Assembly: GCA_951213105.1 (NCBI GenBank)
Contig: OX578140.1
Location: 35,819,256-35,883,255 of the forward strand
Source: Amaurobius ferox
Taxonomy: Eukaryota > Arthropoda > Arachnida > Araneae > Amaurobiidae
Reading direction: 5' to 3'
DNA: 64,000 nucleotides
Below, piece after piece: positions 1 through 64,000 of the stretch. The notes under the pieces were generated by a model. That model was not told the DNA's origin. It saw nothing but the letters and a program-made list of their open reading frames with translations, and did no database searches. The position numbers were made by a program, and so were the translations under genes. The first letter of the stretch is position 1. Each line of letters opens with the position of its first letter.

Positions 1-879
1 ATTCTCGCCTTCTCCTATGTCATTTTTTTTTTCAATTATTTTCTGGAAATGACCGGAGATCAACTGAAACATATACAGTCCTTTGAAAAGTATATGCTGT
101 TGAAAGCGAATAATGTTAAGTTATAAGGATCTTTTTTTTTACAGGAAATATATTTATCTTTGTTAAGTTAGCTAGAAAATAGCTTGAAATAGCGATTTTT
201 TTTTATATTAGGAATTGGAAATTTAGTCCATAAGGGCGGTGTTTGCGTGAGACACAAGTTTAATTAATTTTTAAGATAAATAATGAATATATTTCCATGC
301 TTAAGTAGATCTTTATGAATCTATATGCTTTTTTATAAAGTGAATTTGGCAATACCATACAGATGCTATTGTATCTACAAAAATTACTATAAAGTCATTT
401 TTTCCCCATATTTCTTTATAAGAACACACTCATGGAATGTGTCACATGTAATACAATATACTTCACGAATTTATAAAATATACAGCATTAGATATAGTAG
501 ACTTGAAGTTTAATCGTTAAATGTTAATTTTTAAGTTATGCTCTGAAATAATGGTGTTTGCGCAGTGAAAATACCTCTCTCAAATGGTGTAGGATTTTTT
601 CAGCGTATATTATGACACTTCCCCTTCATTATGAACCCCTTTTTGGTTTGATAAAATTGATCTAGACCCTCCTCCTATGAAGGGAAGTGTCATAAACTAG
701 ATATTCGTAAGTCTCAGAATGAAGCAAAAGATATTCCATGTCTAAACAAAAATATCCTTTCATAGAATTGAATGAACGAATTCTGCAATTCAAAAATTTC
801 TCTCTCATTAATCTGGAACTTGTAATTTTTTTTTTTTTATAAAATCAAACAATTACTGGCTCAGTTCTCTTTTTTCTTT
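1..879. other. AT-rich non-coding stretch
   Basis: No gene recognised on either strand. The short open frames here lack codon-like composition and any family motif. The only structure I see is the inverted repeat at 611-694, listed separately. Confidence 0.6.
611..694. repeat. Short inverted repeat (hairpin)
   Basis: An arm at 611-629 (TATGACACTTCCCCTTCAT) is the reverse complement of 677-694 apart from one bulged C. The loop is about 47 bp. It could be a small MITE or a transcription-linked hairpin. I see no flanking duplication that would settle it. Confidence 0.6.
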
Positions 880-1342
880 CACTTCAAATTTTGTAAAAAG
901 CAGTTGACTGTTTAGGGCTTTCTGAGCGCCATAGATGGTTGCATGTGCTATCTATGATCCCCTGATGCCATCGCTCCGATCGAGATGGCGACTGATAAGC
1001 CTGTTGGGCCAACCAGCTTCTCTTAAACCTCTGATGCGACCTCTGTCTAAATCCAACAGTTGCTCGTAGCACTATTGAGTACATCGCAAAGACATTCTTG
1101 TACACAATTTTTAATATCAAAGCAGAAAATCCACTTCCTATTGCCAATGAGTGAGAACTACGGTCATTTAAAAGACAGTACGATGCGTCGTTCTTATACG
1201 CGTTGCATGTGCCCTATAACTTTATTGGTGCTGACAGTTTGATCATTTGCAAAACTCTTAAAAAAGACATTTGCTTGACGAGATTCTTGTAGCTGTAGCT
1301 CAATTTCTTATGGGTGCATATATTTTTTTGCAACAGAGTGTA
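880..1342 (-). pseudogene. Tc1-like transposon fragment (5' end and HTH region)
   Basis: On the minus strand one frame reads DRGRIRGLREAGW followed by RLISRHLDRSDG, the usual start of the first helix-turn-helix of Tc1 transposases. It then hits a stop within a few residues. The right edge at about 1316-1342 carries a T-run followed by GCAACAGAGTGTATA. This is a Tc1-type terminal inverted repeat, close to the one at 55.5 kb. The catalytic DDE region is absent, so this is a 5' fragment of about 460 bp. Family assignment is firm; the exact left edge is not. Confidence 0.65.
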
Positions 1343-1890
1343 TAATTTACAATTAAATGTTATTCATTTAAGTTAGAACTTCTTTCAAAATTTGTAAAAA
1401 AAGAAATCAAATATTTAAATCTGCTTAAAATATGTTTAAAGCGGGCTGGGTTCACATGTTACATTTTTTTCCCCATCCGGATGCGAGCCGCAATACAGGT
1501 CATCATTATTAGAAACCTGCAGAATTACTGTCATATAATACATGCAGTATATAATATTTGAAGGTTTTTACAAAATACAAAGTCGCTGTCAATTGCTCTA
1601 AATTGACATTTGCGAAATTTTAAGCAACCCCACATAGTGAATTTTCTTTACGCAAAACACATTTCATAGTAGTCAGCCAATGTTATCTGGAGGGTGTCGT
1701 TTGCGGTTATTTGTTTTTACTTATTTCAATTAGCTGCCGCATTTATTTGGCGTAGCATTCCGGAGATAAAACAAATTTACTGTTAGCAAGATGAACTAAT
1801 CAAACGAAATCATTTTTGTGTATAATATACTTTTAGAATATAATTGGCATATATTGATGGTACGCAAATTTATTTTATTTTTATCTTTTC
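1343..1890. other. Non-coding stretch
   Basis: AT-rich; no gene, RNA or repeat recognised. Confidence 0.5.
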
Positions 1891-1901
1891 ACAATCTCTG
1901 G

Positions 1902-2293
1902 AGGCTGAGCCAACGGCCCTACCGTGCTGAAAACACCGGTTCTCGTTAGATCACCGAAGTCAAGCAGCATCGGACGCGGTTAGTACTTGGGTGGGTGACC
2001 ACCTGGGAACACCGCGTGCTGTTGGCACATCTCGGGTGCGGTAGCCCGGTGGTTTGCGCGCTGGATTTGCACGCTGCCACAACTGCCGCCGTGTTCATGC
2101 GGAGTACGATCACGTTAAACATGTGGGTCCGTAAGTCCTTCCGAGAGGTTTGTGGTAGGGGAAGGAGGGTGCGGTCCTTGTGGGTGCCTCCCCCACTGGG
2201 TTCCGGTCTAAATTGGGTGGCACTTCCCGGCCGTCCAAACGGTTACCTTACACCTTTCTGGTAGGTCGAACGGTCTGAGTCTCAACAACAACA
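1902..2293 (+). mobile_element. 5S rRNA-headed SINE, full-length copy 1
   Basis: The element starts with a complete 5S rRNA-like sequence (1909-2026). A tRNA-like piece follows (about 2034-2083) that keeps an A-box-like TAGCCCGGTGG but no B box. Then come a body of about 150 bp and a 3' hairpin region in which GGCCGTCC and GGACGGTC-type arms face each other. The tail is a short CAA repeat. A perfect 11-bp target-site duplication, ACAATCTCTGG, lies at 1891-1901 and 2294-2304, so this is a retrotransposed copy. Such SINEs are transcribed by RNA polymerase III and mobilised by a partner LINE, which is not in this window. The 89-aa open frame inside has no coding meaning. Confidence 0.92.
1909..2026 (+). 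promoter_or_regulatory. 5S rRNA-derived pol III promoter head
   Basis: This 118-bp segment aligns end to end with eukaryotic 5S rRNA, from GCCAACGGCC to the terminal GTTGGC. The internal control region is visible: GATCACCGAAGTCAAGCAGC (box A side) and GGGTGGGTGACCACCTGGGA (box C side). Embedded in a SINE with target duplications, it is a promoter module and not a 5S gene of the rDNA array. Confidence 0.9.
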
Positions 2294-2304
2294 ACAATCT
2301 CTGG

Positions 2305-4861
2305 GGGAAATAAAATAATGTTATATGTTTTGGGCTTAACAAAGGACTGTACAAATTACTGCCTTCAAAAAAATTAATCTAGACCTGCCGGTCTGTAAAT
2401 AAAATGAAATTTAATTTGTACTTGAAATGACAGAGTTGGTGCCAATATGAAATCCACACCGATTTTTTATTTTTTTTTTTCAATTCTCGAATTTTTAACG
2501 GTCAAATGTTAAAAATTGTTCTAATGGTCATTTTAACACCGGTCGAAACACTAATTTGAAATGATACTATCTGTTTATAAAATCCCTCACTTTTTAATAC
2601 CTGTTGTAAGTATACACAAGTTCAATTCCCCAAGAAGGGCATCAAATACAAAAAATGAGAATGGACATGTGGCCATATAGCAATTGATACGTATATGCAT
2701 TTTCTGGTTATTCACAATTAAATTTTACAGATAACTTATAAGGGCTGCTTATATATATTTTTTTATTTTTGAACATTTTTTATTTTACTTATTCGGACAA
2801 TTTGTTTAATTTCTTATAGAACACAGACCCGCCGTTTCCCTTTATAGGGTCCCTATACAAAAGTTAAGTACAAGGCTTTTTTATCACGTATTTCAAGAAT
2901 AGCGTCAGACAGAAATATATAAAAAACAGTTGCTTGTAGGAGTGAAGTAAAATATGTACAGTAATCGGCAAACATTGGCGAATTTAGCTGTAATATTTGA
3001 ATACACTCCGCAAATGATCATTTTATAAAAATCCTAAATTTAATGCCTTTATACGGCCCCTATAAAAAATACCAAGTAGTACAATTTTTGAGGTCTTAAT
3101 TACAGTAGTACAATTAAGGCTATTGAAATGTACCCGGCTTTTGATGAAAAAATCACTGATATATTGAAATTGAGAGCTGACCAAACTGAAAAATGCTAAA
3201 ACAATAGAACTCCAAATGGTAGCGCCACCTACTGTGATAAAAGATAAGTAAAACGAGGAAAAATAAAAAAAAATGTTTGGAAATGAACGTCAAGCAAAAA
3301 CAATGAAAAATAAATGAAATGAAAAGTAAATGAACTGACTGGAGCAAATAAAAGCGAAAACAAGAAATAATTCGTCATGGTCTTACTGTATATTGGACAA
3401 ATAGGGTGTCATTGACAAATCGTTAAACATATTACTGACATTTTTATTAAGGCGAAAGACTACAAAGAAATCTGCATAGAAAAACGAAGAACACTTTTGA
3501 ATAATAGAGGCTAAATAATTTTTAAACCGGTGACTTCCCATTTAGCAATTATTAGCGATTGAAGATTTATTAACTTATTGATTATTGACGCAATTTTAAT
3601 GTTCTTTTAAGCAGTATTTTAAGGTACGTTTAGTTTGATAATTATGTCATAGTTCGCATTGACAAGGAATTTGACAAGAATTTTTTTAATGATATGGGAG
3701 AATACCACTTTGAAGTCAAATTTATCAATAATTCTATCAGTTTCATGACTAAGAACAAGGTAAAAAGGAAGACAAATAATATTGTCAAATGTTTTAACTA
3801 GGTCTTCTTTACTCAGATGTGACTTAAGAAATTCGGAAATAGAAAGCTCGAAAATTGTCTGTGATAATTCACGTTCTACAGCAACAGTTTTTAAATACTC
3901 CAGCCAAGACTTTAAAAATTCCGAAAAATTAAGATTTCCAAAACTTACGTCTGCTTACGTAATTTTATTTGCTCAGAATTTTACGTTGTGTCCCTTCACT
4001 ACAGAAGATATACTTCGCTGCTCACTCTCTAGTTTCAAGCATTTTTTTTTTCGCATAATCACTTGTTGAATGATCTACAACAATGGTTTTCAGTCGGTGT
4101 GCCAAAGTAACCTCGGGCGTCTTGAATGATAGTGAAGTGTGCAGTGGGTACAGATGACTATTTTTTTTCTACGTTTTGTTCCAGAAAACGATAAGTATCC
4201 CAATATTTTAGACTAATAATAGTTTTATAGCCGCAAAAATATGTAGTTTGTGAAATGTAGCTTGTACTCAAAAATGTTGAAAATCATTGATCTACACAAT
4301 TGTATTATTTATATATTAATGATACATATATATTTATATGTAGATGCATAATACAAATATATGTAAACAAGGTAGAATATAGTATAAAATACTGTACATA
4401 TAATGTAAACTGCTCAATATAACAAGACCTAAAACACTATATTTAAATAGTACTAGGACATCATATTTTTTAAAATCGCTGGCTATAGTTTCCACCTTAT
4501 TATACATGCAAATATAATAAATTTGTCAATCGTATAACCTATTATTTTATGCTTCATATTTAAATTTCTTGACATTGTGAAACATAGGGTTTTAAATTTA
4601 ACTTCGAATGTTAAACAATTTGTATCAAACGGGTTGTTAAAGTATTAAGCATAAAATGTATCTAATAGTCTAACGTACTTTTATCTTCCCAGACACTCCA
4701 GAAGACACCCCCTCCCCCCCCCGTTGACCTAGAAGACTGAATTTTTCTACATTAGTATAAAGTACAAAATCTAAACCAATTTCACACTTTCTTTTGTGTA
4801 AATATATAACGAATATATATACATTCTCAATATATTCACTATATATTTACATAAGCTTTTG
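2305..4861. other. Non-coding stretch
   Basis: No gene recognised in 2.5 kb of AT-rich sequence with poly-A/T runs. A C-rich run lies at about 4709-4722; on the minus strand it reads as a purine tract followed by TGTC, which could mark an LTR edge but is unsupported by a second LTR. Confidence 0.5.
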
Positions 4862-5850
4862 TTAAATGTATTTAATTATGACAAAAAAAAAAAAAAAAAC
4901 TTTCGATTAGCAAGCAACCTTTCGATAAGCAAGCAATTTCGATAAGCAAGCAACCTTGCATCGCTATGCAACTTGGCATGGCTATGCAACTTTATACCCC
5001 CAACATTGTTTCATATATTTCTTGTCCCCTCAACGTATAAAGCATTCACTCTTATTTATTAATTACTCCGCCATACAACGAACTGCGACTGGTCATCAAA
5101 AATTAATACAAAAACATACCGGCCGTGAATAAGAGTTCTATTTATTTTTGATTTCGACTATGTCAAAGATCATTCATCTTCGTTATCAAAGTTCAGTTTC
5201 AATAAACATACTTTAATTATATTTTTACTTTTTTATGTGTCATATATTGGAGATAAATTGCAACATTCTGTGATATCGTTGTTTTGTTTTCATAAGGAAG
5301 ATAGAATGTATTTTTTCTGTATATGGATTTATTTAAGAAAGTAGCTTGTTTCTTTATTAAAGTTATTCAGTGATGTCCTGCGTCTTATTTATACTAAAAC
5401 ACATTCAGTAGGGAATTGCAACATTTCTTAAAAATTATTATCTTATGTTATAAATATCCAGTTATATGTAAATACTCGTAGTTGGATTAGTTGCAAATAT
5501 ATGATTTCCATTGCATTCGATGTTAAAATTTGAGACTTTATAGATTTACCGTCCAAATGTATATTTTGTCGTTCTAATGGTTTTGTTACTTTAAATAGTA
5601 GAATTAGTCATAAAATATGATTTCCATTGCATTAGATGATAAAATTTGGGATTTTATAGATGTATCTTCCAAATGTAAATTCTGCCGTTCATTTTTTTTA
5701 TTTTACGTGCAGAAAGGGCATTGTAATTTATAAACCTTAATAAATAAACCTTATTTATCTTGAAAATTGCTGATTGTAAACGAATACTGACACTGCCTAT
5801 ACCAATATATATTATAACCTTGTTAAAATTTGTTTCTCACTCAATTTCAC
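4862..5850 (+). repeat. Large tandem unit, copy D1
   Basis: This ~1 kb unit recurs downstream at 6204. Shared landmarks in the same order include GTATTTAATTATG, TTTATTAATTACTC, the block CAATAAACATACTTTAATTAT, TTTTCATAAGGAAG, and TATGATTTCCATTGCATT. The last block is itself duplicated inside D1 (about 5500 and 5600). No coding frame is conserved between copies. It may be an unrecognised transposon or a true segmental duplication. Confidence 0.7.
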
Positions 5851-6775
5851 CTAATAGTTGCAGAGCGTTATCTTACTCGCTGAGTTAAATTGAAATTGCA
5901 ACACATACAGTGACTTGTTCCTTTTGTCTGGAAATTATCATATAAGAACGTCATGCCTACCAATGACTCCAATGAATAAGACAACTTGCTACCACTTTGT
6001 AATTGGTTATTTATGTCTATCTCGCATTGTTGCCGAGTCCGTTATAACTTTTTAAATTCTTATCTAGGGCAGCAATTACATTTATTCGATCGAGTACGAC
6101 CATTTTTCTGTAGATTGATCTATCGAGCATATCCAGAGATCTTGCCATACAAAGTTATTGAAGCTTAAAGTCTTTCCTAGAAACTCTCTATATTTATATA
6201 ACTTTAATCAAACGTATTTAATTATGGAAAAAACTTCAACTTTGCTGAGCAACTTTGGCATCACAATGAACTTCACACCCTGGCATAGTTTCCTATATTT
6301 CTTGTTCCTTTACCATATAAAACATTCAGCTTCGTTTATTAATTACTCTGCCTGAGAACGAATTGCTTCTGGTCATAAGAAATTGATGCAAAAAATACGG
6401 GCCATTAATAAGAGTTCTATTCATTTTTGATTGCGACAATGTCAAAGATCGTTCATCTTCGTTATCAAAGTGCAGTTTCAATAAACATACTTTAATTATC
6501 TTTATTTCTCTTTTTTATGTGTCTTATGCTGGAGATAAATTACATTCTGTGTTATCTTTATCTTGTTTTCATAAGGAAGTGAAAATGCATTTTTACTGAA
6601 TATGTATTTATTTAAGAAAGCAGCTTGTTTCTGTATTAAAGACATTAAGAGTGCTTCTTTATTAAGGGTTCACCGTGATTTTCTATGTTCATTTTTATTA
6701 ACATTGCATTTCAGTCGCAAATTGCAACATTTATTAAAAATGTTCTAATTGTTGATTTATTTTTTGTTATATATT

Positions 6776-7610
6776 TGGGACTAGCAGTATACCCGTTCTT
6801 CGTATTGAAAATATAATATCAAGAAACTTAGCATTTACAATTATGTGTAAATTCCTATAGTATTCTAAATGACTTTGTAAATCAAAACATTCTATTAAAA
6901 TATTTAATTTAATTCTTCTAAAAATGTATAAGACTCTCTGGGCTCGATATGCAAAATTATCTTCACAGGCAGATTTGAAGAATAAAGAATCCTGGTCCAG
7001 TTTGTACACAAATTTGAAAAATATTTTTTAATTCTCATAAAACGACAGAGATTGTTTAAAAATCGTGCTTAATTATGCAAAATATTGAATTTTCATAGAT
7101 TCAGTGTTATTTTGATAAATTTAGCATCATTTTATCAATTTGACAGCATTTTCGTCTATTTAATGATTTTTAAAAAATCGCCAAATTTATCGCCAAACTA
7201 ACTGACAGTCCCACTTGGCGACAAATTGACAAAACATCATCACAATACTATCTGATAAAAAATACAATTAATTTCATATATACAGATCAATTTTATCGAT
7301 TTCAAAATATTTTTATGGATTTACAAACATATTTATCAATTTGGCGACATTTTAAAAATTTATTAAATGTGTTACTAAGTAGGACGGTTGGACTGACATA
7401 TAAATGATACCGAAACATCGTTTCAGTACTCTCTTCTAACAAAACAAAATAAATTTCATTGCTTTAGCGTCATTTTTATCAATGACATGTTCCCATCAAT
7501 TCCCAAAATTTCATTAAATTCTGTTCAGCCGTTCTCCCGTGATGATGAAACAAACAATATATACATACATACAGACAGACAGACAGATTTTCAATTTTAT
7601 TTATATAGAT
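6776..7610 (+). mobile_element. Unclassified interspersed element inserted in D2
   Basis: It begins near GGGACTAGCAGTATACCCG and ends near TTATTTATATAGAT, with an (ACAT)n/(ACAG)n microsatellite just before the 3' end. Internal text (TTTGGCGACATTT-like minirepeats) resembles family A at 10.8, 37.2 and 53.2 kb. D1 runs through this point without it, which gives an empty-site comparison. It is non-coding. I suspect a Helentron-associated non-autonomous element but do not see the terminal hairpin clearly. Confidence 0.5.
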
Positions 7611-7964
7611 TTTTAACTGATTTTCGTCATAAAGATTCGGTTGTATGTAAATGGTTGAATAGTTGCGAATATGTGATTTCCATTGTATTCAATCATAAAA
7701 TTTGGAACTTTCCTGGAATACTTTGTCTACCAAATTCTGCTGCACATGCAAATTTTCTCGCTCGAAACGCTTTTCATTTTATGTGTGGATGCGAGTCCTA
7801 ATTTATATGCTTTAATAGATAAACTTATTCTATCACGGATATGGCTGACTGTAAACTAATTCTGGCGCGTCCTATACACATATTTACTATAATAACTGTT
7901 TAAAAGTTATTTTTCTCAAATATATTTTTACCCACTGACCCATGGACGTAATATTAACAAATAT

Positions 7965-8586
7965 GTAGACCGTTCATTTAATGCAGCGACAAATTCAGAG
8001 GGTTTGTAGTACTCATCAAGAGGGACAAAAATTGAAATGGAACATAATATCGCAAACCACGTTTAGTCGGAGAAAACTGCGAAAATAATAATGCAGGTTC
8101 TGTCGGGGACGACAAGTACAATAATAACTACAAAAATGTTTATTTGACAGCTTGTTTACAACACAGCTTGTGGTCCACTTTACAATGATGGAAAGGGAAC
8201 AATGAGAATGATGCGAACGATAATATTACAGGTCTTGTTCGAAGTGGCGGCATCGGACGTCGTTATAGACTGTTCAATGACATCCCCGGCCTCCACTTCG
8301 AACAACACCTGTAATAATTTCGTTCATATCATTCTCATCGTTCCCTTTCCAGAATTGTACTGTGTACGACAAGCTGTGTTGTAAACATGCTGTGAAATAA
8401 ATATTTTTGTAGTTATTATTGTACTTTTTGTCGTCCTCGCGTGACGTCAGAATCTGCATACGTATTTTTGCCATTTTCACCGACTAAACGTGGTTTGCAA
8501 CACCATGTTCCGTTTCAATTTTTGTTCCCCTTGATGCCTAATAACAACCCCCTGAGTTTGTCACCGCATTAACTGAACACCCTGTA
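7965..8586. mobile_element. Foldback (long inverted repeat) element
   Basis: Nearly the whole element is a palindrome. The left arm (7965-8250) is matched in reverse complement by the right arm (8291-8586), around a loop of about 40 bp. Matching pieces include GCAAACCACGTTTAGTCGG, ACAATAATAACTACAAAAAT, GGAAAGGGAAC and GTTCGAAGTGG. The arms differ by scattered substitutions and small gaps, so the element is not very young. It carries no transposase and would depend on one in trans. Confidence 0.8.
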
Positions 8587-8839
8587 ATTCTAATTGTTAT
8601 TGCAGCAGAGAAATCACCTAAAAATGACACTCAAGAACGTCTTGCCAATGTATACAAATGCTAACCCCAATAGAGTTTCATAGCAATCCCTCAGAAGCGG
8701 TTCCTAATATAAGGTAAAACCTGGTGAGTTGTGATTTAGACGTGTTATGCATTTCTATCACATAGCTACCATTTGAAAACAAATTTTAAATAAAACTTGT
8801 TCCTGAAGGAGGATTAACTTGTTCAAAATTCTCGCGGTT

Positions 8840-9625
8840 GCAATAAATACAATCAACTGATGAACTTTGGGAGAGAACGGATATTGGGTCTTCAAGAGTC
8901 TATGTATCAGCTCGATGTATACAGGCCATGTCGGTCGAGATTGGACCATAAGTCGATGTATGGTGGCTTACGGTCCAATGATGTATCCAAAAATGATTAT
9001 GAATGGTTTCGATATGGTCGTACACCGATAAAGTCGTTACTGGAGTATGTAGTGTAGCTAGACAGCAGAATCATCACCTAATTCACCAACCAATCCCAAC
9101 AATTCCTATGTGCACTTCATAGGCTGACAGATAAACGGTGATATCTGCTATTAGTCAACATATCATCCATCGAATGATCTTCAATAATGATGAATAAGTT
9201 GGGCTACATGATCCATTGCTGAGGTTACGATGGATCACAAATCATTATCAACAGTATTTAGATTTGTGTCTTTCCCGAAGGAACTAGGATACACTATGGC
9301 ATCAAGCTATCATCAATGGCGAATCTAGACTTAGCTTAGGCTCCAATGATATAACTAAGCATTAATATATAGACGCCATGCGAACGATACAATCCACCCA
9401 GTTGTATCGAATGGCACACAACCCAAAAGCATCGCGCCATGGTCTGAGGATTGATCAACTATGAAAATCGTACCATTCAGCAATTACATCATTGAAAGTA
9501 ATTTAAGAGTTGAACGTTATATTGCTGAAATCATGGAACCTGTGGTGATCCCTTTAATAGCTGGTGTGAATAATGCATTTTTCAGAAAGTGCTTTCACAT
9601 ACTACATATCAAGGTATAATAGACC
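8840..9625 (+). pseudogene. Tc1-like transposase relic
   Basis: Read with several frame changes and stops, the plus strand keeps the order of a Tc1 transposase. RERILGLQES (8870s) belongs to the first helix-turn-helix and RHVGRDWTI lies just after it. LDLCLSRRNWDTLWHQ and SRLSLGSND (about 9260-9345) surround the first catalytic Asp, whose DES box is decayed. NLRVERYIAEIMEPVVIP lies at about 9500-9555. The sequence degenerates before the second catalytic Asp and no DE end is visible. The many stops make this an old, dead copy. It is clearly more diverged than the Tc1 at 53-55 kb. Confidence 0.7.
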
Positions 9626-10325
9626 ATATTGTTTATAAGTTTCATGTGAATCGAACTCCTTCTCTTAGTGTTGCTATTTGAATTTCATTGAGTGTATTAA
9701 AGTGTTAACGCCAATACATTTTTTTCATTTTTCCTTTCATCCTATTGGCCTATATTTTACCTTTAATCCTCTCTATTAGTATGCCATTATGTGTTCAGTT
9801 TATTGCTTGTTCTGTCCCTAAGAATTTTAAAGAAAATTTTACGATCCTCTTTCGATTATTTACTTCAATTTCTCAATTTGCTTCTTAATCGGTCTGATTT
9901 AGGCAGTGTTACAGTTTATCGTCAGCCCTCTTCCACTGTTACTTTAATTCGCAGCTAGTGCTCCTCATGCATTTGTATGACTATATGTTTTACATGTTCC
10001 TTTCTATGGGTCAAATTTGACCCATGCTTTAAAAAATATAATGTATATTTCCGTATTTTGTCAGCGCAATGCAGCAGACGTATTTTCGATTGACAAATCC
10101 ATGCGATTGACAGAGTAGCCTGCCATATACAATGTCAGATGCAGTATCAAAGAAACTAAATCATATCATTCTTTCCTTTAAATTTACACCAATAAATTGC
10201 TTTCTACATTTTATATCTGACAACTCTAGTAAAAAATTTTTCAGTTTTGAATATACTCGCTATTTACGTAATGATTACGTCCATATGACAATTGCAGTAG
10301 TTCACATCCAAAGATAAGCTTAAAA
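9626..10325. other. Non-coding stretch
   Basis: No gene or repeat recognised. The open frame at 10132-10317 shows no motif or conserved feature. Confidence 0.5.
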
Positions 10326-12240
10326 TAAGAAAGATCAATAAAGCATAAAGCATTGATTATGATACACTTTCCAAGTGAAATGTAATTTTATTTAAACATC
10401 TCTGAAATGCGATACATTCAGCACTCATATTTTTTTTTATTATTACAGTACTACAATAATTTATTATACTTAGAAACTTAACTTCATCAAAAAAGTCAAT
10501 GCTATAAATCGTATGTTTCTCTATGTAAAATCAATGAATATATCATTTATATATCTTATATTCCAGACTCTAGAGCTAAATAACTTTACGTGATAAAAAT
10601 TCAGAAATTCTTATACAACTCATCTTACAATCGCTTGATTTGTTTACATTATGCATGCTGTAGAAATTGGGCTTCGTTGTAGGAAGAATCAAAGTTTAGT
10701 AATCATTTAAAAAAATATTGTAATTGTATTGGCACAGATTTTAGGTACTCAGAATATATTTAAAAAAATCTGATGTGGCCAACACATGACTTTCCTTATA
10801 TAATGCAATGAATTTACTACTTTTACAGCAAAAGAAAAATAGGTTGTTCTTATAGTACATACTTATATTCTTTCCAAGATATTGAATTTTCTTCAATTAT
10901 TCCTCATTTTCATTAATTTGGCGTCAGTTTTATCTATTTGCCGAGATTTTCGTTAATTTGGCAACATTGAAAAAAGTCGCCAAGTTGGTGGCATTCCGCC
11001 CAAATCATCTCCAAAATCTCGCCAAGCGTTATGGACGGAGAAATAAATTATTCTTATAACAGATAAATAACTATTGGCGTTCAAATACAAAAGTATTACG
11101 CAAAGTATCTTTTCTCATGAATGGAACGAGCTAGAACCACGAGAATGATGCTACAAAATTTACCGCATGATATTACATATGAAAAGTGAACATATTTCTC
11201 AACAGTTAATATATTTTTTTTAATGTATGGGATTTTTTGATAAATTTAAATGATAAATTTGATAAATTTATTTTTGAAAAATGTGCAATATCTCGAGAAC
11301 GGTTCATGCTAGCGTTCTAAAGTTTATGTCAGTCGTTTTCTAAGGGAAAATTACATAAGAAATGTCTATTTACATAACTTTATTAAAGGTTTTATTTTTT
11401 GATGATTTTTTCAAAATTTCACTCAAAAATTTAAGGGGGTTCTGAACATTCGATTATGTTTAAAAACAATAAGCTTCCAGTATTCACGGATTGTGATTTT
11501 TGTACCAAATTTCATTCGAATCGCTCCATTCGTTCGTGAGATATAGTCTCCACAGACTCACTGACACACACACACACACACATTCATAGAGACATCACCT
11601 CAAAAATGTTGGATTCGTGGTCAGATGCTTGAAACGTGCTCTTCCGTCGAAAACTCGAATTCGAATTTTCGACCCCGTCACAATACTTTCCTTATACATT
11701 ACGTATATAAGGAAAGTAATAAAATGGTTTTCGGATGGATGCAACACTAAATATAATTTTAATCGGTCTTTAAACATCACGATATTTACACAGGGTAGGA
11801 AATTGGAGTCCATACTTTAATTTGAAATGAGTCACGTGATCTCTTCATACAATATGGGTGTAATTATTATTTAAATTTTTATTTCAAAAACTACCTAATA
11901 TATATTTCTGAAAATTTTTTTACACATTTTACGTGATAATTTGAAGATTTTCTATAATTTTCGAAGCAATTTGTGAATTTTAACTCCTCTTAAAAAATGC
12001 TTGAAAAATTATGTCTCATAGGGTTCAATGTATTGCATTTGTTCAACCAGGGTTAAATCCGAAACTAATTTAGTGATATTATACAAATTCATTCTCGTAT
12101 GTCCCACAGACCGTCTCAATAACATACTCGGATTTCATTTTGATAAAGTCATTTTTTCGATAGTTATCGTTTGAACAGACAGACGAACAGAATGAACAAA
12201 ATCATAAACACTTTACAACTATGCTGGAAAGTGTTAAAAA
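10326..12240 (+). mobile_element. Family B (Helentron-like) copy B1, split by family A
   Basis: The 5' part (10326-10762) begins AAGAAAGATCAATAAAGC..GATTATGA and runs like the copies at 48.5 and 61.2 kb. The 3' part (11720-12240) resumes with GGATGGATGCAACACT and ends with the degenerate ACAG-type repeat and the hairpin AACACTTTAC..GGAAAGTGTT. A family-A element sits between the halves. B1 is much more diverged than the other full copies, so it is old. Confidence 0.75.
10763..11719 (+). mobile_element. Family A (Helentron-like) copy A1, nested in B1
   Basis: The 5' end AAAAATCTGATGTGG carries a small stem-loop (ATGTG..CACAT), then the subterminal repeat GACTTTCCTTATATAATG. A short (CA)n tract is at about 11566-11582. 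The 3' end is a palindrome, TACTTTCCTTATACATTACG, whose second arm is TATATAAGGAAAGTA. It is non-coding. The same layout occurs at 37.2 and 53.2 kb. This order fits Helentron-associated elements (HINE/DINE-1 type) better than a classical TIR transposon, but no Rep/helicase gene is present to prove it. Confidence 0.75.
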
Positions 12241-12399
12241 AAGCGTTTCTTCGTGTTGAGGCTATTTTCGAGTTCCAACAATCGTCCCGAACCTAACTTG
12301 TTGTATATGCAAAGTATGGCCTGTACATGTTAAATTAGTAATCTAGTTTTATGATTATATACATTTTCTAAAATTTACTCGCAAAACTTTCAGCTTAAT

Positions 12400-12765
12400 T
12401 TTTTAAGCCAAATATGAAGGGCTTATGATCAAAAGAAATTAAAAAAAAAAGAATCATTAATAAGATTTATTTTCACTTTTATTGTAACCGTGTCAGAGAT
12501 CGTCCTCCCTTGTTCTCAAATTCTATTAACAATGAACATGCTTTAATCATCTTTATTTCTCTTTTATTATATCTCTTACGTAGGAAATAAATTATCTTCA
12601 GTATTATCTTGTTCTTATTTCCACGGGAATAGAAGGCCATGTTTTTTATGTTTTATGAGTTTATGCAGGGAAGTAAGTAATTTGATCTTTGATATTAAAG
12701 TAGTTGATTGGGTTCAAATTTCTTATTTATAATTTTCTTAGAATAAATAGTACATGTTTTGGAAG
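12400..12765 (+). repeat. Partial third copy of the D unit (D3)
   Basis: Text such as AGAGATCGTCCTCCCTTGTT, AACATGCTTTAATCATCTTT and ATTATCTTGTTC matches D1 and D2 in order with many substitutions. Only the middle part of the unit is present. Confidence 0.55.
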
Positions 12766-14490
12766 TTTATTATGACGATATTAAAGTGCAATTAATTTGT
12801 TTTTTAACAAAATTGCGCTGCTTTAATGCCCTAAAACTATGAAACACGTTTCAGAATTACGTCATTATACGTGAATCTTAAGTAACATCATCTTCAACCA
12901 AGAGGGACTTGTCCCGGTAACCAAGATGGACCTGTCACGGACATGACTGATATTTTTTTACCTGGCTCTGCGAATATGATGAAACATGAGCATTTTGTTC
13001 TGGGGATCTCAAGAGAAACAGAACTTGCTAACTGCGACTGTCATCCTGCTCTTCTGACGTCACTAAATATTCTTGGACGTCACCAAGTCTTGTGTGCACC
13101 TCACTATTCAAAATATCCCTGCAAGTTGTTTACGTCTGGATATTGCCACTTCAATATTGCCTCGTTATAAAAAAAAAATAGTAAAGTGAAACATTATGTA
13201 ATAATTCGTAAATATCTACTTTCTATTATTTATCCTAAGAATTTCGATCGTCTATGCTTTCTAAGTAATTTATATCAGCTGATTCACAATGGGATTATTC
13301 AACGTAAGTCTGGATAATAAAATAAACATTTATCTTTATTTGAAAATGGAAGATTTTGCATCATCAGTGATAATTGAAAGAATTTTATTTTACAAATTAA
13401 CAAATAATTTTAACTGTAATAATGCGGAAACTTTCTCTATTTTGGCAACTCCTCTCTAAGTCCTTCCTGGACCGTTACCTCACAGATGACGAAAACCTAC
13501 CCAACTGACGTCAAACTAACAATTTTTTGATTTGTTGCTTATGTAGCAACATAACACATATTAAACAGCCTTGCTTTGCACACTTATAGTACATACCATT
13601 GAACAGATTCAAACGAGGGAGGTTTTCGATTTTTCTACAGCAGTGAACAACATGAGGAGGAGGCGGTGTAAAGTCTGCCAAAAGCCTTCCAGAGCCCCCA
13701 CCAGGGACATAAAAGTTTGGAAGAAGTCCACGGTGCACAATCTAACTGCACTAATTTTCAATTGAATCAGCTGTTTTCTACGCTAAGTAAAGTTCTTTAA
13801 TATAAAGTTGAGCAAACAGCCCGGTAACTAATCAAGAAGTTGTCAGCCTGACGTCGACGAGCTTAGCATTCAGTCATTGGTGACGTCACTGACCAGGGAG
13901 GACTTTCAGAGTCGTTGCCAAAATATAGCAAGTTTTCTCCTTATTGCAATTAAATATTGTTTGTTATTTTGATGTGGCAATTTCCAGATGTAAACAAACT
14001 GGTCAGATATTATAAATTGTGCTATGCACACCTTCCTCGGTGACGTCCAAAAAGATTCTCGATCTCTGCAGAGAGCCCGAGAGCAATATGAGCATGTTTG
14101 CTAATCCCGTGACATCACATGCGCAGATCCATACAAAAAAAAATGAAGTCAGTATCACATCGGCGGTGAGTCGGAACGAAAGTGAAACCGAAACCGATCT
14201 CATAACCGACATGCATCGAAGATCGAAGACACGAAAATACATTGCGAGAACCACACACATCATTCAAATTATAATCTTTCATAACCCAGGAGTGCTTACG
14301 GTCTGGAGACACCAGTCCACAGATGGGTAGAAGTAACGACATAAAACAGGGTGTGTAAAGAATTTAACACATTAAATTTAATATTCATATTTATTAATAA
14401 GCAAACCACTTAAACTGAAATTATTTTCTAAATAATTGAAGTATTTAACATTCATTTCAAATTTGATACATATCAGAAACTATTTCTGAT
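12766..14490. other. Non-coding stretch with clustered TGACGTC motifs
   Basis: No coding exon is supported. The 13571-13765 frame (RRRRCKVCQKPSRAP) is the most protein-like but has no homologue that I know. Six full or near TGACGTCA motifs lie at about 13055, 13075, 13506, 13849, 13881 and 14041. The region is richer in GC than its surroundings. Confidence 0.4.
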
Positions 14491-14505
14491 ACTTATATCA
14501 TTAGA

Positions 14506-14873
14506 GTGCTGAAAACACCGGTTCTCGTTAGATCACCGAAGTCAAGCAGCATCGGGCGCGGTTAGTACTTGGTGGGTGACCACCTCGGAACACCGCGTGC
14601 TGTTGGCCATCTCGGGTGCGGTATCCCCGTGGTTTGCGCGCTAGATTTGCACGCTACCACAAATGCCGCCGTGTTCATGCGGAGTACGATCACGTTAAAC
14701 ATGTGGGTCCGTAAGTCCTTCCGAGAGGTTGGTGGTAGGGGAAGGAGGGTACGGTCCCTGTGGATGCCTCCCCCACTGGGTTCCGGTCTAAATTGGGTGG
14801 CACTTCCCGGCCATCCATACAGTTACCTTACACCTTTCTGGTAGGTCGGACGGTCTGGGTCTCAACAACAACG
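14506..14873 (+). mobile_element. 5S rRNA-headed SINE, copy 2, slightly 5'-truncated
   Basis: Same organisation as the copy at 1.9 kb, but it lacks about the first 16 bases of the 5S head and starts at GTGCTGAAAACACCGG. The tail ends CAACAACAACG. A perfect 15-bp target duplication, ACTTATATCATTAGA, lies at 14491-14505 and 14874-14888. Loss of the 5' end with intact duplications is typical of LINE-driven target-primed reverse transcription. The 91-aa open frame inside has no coding meaning. Confidence 0.93.
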
Positions 14874-15149
14874 ACTTATATCATTAGAGAACAACATGTT
14901 AAGTAATTAAGTTTCTACAACAAATATTATTATATCCAAACACTTAAGAATCCTTATTTAATTAATCACTTATTTTAATTATCAATATAAACACAATATA
15001 AAGGATTCCAACAAAAATCTCTTTTTAGGATGCATTCATATTTATTCCAGATTTTGAAATGACAATTTTATTGTTCTCTGTTCCAGAAATATATCTTTCA
15101 ATTCAAAAGTTTACCTCAAAGTTTCTGCTTACGTCGAATCTCTTTTTCC

Positions 15150-15833
15150 AGTATCATCAGATTAAACAGTAACTAACATGGAAGACGAAAAATTCTGCAA
15201 ATCACACCCAAAGTAAAAGTCTACCAGAACAGAAAGTTCAATGCCGCCAGGGACCACACCCCACCCGAACGGTCTTCGGTAGACTCCAAAACGATACCTA
15301 AAATAGAAAAACAGGAATTAAATTTTGAATAATTTGCAGATCTCGGTAAGATTCTTCCCCAGGTATCCATCAGGATTAGATATTGGCAAAATCAATAATC
15401 CCCAGGAGTATGGGGCCACCGGCCCTACTCTTTTTGTTCTTCTCTCCTCCGGATCTCCTACTATCCGCGCTTCCTAAAATCCAACTCTCCAAAGCCCCCG
15501 GACAAGGCCGCACTCTCAACGACAGCCAAGCAGCTCTCCCATTGGCTGAGAGAGGCGCAAAAACTCCAAAAAGTTAGCTTTCGAACTCACGTCACAGACG
15601 GGGCAAGCGCCACGAAGAGGAACAACAGAAACATAAAATCCACATCTCAAGACAAAACCAGACTTTTGCATATAAAATAATCTAAACAAGGCTTAACACA
15701 AAGCAGGCGTTGAAAAAGAGAGTTTTTCAAGCCGCGTTTTACAAACTGTCGAATCGAACATTCAGGCGATACGACATCAGTCATGCTCGGGACACTCCCC
15801 CCCCCCCCCCCTGACGCTACGCACCATACAATG
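15150..15833 (-). mobile_element. Possible LTR of a retrotransposon with adjoining polypurine tract
   Basis: On the minus strand a G-run ending GGAG (15798-15813) is followed at once by TGTCCCGAGCATGACTGATG, the look of a polypurine tract and LTR start. Further into the block are CCAATGGG and a TATA-like TTATTTTATATGC on the same strand. The GC content exceeds that of the surroundings. I find no second LTR, no tRNA binding site and no clear end near 15150. A promoter or CpG-rich host segment is the main alternative. Confidence 0.35.
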
Positions 15834-16189
15834 TTAAACGAAATAAAACGTATTAATTAAAAGTTGCAGCCTAATGTTTTAAGAATGTTAGTTTGTTTGT
15901 TTTTCGAAGGATTAAATACTAATATGTTTATTTATAATTTAAAGTGTTTATTTATATGTTTATTTATAATACACTATCTGGAGTGTTTTGCAAAATCGTA
16001 AATTTAATTTATCAATAAAACTTACACTTCTGTTAAAGTTATCTATTTTTGTGCCTTCAAGAGAAGCGCCCTCAACGTGTGTCTTCATACATCATGTGGG
16101 CCTTGTGAATGAGAGCATACGAGTAAATGATACGATACTGTTTTCTCACCAATAAACTATTTCCAAATTCCAGTCACTTACCTTACCAC
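15834..16189. other. Non-coding stretch
   Basis: AT-rich; no gene recognised. A short internal duplication of TATGTTTATTTATAAT occurs near 15920-15970. Confidence 0.5.
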
Positions 16190-16660
16190 CCACGTTATCA
16201 ATGAACTCGCCGGAAATAGTCCTGATTCTATTCGTGGCCATCGATAAGTTATCGAAGCTCATTATCTATCGCGTTTCCAAGGCTACTAATGACGTCACTT
16301 CCTGTGCACTAGCGAAGCATCTTATCTGACTGGTCGACAGTTCCGAAACAAACGATGGTGTTAAAATAAATTGGAATCAATCTCATCAATCCGATGTAAC
16401 ACATATCATCTGTGTGTACCCGCTTGACAAAACTTAATAGAAAGAAAAAAGTTAAATATAAATGTGCGTTTCACGATATATCTGTATGTGTGAACTTATA
16501 GTGCAAGAGCAGTCAAGAAATGAGTGAAAGGGTTGTGAAATCTGGCGACTGAAGCCTGTTATTTTATACCGGACGATTTTAACGTTGTCAGACTCGATTG
16601 TTTTGAATTTTGACAGACAAGGTATGTCTAGAATTTCAGTAACCAAATATTAGCTTTTGT
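16190..16660 (+). promoter_or_regulatory. Possible promoter and non-coding first exon
   Basis: The block contains a TATCGAT/TTATCGA pair (about 16240-16257), TGACGTCACTTCCTG (CRE next to an ETS-like core, about 16289-16303) and GATA-like words. It is followed by GACAAGGTATGT at 16616-16627, a good splice-donor match. No ORF follows. This is inference from motif content only; a chance cluster is equally possible. Confidence 0.2.
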
Positions 16661-16703
16661 AGACAAGGTATGTCTAGAATTTCAGTAACCAAATATTAGC
16701 TTT
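16615..16703 (+). repeat. 46-bp direct tandem duplication
   Basis: Two adjacent copies, 16615-16660 and 16661-16703, are the same apart from one base missing in a T-run near the end of the second. Each begins AGACAAGGTATGTCTAG. The near identity makes the duplication recent. Confidence 0.9.
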
Positions 16704-17239
16704 GTATTAATTTAGGTCAGTCAATATTTGCTATTTCTTGATATATACTTAATTTAAAATGCAAATGGGTGTGACCATTAATAATCGATTATTGCAATAA
16801 AATGAACCAACTTACTTGTTTTAATTTTTTTTCTTTTGTTTGAATCAATTTTAAAGATAATGTACCTTATGGGGGCTGGATCCAAATCGGGTGTTTAACA
16901 TTTATACAAAAATTGAACATCGAATTTGACAAAATCATACTTTCATGCATTTATTCATTGCCGGAATCTGAATGTCTGTTTCATGAATTTAACTAACCTG
17001 TCTTATTAATTACAATAATATCTTTAAAATTACCTTTTCTGATATTTCTAAAAATGCTCGTCTATCAGTCTCCGGCATTTTGAACTGTTTCTGACATCTG
17101 TCAATCTGATACCAACCAGTAACAAAAGTATATGTGTATGTTAACTAGTCGATAGAGCTTAAGATTCTCACCAGACGTATACGCAAAGTTCCTAACTTTA
17201 AACCCTGCCCGACTAATACTTTACATTACATTCTGGTTA

Positions 17240-17690
17240 TCTGTTTAGTGGTTGCAAAATCAGAATCAAGTAAGGTATGCAATGACGTACAACTTGAATC
17301 TTTGATATCAAACACATTATCTTCTTTGAAACTGCTGTACTAAAACTCCATTGTTTTTCTGACGCTAAATATTTAAAGTTACTTTCGTATTATCGCTTTT
17401 TGTGGTTGCAGAATCAGGATCAAGTAAGGTACTTAATGATGGACGACACTTGAACCTTTGACATCAAACTCGTTATCTTTGAGACTGCTGTACCAAAACG
17501 CCAATGTTTTACTGACGTTAGATATTTTACGTTACCATCATATTATCTCTTTTGTTGATTACAGAATCAGGATCAAGAAAGGTACTTAATGATGGACGAC
17601 TTGAACCTTTGCCATCAAACTGGTTATCTTCATTGAGACTGTTGTACTAAAACGCCAATGTTTCGCTGATATTAACACATATTCATATTT
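17240..17690 (+). repeat. Three-copy tandem repeat, period about 153 bp
   Basis: Anchors GTTGCAAAATCAGAATCAAG (17251), GTTGCAGAATCAGGATCAAG (17404) and GATTACAGAATCAGGATCAA (17557) are spaced 153-154 bp. Each is followed by a variant of CTTGAACCTTTGACATCAAA and of TACTAAAACGCCAATGTTT. Copies are about 80-90 percent alike by eye. Confidence 0.85.
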
Positions 17691-19559
17691 GTTTATGATG
17701 ATTTTCTTAATTTTGTAAACACAAGAGCTCTCCAAATCAGTGTGTCTTTCTGAATGTGTCTAATTCGCCCCTTACTGATTCAGAAAAAAAATTAGCAAAA
17801 TGCAATGAATTTATCATCTTTATCTTTGAAATCTGCTAAAAATGATGCGAATAACAACTTAAATTCAGACATCAAATTATACAAAAACAACAATTTAATT
17901 ACTTGCTAGGCAGGAGAGTTTTACTCAGCTGCCGACTCAAACACAAGTGGCATTTTCTAATTAATGGCCCATATGGGCATGCGTTAAACTATGGAAATTG
18001 AAATCCGTGACATAAAATGATGTAACAGTTTTATATTTACTTGATTGCATTCAGCTTTTCGGCACATTTGACTTTGGCATTGTTTTATGAATATTATACC
18101 ATTTCGATCATCCAGATCAAATCTTTAATCCAGGTAAACACAAAATTTTGTTAGTTTAGAAATTTATCCATACGTCGTTGTGGAAATCGATTGGGGGTCT
18201 AGTTTTACATCGGATGCGTTCGGAACCCAATTTTGTTGCCTTTTCTGTCATAGTTTGTATGAAAGTTATATTGTTTCTTCGTTGAGGCAATCGCCGCCAA
18301 CGGATGCATCATCTTCTTGAAGTATTTATGTTTTCAATTTCTAAATTCATATAATCTAAGCATTATGTAAATAATCAGCAAGCCATTTTGCTTTAGTGGT
18401 TACCGTCTTTTTTATACCGATCCTTTACTACGCAGCGGTTTCGACTCTGACGCAGTACGTGGCTAAAGCATATTGCTGTTAAGCTACAAATATATTGTTC
18501 GATACTCATCTGATATAATCTTACTAAATTTTTGTGATTTTATTAGCACGTAATGCAAATATAATGCAATTTTTTCAAGAAATGTGCACCTCTTTTAACA
18601 AAATATTATATTTTTTCTTATTTAATAATTATGTACCTCCTAATTTCGTAATGATTTTTTGTAGGAAATTAGCGCAATAACAGGGATTGAAGATTATTAT
18701 AAGCTTTAAATATCTATATCAAGTCGCATGAAGTATAACGTTGTCTTTAGTTGCAGATGCCCATACTTAATTTTTTTTATTGCTTAATAAGGAAAGCCTA
18801 ATAAGATTACTGAATAAGAAATCCAATCTGCATCTTTTCGACAAATATCAAATCAGTTTCACTACTTCCACTTTTTATCCCTCTATTCAAGACCTGTAGT
18901 TTTCTTAATTACTTTGCTCGCGTAGATTACTAGAAATTAAGCAAAAATTAAGACTTATATATTCAATGTTTATTTCACCAGTATCAGCAGTATTTCATCT
19001 TAGTTATCAAACTGCAAAAAGAATGAACTATATTCAATTATCTTTGCTTTTTGTGTCTTATACACTTTACCTTCAGTAATAGTTATTATATTATATTTAT
19101 TTCGATACGGCTATTAAAATACTTTTGTATAATTTGAGATTGTACAATATAACTTTTATTGTGTTTACATTTCTGTAGTGAATTGTAAACACATTAAACA
19201 CATAACTATCTCCGAAATGTGAATAGACTTCATTTTTTCATTCAGTTTTACTTGACAGAATGGTTAAAATAATGCAAGTAATTTCAGCCCATTATTTTTA
19301 GAGACTAGTGGGAAGCTCACTATTTTGTAAGCATTTTCTGTAATGTTTTAACCACAAGATGAAATACGAATAAAAATCTATAAAACCTCGGCTTTTATAT
19401 GTAACATGAGGAAATAACTCTGTACTGCGTACTGTTCTACTAATTCGAATGACAAATATTTTACCATGTTTTCTAATCAAATAAAGTTGGATGCATAGGG
19501 TATGAAAAGACATATATCGAAGTTTGGTCAAAAATCGTAGTCCCGATAATTTTGACGGT
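17691..19559. other. Non-coding stretch
   Basis: No gene recognised. A weak resemblance to the D unit is visible near 18960-19070 (ATCTTAGTTATCAAACTGC, TTTGTGTCTTATACAC). Confidence 0.45.
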
Positions 19560-20200
19560 TTTGTATATTTCGAACAATCTTGAAACGACCATTTTTGTTA
19601 CCCTCGCACTCTGATAGTGAATATAGCTTGTGCCAGTCTTCTTGATGGATATGTTTTTAGCAATAGATTCGGCAAGGGCTTTATTTTAACCTATATAGCC
19701 TTAGAAAAGTATGGTGATCGTGATTTAACCACAAATCAAGTTGTATGGCCAAATTATCCGATACACAGGTATTCGATTTAGCCCCAAATCGAGTCTCGGT
19801 ATGGGATCCCTAAGATACCAGAAATTGCTTTGTCTGTGAGAGGGTATCGCATCGTTGGCCTTTTGCAATCTCAAAAACAACTGAATCGAAACTTGGAACA
19901 AAATGTCGGTGGCAAATTTCATATACTATGTAAATGTGAAAGGAGACAACGGTGAACGGATTCCCAAAAATTGATATAAAAGGGGTTTTGTCAAAATTGT
20001 TGCCCTTGTGTATTCTTGAAAATAGTTGAAGCGATTTTGATCGAATTTGGGTGGTATACTGGGTATATTGTTCAGATGGGAACAAAAAAAAATTCGAAAA
20101 TTGTTTATACCTTTGTTATAAAACGATATTTTGTCAAAATCAGTAACCTGTCGTAATCTCAAAAATAGATGAAGCATTTTGGATCAATCATTAAGGTAAT
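19560..20200. repeat. Degenerate tandem repeat, about 140 bp
   Basis: Related phrases recur: TTTTGCAATCTCAAAAACAAC, TTTTGTCAAAATTGTTGCCC with GTATTCTTGAAAATAG, and TTTTGTCAAAATCAGTAACC with GTAATCTCAAAAATAG. Each is followed by a GAAGC or GAATC word and a GAT-rich stretch. Stops and frame changes rule out one long protein. Confidence 0.5.
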
Positions 20201-20575
20201 AAATTATTAGCTAGAAATCCTTGACCAAGATGTTGTTACTACTGTTGTTAAGTGGATTAGTAGCTAGAAAACTTCTCGAATTTATTTGTAAACATGTTAA
20301 CTTTTGATTGAGTTTTGTTTTTAATCTCCAGTTAAAAAGTGAAATTTTTAAAAGTTGCTTAAAGTTTAAAAAAGCTTTTCCAAAAGTTGACCCCCCTCTT
20401 ATTTCCAAAACAGTCCCCACTTCTTACCGCAAGGTTAAATAGCAGTGTTCTTTAAAATGAAATTTTAAAATGAAATTTTAAAATGAAATATAATTTCAAA
20501 AAATAAAAATAAGTCGACATGATTTCCAAAATATCAAACCTGTTTTTCTGAGCCGTTAAAATACTCTACCTAAGA

Positions 20576-20850
20576 GATACATATCTGTAGTTCGCGCATG
20601 CGCCAAAAGGATTTCGTCTTCCATACCCTTTAAAGTCATTTTCTTTCCACTGTTGATGTACTTTGTTTTTTCCCAGGATGCAATCTGAGAAATCTGATTT
20701 TCACACAGCTTCGACAGTTTTCTTTGAGATTCTATATTCCTCCACTTTTTAGTTTTCTAAGTTTAGACTTTTCGGTGAAATGGAAGCGTCCCTTGGAATA
20801 CTGATAAGAACATCTCACGTTCGTATTTGTTTACGATTCCTCTCATTCTG
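20576..20850 (+). repeat. Dispersed repeat E, copy E1
   Basis: Shares an ordered set of words with 23690-23960 and 26545-26840: GATGTACTTTGTTTT, a GCAATCTGA-type word then ATCTGATTTT, a CGACAG/CGACAT-type word, TTCAAAG or TTTAGACTTTT, GAAATGGA and ATACTGATAAGAAC. About 60-70 percent similar by eye. Confidence 0.55.
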
Positions 20851-22079
20851 CACTACTATAATGTTATGAATTCCGTCTTTCTGGCTTTTCATTTCCTTGC
20901 GGACATGTGTAACCTTGAGACATGCGTTGGCCACATTGTGAATCTATATAGTAGTTCGGTCCGCCATTTATTACTTCTCCATGCAAGAAAAAGTATTTTT
21001 TTCACGAAGATTTTCGATTTTGAGATTTGGATACAAATATGTTTTAAGACCTACTGAAACACTTCTGACAAATTTACACTGATGTCCGTCTGTCTACCAT
21101 TTGTCTGCTTGTGTTCGATTTCTTGAGTTCACGATAGTTACCATAATATTAATGAATTTTCGCGAAATTTTATATCCCACTTCGTTAATGAAAAATCCAG
21201 AACTAAATTATTTTTTTTTTAAATTCGAGCGAAAACTTCGAAATTTAAACGAAATTCTTTTTTCTTAGCATCGCAGCATAGACAAATTTAACATAATCGG
21301 GTATAATAGGGGTTATTCATGGCTCCATGATCTCGAAACTTAACAGTTTTAATCATTATAGGGAAATACAGCCACGATATAATTTTTGTATTCCTGACCT
21401 TATTGGCCACCCTATGAGTGAGAAGACCCTCTCGAATGAGTACATTATCAAACTTGGTATCGATTGAAATATTTATTTCTAACCCATAAAGGATAAGATG
21501 CTATAATCATGATATTCTGGACCAACTATGCAGATTTTTCAAATTTTTTTTTCAAAATTTTGTTTGTCAAATTGATTTATATTATATGTGTTGCCCTTCA
21601 ATTTAAAGGTCTTGAAAAATTCTTACGATTGATACAGCACTTGACAATGTACAATCGGTTGGGGGGGAGGTAACTCAGCCCCTGCAGAGCCTGGTGACTT
21701 CGCGAATACAAATATTTTATCGCGAATATTTTGCATGTCAATGATTTGAAGCTATTAAGTCTTGTGATCATTGAACACCAAATAAACCTTTTATGCATGA
21801 TTTTGCAAAAGTTTATCCTATACTGCTATATTAAAAAAATATAGTTTTCGCTCGATTTTAAAAACATTCTAGCTGGTTCTAGATTATTCTATATAACAAA
21901 GCCGAATATAAAGTTTCGTGAAAATTCATTAGCCCTTTGCTTACGGGTGGGACAGCGTCCACCCCAAACGCAAAACCTTCCAAAAAGACAGGTGTTTGAC
22001 ATACCCTGTCCCAAACAGTTCGACCCCCCTTTGCAGGCATTAGCGTCCATGGAAACAATACCATTAATTTAGGCTTAAA
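20851..22079. other. Non-coding stretch
   Basis: No gene recognised. A G-run at 21660-21669 and a GC-richer patch at 21935-22060 stand out but match nothing that I know. Confidence 0.45.
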
Positions 22080-22640
22080 CATTATTATTATTGATATTTT
22101 CAAGTTATTATGCCTTTATTTTATTGCGGCAAAAATTGTTGAAACTCATATCTTCTACGTTGTACGAATAATCTTCTACAAATGCAAGAATATATCTTCT
22201 AATCTACGAGAATATAAGTAGTGCAGATATATTGGCATACATTTTGACATATATTGGCATAAAGCACGGCCTTCTGGTATAAAGATTACTGGGATTATTG
22301 ATATTTTCATTATATATTACGTCATCTGTTTTATTTTGGCAAATATTTTTGAGACTCGTATTGTAATACGGGTAATCTTCTACTAACACTCGAACATGTC
22401 TTCTAATCTACGACATAATAAGTTGAACGGGTATATTTTCACATATAATTTTAGCATTTTCATTTTGGCATATATTGGAATCAATTATTGCCTTCAGGTT
22501 TAAAGATTACGGGTTTATTGATATTTCAATTTAACGTAATATACTAACACAAATTATATCTTCTAATATTCGCGTATATAAGTAGTACGGATCCCATACA
22601 ATTTCAACGCTTTTATTTTGCATATATATGAATTCCATAT
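22080..22640. repeat. Degenerate tandem repeat, about 160-200 bp
   Basis: The phrase ATCTTCTAATCTACGAGAAT with AAGTAGTGCAG (22195) recurs as GTCTTCTAATCTACGACATA (22398) and ATCTTCTAATATTCGCGTAT (22558). Intervening text (ATATTGGCAT, AAAGATTAC, GGTTTATTGATATTT) also repeats. Confidence 0.6.
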
Positions 22641-22799
22641 TGCATTCAATCCCATATTTTTTGTAAATTTGCTTACAAAAGGGGCCAGGATGTTTTATTC
22701 TTCTGATCTCCAGTGAAGATAATTTTGTATAGCGAGAACAGAGATTCTTAAACTTCTTTTAAGGAGCATTAAATTAAATATTTTAACACAATATTTTGA

Positions 22800-23362
22800 T
22801 TAGAAATGTCATTTAGTATACTATAGGAATTTGCACTTGGTTGTGAATTTTATGTTTCTTCATATTATATACTCTGTACGAAGAATGGGTATGCTGATAG
22901 TTTTTTAAATAAAATAAATTACTGTAGTATTGTGATGAATGAAAAGAATGGAATAAAAGTGTATGGATGAAATATTTACAGCTTTTACATAGAGAGCCAG
23001 GCGATTTATATTTCAATGACGTCATTTGAATGAAGTTCATTTTTTTCGATGAAATTTTAAGTTTTCAAATGTAATAAATTAATGTATTATTGTGATAATT
23101 TAAAAAATATTACCGCTGAATGTATCGCATTTTAGAGATGTTTAAAGCAGGCGACTTATATTTCAATGACTTCATTTGAATAAAGTTCATTTTTTTCGAT
23201 GAAGTTTTAAGTTTTTAAATATAATAAATTAATGTAGTATTGTGATAATTTTAAAAATATTACCTCTGTATGTATCGTATTTTAGAGATGTTTAAATTAA
23301 ATTGCATTGCAGTTGTAAAATGTTTCATAATCAATGTTTTATGCATGATTGATCTCTCTTGT
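22800..23362 (-). mobile_element. Family B copy B2, 3'-truncated with internal duplication
   Basis: Relative to full copies, the 5' end is kept at the right (GCATGATTGATCTCTCTTGT, 23345-23364) but the 3' hairpin end is missing. A block with TATATTTCAATGACGTCATT and GAAGTTCATTTTTTTCGATG occurs twice in a row (about 23010 and 23160). A related internal duplication exists in other family-B copies. Confidence 0.7.
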
Positions 23363-23689
23363 TTTTTTATTAAAACATGCCGCTTCACCAATAGCTGCTG
23401 TAGGTTGAAAGTCTGTCTAACGTGAAGCGATTCTTAAATTAAAACGATATGTCTGCGACCTTAGCCGTATCATCTTTTTGAAACGCTCTGTAGTGAAAGT
23501 ATGTTATGCGAGTTTTAGGTATTAAGAAGGAAAAAGATGTATCATTTGATTATTTGTGTATAATAAAAGAACAATCAAATACACAGTTAAATTCATAAAA
23601 CTGAAATTTTACAACATATTTTTCTAAATAAAATTATGAAATATCAGCAAGTAAGCTCTGAGGAAAAAAAACATTTTTCCAAGCCCGAG

Positions 23690-23960
23690 GAGTTCTTCGG
23701 CGCATACATTCCTCCATGCTCCGAGTTATTTTCTTCCCACTCGATGTATGCCTTGTTTTCCCCGAATGCCATCTGATATATCTGATTTTCCCCTGCTGCA
23801 ATGTTTTCGATTGCGATTATATATTCTACCGATTTTCACGGTTTTCAAAGCATAGATCTTTTTGTAAAATGGAGGAATCGGTAGGAATACTGATGAGACT
23901 AGGCTACGTTCATATTTATTTTTGATATGTATTTTTTTCTCTCGTTCCATGATCCAATGT
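23690..23960 (+). repeat. Dispersed repeat E, copy E2
   Basis: Same ordered words as E1: GATGTATGCCTTGTTTTCC, ATATCTGATTTTCCCC, CGGTTTTCAAAGCATAGA, AAAATGGAGGAATCGG and ATACTGATGAGAC. Confidence 0.55.
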
Positions 23961-24119
23961 CATTGACTCTGCATTTCTGGAATTCTTATATCTTTGCGAT
24001 GGGGAATGTTAATAAGAACGAATCCTAAACTTTTTTTTTCTGCCGTAGATCCTAAATTTTGTTTTGCAGCCATAGAAAAGGCATAATTGACAACTAATAT
24101 GGAATCAGTATCAATTTTC

Positions 24120-24760
24120 GGAGGGGTCAGGGATTCACCAAGGATTTTCACTTCCGGTTCAAAAATTGTCCTTTAAACAATATATGTCGCAGGATTGGCT
24201 ATGGATAAGTTTAGATAACGAGTTATATGAATTTTGCATCACATTCCAGCAGGAGCAGAGGTTTATGAAGTATTTCCACTTCCGGTATTTTCCCCAAATT
24301 TCAATTGTCCTTGTAACATTTACTTCTCAGAATCGGCTAGAGATCAAGTTTTTTTTATGGCTGATGTTCATTCAGCATAAAGTATTTAAAGGGTTACTGT
24401 GATTTACCAATTTAAACTTCCTATTCTTCTCTACTTCCGGTTAAAAGTTTTCTTTAAAACAACTATTTTTTTCTTCAAAACCGATTGTAGATAGAGCTCA
24501 GATAATGATTGATATGGATTCAAGATTAAATTTTAGTCTGAGTCGGGTTTTTTTTCTAATTGTTTTCAGTTTCGGAACTACAAATGTTAGCTTCGATTAA
24601 GAAAATTCTAAGGATTCTATTTCTCAGGATTGGCTATAGATGAGATTGGATTACGATACTGAAACATACTCAGTATTGAAAAGTTGGATGGGTTAGGTGA
24701 CTCACTAGGATTTTCACTTCCTGATCCTAAGGTATCACTTCAGTATTTATTCAGTATTTT
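24120..24760. repeat. Degenerate tandem repeat, about 145 bp
   Basis: AGGATTGGCTATGGAT (24191), AATCGGCTAGAGAT (24331), CCGATTGTAGATAG (24481) and AGGATTGGCTATAGAT (24626) are spaced 140-150 bp. The phrase TTTTCACTTCC recurs about 40 bp before the first unit and after the last. The repeat is non-coding and diverged. Confidence 0.6.
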
Positions 24761-25037
24761 CGATAATTCCCATGACTACGAAACAAGTATGCAAAAGAGA
24801 AGTAAAATCCTTAATATTTCCGTCACTAATAAAATGTACACACTACTTGACACCATATGAAGGCTCCTTCATGAATTTATTATTGAAATATTGTTTATTC
24901 TTAAACGGGTATGGGAAAAAGTGTAGATCTTTCAAAAATAGGGTCAGAGTTTTAAATTCTTCGTAATACGTTTACTTTTACATTTCCGTCTTACTTTTTT
25001 TTAGAGTAACATTAATTTTCTTGTTACAATTATTTTA

Positions 25038-26320
25038 TTAACACTTTACAACAAAGTTGAAAAGTGTTTATGACTTTGTTCATTCTGTCTGTCTGTCTGT
25101 CCGTCCGTCCGTTAGCACGATAACTGCCGTAAAAATGACTTAATCAAAATGAAATTTTAGTATGTTGTTCAGACCGTCTGTAGGACCTATGGGAATATAA
25201 ATGAATAATATCACCCAATTAGTTTTGTATTGAACCCGGATTGAAAAAATGAAATACATTGAGCACGGTGAGACCTAATTTTTCAAACATTTTTTAAGCG
25301 GATTTCAAATTCGCAAATTGCTTCGAAAATTTTAGGTAATATTCAAATTGTTCCATAAAATATATAAAAAAAAATTCAGGGAAATATATTCAGTACTTTT
25401 TTAAATAAAAATTGAAATAATAATAACACCTCTTATATGAAGCGATCACGTGACCCACCTCAAAATGATATATGGCATCCATCTTGTCTCAAAATCGTGG
25501 TTTTTAAAGTTCTTTTTAATTCATATTGAGTGTTGTATCCGTTCTAAAATCACTTTATTTTTGCATAAATTCTGTGCATTGACATACTGAAACAACGCGA
25601 TTACAATATATTTGAGTTTAAATGCTCATCCAAATTTGATTATTTCTACAACGAAGCCTATTTTTCACCTATGTAAAATGTAAACAGCAAAATATGTAGA
25701 ATGAATTGTATAAGAATTGCTATATTTCTTTAACACACAATCATTTAGTTCATGGAGTTTGCGTAGCTGATATGGATGAAATATTCATTGATTTTATAAT
25801 GAGCAGGACGATTTTCTTCGATGAAGTTTTACGCATAGAATTTAATTACTTGTAGCTCCATGGTCTTAATTTTTAAGTAAAATAAATTATTATAGTATTG
25901 TGATGAATGACATGAATGGAAAATTATTTATGAATGAAATGCTTCTTTTATAGAGAGAGCCAGGCGTGTTATTTTTTCTATGACGTCATTTGAATGAATT
26001 TCAGTTGTTTTCGATGAAGTTTTCAAATATAATAAATTAACGTAGTATTATGATAATTCTAAAATTATTACCGAGGAATGCATCACATTTTAGAGATGTT
26101 TAAACCAGGCAATTTATATTTCAATGCCGTCATTTGAATGAAGTTCATTTTTTTCGATGAAGGTTTAAGTTTTCAAATATAATAAATTAATGTAGTATTG
26201 TTATAAGTTTTAAAATATTACAGAGGAATATATTGCATTTTAGACATGTTTAAATAAAATTGCATTGAAGTTGGAAAGTGATTCAGAATCAATGCTTTAA
26301 GCATGATTGATCTTTCTTGT
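25038..26320 (-). mobile_element. Family B copy B3
   Basis: The 3' end is at the left: a hairpin AACACTTTACAACAAAGTTG closed by AAAAGTGTT (25039-25068), followed inward by a CTGT microsatellite (25085-25113). The 5' end is at the right: the subterminal repeat GGAAAGTGATTCAGAATC, then a stem-loop in AATGCTTTAAGCATGATTGA, ending CTTTCTTGT. The body holds repeated ATGACGTCATTTGAATGAA blocks. No ORF. It would move only with an enzyme supplied elsewhere. Confidence 0.8.
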
Positions 26321-26544
26321 TGTAACATGCATTTCCTTATTATGATAATTTTATTGTTAATTTATTTGAACTCGGATATTATCAAAAGTGTAAATCCTTC
26401 AGAAATCATCCGAATCAGAGTTCTGAACCCATCAGAAAACCTTTACTCTTGACATTTATTTAATATCACGGTAGGGACAGTAATATGCTCTATGATATAT
26501 GTCCCATTTTTCCATAAAACTCAGAAAATAGCATCGTTCCATAC

Positions 26545-26840
26545 ATACATATCTGAAAGTTCCCGCACATGGGCGCAAATTTTTCGGCTTCGCTTCTCTA
26601 AGAGTGGATTTTTTTTTCTCGCTGTTGATGTACTTTGCTTTCTCTAGAATGCAATAGGATAAATCTGATTTTGCTTCTGTTTCGACATTTACTTTGCGAT
26701 GCTAGATATCCCTCCAATTTTAACGCTTTTCAAAGTTTCAAGACTTTCCATGAAACGGAGGGATCAGATGCAACACAGATAAGTTCGCTCTAGTTCATGT
26801 TTATTTTCGATGTTTTTTTTCTCTCTCTTTCTCCCTCCGA
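26545..26840 (+). repeat. Dispersed repeat E, copy E3
   Basis: Shares GTTGATGTACTTTGCTTTC, TAAATCTGATTTTGC, TTCGACATT, GCTTTTCAAAGTTTC and ACACAGATAAG in the order of E1 and E2, followed by the same T-run and CTCTC tail. Confidence 0.55.
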
Positions 26841-29623
26841 TATGTGACTGCCTTTGAACTCCTGACATTTTTCATTCAAATAATCATTTAAATGAAAATA
26901 ATTTAAATATAATAAAGCAAAATGAGTTGAATTCGCCTACTTATCTAATTAGAAAATAATTACTTCATCTCATATAGCAAATATGCCGTTTAATAGGATA
27001 TGCAATATTAAATTACTGCCACTATAACAGCCATATTGTTAACCTTTTTCGACATTATTTTTAAAATACATCAATTTGAGTTATGTAACACAAAGTAACA
27101 CATGAAATTAATACTTACCTGAAACAACACTGCATCTGCAGTTATAAAATTATTTCTTTTCACAATTTACGCATTTTAAAGCCAAAATTAAAAAAAAGAA
27201 TAAATATCTAACGTAATGAAAGTGACTTTAATGTTTTTTTCATCAAAAAAGTGCCTATGTTGAACATTTCATTTATTCATTCAAATATCAAATGTACCCT
27301 TTCATTTCAGTTTTTACGGATGTTTTCAAAAACCAAATAAATAATTATATTTTAATATATTGTTCTAAAACTTAATAAGCAACCAATGTAATAAGTCATC
27401 AATCTACCAAATTTCATGAAATCTAGTCGGAGAGTTTTTGAGCTAGATTGGACACAGATATTAAAGAGACAAACACGCAGACTCTAAGCTAAAATAGTAG
27501 ATTTGTGGTATAAAGTGCCTCAAAACTCAAGGGGCTATATCAGAAGTACTTCCACAACTTAGCATACGCCATGTCACATGGGCACTTGCAAATGAAACAT
27601 CGGTTTACATAAAAATCTCATTTATTTCTATAAACTGCCAATAGTGATCTAAAATAGGAGAAATATGTCGGAAAGTTAATTATTACGAAATGTTATTTAA
27701 ATACCAGAATTAAAAAATAAAAGCGTTTCAGTTTGGTTATTGCTAGATAATATTTATCTTATCTCGCGTTCGGCCGCATTCTTCTCTCGAACGCATCATC
27801 CCGATGAATCATTCCTTAGTATCACACGTACAACCGTAGCCTAATAATTGATACCACTGTTGTCCTTCTCCGACTATTACACGCCAATCTACAAAATTAA
27901 AAAAATCTCCCCATTTATCGTCACACCCGACCTACCGACATGCCCCCCCCCCCCATACCAGATGCCAACAAAGATATTATTCTACTTCAAAATGTAGCTT
28001 TTTATACAGGCTCCTTCAAAATTTTTTTCAATGTAAAATATAATTTTCATGATCCAGTTAGTCACACTAAAATGTTCCCTTGCCATACGATTAAAATTAC
28101 CTGACATATCATTTAACATTGACACCTAACATTTTTTTGACGTGTAATTTGGAACTATATAAAACTTTTGCTATATATATGTGTATATTTGCAAAAATGT
28201 ATACAACAAATGTATATTTTTAAATGTAAATTTGTCTTATTCAATTTTGTAAGACCCCCTAAATTCTGTTTTCGCTGTTCGGTTGAAAGTGGTTTAAGGG
28301 TACTTATCTGTTATAGAGCCATGGGTTACGACTACTTTTACGAGTTGTCGCCAACACGAACGTTGGCGATATAACCCGATACGACAAAAATTCACTACAA
28401 ACACAATGATTGCAATTTAATATATAATGGGGTTTGATCAACTTTACTTAACAAAAAAATATTGTGTTACATTGAAATTTGTGGCGGTCAAAACTCAGTT
28501 ATTACCGATAAAATGTCATTAAATTTATCACTACCGGTAACGCTTCGCCACATAAATTCTGCGAGATATGAGCCCAAGTGCTGTCTTGCAGTGCCTCTAT
28601 GCTTTTTGTTACGCCATTTCGCGGATCCCCATAGTCTCTATGGTCTGAGTATGAATCCTGGTTTCAGGATCCACGAAGTTATACCGATGGTTTACTTTCA
28701 AATATTGAAAGCTGGTCTAAGCCACGAAATATGAAAACAGCGCCACCTATTTATAATATCATCAATAGGTATAAACCAGAATTTGGCGTCGTCGCTACGT
28801 GTTGCCTTGTTTGGCTTCATGTTAGCTGAGTTTTGCCGCCGGAAACAATGTATTATACATTAGAATATTGCATCCATAGAAAAATCCATTTACTAAATAA
28901 AAATAAAATCCAATTCCGGATGCTGGTAAATCAAATTTATGCATCGATTGCTCAATAATTTTTAATGATTTTCATTTTCCATTTAGAATGTGTTCAAAAT
29001 CCATCTTCTAAAATTCAGGATAGCCAAGAAAACATGCACTACCAAAAATAAGCATAGATCCGCTTTTTCCCCCCTCCATGTTTGACTTCTCGACGATACT
29101 ACCGAAGTTCGTGATTCTCTCACAATTTTCTACAATGGGAAATGGCATCACAGAAGCAATATGAAAAATTGAATTCTCGAATTTGATCTCCGCAGGAATG
29201 GATCATTCAGTGTTGACAGTAATCCTCAAGGCACTTTTGTATGCTCGCATCCATCTGAAATGTATACAATCCCATATTTCGTTATGGAATTTATTTTTTC
29301 TTTGCAGAATGTCAGATTGTCTCTTTTCTTCGGACGGTATATAAGCCGTTCTAGACTTACGAACGTGTTCCGTTTCTAAAAGTCGTTCGGGGGGGGGGGG
29401 GGGGGGGTTAAACACCAAAGCATATACATTCTTGTCCGATACGTATAGAACATTGTTGCGACCATGTAATATTCCCTCTCTAGAGTATTTTACTTTGAAA
29501 ATCAGAGTGAGAAAACACCCGTACTGACATTCTTTTCAATTGCGACAGTCTAAGGTTACCACATGCCAAAGTTGAAGAAGGGTTTCCAGATTTGACGATT
29601 TATTGCCAATTTGTCGACTTTCC
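26841..29623. other. Non-coding stretch with C- and G-runs
   Basis: No gene supported. A C-run at 27943-27954 reads on the minus strand as a purine tract followed by CATGTCGGTAGG, a possible LTR edge. A G-run of about 18 lies at 29389-29407. The 28462-28734 frame has no recognisable domain. Confidence 0.45.
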
Positions 29624-29689
29624 GAATCTTCTAGAAGCACCTCGAAATAGCCAATATTCTACGTGATACGAGAGATTTCTAGAAGTTTC
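29624..29689. promoter_or_regulatory. Pair of heat-shock-element-like sites
   Basis: GAATCTTCTAGAA (29624-29636) fits GAAnnTTCnnGAA exactly. TTCTAGAAGTTTC (29677-29689) fits TTCnnGAAnnTTC exactly. Further GAA words lie between them. Trimeric GAA/TTC arrays are the binding sites of heat shock factor. No heat-shock gene follows; the LTR element begins 145 bp downstream. The block may belong to an older, interrupted LTR or promoter. Confidence 0.45.
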
Positions 29690-29834
29690 TATGGAGAGTC
29701 ATCACTCAGTCGGAGAGCAGCTGACGAGCTACATTGCGACTTTCGTCAATGTTTTGTGAGTAGTATCAGTTATTTTGTGAAATTAACTGTATATTATTCC
29801 TGTTCACACTGTGCTTGTGAATATACGTGTTAGT

Positions 29835-31006
29835 TGTCGCGAACGTTTTTGGTATACTCGACAGAGAAGACAAAGTTTTGAAATCAAACACATTTATTAA
29901 ACATGAAATAACAAGGCAGTTGATCGAAAACAGTGGAGTACAAGCATTTCTCGCAATAACTCAGAGTTACACTCGGTAGGGTGACCATTAAGAACACCCC
30001 TGGAGGAAGAGGAACCAAGAGAATACACATATTTTCTGATACATAAAATAAACACAATATTCCTCACATTATACTTGACATTTATATACGACATTTGTAT
30101 ACTTTGAACATATACGACATTTTCATATAACATCATCAATGATTCGATGCTCACGAGGATTTGACAATTAACACTCTATTCGTTAGGTGGAAGACTAAAT
30201 ATATATAAAACTTTACCTCGTCTCTTTTAAATATAACATTTACAATTCTGTACCATGGGAAAGGATATCAGGATGGACTCTCGGCATAAACTCATCGAGA
30301 TTCTTGCGCAGAACAAAATCCATAATGGTCGGGAAACTTGATTACACAACATCATGCTGGCGGAATTCGACATCTTGGTTGGTTACGGAGATTGGTTGAT
30401 TCGTACCTTAGGACACAAGGAGGAGTCAGGCAAATACAAATCGCTGTAAAATGAGCTTTCCCTCTAGCCCTATTAGCGATTCAAGCCGACCAGTGAAAGA
30501 ACCATTTTCTCTTTTCACAAGACTCATTATTCCATTACTACCAGGCTGATTCATTTAAAAACACGAGTGACTCATCTCTGAACCGAGCCAAACGACTCTA
30601 CGCACAACTTGTCGAACTATGTTACATATTTTAATCACATCCTTCCACTTTCAAAATTAATCCACCTTTTCTTAAAATTCGCGATCATACGCGAATCAAA
30701 CACACACGTCTACATTTCTCCACGACTCCTTCCACACTGCCTCCAAAATCCTTTTTCAAACGCGCGCGTGCGCAAAACCTGCAAGTTCCCAACTAGCGAC
30801 TGAGAAGCGAAAATACAAAACTATTACTATTTTTCTGGAACATAAACACTTTTGCGATTTTAGAGTTCACTTCCCTTAAAAGTCAATGTAATTGAAAACA
30901 TGTAGAAAAGACATTTACATTTCGAAATTGACACTTTCAATCACACAGAAATAAAACAATACTTTAATATACAATTTTAACACAGAGGTGTGAAAGCCTT
31001 ATCACA
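29835..31006 (-). repeat. 3' LTR
   Basis: In element orientation it starts TGTGATAAGGCTTTCACACC and ends GTTCGCGACA. It matches the other LTR over its whole length except C at 30042. Small open frames inside it are shared by both LTRs and are not genes. Confidence 0.93.
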
Positions 31007-32220
31007 CTCCTTCGGGGCCCGGGAGAAAAATTTCCTGCAAAGCGGGGAATTTTTCCGCACAATACTAGGAAAATACCTGCATTAAGTTCCCAATGACATA
31101 TGTTCCATTGAGAGGAATTTAGTGTAAATTTTGAGCGATGTACATCAAAGAAAAAACAAAAACAAACAAGATCATGACCAGCATAATAACCAAAATCCAA
31201 GAGTGGCCTAAAGTTTGACTCGTGAGTCAAAAAAAAATAAGTCTCAATACAAGCATAGACCTTTACAAGACAACACCAAATTAACAAGACACAAATGATG
31301 AAATTGCCCCTTTTAAAATTTAAACACTAATACATTTTCTGGTGAGTACCACAGAGACATGAAAATTTAATTTACTCAACTCACAAAAAGTTTAACTAAA
31401 CAAAAAGTTTTCTTTCTTCAAAATCTTACAATTAAAATTCTATAAATTTACTTTTCACAGAAATCAATTTATTAACTATTATCCAACCTTGCCAACAAAT
31501 TACTTTAAAGGACATTTAAAAAAATTACTAATTTAGAAAATGAGACAAATTTTCAAACCAAGAATGTTGATCAGGCACCCAGGCAAAAAACAAGTCCATT
31601 AGAAAGTTGCAAACCTAGAGGTGGCCGTACCCCCAACCAATAAGTCAACAAACACCAAATGACAAAAAAAAATTTCTAAAATTTACTAGACCTTTAAATT
31701 AAAAAAAAATCATTCACACATTCATAAAATAAAACAGAGATAAAAATTATCAGTTATCCTTAAAAAACCTTACCAAAACTCTAATCCATCAAGTACTTAA
31801 TTGTCTTAAAATTACTTTAAAACATTACTGCTTATCATTAAAGTAAAGCAAAAAAAATTATTATTTAAGTATTTAGAATTTTAAAACACTACTTCAACCT
31901 GATTAACATGGCACTCACATTCAGAAAGCTGCACTGGCACAGAACTTGCAGTACAGAACATTCAGCTGACTGACACATAAAGCAAATTACACAGAAGTTC
32001 AGAAATATTGGATCCATTTTAACATAGCATACAGTTTTGCAAAACATTTTGTGAAACAATTGAAAATATAATATTATGAAACATAATTGTCCATCTCACA
32101 ACAATATGTCTTTTTTTTTTTTTTTTTTTTTGAAAATGTGAGAATTTCATAATCTAAACATTTTACTTTACTTTTGAGCCAATTGCTCTCTTGACATATT
32201 GCCTTAATTGACAAGTAACT
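31007..32220 (-). other. 3' non-coding region of the LTR element
   Basis: 1.2 kb between the ORF stop and the 3' LTR, A-rich on the plus strand, without a coding frame. A T-run of about 20 lies at 32111-32130. No envelope-like ORF is present. Confidence 0.7.
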
Positions 32221-34665
32221 TTAATGAATAAATTGGCCTCTTGGGCGCAAGTCATACTTGTGTGAATTAGGAACATTTTGAGTTTTAACCCTATTTTGAT
32301 GGTTTAGAAAATATCTACTTTTAAATTGTCTTGTTTCTTGAGTTGAAGAATTATCAATGTTATCATTATATGTGCTAGAAATCAATTCACTACGTCTAGG
32401 AGGTAAAGGAGTTAATCTATTAACGTGGACCAATTGCTGATTACATGGATTGTTTTTGTGTTGAATGACAAAGTTAACTTCAGTACCACCTCTAACATGA
32501 TTTTGCTTTTCCCCCATATGCAAAGTAACATTCTGTGCATTTACTACCAAATCTCTAAAAGATTTGCTTCCATTTTCCAAATCGTTAATATGTACCTCTT
32601 CACTACCCAAATGTGGCACTACATTATTTTCCGAAAAATTTCTGATCACATACTCTTCCCGAATGACCTGAGACTCATTCACTACCGGTGCCAGATCTGC
32701 TTTGCATTTGGCGCATGCATTCGTATGGAACTCTTTCGGTTTACAGTCCTCTACCACACGAACATTTTTTTCACTACTCATCTGCGAGTCAGGCACAGCA
32801 ATACGCTTTGCGACACTACTTAGGTTTGAGTCTGCAATTTCCGACTCATTTGCCGGTTCATGATTTGAAATCGAAAGTAAATTATTCGTACATTGATAAC
32901 CAACAAAAGGAATGGAAGAGTTTGAAAACTTAAAACAGAAGTGATTATAATCTATAATAGCATTATGTTTATGTAAAAACTTGTTACCAAGGATTACATT
33001 ATATGAAATAGGAGCTGGTGATTTTAACACAAAAAATTCGGTAGGGAATCTTTCTTTTCCCAAATTTAGCGAAATAGTGGCTAAACATTCAACTTTAGTA
33101 TCTTGTGAACTAAAGCTACGCAAAATTGTTGGTTTGTATGTTAGCAACATATGTGCAATGGGTACAGTATTTAAAGCTTCCTCATACACTAAATTAATTG
33201 AACTACCCGTATCAATCAATATTGACACTTCACTGCTCACTAATTTTCCTTTTATAATAGAAGAAGATGACAAAGAATTTGTAATATTATGACAAATATT
33301 ATTTTCCTCAAAATGTGATGTTTGCCTATCAAAAGTTTTTCTATTATTATAATTGTGCATGGGATATCTACTCTGATTCCCAGAAGAATGATTTTTGGAA
33401 TTTTGCAAAGATTTATATGACTCCTTATTTTTATAATTTTGCGTTCCTTGCTTTCTATACTTCCACTCATTTGCAGACATTTGCCCTCTGTGTCTTTCAC
33501 CCTGGTGATACCTAGTTCCAGGACTGGTATAAATTTTCCTACATTTTATACCGTACACATCTCTTTTTTGAAAAACCTTTTTCCAACACTGTTCTTGAAC
33601 GTGACCTAATTTACCACATTTGTCACACTTTGGACGCGGTGAACGCTTTTCGTTAACTTTATCTGAATTAAACTTAAATTTTTCTATTTTACCCTTAAGA
33701 AATTCAATGTCCCTTTCCTGTTCTAACACTTTTCTTTTTAAATCTGACATACTTTCACTTTGATCTGGTGTGAGAACATATTTTTCTGGTGTGAGAACAC
33801 CTTTTTTTGTAAGTACCGGATTAGTCAAGTACATAGCATTATTTTCATTTAAAATAGATTCCTCAAGAATTGCAAGTTTTCTAGCCGAATAAAAATCTCT
33901 AGGGTTTTGTGACAACACCAATCTTTTTAGTTCCGGATATAAACCATTAATAAATGAAGTTTTTAAAAGTGTTTGCCTGATTTTATTCTCACTTTCGGAA
34001 TCTACATCTTCCGGAACAACCTTAAATGAAGCAGCTTCGATTCTCATCGAAAACTGTTTAACCGACTCATTTGGTCTCTGTGTAAAGTTCACGAGTGAAA
34101 TTATGTTTTTAGTGACATTTTCGGTCACTTCAAAATGATCTTTCAAAATGTGAATAATTTCCTGCAAATTTTTACAATTTCTGTGCTTTGGATTCTCTTC
34201 AATCAATCTATTTGCTTCCCCCTCTAAATTCAATCTCAAACAAACTAATTTGTCACACTCACTCCAGTTTGCATGAGTGGCTACTAAATTTAACTTTTCC
34301 AAAAACTGTGACAACGAAAGCTCTGAATTTCCCGAGAATTTTGGAATATGATGTGCGAACTTAGGTGTGAAAATATGGAATGATTTTAACATGTTATCAT
34401 TTACCGATGAAGCACTGTTTTGATTTGGCAAAGTGCCAGAAGAAGAATTCAGACATACCGGCGATTTATCTGATATATTTTCCTCATTAGATTTAGCTTT
34501 GTGGCTAACACTTTTAACTTTACCTCTAGAATTAACAGTATCCGACTCAGTAGCAATATCAAGCGACAAATTCAAGGAGGAATTTAATTTTTTACTTGAA
34601 TTTTTACTCATCTTACCGACATTTACTTTTTTGTTTCTAGTAATTGGAGCCATTTTGCATAACAA
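32221..34665 (-). CDS. gag: Gag-protease polyprotein with fused integrase C-terminal tail
   Basis: The ORF is intact, 814 codons. Residues about 100-275 look like a retrotransposon capsid (PKFSGNSELSLSQFLEKL at 108-125, then helical text). A likely coiled coil follows at 306-332. One CCHC zinc knuckle spans C347-C360 (CX2CX4HX4C). A basic linker leads to an aspartic protease with IDTGSS (484-489) and the NVILG flap-side motif (556-560). Residues 730-752 (NFVIQ..QLVHVNRLTP) and 804-809 (YDLRPR) are typical of the end of Ty3/Gypsy Pol after the integrase. No RT, RNase H or DDE motif lies between. The simplest reading is an in-frame internal deletion that left one open frame. The start was chosen as the first Met (34665); MAPITR five codons in is an alternative. 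Capsid and protease could still act in trans packaging. Confidence 0.88.
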   Translation of the reverse strand: MLCKMAPITRNKKVNVGKMSKNSSKKLNSSLNLSLDIATESDTVNSRGKVKSVSHKAKSNEENISDKSPVCLNSSSGTLPNQNSASSVNDNMLKSFHIFTPKFAHHIPKFSGNSELSLSQFLEKLNLVATHANWSECDKLVCLRLNLEGEANRLIEENPKHRNCKNLQEIIHILKDHFEVTENVTKNIISLVNFTQRPNESVKQFSMRIEAASFKVVPEDVDSESENKIRQTLLKTSFINGLYPELKRLVLSQNPRDFYSARKLAILEESILNENNAMYLTNPVLTKKGVLTPEKYVLTPDQSESMSDLKRKVLEQERDIEFLKGKIEKFKFNSDKVNEKRSPRPKCDKCGKLGHVQEQCWKKVFQKRDVYGIKCRKIYTSPGTRYHQGERHRGQMSANEWKYRKQGTQNYKNKESYKSLQNSKNHSSGNQSRYPMHNYNNRKTFDRQTSHFEENNICHNITNSLSSSSIIKGKLVSSEVSILIDTGSSINLVYEEALNTVPIAHMLLTYKPTILRSFSSQDTKVECLATISLNLGKERFPTEFFVLKSPAPISYNVILGNKFLHKHNAIIDYNHFCFKFSNSSIPFVGYQCTNNLLSISNHEPANESEIADSNLSSVAKRIAVPDSQMSSEKNVRVVEDCKPKEFHTNACAKCKADLAPVVNESQVIREEYVIRNFSENNVVPHLGSEEVHINDLENGSKSFRDLVVNAQNVTLHMGEKQNHVRGGTEVNFVIQHKNNPCNQQLVHVNRLTPLPPRRSELISSTYNDNIDNSSTQETRQFKSRYFLNHQNRVKTQNVPNSHKYDLRPRGQFIH

Positions 34666-34991
34666 TCAAATATACTCGTATAGTTTAACACAATATGCAA
34701 TTGCAATGTTCTTAAACAGTATTTACAATAAAACCAGTTTTTATCAAATCAAATGACATAAATATGCAAACAAATCAATTTTTTTTATCAAATGGCACAT
34801 ATCAAATTCCAAGAACACTCGTTTTTGAGAATACCGAAAACAGAACATGGAACTCTGTTTACTTAAGAAAACACTCATTTTAGCACAACGGTAATTTTTA
34901 ACCTTCAAAATTTCAATTCTTAAGAAAATTTTTAAAATTTTAATTCTCTCAGCTCTTCCCCACTCACCGAGAAAAGTAACGGCACCAATTC
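34666..34991 (-). other. 5' leader of the LTR element
   Basis: Untranslated leader between the 5' LTR and the ORF, about 325 bp, where packaging signals would be expected. No specific structure recognised. Confidence 0.6.
34970..34987 (-). promoter_or_regulatory. Primer binding site
   Basis: In element orientation, four bases after the LTR end comes TGGTGCCGTTACTTTTC. The TGG start pairs with a tRNA CCA end. I do not assign the tRNA species. Confidence 0.7.
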
Positions 34992-36163
34992 TGTCGCGAA
35001 CGTTTTTGGTATACTCGACAGAGAAGACAAAGTTTTGAAATCAAACACATTTATTAAACATGAAATAACAAGGCAGTTGATCGAAAACAGTGGAGTACAA
35101 GCATTTCTCGCAATAACTCAGAGTTACACTCGGTAGGGTGACCATTAAGAACACCCCTGGAGGAAGAGGAACCAAGAGAATACACATATTTTCTGATATA
35201 TAAAATAAACACAATATTCCTCACATTATACTTGACATTTATATACGACATTTGTATACTTTGAACATATACGACATTTTCATATAACATCATCAATGAT
35301 TCGATGCTCACGAGGATTTGACAATTAACACTCTATTCGTTAGGTGGAAGACTAAATATATATAAAACTTTACCTCGTCTCTTTTAAATATAACATTTAC
35401 AATTCTGTACCATGGGAAAGGATATCAGGATGGACTCTCGGCATAAACTCATCGAGATTCTTGCGCAGAACAAAATCCATAATGGTCGGGAAACTTGATT
35501 ACACAACATCATGCTGGCGGAATTCGACATCTTGGTTGGTTACGGAGATTGGTTGATTCGTACCTTAGGACACAAGGAGGAGTCAGGCAAATACAAATCG
35601 CTGTAAAATGAGCTTTCCCTCTAGCCCTATTAGCGATTCAAGCCGACCAGTGAAAGAACCATTTTCTCTTTTCACAAGACTCATTATTCCATTACTACCA
35701 GGCTGATTCATTTAAAAACACGAGTGACTCATCTCTGAACCGAGCCAAACGACTCTACGCACAACTTGTCGAACTATGTTACATATTTTAATCACATCCT
35801 TCCACTTTCAAAATTAATCCACCTTTTCTTAAAATTCGCGATCATACGCGAATCAAACACACACGTCTACATTTCTCCACGACTCCTTCCACACTGCCTC
35901 CAAAATCCTTTTTCAAACGCGCGCGTGCGCAAAACCTGCAAGTTCCCAACTAGCGACTGAGAAGCGAAAATACAAAACTATTACTATTTTTCTGGAACAT
36001 AAACACTTTTGCGATTTTAGAGTTCACTTCCCTTAAAAGTCAATGTAATTGAAAACATGTAGAAAAGACATTTACATTTCGAAATTGACACTTTCAATCA
36101 CACAGAAATAAAACAATACTTTAATATACAATTTTAACACAGAGGTGTGAAAGCCTTATCACA
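34992..36163 (-). repeat. 5' LTR
   Basis: Same length as the 3' LTR and one visible mismatch (T at 35199). It would carry the element promoter. Flanked on the outside by TAGT. Confidence 0.93.
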
Positions 36164-37191
36164 TAGTTATCCGGAAATTTGGACTCATTCTTGTATCCTG
36201 ACAGTACACCCACGATTCAAGAGGATACGTCATAACAATATGTTAGCAGCCATTTTAAGTGGACCATGACGCAATAAACATTCCAAAAATCGATTTTTCG
36301 TTTAATAGCCAAAACATAGAATAAGTTCCACTGGTTTCAAAAATATATAGTTTATGGATCTTTCATCCCGTGAAGAGAAAAATTTTACAGCATCAAAATG
36401 TAAACAACAAACGCCACATTCGTTAAAGTCTTCAAAGAGCATTTTCTCGAAATGTTATTTTTTTCTGCGTTGGAACACTTTATGTAAATTCTATAAATCT
36501 ACATTTATGAAATTTTTGTATGAGTAAAAAATGTTTTTTTGTAATTATATTATTATGATAATTAAGGCAGGGAAAGCTAATAAAAGTAGACGAACATAGA
36601 ATAGAATTTTGAAAAGCAAAAGTGGATGGGGGAGAGGGAGAAGGATTGAATAACACTTGGAAAGTCGAAAATGTACAATAGTTTCAAGGTGCGCTAGTAC
36701 CTTTCTACCTTTAAATGTCATTTTGAATTAATAACCTTGTACATATGTACAAAAATGTAAGCATTCGAACATAAGAAGATAAAAAATCCCGGCTCGCAAA
36801 GAGAATGAAAAAAGATGCATATTACAGACAGAATATGGGACAGAAGAAGGGAATGGGCAGATTCAAACACAACCAGAAATTAACAAATCACACTCAATAT
36901 TAAAACAATTCTGTTATTAAGAAATATTAAATGACAACATTATCTACTAGAATATAAGAAAGTATAAGGTTATAAAATATATTGAGGACTATCCAATGAA
37001 TGAACCAGGCTGAATACTGCAAAACATCTAGAAAATACTAAAATTTAATTCATTAGAATGGCATATTAGAATAAATAAAATAGAGTAATTTGCTATTATT
37101 TTAGAAAAATGTTATCCGGGCAAAATCTTACCATTGTCTTTCTATTCCGTCAAAATACAAAGTTATAAATTAAAACTTGCAAACTAAAGTT
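36164..37191. other. Non-coding stretch
   Basis: No gene recognised. The first ~60 bases (TTATCCGGAAATTTGG onward) continue the interrupted pre-insertion sequence of 29.5-29.8 kb. Confidence 0.5.
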
Positions 37192-37966
37192 AAAAAATCT
37201 GATGTGGGCAACACATGACTTTCCTTATATACTGTAATGAATTTACTACTTTTACAGTAAAAAAAATAGGTTTTTCTTATAGTAGATACTTATATTCTTT
37301 CCAAGATATTGAATTTTTGTTAGTGAGTCGTCATTTTCATTGATTTAGAGTCATTTTTATCGATTTGGCGAGATTTTCGTTAATTTGGCAAAATTTCATA
37401 AAGTCGCCAAGTTGGCGACATTCCCCCAAAATCGTCGCTAAAATCTCGCCAAGCATTATGGACGAAGAAATAAGTTATTCTTACACCAGATAAATGACTA
37501 TTGGCGATCAAATACAAAAGTATTACTCAAAGTATCTTTTTTCATGAATGGAACGAGCTAGATCCACGAAAATGATGTCACCCAATTTATCGCATGGTAT
37601 TACATATGAAAAGTGAACATGTTTTTCAATAGGAAATATTTTTTTTTTATTTTATATGACTTTTTGATAATTTTTTCAAAAATGTGCAATATCTCGAGAA
37701 CGGTTCATGTTAGCGTTCTAAAATTTATGTCAATCGCTTTCTAAGGAAAATTTACATCAGGAATGTCTATTTGCGTAACTTTATTAGCGGTTTTTATTTT
37801 TTGACGATTTTTTCAAAATTTCACTCGAAAATTTAGGGGGGTTCTGAACATTCGATTGCATATATAAACAATAGGCTTCCAGTGTTTACGGTTTGTGATT
37901 TTTGTACCTAATTTTGTTCAAATCGGTCCATTCGTTCGTCAGTTATCGTCTCCACAGACACTCACT

Positions 37967-38055
<89 letters not shown>

Positions 38056-38288
38056 CCTCCCCTCACACAGACATACTTTCACACACACAGACACACACAC
38101 ACACACACACACACACTTTCACACACACACACACACACACACTTTCACACACACACAGACATCACTTCAAAAATGTTTGATTCGTGATCAGGGATGCTTG
38201 AAACGTGCTCTCCCGTCGAAAACTCGAATTCGAATTTTCGACCCCGTCACAATACTTTCCTTATACGTTATGTATATAAGAAAAGTAA
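37192..38288 (+). mobile_element. Family A copy A2
   Basis: The 5' end AAAAAATCTGATGTGGGC has the ATGTG/CACAT stem-loop. Next come the subterminal repeat GACTTTCCTTATATACTG and TTGGCGA minirepeats in the body. An expanded CA microsatellite follows (37969-38053, with more to 38157). The 3' palindrome is TACTTTCCTTATACGTTATG with second arm TATATAAGAAAAGTA. It is longer than A1 and A3 because of the CA tract. The 142-aa frame across it is mostly Thr-His repeat and is not a gene. Confidence 0.8.
37969..38053. repeat. CA microsatellite
   Basis: About 42 uninterrupted CA units inside family A copy A2, followed by shorter interrupted CA runs to 38157. Confidence 0.97.
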
Positions 38289-38930
38289 AAAGGTACTTCT
38301 TGTCACTGATATATTGTTTGTAAAAAATGAACTTAAAAATGATGAAAGTGCATTTTAAAGTCGTATAGACGCTATTTCATCAGGTCTATTTCATCAGAGT
38401 AATTGCATTAGAAAACTTCCAGTAAAATTCTTCGGCAGTTTATTTATCAATAAACAAATCTCATTCAATTAAACCTTTTTCTCGATTTAAACAATTTTCT
38501 CGAAAATCATTCGAATAAAACTTGCATGGGAAAAACTTCGTTAAAATTAAGCGTTTGGGAAAACCAAATAATAGCGCTTTGATTTAGAAATCTCGCATGA
38601 TCCCACATTGCGAACGGCATAAAATTTCAGGATTATTACCATAAATAGGATATTTAAATGTAAAACTAATTACAAAACATTTCCTCCAAACCTTATCTTT
38701 CTCCAAAAATCATTTAAACCAGTGTTGTAATTTCCACTTAAGATTTCATCTGCAATAATACCTATACATATTTTGATAAAAGAGTTTGCCGCTCTGGGAG
38801 ACAGTATAACGTCGTTAAAATCTGCAATTCTCTAAATCGTTTGCATCGGAGCTAATGTTGCCACAAAAGCTTTTAATCCCAAGAAAGTTTAACATATTGC
38901 GCTGCAGTTTCGATACAAAATGGTCTTTGT
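38289..38930. other. Non-coding stretch
   Basis: No gene recognised before the satellite begins. Confidence 0.5.
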
Positions 38931-41044
38931 ATTTCAATTTATAATTAAAGTACATTCTGGGGACGTATTGTCAGAATCGCAATTATTGACCTTGATTGGG
39001 ATCGTTTCGGTATAATTATCATTTATACCGAATCATTATTCAATTATTTCAATTTTATCATTATTTCAATCATTATTTCAATCATTATCATTATTTAAAT
39101 ATTATCATTATTTCAATTTATAATTAAAGTACATTCTGGGGACGTATTGTCAGAATCGCAATTATTAACCTTGATTGGGATCGTTTCGGTATAATTATCA
39201 TTTATACCGAATCATCATTCAGTTATTTCATTATTTCAATTTTATCATTATTTCAATCATTATTTCAATCATTATCATTATTTAAATATTATCATTATTT
39301 CAATTTATAATTAAAGTGCATTCTGGGGACGTATTGTCAGAATCGCAATTATTGACCTTGATTGGGATCGTTTCGGTATAATTATCATTTATACCGAATC
39401 ATTATTCAATTATTTCAATTTTATCATTATTTCAATCATTATTTCAATCATTATCATTATTTAAATATTATCATTATTTCAATTTATAATTAAAGTACAT
39501 TCTGGGGACGTATTGTCAGAATCGCAATTATTGACCTTGATTGGGATCGTTTCGGTATAATTATTATTTATACCGAATCATTATTCAATTATTTCAATTT
39601 TATCATTATTTCAATCATTATTTCAATCATTATCATTATTTAAATATTATCATTATTTCAATTTATAATTAAAGTACATTCTGGGGACGTATTGTCAGAA
39701 TCGCAATTATTGACCTTGATTGGGATCGTTTCGGTATAATTATCATTTATACCGAATCATTATTCAATTATTTCATTATTTCAATTTTATCATTATTTCA
39801 ATCATTATTTCAATCACTATCATTATTTAAATATTATCATTATTTCAATTTATAATTAAAGTACAGTCTGGGGACGTATTGTCAGAATCGCAATTATTGA
39901 CCTTGATTGGGATCGTTTCGGTATAATTATCATTTATACCGAATCATTATTCAATTATTTCAATTTTATCATTATTTCAATCATTATTTCAATCATTATC
40001 ATTATTTAAATATTATCATTATTTCAATTTATAATTAAAGTACATTCTGGGGACGTATTGTCAGAATCGCAATTATTGACCTTGATTGGGATCGTTTCGG
40101 TATAATTATCATTTATACCGAATCATTATTCAATTATTTTATTATTTCAATTTTATCATTATTTCAATCATTATTTCAATCATTATCATTATTTAAATAT
40201 TATCATTATTTCAATTTATAATTAAAGTACATTCTGGGGACGTATTGTCAGAATCGCAATTATTGACCTTGATTGGGATCGTTTCGGTATAATTATCATT
40301 TATACCGAATCATTATTCAATTATTTCATTATTTCAATTTTATCATTATTTCAATCATTATTTCAATCACTATCATTATTTAAATATTATCATTATTTCA
40401 ATTTATAATTAAAGTACATTCTGGGGACGTATTGTCAGAATCGCAATTATTGACCTTGATTGGGATCGTTTCGGTATAATTATCATTTATACCGAATCAT
40501 TATTCAATTATTTCAATTTTATCATTATTTCAATCATTATTTCAATCATTATCATTATTTAAATATTATCATTATTTCAATTTATAATTAAAGTACATTC
40601 TGGGGACGTATTGTCAGAATCGCCATTATTGACCTTGATTGGGATCGTTTCGGTATAATTATCATTTATACCGAATCATTATTCAATTATTTTATTATTT
40701 CAATTTTATCATTATTTCAATCATTATTTCAATCATTATCATTATTTAAATATTATCATTATTTCAATTTATAATTAAAGTACATTCTGGGGACGTATTG
40801 TCAGAATCGCAATTATTGACCTTGATTGGGATCGTTTCGGTATAATTATCATTTATACCGAATCCTTATTCAATTATTTCATTATTTCAATTTTATCATT
40901 ATTTCAATCATTATTTCAATCATTATCATTATTTAAATATTATCATTATTTCAATTTATAATTAAAGTACATTCTGGGGACGTATTGTCAGAATCGCAAT
41001 TATTGACCTTGATTGGGATCGTTTCGGTATAATTATCATTTATA
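38931..41044 (+). repeat. Satellite array of 179/187-bp units with higher-order structure
   Basis: Twelve copies of the anchor CTGGGGACGTATTGTCAG start at 38957, 39136, 39323, 39502, 39681, 39868, 40047, 40234, 40421, 40600, 40787 and 40974. Spacings are 179 (five times) or 187 (six times); the longer form has one extra ATTTCATT-type octamer. Units are nearly identical. Each holds an inverted repeat TTCGGTATA..TATACCGAA with a 9-bp loop. Marker variants recur every 553 bp, so units 5-7 and 8-10 form a three-unit higher-order repeat. The last unit is cut off inside the inverted repeat. No transcript or ORF is indicated. Confidence 0.97.
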
Positions 41045-41220
41045 TGTTTGTATTCATCATACTGTAAGGTCAACAAGGACGCTGTTTTGTGGGTGGGCTG
41101 AGCTATGACAACTCACAGACGATTATTAAAATACCTGATTCAAAGGATTGAGTATATACTGCCCACTCAATAAGTCTCCGGTATAACTAAGAAAAACAAT
41201 TTTTTTTTAGAAATTCGACT

Positions 41221-42271
41221 TCATTCATCAACATACTCTCCTTCAAGAGTGATACATTCATTCCAACGCTCCTCTAACTTTTCGATGTTACTAACTTCGT
41301 AGAACGATTTGTCTTTGCTCTCAAAATAGGCCTCAGTTTCGGCAATCACTTCCTCATTTGAGCCTAATTTCTTTCCCTGGAGCATCTTTTTGATGTCTAC
41401 AAAAAGCCAGTAGTAGCTGGGGGCCAGATCTGGAGAGTACGGTGGGTGAGGAAGCAATTCGAAGCGTAATTCATATAATTTAATCGTCGTTTTCATCGAC
41501 TTGTGACACGGGGTATTGTCTTGGTGGAACAGCACTTTTTTCTTTTGCATGTGAGGCCGTTTTTTCTTGATTTCTACACTCAATCGATCCAATAATGCCA
41601 CGTAATATTCGCTATTGATAGTTTTACCTTTCTCAAGATAGTCGATGAACAGAATACCATGCGCGTCCTAAAATACGGATGACATAAACTTGCCACCTGA
41701 CTTTTGGGTTTTCGGTCGCTTTGGACGACTTTCACCGGCTGCTATCCACTCAGCTGACGATCTTTTTGATTCAGGTGTGTAGTAATGGATCCATATTTCA
41801 TCCACTGTCACATACCGATGCAAGAAATCCTTCTTATCTCGTTTGAACAGCTCCAAACAGCGTTCTGAATCGTCGGCGCATTGTTGTCTTTGGTACGATG
41901 TGAGCAAACGCGGCTCCCACTTCGAAAGCAACTTACGCATGCTCAAATTTTCGTGTAAAATTGTAAACACACTACCTTCTGATATCTTTAAGGTGTCAGC
42001 TATCTCACGCAACTTCACTTTACGGTCTGCAAAACTATTTTGGGGACTTTTTTATGTTTTCCGGAACAACTGCCGATTTTGGGCGACCAGAGCGTTCAGC
42101 ATCATCGGTGTTTGTACGACCGCGTTTAAATTCAGCATACCAGTCAATAATAGTTGATTTCCCTGGTGCAGAGTCTCCATAACGCTTATCAAGCCAGTGT
42201 TTGGCTTCAACAGTATTTTTCCCCATCAAAAAACAATGTTTAACCAACACATGAAATTCTTTTTTATCCAT
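41221..42271 (-). pseudogene. Mariner transposase pseudogene (DD34D family)
   Basis: Three pieces in order make a near-complete mariner transposase. 42271-42035 holds the N-terminal helix-turn-helix part (MDKKEFHVLVKHCFLMGKN; ERSGRPKSAVV). 42018-41668 holds the linker and first catalytic Asp (VTVDEIWIH). 41601-41221 holds the second Asp (LFHQDNTPCH) and the C-terminus (ITLEGEYVDE). Breaks: small deletions near 42040 shift the frame, and a Trp codon has become TAG at about 41668-41670. The third catalytic position of the DD34D triad, normally the D of PSDY, reads PSYY, a tyrosine. Each of these alone would abolish activity. Confidence 0.92.
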
Positions 42272-42419
42272 TGTTTTGAAAACTACAAAAGTGGGGTCAG
42301 TAAAGCCACTGTAACCTATAAACTAATTGTCAGAATGTCATGAAATTTTGACACGTGTCGTTTGAAGGTTGGTACTATCCAGAAATCATATGGGTCTGTC
42401 AACAGTGTTGTCATATATG

Positions 42420-42648
42420 TTGTTGTTGAGACCCAGACCGTCCGACCTACCAGAAAGGTGTAAGGTAACTGTTTGGACGGCCGGGAAGTGCCACCCAATT
42501 TAGACCGCAACCCAGTGGAGGAAGCATCCACAGCGACCGTACCCTCCTTCCCCTACTGCCAACCTCTCGAAAGGACTTACGGGCCCACATGTTTAACGTG
42601 ATCGTACTCCGCATGAACACGGCGGCAGTTGTGGTAGCGTGCAAATTA
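42420..42648 (-). mobile_element. 5'-truncated SINE copy 3 inside the mariner
   Basis: In minus orientation it has the body, 3' hairpin and CAA-type tail of the SINE, but is cut off at the tRNA-like segment (ATTTGCACGCTACCAC), so the 5S head is missing. It is flanked by a target word: TTGTCATATATG on the left (42408-42419) and TTGCCATATATG on the right (42649-42660). Confidence 0.88.
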
Positions 42649-42660
42649 TTGCCATATATG

Positions 42661-42729
42661 TTGAAGACCCAGACCGTCAGACTCAGCCTGAGGACTTGAG
42701 CAACTATTTGGACGGCCGGGAAAGACCTG
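42661..42729 (-). repeat. Hairpin mini-unit beside SINE copy 3
   Basis: A 69-bp unit with GACCCAGACCGTC..TTTGGACGGCCGGG arms, closely related to the units at 57.5-58.3 kb. It sits between two copies of TTGCCATATATG (42649-42660 and 42730-42741), the same target word that flanks the SINE. Confidence 0.8.
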
Positions 42730-42779
42730 TTGCCATATATGTGTCAAACCGGAGACTTATTGAGTGAAGTGATATATAC

Positions 42780-45699
42780 TACTTACATACCTCTACAAGG
42801 AATTTTTTAAATTCTTTATTTGAAGGATTCCATTGATTTCATTTCATTGATCATCACAGCCGTAATGTTGACCAGTAATAACCTCTAAACTATGATCCAA
42901 AGGTTGTGAAAAATAAGTCGAACACTTTTATACTATGTTGGCAAAAACATCCATTTTCTGACAAGATAAAATATTTTGGAATACAAGTACGGTTATATCC
43001 GATTACTTGATTATTATAAATTGTTCCCGCTTCAATGAATAATGCACATAACGCATTTGGATAATTATATATGTCTGCTTCAAAGAAGTCAAGAAATGTG
43101 TATACTTCCACAATACGTATTCACTCCCGATACATTATGTAATACTGATCTATGAGAGAGTTGATTTGTGCTTCTAAATAATACGTTATTAGTATCTTCT
43201 CTATCTTTAGTTGATTCAATAGATAGCTTCTCCAGTTTTATTTAGAGCACCTTGCCTTTCAGGATCTAATACATTAGGTTACATTTTCCTCTTTTAAATT
43301 CCTTAATATCAGAAGTTTTCAGGAACCCATCAACAATAAATGCCTTTGCCACGTAACTTTATAAAGAATGAAATATTTTTAGTAGGAACCGATTTTTAAA
43401 AACATATTCTTGCCATTTATTTTCATTTAAAAGTTATAAATAACAAAAACAAAAAAAAAGCTCAATGCAGAACACTTATCCCTGAAAAAGAATCCCGAAA
43501 TCCTGGCTTTCAAATAGCAATATGGAGGAGAAAAAACAAGATCTAAGATATTTTGGTTGTCTGTGCAGCGGGTCCGGAGTTTCTGAGAAGAAATTCGGGA
43601 AAATGGAAAAATCTGATTCGGGACGTTATTGATGAAGGCATCTCCCGAAAAAAAAATATAAAAGCAACGATGATGGAAGCGAAACGAAAATTGAAAATAA
43701 TCTATTCCTAGACGACTTTGAATCTCGGAGAAGCTAGAAGTTCGATAAGTTTTATGGAAGGAAAAAGTATATTTTGACCAGCATGTAAATTTTCCCTGCA
43801 AATTATGAACGCTTATATTCTTAATTAAATAAACTGGAATGGATTTCAGACCCATTTTAAAATAGCAATATTTATAGACCGGTTACAATTAATTATTTGC
43901 CATCATCCATCAGTACAATTTGAGCTGTTTTGAATGACGCAAAATTCCTAAATATTTAATTATGGATGAACGAGGCGAAACCTTTTCGCCTTTCCTAACG
44001 AAGCGAAATCAACATTTGCCTGATATTTGTGATACAATTTACTCAAAAACTACGATAGGTAGCAGGATGACAATATTCACACATACGTAAAATTGCACAA
44101 AGATGTGCAGAATCATAATTTCAATAATTAAAACGAGCTCTAACAGGGTGAAACGCTCATTTTTAAACCGCACATTCTTACTACACTTTGACCAAATAAC
44201 AAATAAACAACTTTTCAACAGCCAATTAAAACGTACGCACTTGCATGCTTTGTGACTTAAACATGCTTCTGTATATTAACCATTTCACGGCTAGCACCAG
44301 CTATATCCGACATCCACTAAATGCTTCACCCTGGCTAGCACCGGCTATATCCAGCATCCACTAAATGCGTCGGATTGGCTAGCGACATTTTCTGTAACTA
44401 TACGTGAATTGGACACCACGCATTTAACTAGCGCACAAAAAAAAGTTCTTGTCACGAGTAAAGTGTATTTGTTTTCTACATTTTTGTGGAGAATCATAGT
44501 TAAAAATAAATTAATTAACCTGTAAAGTGAGTGCACACTAATGGCATGAAGACCCATTCATTAGTGGCGTACTGATGGCTAATTCCGCTGTCACGAAATG
44601 GATAAATACGTTTTATCGATTTAAATGTGTTAGTTTGATTTCATTGTTTTCCTGAATTCTAAATTGTTTAATATAATATTCAAATTCTACAAAAATTATA
44701 TGTTCTTTTGTATTAGGATCACCGCCTTAAGAATGGAGTTTTTATTATTACATGATTTGACGAATAAAAATGTAATTTAATAAACTTATTTCACAAAGGG
44801 CGGTAAATTGCCGATTTTCGGTTTAAAAATTCATAACTTTTATACTGATTCAAATTTTAAAAAAAATCATCAAGCCGTGTCGTTCAGAGCATGACCTCTG
44901 TACTGAATTTCTCTACTGTCCGAAACTTCGATTTTCCACTACAGATGACACAAAACTTTTATTACGTAAGACATCCATACAGGTGACCATATTATAAATA
45001 GAAATGTAGTAATTAAAATTGGAACTCTTCAGAAACTATATAATGCATAATTCCAAGTTCTACAGAACATACCCAAATGCTAATTTAATTCTGAATTTAA
45101 ATACAGAGATTATTTTGCGTTGAATTTAAAGCACAATATGTTAAACTTGCTACGGATTAAAAGCTTTCGTGGCAACATTTGTACCAATGCAAATGAATTC
45201 CAGATTTTAACGACATTACGTTTGTCTTCGCTTGACAAATTCTTTTGTGAAAATATGTATAGGTTTCGACTGAAATCTTAAGTGTTAATTACAACGTTGT
45301 ATTATAGTATACTCGGAAAGATAAGGTTTAAAAGAGCATTTTTCTAATTATGTTTCCGTTTAAGTACACTCATCATGTACAGAACCGGGAACAAAGAATT
45401 GAAATTTAATCTGCCTCTATTATGTTTTCTCAGTTGTTTAATTTTAAGAAACAAGTATCTGTTGCTGTTTTATTTGAAATGTTTTGAATAAAATAATTGG
45501 ATAAGTTAAGTAAATGTTAATCAATATAATAATATGTGAATTCCTTACTGCTAAAATAAACCATTAATCATTTTATGGTGGATAATTTCGTGTTACATTG
45601 ATTCTTGTTAGAAGTACTACAGAACTCCGGGATGTACAGAGGCTGTTTTCATAATTTTAGAACACATTTAAAGCAATGTAATTAAGGTTTGAAGTAGCA
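42780..45699. other. Non-coding stretch
   Basis: No gene supported on either strand. The longest frame (43427-43855) is low-complexity and Phe-rich. A 44-bp imperfect direct repeat, GGCTAGCACCAGCTATATCC and GGCTAGCACCGGCTATATCC, lies at 44289 and 44333. Confidence 0.5.
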
Positions 45700-46560
45700 T
45701 TATGTATTTCCAAAATGTTCTATTTGCTGGCCATTTCTCTGAACTATTATTCTACATCTTGATTTCCACGATAAGAGAGCTTTCATTAAAATTATAAGTC
45801 GTATTTTATTCCATTCCTCTTTTACAGTTTTCCATAGGACAATCATTGTTTTAGTTCTGTGTTTAGAAAGTTTTCTTTTTAACAATCCAAAAGCACAATA
45901 ATCCATTCCTGACATATCAGGAGACTTTGAAGGTTAAAAGGAAAAGATATAGCTTTAATACCTCAATCTTCTATTACTTTTTTTAAAAATTTAGCAGTAG
46001 ATTTTTATGCATGACTCATCTTAATGAAGTTCTTTATTAAGACTTCGTGAATAAAGGGATGGTATTTGTTTTTAAAATAAATGTTAAAATATTATCTTGG
46101 AAATTATGTTAAATTGATTTTGACATATTTTTCAACATTACTTAACTTTAATTTAGTGTTGTACGGAAATCTAGCAATAATCATGAATCCTTTATTGAAA
46201 CTTTCTTTTGCTTCTTGGAACCAAGTGTTTAGGTATTTTTATCCTCTACTACGATAGTAAATAAATATTTTTGTTAGTCATTTAAATAGATCCGTGCTTC
46301 AATTGTCACAATATTTCCATGTGTCGCCGGCTACATGATTTTCATAGAAAACTCTACAATATATTCTGCGCTCAGCCACATGTCCAAGAAAAAGACGATG
46401 AACATTATGCCTTCTACGTTTTTTGAAATTTAAATACTTGTTTATAATCTTGTTTATAGTTGCTACAGTGGTATTTAAAGATACTACAATTGTTCCTTGA
46501 GTCTGTATATTTTGATCCGTTCTCGAATTATACATGGAAGAATATTGGAACAAAAAATTT
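45700..46560 (-). pseudogene. maT-like (Tc1/mariner superfamily) transposase relic
   Basis: The C-terminal part is recognisable: SKSPDMSGMDYCAFGLLKR, then a Trp-rich helix (LWKTVKEEWNKI) and LLSWKSRCRIIV ending IEHF. SPDxxxMDYC is the region of the third catalytic Asp in maT/DD37D-type transposases. Just upstream, FLKKVIED lies in another frame. An N-terminal piece (46553-46299, TVATINKIINKYLNFKKRRRH) may be the end of the DNA-binding domain. Multiple stops and frame changes separate the pieces. Terminal inverted repeats were not found. Confidence 0.6.
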
Positions 46561-48117
46561 TGATATAAATTTTCCGATTGAAATTACAAAATTTTAATTT
46601 TACATGTTACTTATAGGTCATGTCCCGTGTGTATGCAAACTTCCAAAGTTACTAACTTCACCCGTTTGGGCTCTAAATGTATCAGTTGTATAATATATAT
46701 TATATGTAAAGGGAATTAATTGTGGTAAAATATAAATCGGTCTCTCATATTTTAATGGTTTCACACGTTTTCGGTATATCTGAATACAAATCCTGAGTAC
46801 TCTAATGAATTGAACTATTAAAATAACATTCAATACGATTATTCTAATCGGTTAACATGAAATGATAATTGATTTGACGAGATATTGAATTGGTATGACC
46901 CTCAACTTTTTTATTTATTCGAAGATTTAAAGAATATTTAAAAATATTTACGGTACAAATTTTTGAAACATAAATAAAAATTTACGTATAAAATGGTGAA
47001 GAATGCATGGCTCATTTATAAAACGCTAAAATGTGCTTTAGACGAGATATTGCACTCTTTAGTGCTGAAATGGAAATAAAATTTAAAAATATTCTCTGTA
47101 TCATCAAGTAACTTTTAACCATAAATAAATGGACGCATGCATTTAGGTGTGTATTATCACAATCTACTTTGGAGATATTAGTAATTTTAAGTTTCTATAG
47201 GATTCGTGATAGCTTTTGAAAGGGATTTCCATAATATTTGACAAATGCATCTCTTAAATGGTAATGAGAATAAGCTTGTTCATTTTTGCTTTAACAACTT
47301 TCTTATTTATACTACTTTTCACACACACTATGGAAATTTGGTGTTTACTTTTTATAGTATTTTACCATACATATTTTTCAGATTTTATCATTGTTCTATC
47401 ATAATATTTAAATACTGAAATGTCTTCCTTTAGCCTAATATCTCTAAAATTCAATAGGCCAATTACGTTTACAGATAGACATCCGTACTAAATCTCATCT
47501 AGACCGCTCAAATTGTCCGAGAAATATCTCAGCAATATCCTTACAGACAGATATTCTTACAGACAAGATATCTTTACAGACCTCGTTGGTAAAATGGCTA
47601 TTTCAAGGATTCTCATATATGAAGCCATCAAAACTCTATAGCCGTACTTTCTGTCGCATCACAATCAATCATTTCTCTCGACTTACACTATGTATTGTAA
47701 GAATAGTAAAGCACTATACTATGTTGATAAATTGACTAGGAAAACTGATGTCAACATTTCATTAAGACGTTTCCCCAAGAATCGTGAGTGTATTCTCAAA
47801 ATGCAATAATAAATTCAGATATCTGGTTAACCTTCACTTTATCCCAAAGGGAGAATAGGAGTAACAGAAACAAAATGATGCTCAACTAATTCACAGACGA
47901 ATTTATTCTGAAATCACTGACGTATTCGCAATTCACTGATATTCGTTTTTACATCAACAACTTTCAAAATGAACATGACCGGCTTAGAATGTGTGGAAGA
48001 TTCTTGAAAAAAATCTACGCAATTCAAATATTTTTCGGCCAATAATCTCAGCTCTCAAAGTTTCTAAAACTTGTCAAAAATTGCGAAGTTGATAACAATT
48101 CGCCAATTTTATAGTGC
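46561..48117. other. Non-coding stretch
   Basis: No gene recognised. A degenerate patch near 47540-47580 (TTACAGACAGATATTCTTACAG) looks like the microsatellite zone of a decayed Helentron-like element. Confidence 0.45.
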
Positions 48118-48210
48118 TCCTTAAACGGTATTTCTAATACTTGTTCAACGATATTTCTACTGATTTTAAACGATATTTTCCTGAAACGTAAACGATAGTT
48201 CTATTGCTTC
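48118..48210 (+). repeat. Minisatellite, left part
   Basis: Units of about 30 bp built on TTAAACGATATTTCTACTG. The array continues at 49949 on the other side of the TTAA-flanked element, which split it. Confidence 0.75.
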
Positions 48211-48337
48211 TTAACACGTTGAGCGCGGAGCTGTTCTTGCTCTGCCTACCGTTCAGGCGGCACACAGCGCCGATCGCTCGGCGAGGTGTTAGGTCATAGA
48301 GTATGAACAGAAGATAATGCACACGTTGAGGTGACGA

Positions 48338-48490
48338 TTGTATTTCACTGTCCGTTTCGACTATGCGAATGAGGCAAAAACATCCGGGCGTAATACAGCC
48401 AGAAATTTAACCAAACATGTCGTCACTTTTTGTAATATGTGTAAAACCAAACCACATCTTTGCTTAGAATGTTTTAATAAACTCCATTTT
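48338..48490 (+). pseudogene. piggyBac transposase C-terminal zinc-finger scrap
   Basis: The frame reads ARNLTKHVVTFCNMCKTKPH and then LCLECFNKLHFF. Paired CxxC motifs followed by CF and H resemble the cysteine-rich C-terminal domain of piggyBac transposases. The catalytic domain is absent, so this is a leftover of an internally deleted copy. The resemblance is short and would need a profile search to confirm. Confidence 0.45.
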
Positions 48491-48536
48491 TTTAACCTTG
48501 ATACAACCTGTCCCACGGACCGACGTCATTCAAACA

Positions 48537-49856
48537 ACAAGAAAGATCAATCATGCTTAAAGCATTGATTATGAAACACTTTCCAACTTCAATGCAATTT
48601 TATTTTAAAAAGTCGAAAATGCAATACATTCCTCGGTAATATTTTAAAACTTATCACGATACTACATTGATTTATTATATTTGAAAACTTAAACCTTCAT
48701 TGAAAAAAATGAACTTCATTCAAAAGACGGCATTGAAATATAAATTGCGTGGTTTAAATATCTCTAAAATGCAATACATTCCACGGTAATATTTTTAAAT
48801 CTATCATAATACTACGATAATTTATTATATTTGAAAACTTCATCGAAAACAACTGAAATTAATTCAAATGACGTCATAGAAAAAATAACACGTCTGGATC
48901 TCTCCATAAAAGCAGGATTTCATTCATAACTTTCTCCATTTCATTCATCACAATACTATAATAATTTATTTCATTTAAAAATTAAGACCATGGAGCTACA
49001 ATTCATAAACTTTATGCTTAAAACTTCATCGAAAAATATCGTCCTTCTGTATAAAATCAATTAATATTTCATTCATATCAGCCATGCAGACTCCATGGAC
49101 TGAATTATTTTGTGTTAAAGAAATACAGTAATTCTAATACAACTCATTCTACATATTTTGCTGTTTACATTTTACATAGGTGAAAAATAGGCTTAATTGT
49201 AGAAATAATCAAATTTGAATGAGAATTTAAACTCAAATATATTGTCATTGTGTTGTTTTAGTATGTAGATGCACAGAATTTAAGCAGAAATAAAGTAGTT
49301 TTAGGATGGATACAACACTCAATATGAATTAAAAAGAACTTTAAAAAATCACGAATTTGAAACAAGATGGATGCCATATCTCATTTTGAAGTGGGTCATG
49401 TGATCGTTTCATATCATGGTCACGTGATCGTTTCATATCATGGTCACGTGATCGTTTCATATAAGATGTGTAATTATTATTTTAATTTTTATTTAAAAAA
49501 CTACTGAATATATTTAGCTGAATTTTTTTTATATATTTTATGGAACAATTTGACTATTACCTAAAATTTTCGAAGCAATTTGTGAATTTTAAATCCGCTT
49601 AAAAAATGTTAGAAAAATTAGGTCCCATAGGGCTCAATGTATTTCATTTTTGCAACCCGGGTTCAATCCAAAACTAATTGTGTGATATTATTCATTTATA
49701 TTCCAATAGGTCCTACAGACCGTCTGAACAACATACTAAAATTTCATTTTGATTGTCATTTTTACGGCAGTTATCGTGCTAACGGACAGACAGACAGACA
49801 GACAGACAGAATGAACAAAGTCATAAACACTTTTCAACTTTGTTGTAAAGTGTTAA
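48537..49856 (+). mobile_element. Family B copy B4, nested in the piggyBac-type remnant
   Basis: 5' end ACAAGAAAGATCAATCATGC with stem-loop (TGCTT/AAGCA), then the subterminal repeat AACACTTTCCAACTTC. Duplicated ATTCAAAYGACG-type blocks fill the body. A CACGTGATCGTTTCATATCA minirepeat follows near 49400-49460. The ACAG microsatellite lies at 49783-49808 and the 3' hairpin AACACTTTTCAACTTTGTTG..AAGTGTTAA at the end. Non-coding. Confidence 0.82.
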
Positions 49857-49948
49857 AAAGTTCGCTATTGGTCCTCAAGGACTGTCGCCGCCTAAAAGGA
49901 AAGTTCACTGTCAGTCCCCACGGACTGACGCCGCGCTTAACGTGTTAA

Positions 49949-50175
49949 GCAATATTTCTACTGTTGCTTAAACGATACTTCTACTGCTTGTTCAACGATA
50001 TTTCTACTGATTATTAAACGATATTTTACTGATTCGTAAACGATATACCTACTACTTTTTAAACAAAATTTAAAATGCTTTTTAAACAATATATCTACTG
50101 CTTATTAAACGATTTTTATAATGATCCTTAAACGATATTTATATTTCTTCTTAAATAATAATTCCTTTTATTTTT
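49949..50175 (+). repeat. Minisatellite, right part
   Basis: About seven degenerate units (GCTTAAACGATACTTCTACT, ATTATTAAACGATATTTTACTG and variants) continue the array that starts at 48118. Confidence 0.75.
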
Positions 50176-51082
50176 AAACGATAGTGTCATTATTACTGCT
50201 TCTTTGAATTGTCCGTTAAAAACGTAGATGAGTGTTCAGTTCAAATAGTTCACATGTAACAACCATTTTAGGTCAACATTTGGATTAACCTGAACGAAAA
50301 AATTGTTTCACGCGTGATGAAAATGCATTTGCAGCTGATTTTACAAATCCAAATTGAAAACTAAAAAATATTTCAAAAACCATATTAAAATAATTATTTC
50401 CTCTGAAGTAAACAAAGTTTTAAAAATGTTTTTTGCTTCATAAAGTTCTTTGAATATAACAGTTGTTTGTTTAACATGTGTCGTTGTTTGAAAATGTATT
50501 TATTTAATTCACAAAATAAACAACACCAGATGAAGAAAGACAAATAGAAATATTCATCGTGCGTAACAAACTGGATGCAACAGTTAGGTATTGTTTAGAG
50601 AGTTTAGACATATTTGTTCAGGTAATACTGGAACATTATTCAAGTGTATAAAAATATATTTCTCAAAACACCAAACTGTTTAAACAAATTTGTTCCCCAT
50701 TTTTCCCTCATTTTTTCGCGATTTTTATGCATTATGAAATATTTCCGGGATTTTCGGTCATTTTAAAACTGTATTTAATTATTTTGAGTCATTATTTTGA
50801 ATATTATGGTATTTTCAATAAAAATAAGCATTTTTGAATGAATATCCCTGCAGGCAAGTAAACTGTAAATAAATGTTGGCTTTCTTGGTGACCAGCTGCA
50901 CCCGAACAAGAGCATCAACTACGCTCTAAACAACTGAAAATGTTAACAATATGACTCCAAAAATAAGAATTTGTTTTACTCTAAGTTTGCAGTTTTTCTT
51001 TAGCTGAGACTATTTTCAATACTTTTTTCGGCTCGAAGTCTATCAGATTCATTTCACACTGCTTTTGTATCAATAACTTCAT
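50176..51082. other. Non-coding stretch
   Basis: No gene or repeat recognised. Confidence 0.5.
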
Positions 51083-51097
51083 CAACAGTTTAATTGG

Positions 51098-51251
51098 TTT
51101 CCGAGAGGTTGGTGGTAGGGGAAGGAGGGTACGGTCCCTGTGGATGCCTCCCCCACTGGGTTCCGGTCTAAATTGGGTGGCACTTCCCGGCCGTCCATAC
51201 AGTTACCTTACACCTTTCTGGTAGGTCGGACGGTCTGGGTCTCAACAACAA
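51098..51251 (+). mobile_element. SINE copy 4, strongly 5'-truncated
   Basis: Only the 3' body, hairpin and CAA tail remain, starting at TTTCCGAGAGGTTGG. A perfect 15-bp target duplication, CAACAGTTTAATTGG, lies at 51083-51097 and 51252-51266, which proves insertion in truncated form. Confidence 0.93.
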
Positions 51252-51266
51252 CAACAGTTTAATTGG

Positions 51267-52311
51267 CATTTCATGCTCTTCCCCGTGCATTTTGACAAAT
51301 TGAACTTACATCCCGTCATAAGTAAGTAAAGCATTCTTTATAATGTTCGTTTACCTCATTACCATTCGAAAAGAATACTTAGAAAGAGTGTAAAACAGCA
51401 TATCATTATTTTTCTCTCCAACTTCATGCATCAAACAATATAATGTAATAACTTCTTGCTATAATTAAACAACATAATTTAACAACAAAGAATGCCATTT
51501 TCGAATTCTGTGCCTTGGTTTACTAACATTTTTACCTTGGTAACAAAATCCCTGCAAACTAGTATTTATTTTGGCTCTCGGTAACTATTGACATCGACAC
51601 AGAGAGAAATATATAATGTTTGCTCTTCCCATCCCTTTTTACTAGAAAAACATTAATAAATTGCCAGTCAGTTAACATTTCTCCCAAACTTACAAAAATA
51701 TCAATTCCTACAAAATAAATTTACATTGAACAATCCATACTGATGATAATCCTGGAAATCATATGTCTACAAATTTTACACTGCTTCATATCAGAAAAAA
51801 TACTTCCCATGATTCAGTGAATCCCGACAATAGCAAGTTAACAAATACATTGGCATTTCTTAATATGTACATCATGAAAAATAACTATTTTTGTGCTTAA
51901 AAAATCATCCTCGAATAATCGTTGAGAATTGGCAATTCGAATAGTAATTTTAATTAGTAATGTAATTAGTAATATTAATTTGTAATTTAATGAATAATTT
52001 TATTAGAAATTTATTTTAATTCATATATAATTTGTATTTTTAATCAATAATTTTAATTAGTAATTTTAATTAGTAAATTTAGTTAGTAATTTAATTAAAT
52101 TTGCTGATAAATAACCGTTGTGGATCTACGCAACCAAAGCACAGCATATCTAAGGCTTCTAAATACACATACTAACGCAACCGCAATTTTGCCTCCATCT
52201 GGTCCAGTCAGCAATTGTCTGCCTTAAGGCTCCTAAATATACAGGCTGGCGCAGCAGCGGCCATTTTGACTTCCAGTTGAAGTGATGACTATACATGACG
52301 AAAGGGTATTA
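51267..52311. other. Non-coding stretch with AT minisatellite
   Basis: No gene recognised. 51941-52100 is a degenerate tandem of TAATTTTAATTAGTAAT units. Otherwise AT-rich single-copy-looking sequence. Confidence 0.55.
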
Positions 52312-52319
52312 CTTTCTTG

Positions 52320-52863
52320 CAGTGGTGTAGTCGTAAAAAAAAAGGTGGGGGGACGCTCTTTTTTTTGAAGAATTTTAGCCAATACTGTATAATTTCTGTG
52401 ATTGACATAGGGCTGGGAAGTATCGCTATACAAGTATCACCCATATAAAATGCCTTGAGTAACGACCCTAGTCTCTAAATGTATCGTGGATTTTGTATTG
52501 AGATACTTTTTCAATTGTATCCAGTTTTTTTTGGGTTTTTTTCTTTTTTTACTTTCCAACTCGAGGTCTTAATATGTTGATAAAATCAAAAGAATAATAA
52601 TTGTTCTAATTTTATTTAGTTATTTATTAAAAACCAAAAATTGTGCTCCAAAGCATATGATTCTCAGCTCATTCTTGCATTTTGAAATGAAATTATCTCA
52701 AAGAACCTTTCAACTTTTACAAGCTGCAAAGGGGTTATATATGTATATATAAATTTAAAAAAAGAGCGTCCCCTTACAAAGTAAAAAGTGGGGGTACGCT
52801 TGACATCAGGAGAAAAGGTGGGGGGTCTGCGTCCGCCCGCGTCCTCCCTCGACTACACCCCTG
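52320..52863. mobile_element. hAT-type non-autonomous element
   Basis: A perfect 8-bp target duplication, CTTTCTTG, lies at 52312-52319 and 52864-52871. Terminal inverted repeats begin CAGTGGTGTAGTCG on the left and CAGGGGTGTAGTCG on the right. Eight-base duplications and CA-G-starting short inverted repeats are marks of the hAT superfamily. The 544-bp interior has no transposase. GGTGGGGGGACGCTC (left) and GAGCGTCCCC (about 52764) are further inverted pieces. Confidence 0.85.
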
Positions 52864-53174
52864 CTTTCTTGTCCTTTTCCGGAGATCTAGAGAAAATCAA
52901 AAATTTCTGGACTTTCTTGAATGATTGCTACAATTTTTTAAATCAGAAGCACTTAATTTCACTGCTAATTTGCGTATCAAATTTCATATACGAGAAAGTA
53001 AACTAGAAAATTTTGAATTTCTCGAGCTCCCAGGAAAATGACGAAAACGTAACCTTCTTTTCTCCACGTACAGCCATAGCTTCAACCAAGTGTCAAGATG
53101 GTCACTATTGCTCCAACCTTCATATATAGGAGTCTTAAACATATCCATACCCAAATACACTCTTTTGCAAAAAC

Positions 53175-54099
53175 AAAAAATCTGATGTGGGCAACACTTG
53201 ACTTTCCTTATATAATGTAATGAATTTACAACTTTTCAGTAAAAAAAATAGGTTTTTTCTTATAGTAGATACTAATATTCTTTCCAAGATATTGAATTTT
53301 CGACAATTAGTCGTCATTTTCATTGATTTAGCGTCATTTTTATCCATTTGGCGAGATTTTCGTTAATTTGGCAACATTTCAAAAAGTCGCCAAGTTGGCG
53401 ACATTCCGCCAAATTCGTCGCCAAAATTTTGCCAAGCGTTATGAAGAAATAAGTTCTTACAGCAGATAAATGAATATTTGCGTTCAAATACAAAAGTATT
53501 ACTCAAAGTATCTTTTTTCATGAATGGAACGAGCTAGATCCACGAGAGTGATGTCATCCAATTTATCGCATGGTATTACATATGAAAAGTGAACATGTTT
53601 CTCAATAGGAAATATTTTTTTTCATTTTATGACTTTTTAATAATTTTTTTGAAAAATATACAATATCTCAAGAACGGTTCATGTTAGCGTTCTAAAATTT
53701 ATGTCAATCGTTTTCTAATGAAAAATTACATAAGAAATGTCTATTTGCGTAACTTTATTAGTGGTTTCGATTTTTTGACGATTTTTTCAAAATTTTATTC
53801 GAAAATTTAGGGGGGTTTTGAACATTCGATTACGTATAAAAACAATAGGCTTCCAGTGTTTACGGATTGTGATTTTTGTACCAAATTTGGTTGGAATCTG
53901 TCCATTTGTTCGTCAGTTATCGTCTCCACAGGCTCACTGACACACACTTTCACACACACACACACACAGACATCATTTCAAAAATGTTTGATTCGTGATC
54001 AGGGATGCTTGAAACATGCTCTCCCGTCGAAAACTCGATTTCGAATTTTCGACCCCGTCACAATACTTTCCTTATACATTATGTATATAAGGAAAGTAA
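53175..54099 (+). mobile_element. Family A copy A3, inserted in the Tc1 inverted repeat
   Basis: Starts AAAAATCTGATGTGGGCAAC and ends TATATAAGGAAAGTAA. It has the same 5' stem-loop, subterminal GACTTTCCTTATATAATG, short CA tract (about 53940-53968) and 3' palindrome as A1 and A2. The host A-run fixes both ends to within a few bases. Confidence 0.85.
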
Positions 54100-54389
54100 A
54101 AAAAAAAACGAAGCACCCTTAAAAAGTAATTCAATAATCTCAAAATTTCGCATGCAATGTCCTTTATACCAAGTATGCAAATGATTAAATTTGCAAGGCC
54201 GCAATGAGTGTTAACTTCGGTCATAGCGCGCGTTTTACTGTGCAACTAGCATCCTACAAAATAGATTGAAAATGAGGACAGTTTACCTTTGGCGTTGCAA
54301 TTTGCGTTATTGGCGTTGCAATTCCATGGAGACACAACCAATAATGCCGTTACGATGTTGCCGAAGACGTTATACGTAATTAGACGACT

Positions 54390-55363
54390 TCGAACGTAGT
54401 CGTATAGTCGGGATGCGTGAAGCTGACTGGTCATACCTAGCAATAGGCCGCCACCTGCACCTAAAGAACACTGCTGTGCAAAGGTGCTGGCAGCAATAAT
54501 TGCTGCAAAGAACTAATCGGCGGAATGAAGGCTCTGGAAGGCCAAGGTGCACGAATACGAAGCAAGATCGGATGATTGTGCAACAGGTCCGAACTGGCCC
54601 AACGACATCATTGCCCGCCATCCAAGTGATACAGCCTCTTCCATGCCACCTGTGATACCTTCCACCATCTCACAGCGCTTGGCTGACGTGGAGTGACGCA
54701 CACGGCGGCCTTTAAGGCGTCTGCCCATAACCCCACAACATCGACAAAGTCGTTTGGAATGGTGTAGTAGCCGAGCAACATGGCTGCCAGCAGACTGGCA
54801 TCGCATAGTGTTCAGCGATGAATCACGCTTGTCTTTCAGCAGATGACCATCGGGTACGTGTGTGGATGCGCCAGAGCCAGCGGTCACAATCAGCTTTTGT
54901 TTTACACAGGCACACAGCCACTTCCCCTGGTGTGATGGTGCGGGGTTCTAACTCTTACGACAGCAAGTCGCCTCTAGTCATCCTACGTACAACTTTAACA
55001 GCTCAACGATATGTTGATGAAATCCTGTCGCTCTTTGCGTTACCCTTCATGGCACGTCATTCTTGGGCCATTTTCGAACAAGATAATGTCACGCCATATA
55101 CGGCTCGCATATCTGTGGACTGTCTCCGTGCTGTTGTTATTCTTCCTTGGCCATTACGTTCGCCAGACCTTTCACCAATCGAGCATGTATGGGACCTGCT
55201 GAGCCGTCAGATTCAGGCACCCCGAAATGTAGCAGATCTGGAGCAACAATTGAGAAATGTCTGGCAGAATGTATCGCAAGATGACATTAGGAAACTTTAT
55301 CACTCCTTACCTAGACGTATACAAGCATGCATTGCCACCAAGGAGGGTTTCGCCAATTACTGA
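54390..55363 (+). pseudogene. Tc1-like transposase pseudogene (DD34E)
   Basis: The C-terminal half is open from 54818 to 55363 and is plainly Tc1: DDHRVRVW, GVMVRGSNSYDSKSPL, second catalytic Asp in FEQDNVTPYTA and the Glu in RSPDLSPIEHVWD, ending at a normal C-terminus. The first catalytic Asp (FSDESRL, codon at 54817-54819) lies in a different frame, so a frameshift separates it from the rest near 54830. Upstream, helix-turn-helix text (DWSYLAIGRHLHLKNTAVQR, from about 54426) is followed by stops. The gene is dead but less decayed than the Tc1 at 8.8 kb. Confidence 0.88.
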
Positions 55364-55544
55364 TTTGAAATCTTTTTCTTAGGTTCCCCGATCTTGATTT
55401 TGTAATCATTTCATTACCTGTTTTTATTGAAATTAATGAGCTGTACACATATTTAATTTCAATAAAAACATTCACTTTCTTCATAGTGCTTCATTTTTTT
55501 TGCAAAAGAGTGTATATGTTCTCAAAGAATCAACCATTCGAATA

Positions 55545-55745
55545 ATTAAATTCTGATAACTATTCCAGCCTCGCATCAGGGAGTATGCAATCTTAATAAA
55601 TGTTTTAAGTGTCGCGAAAATGTGTCTGCTACCTAGATTACTAATCCATATTATTTGATAAATGTTCCATTGGAAGTGAACAAACTTTTAAAATGAAGGA
55701 TATGCTTGTTTAGTTCGGCTGTTAGCCTGCTTGAAATTTACGCGA
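55545..55745 (+). repeat. Dispersed repeat F, copy F1
   Basis: Ordered words TTAATAAATGTTTTAAGTGT, CGCGAAAATGTGTCTG, TTTGATAAATGTTCC and GAACAAACTTTTAAAATG match 58945-59125 with substitutions. Confidence 0.6.
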
Positions 55746-56069
55746 TTCTCAAGTTAATTATTTTATACAATTACATTCAGTGTGCTATTTATCAAATCTA
55801 TGGGGGTGTGGAGTTTTCTGTCTGTCGCCGGGGTACATTTCTCCTACATTTTCTTTCATCTAGAATTGAATGCGGGATATGAAATAAGGGGATAATAAAG
55901 TTGATGGAATTAAAGGCTTTTCGGCGGGCTCCCATACAATAGTAAAATGATTTTATATGGAATTTTATTATCGTGCAAATATGCGCATCAATTAAATAGA
56001 AGTATAATTTAAAATTTGGTGTGGCAAAGAAGCTGTAACAGCAATAGTTTTAGAAAAGGAAGAAATATA

Positions 56070-56255
56070 CAGTCGATTCTGCTTAATCGGAAGAGATTGG
56101 GTGTGAACAATTTGGCCCAATTAAGCGCCTTGATCAAATATGCAAAGTTCCACACAAAATTAAAGAATGAGTGGTGTGGTTTATGCTCTTTAAAATTTGG
56201 CCCAAATAGGCAGCAGTCCCAATTAACCATTGACCCAGTTAAGCGAAATCAACTA
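56070..56255. mobile_element. Possible pogo/Tc1-type MITE
   Basis: The left end CAGTCGATTCTGCTTAATCGG, after TA, resembles pogo/Tigger termini. The reverse complement of the right end reads TAGTTGATTTCGCTTAACTGG, a fair match. The ~185-bp size and TA flanks fit a MITE. Open frames on both strands across it are by-products of the inverted structure. Confidence 0.45.
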
Positions 56256-57534
56256 TAGCATTCATGTACAAAAAACCTGCCTCTAAGGTTAAAATAGCAT
56301 CACTTACCTGTTAGTTGTATCATTTAAGCACGTCAAAAACAGGGAACTAGCACTCTTAAAAATTTAATTTCCCTTTTATAACAAGTTTTATTTTGATAAC
56401 AAATGTATGGCATTGAGCATCAAAAATAGTCGTTTTGGTCAAAAATTGGAGGAGTTAGTTTCTGTCTCTTGAGCGATGCTTTAATTGGGCAAATATTTAG
56501 CCTTCTAAACCAGTGATGGCTTTTGGAGTGTCTGAAATTTTTTTTTCGATTCCTCACTTTATTTACCCTCCCAGGAAAAGAAATCGAAATATGGATCCGT
56601 TATACTGTATACCGTGGTCAAAATTGTAATTATGTATAGCTTTAGAGGTCGTCAGAGGATATAAGGGTGATCTAGAAAGACTTTTTGAAGCCCCAATTTG
56701 TCAAGGCTCCAATTAATCCGCCTTCTGGAGATGAATTTAAAATCTCACTTCATTAAATTGTCTCGTGGTGAATACTTCTACTTATTACCCAGGCCATCCA
56801 GTTCACCCAAAGGGTATAGAGCAGTTACAAGGGACTGCCGTACGTGATGAATACTATAAATGTACGAAGATTCAGTCTTCTATGTCACTCATGCGCTTCT
56901 AGAGGGTCTGGAAAGATTTTATAAGAAAGCATTTTCTCTGCCAGAGAAGGACATCAAAAATATGGGTCTGCTATTTTCTGTCTCATGGTCGAAACTATAA
57001 GTGTGCAATGATTCAGCTTTCTGGGATGCCGGGGAATTTCTGAATTGTCTGAAAAGGACAAAACGCGATGAGCAATTATTATGTAGATGAATTCTACCAG
57101 TATGACGCTGACCGTTGCAGTCTTAAGAAGATTGAATTGGATCTTTAACGGATTTAAAGAAGGATGCGCAGTAAGAATAGAATTTGTCACTGTCATCCAT
57201 AAAAAATCGCAAATTTGTTGCGCATAACAAGTTGAATAAGTTATTTTTTTATTGACAAATCCTCTATTTAAACTAGCGCACGAAACTGATACATAGAGGC
57301 TGTTAGCTCTAATGGGAAATTGATCTTAATATATGATTTTTAATGTGAAATGTATAATTTTTATATGCCAGACTGTAATAAAATTTAAATATCAAAGCAG
57401 GTTAAATTGTGTTATTTTTGTAAATGCGCCCGTTTTGAAGACATACGTAGGATACAATAATTAAGAAAACTGAAGTTAAAATGTGTTATGTATTACTATT
57501 AAACATATTTTAAATTATCTCATATATATTATCA
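56256..57534. other. Non-coding stretch with weak internal repeats
   Basis: No gene recognised. Phrases such as ATATGGATCCGTTATACTGT (56591) and ATATGGGTCTGCTATTTTCT (56960), each followed by a TGGTCAAAATT/TGGTCGAAACT word, indicate an old duplication of about 370 bp. Confidence 0.45.
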
Positions 57535-58282
57535 GATAGTGTTGAAGACCCAGACCGTCCGACTTGTCCGAGGACATGAGCAACCGTTTGGACGGCCGGA
57601 GATAGTGTTGTTGTTGAGACTCAGACCGTCCAACCTACCAGAAAGGTGTAAGGGGTAACTGTTTGGACGACCGGGAAGTGCCACCTAATTTTGACCGGAA
57701 CCCAGTGGGGGGAGCCATCTATAGGGACCGTACGCTCCTTCCTCTACCACCAACCTCTCGGAAGGACTTACGGACCCACATATTTAAGGTGATCGTACTC
57801 CGCGTGAACACGGCGGTAGTTTTAGCAGTGGCGGGAATCGAAGCCGGGCCTAACGAGTGCAATTCCCGCCCGCTAACCACTGGGTTACCGCACCCGGCCG
57901 GAGATAGTGCTGAAGACCCAGACCGTCCGACTCATCTTGAGGACTTGAGCAACTATTTGGACGACCGGCGGGGCGGAGATAGTGTAGAAAACCCAGACTA
58001 CACGACCAACCCAAAGGCTTATGGTAGCTTTCTGTGTGGCCGGGGGCGGAGATAGTGTAGAAAACCCAGACCACACGACCAACCCAAAGGCTAATGGTAG
58101 CTTTCTGTGTGGCCGGGGCGGAGATAGTGTCGAAAACCCAGACCACCCGACTCGTCCGAGGACTTAGAGTAACCGTTAGAGTGGCCGGAGGGCGGAGATA
58201 GTGTTGAAGACCCAGACCGTCCGACTCGTCCGGAGGACTTAGAGTAACTAGTTGGACGGCCGGGAAGGGGGCGGAGATAGTG
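57535..58282 (-). repeat. Serial array of hairpin mini-units and one SINE at a repeated target word
   Basis: GATAGTG occurs eight times (57535, 57601, 57903, 57978, 58051, 58123, 58197, 58276). Between these words lie, in order, one mini-unit, one SINE of about 290 bp, and five more mini-units; repeat spacing across mini-units is 66-79 bp. Mini-units begin GAAGACCCAGACC or GAAAACCCAGACC and end GGACGGCCGG or GTGTGGCCGG. The two ends pair: CCGTCC/GGACGG in the first and last units, CTACAC/GTGTGG and CCACAC/GTGTGG in two others. An inner GTCC..GGAC stem is also present in several. No ORF here is a gene. Confidence 0.9.
57608..57897 (-). mobile_element. tRNA-headed SINE, copy 5
   Basis: On the minus strand the body and 3' hairpin match the 5S-headed copies. 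The head, however, is tRNA-like: GGGTGCGGTAACCCAGTGG contains an A box (TAACCCAGTGG, 57887-57877) and GCTTCGATTCC is a B box (57844-57834), 33 bp apart, normal spacing for a tRNA-type pol III promoter. There is no 5S sequence. The tail is GTTGTTGTTGAG in plus orientation. The flanking word GATAGTG lies on both sides. Confidence 0.88.
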
Positions 58283-59450
58283 TGTAGCAATTTAAATTTA
58301 TGCAATCTCTTAATATTAAATACGTGACAATTTACAATTATTTGTGTTTGCAATGAAACTTACTGGTAAATCCCAGGAAATGGGCAAATTGTTGGAAATT
58401 TAATTATTCATTTTTGCGCACATGAAACATGCATATGTACCTATATGTTGTATTACATTTTATCTGCTCTGTGTATATTAGTATTTTTATTTTACACTAT
58501 TTCGATCGATCAACATATTTTATAAAAATAGTTTTATTTTACTTTCTTCAAAAATAGTTAATTTGAGGGAAAGCATAATCAATGTATTTAATCATAAAAT
58601 TATAGCATACACAACCTAATATAAGTACTATATAAGTAATAAAAGTAATATAAGTGGGTATATAGCATAACCGTATACAGCCTGGTTTTGAAATTATCAA
58701 ATTAACAACAGGGTTTTAAGGTATTTAAAATATCTTAGTTTCATTATTAGTTTTCTTTTCAATGAACTTCAGAATTAATCATTACTTGACATTTTGCACA
58801 ACCTTGTTAAATAAGAGAATTCTGCTCCAAAATATAAATCTTCATTGAATAATTCTATTATGCTTATTCTCGAAATCAGAAGCAAACATGGTATTTTCTG
58901 CTACTTCTCATACGAAGACACGTTTTCCAAGAGCCACTCAAATAATTTACTTTTGGAACTATTTCAATCTCTCACCAGGGTGCCTCAAAGCATAATAAAT
59001 ATTTTAAGTGTTGCGGAAATGTCTGTTACTGAGATTACTACCCCAAAGTGTTTGATAAATATTCCTTCGGAAAGGAGCAAACTTTCAAAATGGCTCATTT
59101 TTGTTTGTTTCGCGTTCGAAATACTCTTTCAAAATAGCGATCTCCACATGTTTATTTTATTCGATTAGATATAAAATTCTCTTGTTTCCCAAATACATTC
59201 ATTGTTCGAAATAGAATGGTTTGAATTGATTGAAATAGCGATAAAAATAGATCCGTAAAACATTTTCTAAAATAGGATTAATATTTTAAAAGTAGTAAAC
59301 AACTGGTGTTATTAATTTGATTTTAATGCGTGAGATTTGAATTAATGGACTAGAAGCTGCAGAGAAATAATTGCTTTTTGATTTAACCTGTGCAGATTTA
59401 ATAGTTTACAATGCACATTGTGGCAATAAATAACTGATACAACGAACATA
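58283..59450. other. Non-coding stretch containing repeat F copy 2
   Basis: No gene supported. 58945-59125 matches repeat F1 at 55.5 kb (AATAAATATTTTAAGTGTTG, TTTGATAAATATTCC, GAGCAAACTTTCAAAATG). The 107-aa frame at 58845-59168 crosses the repeat, and its F1 counterpart is not open. Confidence 0.5.
58945..59125 (+). repeat. Dispersed repeat F, copy F2
   Basis: Partner of the repeat at 55545-55745, about 70 percent alike by eye. Confidence 0.6.
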
Positions 59451-60000
59451 TTACTTTCCCTACAATAGATCGTAATGTATAGAGAAAGTATTGAAATCAT
59501 ATCGAAAATCGCAACTAGAGTTTTCGACGGATCTACAAGTTTCGAGACCTGTAGAACACGAAAAAACTGTTTTTTGTTTTTAGCGTGACGTGTGTGTGTG
59601 TGCATCCAGTCTAATTCAAACTAATTGACCAAATTTTATAAAATTTGGTATTTTATAAAATGTGGTATTTAAGTCACTTGTGGGAAACTTTGATTAGATT
59701 TTGATAGGATTCATAAAAAAAAGCCTGCCTTTTTTTACAAAATGGCCCGCAAAAATTGTATGTATACACTCGAGCTGAAGAACTGATTTATCAAATTTTA
59801 CAGAATTTGGTAGAAAAATCATTAGTGGGTTACCCTTGTTCAGATTAAATTTTGATATGATTCGAAAAAAAAAGAATCTGCTGTTTTTTCCAAAGCGGCC
59901 CGCAAAAATCACCAAGATTGAAAATAAAATACCTCAGATGTAGAGATGTGGGTAGGAAATTTTTTTGTCGAAAATTTTCCGGAAATGGGAAATTTTTCGG
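59451..60000 (-). mobile_element. Diverged family A-like copy A4
   Basis: The 3' palindrome at the left, TTACTTTCCCTACAATAGAT with second arm ATGTATAGAGAAAGTA (59451-59490), and CGAAAACTC / CGAAATC-type text just inside it parallel family A. A (GT)n tract lies at about 59588-59601. Further inside, a ~150-bp unit ending AAATGGCCCGCAAAAAT is repeated (about 59690-59760 and 59835-59910). The 5' end was not identified. Confidence 0.55.
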
Positions 60001-60203
60001 AAAATTTTCTGCTATGTTTTCCCGGAAAACTTTCCACATTCTTTTTATTTTTAATTAATTTGAAAATAGAGTATAATACTCTTTCCAAAGTGTTTTTCTG
60101 AAAACCCAGTAGCTTTATAAGAAGTCTCCTATCAGTGAGTTCTCTAATTTTGAAATGAAAGTAAAAGAGGGCAAGGGAAGTGTGTATATGTGTTTTATTT
60201 TAA

Positions 60204-60683
60204 AGAATTTTTATATTTTTAATGCAACAAGATCATTAAAAAACTCCGCATATCTGTATCTTTAAAATCAACTGAATTATGATAAAAGAAAAAATCTGAC
60301 TTATGCTATTTTTTCCTACTATATGAAAGACTGTTTTATCAGTGAAACTGGAAAGGATGATAAACAAATTGACGATGGAAGTTGTTTAGTTCAAAAATAC
60401 GTTAATATGTGTCAAAATGTTTTATCACAAATGTATCAAAATAAAGCATTACACTGACAGAGCTCATATAAAGCAGTGGTATTCATTACTCGGTTGGGTA
60501 TCCTATGTATTATCATCCAGTTTTATCTTTTTTGTGATATGTCACAAATGTATATTTCTAATTTGATATATGGTCCCCATTCACAATATTCAATTTTTAA
60601 TTAAATATAACTTGTTCAATTTTAAAAATGCAGATATGCGGTTTTTTCAATGATCTTGTTGCAATTAAAAATAAAAAAATTCT
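60204..60683. repeat. Inverted-repeat element, about 480 bp
   Basis: Left-arm text (TTTAATGCAACAAGATCATT, then CCGCATATCTG) is found in reverse complement on the right (CAGATATGCGG, then AATGATCTTGTTGCAATTAA). Arms are about 80-90 bp. The interior is non-coding. Likely a MITE; target duplication not resolved. Confidence 0.7.
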
Positions 60684-61167
60684 GATTGACCAAATCTGTC
60701 TAAGGAGGTCGTAAAAAAATTTACAAAGTGCAACTTTTAGAAAATGAATGCGAAGACTATTTCATTAACATAGCCTTATTTCCTATCTTACTTTCAACAT
60801 TTTTGCAATTTACATTGCCCACTTATCTCCAACAGGTAAAGAATTAAAACGCGTTTCAATCTTTTTGGGACATCCGGTATAGTAACTATGGTCGTATGGC
60901 CCGACACATAACCTACCTTTCTTTCCCGGAGTCCGGTGTCCACCTGTAAAAACATACGGCCTAAAAGATAATATATTAAAACACACACTACTTAATTGAT
61001 AACACTTTGTTTTTGGCAAATTAATTTTTTATTAAAAATATTCTTTTCACTTGGCAATTTACAGTTCATATTCATTAGGTTTCAATTTAACCTGGAGGCG
61101 AAGTGTGAGGGCAGTATAGTATATCTTTATAATTAATTGATTATCAAATGATACTTCCTCATTGGAA
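60684..61167. other. Non-coding stretch
   Basis: No gene recognised. TTTTTGGGACATCCGGTATA at about 60863-60882 resembles the ends of some DNA transposons, but no partner end is seen. Confidence 0.45.
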
Positions 61168-62466
61168 ACAAGAAAGATCAATCATGCTTAAAGCATTGAT
61201 TATGAAACACTTTCCAACTTCAATGCAATTTTATTTAAACAAGTCTAAAATGCAATACATTCCTCGGTAATATTTTGAAACTTATCACAATACTACATTG
61301 ATTTATTATATTTGAAAACTTAAACCTTCATCGAAAAAAATGAACTTCATTCAAAAGACAGCATTGAAATATAAATTGCCTGGTTTAAACATCTCTAAAT
61401 TGTGATATATTACTCGATAATAATTTTAAAACTATCATAATACTACGATAATTTATTATATTTGAAAACTTCATCGAAAACAACTCTGAAATAAATTCAA
61501 ATGACGTCATAGAAAAAATAACACGTCTGGATCTCTCTATAAAAGCAGGATTTCATTCATAACTTTCTCCATTTCATTCATCACAATACTATAATAATTT
61601 ATTTTATTTAAAATTAAGACCATGGAGCTACAATTCATAAACTCTATGCTTGAAACTTCATCGAAAAAAATCGTCCTTCTCTTTATGAAATCAATTAATA
61701 TTTCATTCATATGAGCCATGCAGACTCCATGGACTAAATTATTTTGTGTTAAAAAAATACAGGAATTCTAATACAACTCATTCTATATATTTTGCTGTTT
61801 ACATTTTACATAGGTGAAAAATAGGCTTAGTTGTAGAAATAATCGAATTTAGATGAGCATTTAAACTCAAATATATTGTCATTGCATTGTTTCAGTATGT
61901 AGATGCACAGAATTTAAGCAAAAATAAAGTAGTTTTAGTACGGATACAACACTCAATATGAATTAAAAAGAACTTAAAAAAAATCACGATTTTGAAACAA
62001 GATGGATGCCATATATCATTTTGAAGTGGGTCATGTGATCGTTTCATATCATGGTCACGTGATCGTTTCATATAAGAGGTGTAATTATTATTTTAATTTT
62101 TATTTAAAAAACTACTGAATATATTTCGCTGAATTTTTTTTTATATATTTTATGAAACAATTTGAATATTACCTAAAATTTTCGAAGCAATTTGTGAATT
62201 TTAAATCCGCTTAAAAAATGTTTGAAAAATTAGGTCCCATAGGGCTCAATGTATTTCATTTTTTCGACCCGGTTTCAATCCAAAACTAATTGGGTAATAT
62301 TATTCATTTATATTCCCATAGGTTCTACAGACCGTCTGAACAACATACTAAAATTTCATTTTGATTAAGTCATTTTTGCGGCAGTTATCGTGCTAACGGA
62401 CAGACAGACAGACAGACAGAATGAACAAAGTCATAAACACTTTTCAACTTTGTTGTAAAGTGTTAA
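61168..62466 (+). mobile_element. Family B copy B5
   Basis: 5' end ACAAGAAAGATCAATCATGC, subterminal AACACTTTCCAACTTC, CACGTGATCGTTTCATAT minirepeats, ACAG microsatellite (about 62400-62420) and 3' hairpin AACACTTTTCAACTTTGTTG..AAGTGTTAA. Very similar to B4. It faces B6 in inverted orientation. Confidence 0.85.
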
Positions 62467-62553
62467 TAAAAATGGAACCTGTTGTTTATGAGTTTCAGAG
62501 TTTTTTTTGTAGGAATCATCTGGGACAAGGTCATCTTCAGACGGCTTCCTTTT

Positions 62554-63851
62554 CAACACTTTGCAACTAAGTTGAAAAGTGTTTATGACTTTGTTCATTC
62601 TGTCTGTCTGTCTGTCTGTCCGTTAGCACGATAACTGCCGTAAAAATGACTTAATCAAAATGAAATGTTAGTATGTTGTTCAGACGATCTGTAGGACCTA
62701 TGGGAATATAAATGAATAATATCACCCAATTAGTTTTGGATTGAACCCGGGTTGAAAAAATGAAATACATTGAGCCCTATGCGACCTAATTTTTCAAACA
62801 TTTTTTAAGCGGATTTAAAATTCACAAATTGCTTGGAAAATTTTAGGTAATATTCAAATTGTTCCATAAAATATTTTAAAAAAAATTCAGCGAAATATAT
62901 TCAGTAGTTTTTTAAATAAAAATTAAAATAATAATTACACCTCTTATATGAAACGATCACGTGACCATGATATGAAAAGATCACATGACCCACTTCAAAA
63001 TGATATATGGCATCCATCTTGTTTCAAAATCGTGATTTTTTAAGTTCTTTTTATTTCATATTGAGTGTTGTATCCGTCCTAAAACCACTTTATTTTGGTT
63101 TAAATTCTGTGCATCTACATACTAAATCAACGCAATTACAATATATATGAGTTTAAATGCTCATCCAAATTTGATTATTTCTACAACGAAGCCTATTTTT
63201 CACTTATGTAAAATGTAAATAGCAAAATATGTAGGATGAGTAGTATAGAAATTGCTGTATTTTTTTAACGCAAAAGAATTTAGCTCATGGAGTCTGCATA
63301 GCTGATATGAAAGAAATATTCATTGACTTTACCGAGAGAAGGACGATTTTTTGCGATGCAGTGTTAAGCATAGAGTTACATTACTTGTAGCTCCATGGTC
63401 TTTATTTTTAAATAAAATAAATTATTATAGTATTGTGATGAATGACATGAATGGGAAATTATTTATGAATGAAATGCTGCTCTTTTAGAGAGAGCCAGGC
63501 GTGTTATTTTTTCTATGACGTCATTTGAATGAATTTCAGTTGTTTTCGATGAAGTTTTTAAATATAATAAATTATCGTGGTATTATGATAATTTTAAAAT
63601 TATTATCGAGTATTATATCACATTTTAGAGATGTTTAAACCAGGCAATTTATATTTCAATGCCGTCTTTTGAATGAAGTTCATTTTTTTCGATGAAGGTT
63701 TAAGTTTTCAAATATAATAAATCAATGTATTGTGAGAAGTTTTAAAATATTACCGAGGAATGTATTGCATTTTAGACATGTTTAAATAAAATTGCATTGC
63801 TGTTGGAAAGTGTTTCATAATCAATGCTTTAAACATGATTGATCTTTCTTG
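62554..63851 (-). mobile_element. Family B copy B6
   Basis: Mirror of B5: 3' hairpin CAACACTTTGCAACTAAGTTG at the left, CTGT microsatellite (62599-62618), body with ATGACGTCATTTGAATGAA, and 5' end AACATGATTGATCTTTCTTGT at the right. Separated from B5 by 87 bp. Confidence 0.85.
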
Positions 63852-64000
63852 TTTTATATAGTGAACTCATATGGGATTCAAATCTTAAAACTGTGCTGTT
63901 TCATGACGATTTCTCTCTCATCTCTGTCTATTTCTCTTTCATATTTTACTCTTCGAATATACGAGGAAGTCAAATGGAGATTCGTTTTTCATATTTTATT
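63852..64000. other. Non-coding end of window
   Basis: Nothing recognised. Confidence 0.5.

Follow-up and report, generated by a model that had tools for sequence, protein, structure and literature searches.

Short hairpin units, here called minis, are separate insertions in the genome of the spider Amaurobius ferox, and their sequences suggest that they are probably the 3′-terminal hairpin module of an I-group LINE RNA, inserted by LINE machinery. In the window (the whole 64,000-nucleotide stretch analysed), coordinates confirm the initial annotation's reading of eight GATAGTG words (57535, 57601, 57903, 57978, 58051, 58123, 58197 and 58276) bounding six units of 66–79 bp and one SINE (successive lengths 66, 302 (the SINE), 75, 73, 72, 74 and 79 bp). 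The RNA sense of the array units is the minus strand, on which the 302-bp SINE reads from a tRNA-like head through a body and a 3′ hairpin to CAA repeats, and the short units each consist of a lone 3′ hairpin and a tail such as TTCAACA; read on this strand, the hairpin is related to the SINE 3′ end, bearing out the resemblance noted earlier. The GATAGTG word is the shared core of the target duplication at the unit boundaries.

All array features lie on the minus strand. Mini 1 (57535..57600), putatively the oldest insertion, has a hairpin beginning CCGGCCG and the tail TTCAACA. The tRNA-headed SINE (57601..57902) and mini 2 (57903..57977) would be the second and third insertions. Minis 3 (57978..58050) and 4 (58051..58122) both have a type B stem and are near-identical, mini 4 being either a separate insertion or a local duplication of mini 3; mini 5 (58123..58196) has an intermediate stem (CCACTC with GGGTGG); and mini 6 (58197..58275) has the common stem CCGTCC/GGACGG and the duplication CACTATCTCCGCCC. 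The upstream (RNA-sense) copy of the target word (58276..58282), where later units would have entered, adjoins the host flank TTGCTACA.

The words at these boundaries are extended rightwards to differing degrees. The first duplication in the window, that of mini 1, is short, with the word at the 3′ host flank sharing 8 nt rightwards (CACTATCT) and 3 nt leftwards; the two words flanking the array SINE share 15 nt; and the remaining array words share 14–16 nt among themselves, of which 11 (CACTATCTCCG, the extension at mini 2) are in common with the SINE pair. The SINE duplication, CACTATCTCCGGCCG, includes the first bases of mini 1, and later duplications include CCC from the 5′ end of the unit at 57903. 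Because later duplications hold bases of earlier units, the array evidently grew stepwise, each new insert entering the upstream copy of the target, rather than through tandem duplication, with seven putative insertions in the window; such a process predicts the nested duplications seen. Of the two routes that the initial annotation had offered, these nested duplications support repeated insertion at one site, and the duplicated word need not have driven any amplification, with the near-identical pair at 57978 and 58051 as a possible exception. Arrays at ten other loci look similar by eye (unscored).

Two other accounts of the array were weighed against repeated insertion. Ordinary tandem duplication of a SINE tail, with the word as part of the repeat unit, would suit the regular spacing of four units (72–75 bp) and the near-identity of the units at 57978 and 58051, which extends to 14 nt of tail, but hairpin type, tail and 5′ end vary from unit to unit, the extensions of the word nest as a ladder (8, 11 and 14–16 nt), other loci have different words and solitary copies have their own target duplications. 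The ladder and the mixed hairpin types lead us to reject this extremely improbable account for the array as a whole, although it may hold for one neighbouring pair. An array made in one event, by a reverse transcriptase that jumps from RNA to RNA and copies the target strand in between, would give the units of an array their common orientation and word; however, later duplications hold the 5′ bases of an earlier unit, for example in the SINE's CACTATCTCCGGCCG, which requires the earlier unit to have been there beforehand, and we regard template jumping as very unlikely. A MITE or fold-back DNA transposon was also considered and rejected: an unpaired tail follows the stem, and one-armed copies still have duplications.

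Beyond the window, we searched the 3.56-Gb assembly (276 contigs). The initial search recovered SINE and mini arrays, each locus with its own word, and because it was biased towards arrays, a single 24-mer from a mini 3′ end was chosen as query. It has 14,130 exact copies (7097 + 7033; reversed control, 0), a count that misses shorter or diverged copies, the 24-mer matching exactly in only two of the seven window minis. From the first 71 listed places along C1 (drawn from 30 loci and 40 stretches), three duplicate sequences were dropped, and 56 of the 68 distinct places have a target duplication (score at least 11), against 20 of 1360 mismatched pairings; a clear duplication is absent in 12. 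The flank consensus in this sample is TTAC|ACAC. Insert lengths were 60–63 nt in 32 of the 56 (18 at exactly 62), 66–67 nt in 8 and below 60, down to 31 nt, in 10, with six longer by script, partly because of neighbouring duplications. At least two units with one word were present in 21 of the 68 places, or 15 once two places lying in CA repeats and four lying in the SINE's own site are removed; in the other 47, the word was common to no other unit within 1.1 kb.

Some copies show further local histories. Six exact type B hairpins at G000:C4:57890810-57894946 lie at ~454 bp or multiples of it, in a local tandem array carrying a mini; places L232, L239 and L242 have identical flanks, the mini being carried inside another, later multiplied repeat; and doubled tails such as CTTCAACACTCCTTCAACA (L008:1703-1715, L214, and L004 on the minus strand at 2166 and 2443) perhaps reflect slippage or a tail-only jump. 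Rfam searches of the array, a SINE head and L198 matched the mini to no known small RNA; on the array, nothing for the mini exceeded the cut-off, in a scan that also missed the SINE's own tRNA part. Viral contigs gave no match, nor did protein searches with an array frame and the gag-like frame at 32221–34662 at the thresholds used. A 17-base degenerate pattern matched at least 118 stretches of prokaryote contigs from unrelated bacteria and archaea, which we took as chance.

Stem pairing is conserved through sequence change. As the initial annotation had observed, CCGTCC/GGACGG (57555/57590) and CCACAC/GTGTGG differ at three stem positions on both sides; the wobble that it had read at 57998/58034 is, in the alignment, a C–A mismatch in the minus-strand RNA sense, the single mismatch of mini 3. 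The covariation check that it had proposed was made on 33 hairpins (7 from the window and 26 from L002–L008; 32 distinct) over 15 pairs, of which 94.1% of cells are paired. Both sides had changed in 35 cells, compared with a mean of 7.8 after shuffling (reached in 0 of 500 shuffles) and with 0 to 8 in structures slid by 1–3 columns, so that changes are paired beyond chance. Two of the five covariation measures were not extreme, namely the number of pairs with a double change (7; value reached in 33 of 500 shuffles) and of further pair types (19; 39 of 500). Folding energy alone was mildly unusual (z from −0.4 to −3.8 for five hairpins).

The 5′ ends of the minis are sharp and lie at hairpin boundaries: at the stem base (~62 nt), 4–5 nt further (66–67 nt) or at a second hairpin's base (~90–93 nt); in the predicted fold, the 62-nt form opens with the first base that is paired. 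Among the 56 copies with duplications, 28 have a 5′ end no more than 2 nt from the stem base, 11 reach CTTCCC, 12 are truncated (including L155 and L173, which are 62 nt long with a changed stem) and 5 are other. Individual hairpin types behave in the same way. For type A3 with CTTCCC, 624 exact copies were found; 19 of 20 fetched from C1 have duplications of 13–19 nt by script (best of 380 mismatched pairings, 10 nt), in the twentieth, L214, one was made out by eye after a longer tail, 17 copies start 0–3 nt before CTTCCC, and in L212 and L226 another unit precedes across the duplication. For type B (356 exact copies), duplications of at least 9 nt were found in 19 of 20 fetched copies, L261 being the single exception, and 17 of these reach at least 12 nt (best of 380 mismatched pairings, 12 nt); all 19 start 0–3 nt before the stem base, 13 exactly at it. 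Type A1 with CTTCCC has 364 exact copies, and 16 of 20 fetched have duplications of at least 9 nt by script; three others have one flank in common inside another repeat, with a duplication by eye, and mismatched pairings reached at least 11 nt in 8 of 380, largely because of that flank in common. The remaining A1 copy, L240 (the same place as L274), is longer and without a duplication. Target duplications at genome-wide copies, which the initial annotation had made its check on separate insertion, are thus present in the 24-mer sample and in all three types.

Longer copies were also recovered. The extension before TTCCCGG is common to L139, L171 and L240, and an extended form (AGTTGGC...TTTC) has 147 exact copies (72 + 75). 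Seven of 12 fetched (L269–L272, L276, L279 and L280) have a duplication of 14–17 nt that ends 3–5 nt before AGTTGG (best of 132 mismatched pairings, 12 nt); L275 has a 9-nt match running into that sequence, L274 has no duplication, and L273, L277 and L278 continue into further sequence. The extension of the ~90-nt form is a second predicted hairpin (z −3.2) with its base at the start of the form, AGTTGG, so that 5′ ends fall at three points: the bases of hairpins 1 and 2 and the stretch between the two hairpins.

Related, young LINE 3′ ends point to the machinery involved. A LINE copy at L197 (~1963 to 9324) lies inside a SINE's CTTACACCTTTCTGG, flanked left and right by the same word, and terminates in a related hairpin. 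Its first frame (644 amino acids) has no Pfam match, and two further, overlapping frames of this copy encode endonuclease, reverse transcriptase and RNase H domains; the TRAS1 endonuclease (1wdu) was a sequence match. Of 1528 first-look candidates, all 40 listed are scored as 100% identical over 556 bp, and at other loci open frames of up to 1231 amino acids cover the RNase H part. The machinery behind mini insertion is probably a LINE of this kind, with these three domains and such a hairpin at its end. This common LINE has 323 exact long ends, and all 100 listed show one and the same hairpin letter and carry a hairpin other than those of the minis, in a pattern able to show A1 or A2, not A3 or B. 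L151 and L180 extend upstream into a LINE. A third LINE-like 3′ end is represented by L273, L277 and L278: the start of L277 encodes an ORF2 end (70.6% over 51 amino acids), and L273, with an exact A3 hairpin at its end, resembles L277 at 79% over 129 nt. Reading L273 as a LINE end depends on that similarity, L273 having no protein match of its own. By hairpin type, A3 is matched in the LINE-like L273, A1 has an extended copy (L240), and no LINE with a type B hairpin was found.

A second LINE family (L198 and L199–L208), whose ORF2 shows 58.5% identity across most of its length, has a complete tRNA-headed SINE after its 3′ end in all 10 fetched among the best of 40 listed; at L205 this SINE is interrupted at an CTTACACC site. 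The SINE's own hairpin holds CTTACACCTTTCTGG, an insertion site for minis and the LINE (L151, L161, L163, L180, L187 and L197). Among 48 SINE-type tails in the loci fetched, the body lies directly upstream in 34, and the tail is cut at the stem base in 3 and within the hairpin in 5.

In the route that we propose, the template RNA would be the last hairpin (60–67 nt) or the last two (~90–93 nt) with a short tail (TTCAACA and variants). A LINE endonuclease would nick sites like TTAC|ACAC, the RNA tail would be reverse transcribed starting at the nick, and joining would create a duplication of ~14–16 bp. The flank and duplication, jointly holding the target sequence, would be left unbroken on the 5′ (RNA-sense) side of the insert, so that the site would be reusable and each later insert would enter the upstream copy. 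We infer that LINE proteins do the work and that the endonuclease reads the motif; the short templates would be pieces of LINE RNA produced by cutting or trimming at hairpins, or else cDNA synthesis would have halted at the hairpins.

The minis might instead be an element of their own, a discrete 60–67-nt hairpin RNA transcribed from a promoter of its own or of the host and moved in trans by the LINE. The sharp 5′ ends, the identical copies of a few hairpin types, the absence of A1 and A2 among the 100 ends listed for the commonest LINE and the failure of all 20 type B copies to run into a common upstream sequence (by eye) would fit such an element. Yet A3 occurs exactly on the LINE-like L273, the A1 copy L240/L274 is longer by at least 21 nt, no promoter was seen, and identical hairpin types show three different 5′ ends, each at a hairpin boundary, which structure explains better than a start site would. 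We consider an independent element rather unlikely; instead of a separate RNA gene, the likelier source of the short templates seems to be LINE RNA trimmed or cut at hairpins, or polymerase stopping at them. The scarcity of long copies counts against fragments, because ordinary truncation should yield many lengths: a clear LINE-type extension is present only in L151, L180 and L193 (~24 nt) of the 68 places, and 3 of 100 listed A3 places fall in the listed extended set. With A3 exact on LINE-like copies, the minis look more like 3′-terminal LINE RNA fragments than an independent RNA; of the initial annotation's 'retroelement or tail element', the latter fits better, an independent RNA being the less favoured option. 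More tentatively, the minis may amount to a retroposon class consisting of the LINE recognition hairpin alone, a discrete 60–67-nt RNA held by its fold, with types diversified while pairing was kept, that piles up at a reused nick site; we regard this as possible, if doubtful.

The window holds related elements outside the array. Another mini (42659..42722, minus strand; word ACATATATGGCAA) lies beside a 5′-truncated SINE (42418..42646, minus strand), the two having one target word in common. This SINE is one of four further copies in the window with target duplications of their own (by eye), the others being a second 5′-truncated copy (51099..51256, plus strand; duplication CAGTTTAATTGG) and two with a 5S-like head. 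The SINE at 1909..2310 (plus strand; duplication CAATCTCTGG) has a full 5S rRNA head (106.9 bits, the match being run at 1909–2027 only), a tRNA-like part, a body, a hairpin tail and CAA repeats; that at 14506..14875 (plus strand; own duplication) is 95% alike, likewise with a 5S-like head and then a tRNA-like part. Another SINE gave a weak tRNA match below the Rfam cut-off, and ARAGORN found no tRNA in the window. A tandem array of 11.5 copies of a 187-bp unit occupies 38930–41044, and frames at 32221–34665, 41221–42051 and 54809–55363 are presumably, by eye, an LTR-element gag/protease, a mariner transposase and a Tc1 transposase, respectively.

Minis work like both SINEs and truncated LINEs. 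Hairpins with compensatory changes, common to LINEs and SINEs, have already been described (PMC3747384, PMC5729268), and the CR1-tailed passerine and plant L1-tailed SINEs introduced there resemble minis in their LINE-type 3′ hairpin, compensatory changes and target-site duplications. Like SINEs, minis have LINE-type target-site duplications and a 3′ end in common with a partner LINE (a related hairpin in L197, exact A3 in L273); unlike the LINE-tailed SINEs outlined in those reports (PMC5729268, PMC3747384), they are bare hairpins with no Pol III head (tRNA, 5S or 7SL) and no body, the tail module being inserted alone, and are thus not SINEs. With 5′-truncated LINE copies, as summarised in PMC4245944, they share target priming and duplications near 15 bp, and related LINEs are present beside them, with one hairpin type exactly in common; but in place of a spread of 5′ ends, mini ends cluster sharply at hairpin boundaries with few intermediate or longer copies, which sets minis apart from ordinary truncated LINEs. 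Sequential or chimeric L1 insertions are akin, in the outline given by PMC13174262, in that independent insertions can end up as neighbours, whereas in minis, as compared with that outline (PMC13174262), one target copy is reused, with words in common at 15–21 of 68 places. Nor do minis behave as a satellite, unit and word not being duplicated together. Site-specific LINEs such as TRAS/SART or R1 likewise combine an endonuclease-type LINE with repeated use of a target sequence, but the mini target is short, degenerate and scattered through the genome.

In the titles and abstract openings searched, no description was found of hairpin-only insertions in serial arrays, nor of such hairpins going in by themselves in large number, with sharply defined ends and one target used again and again. 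Thousands of natural insertions of a near-bare recognition hairpin indicate how little template suffices for a LINE, and they provide many variants of one hairpin with known outcomes. Because the ends are sharp, the cause of insert length (trimming of the RNA, its cutting or polymerase stops) becomes open to experiment, and the nesting of duplications allows the order of insertion to be read from one genome.
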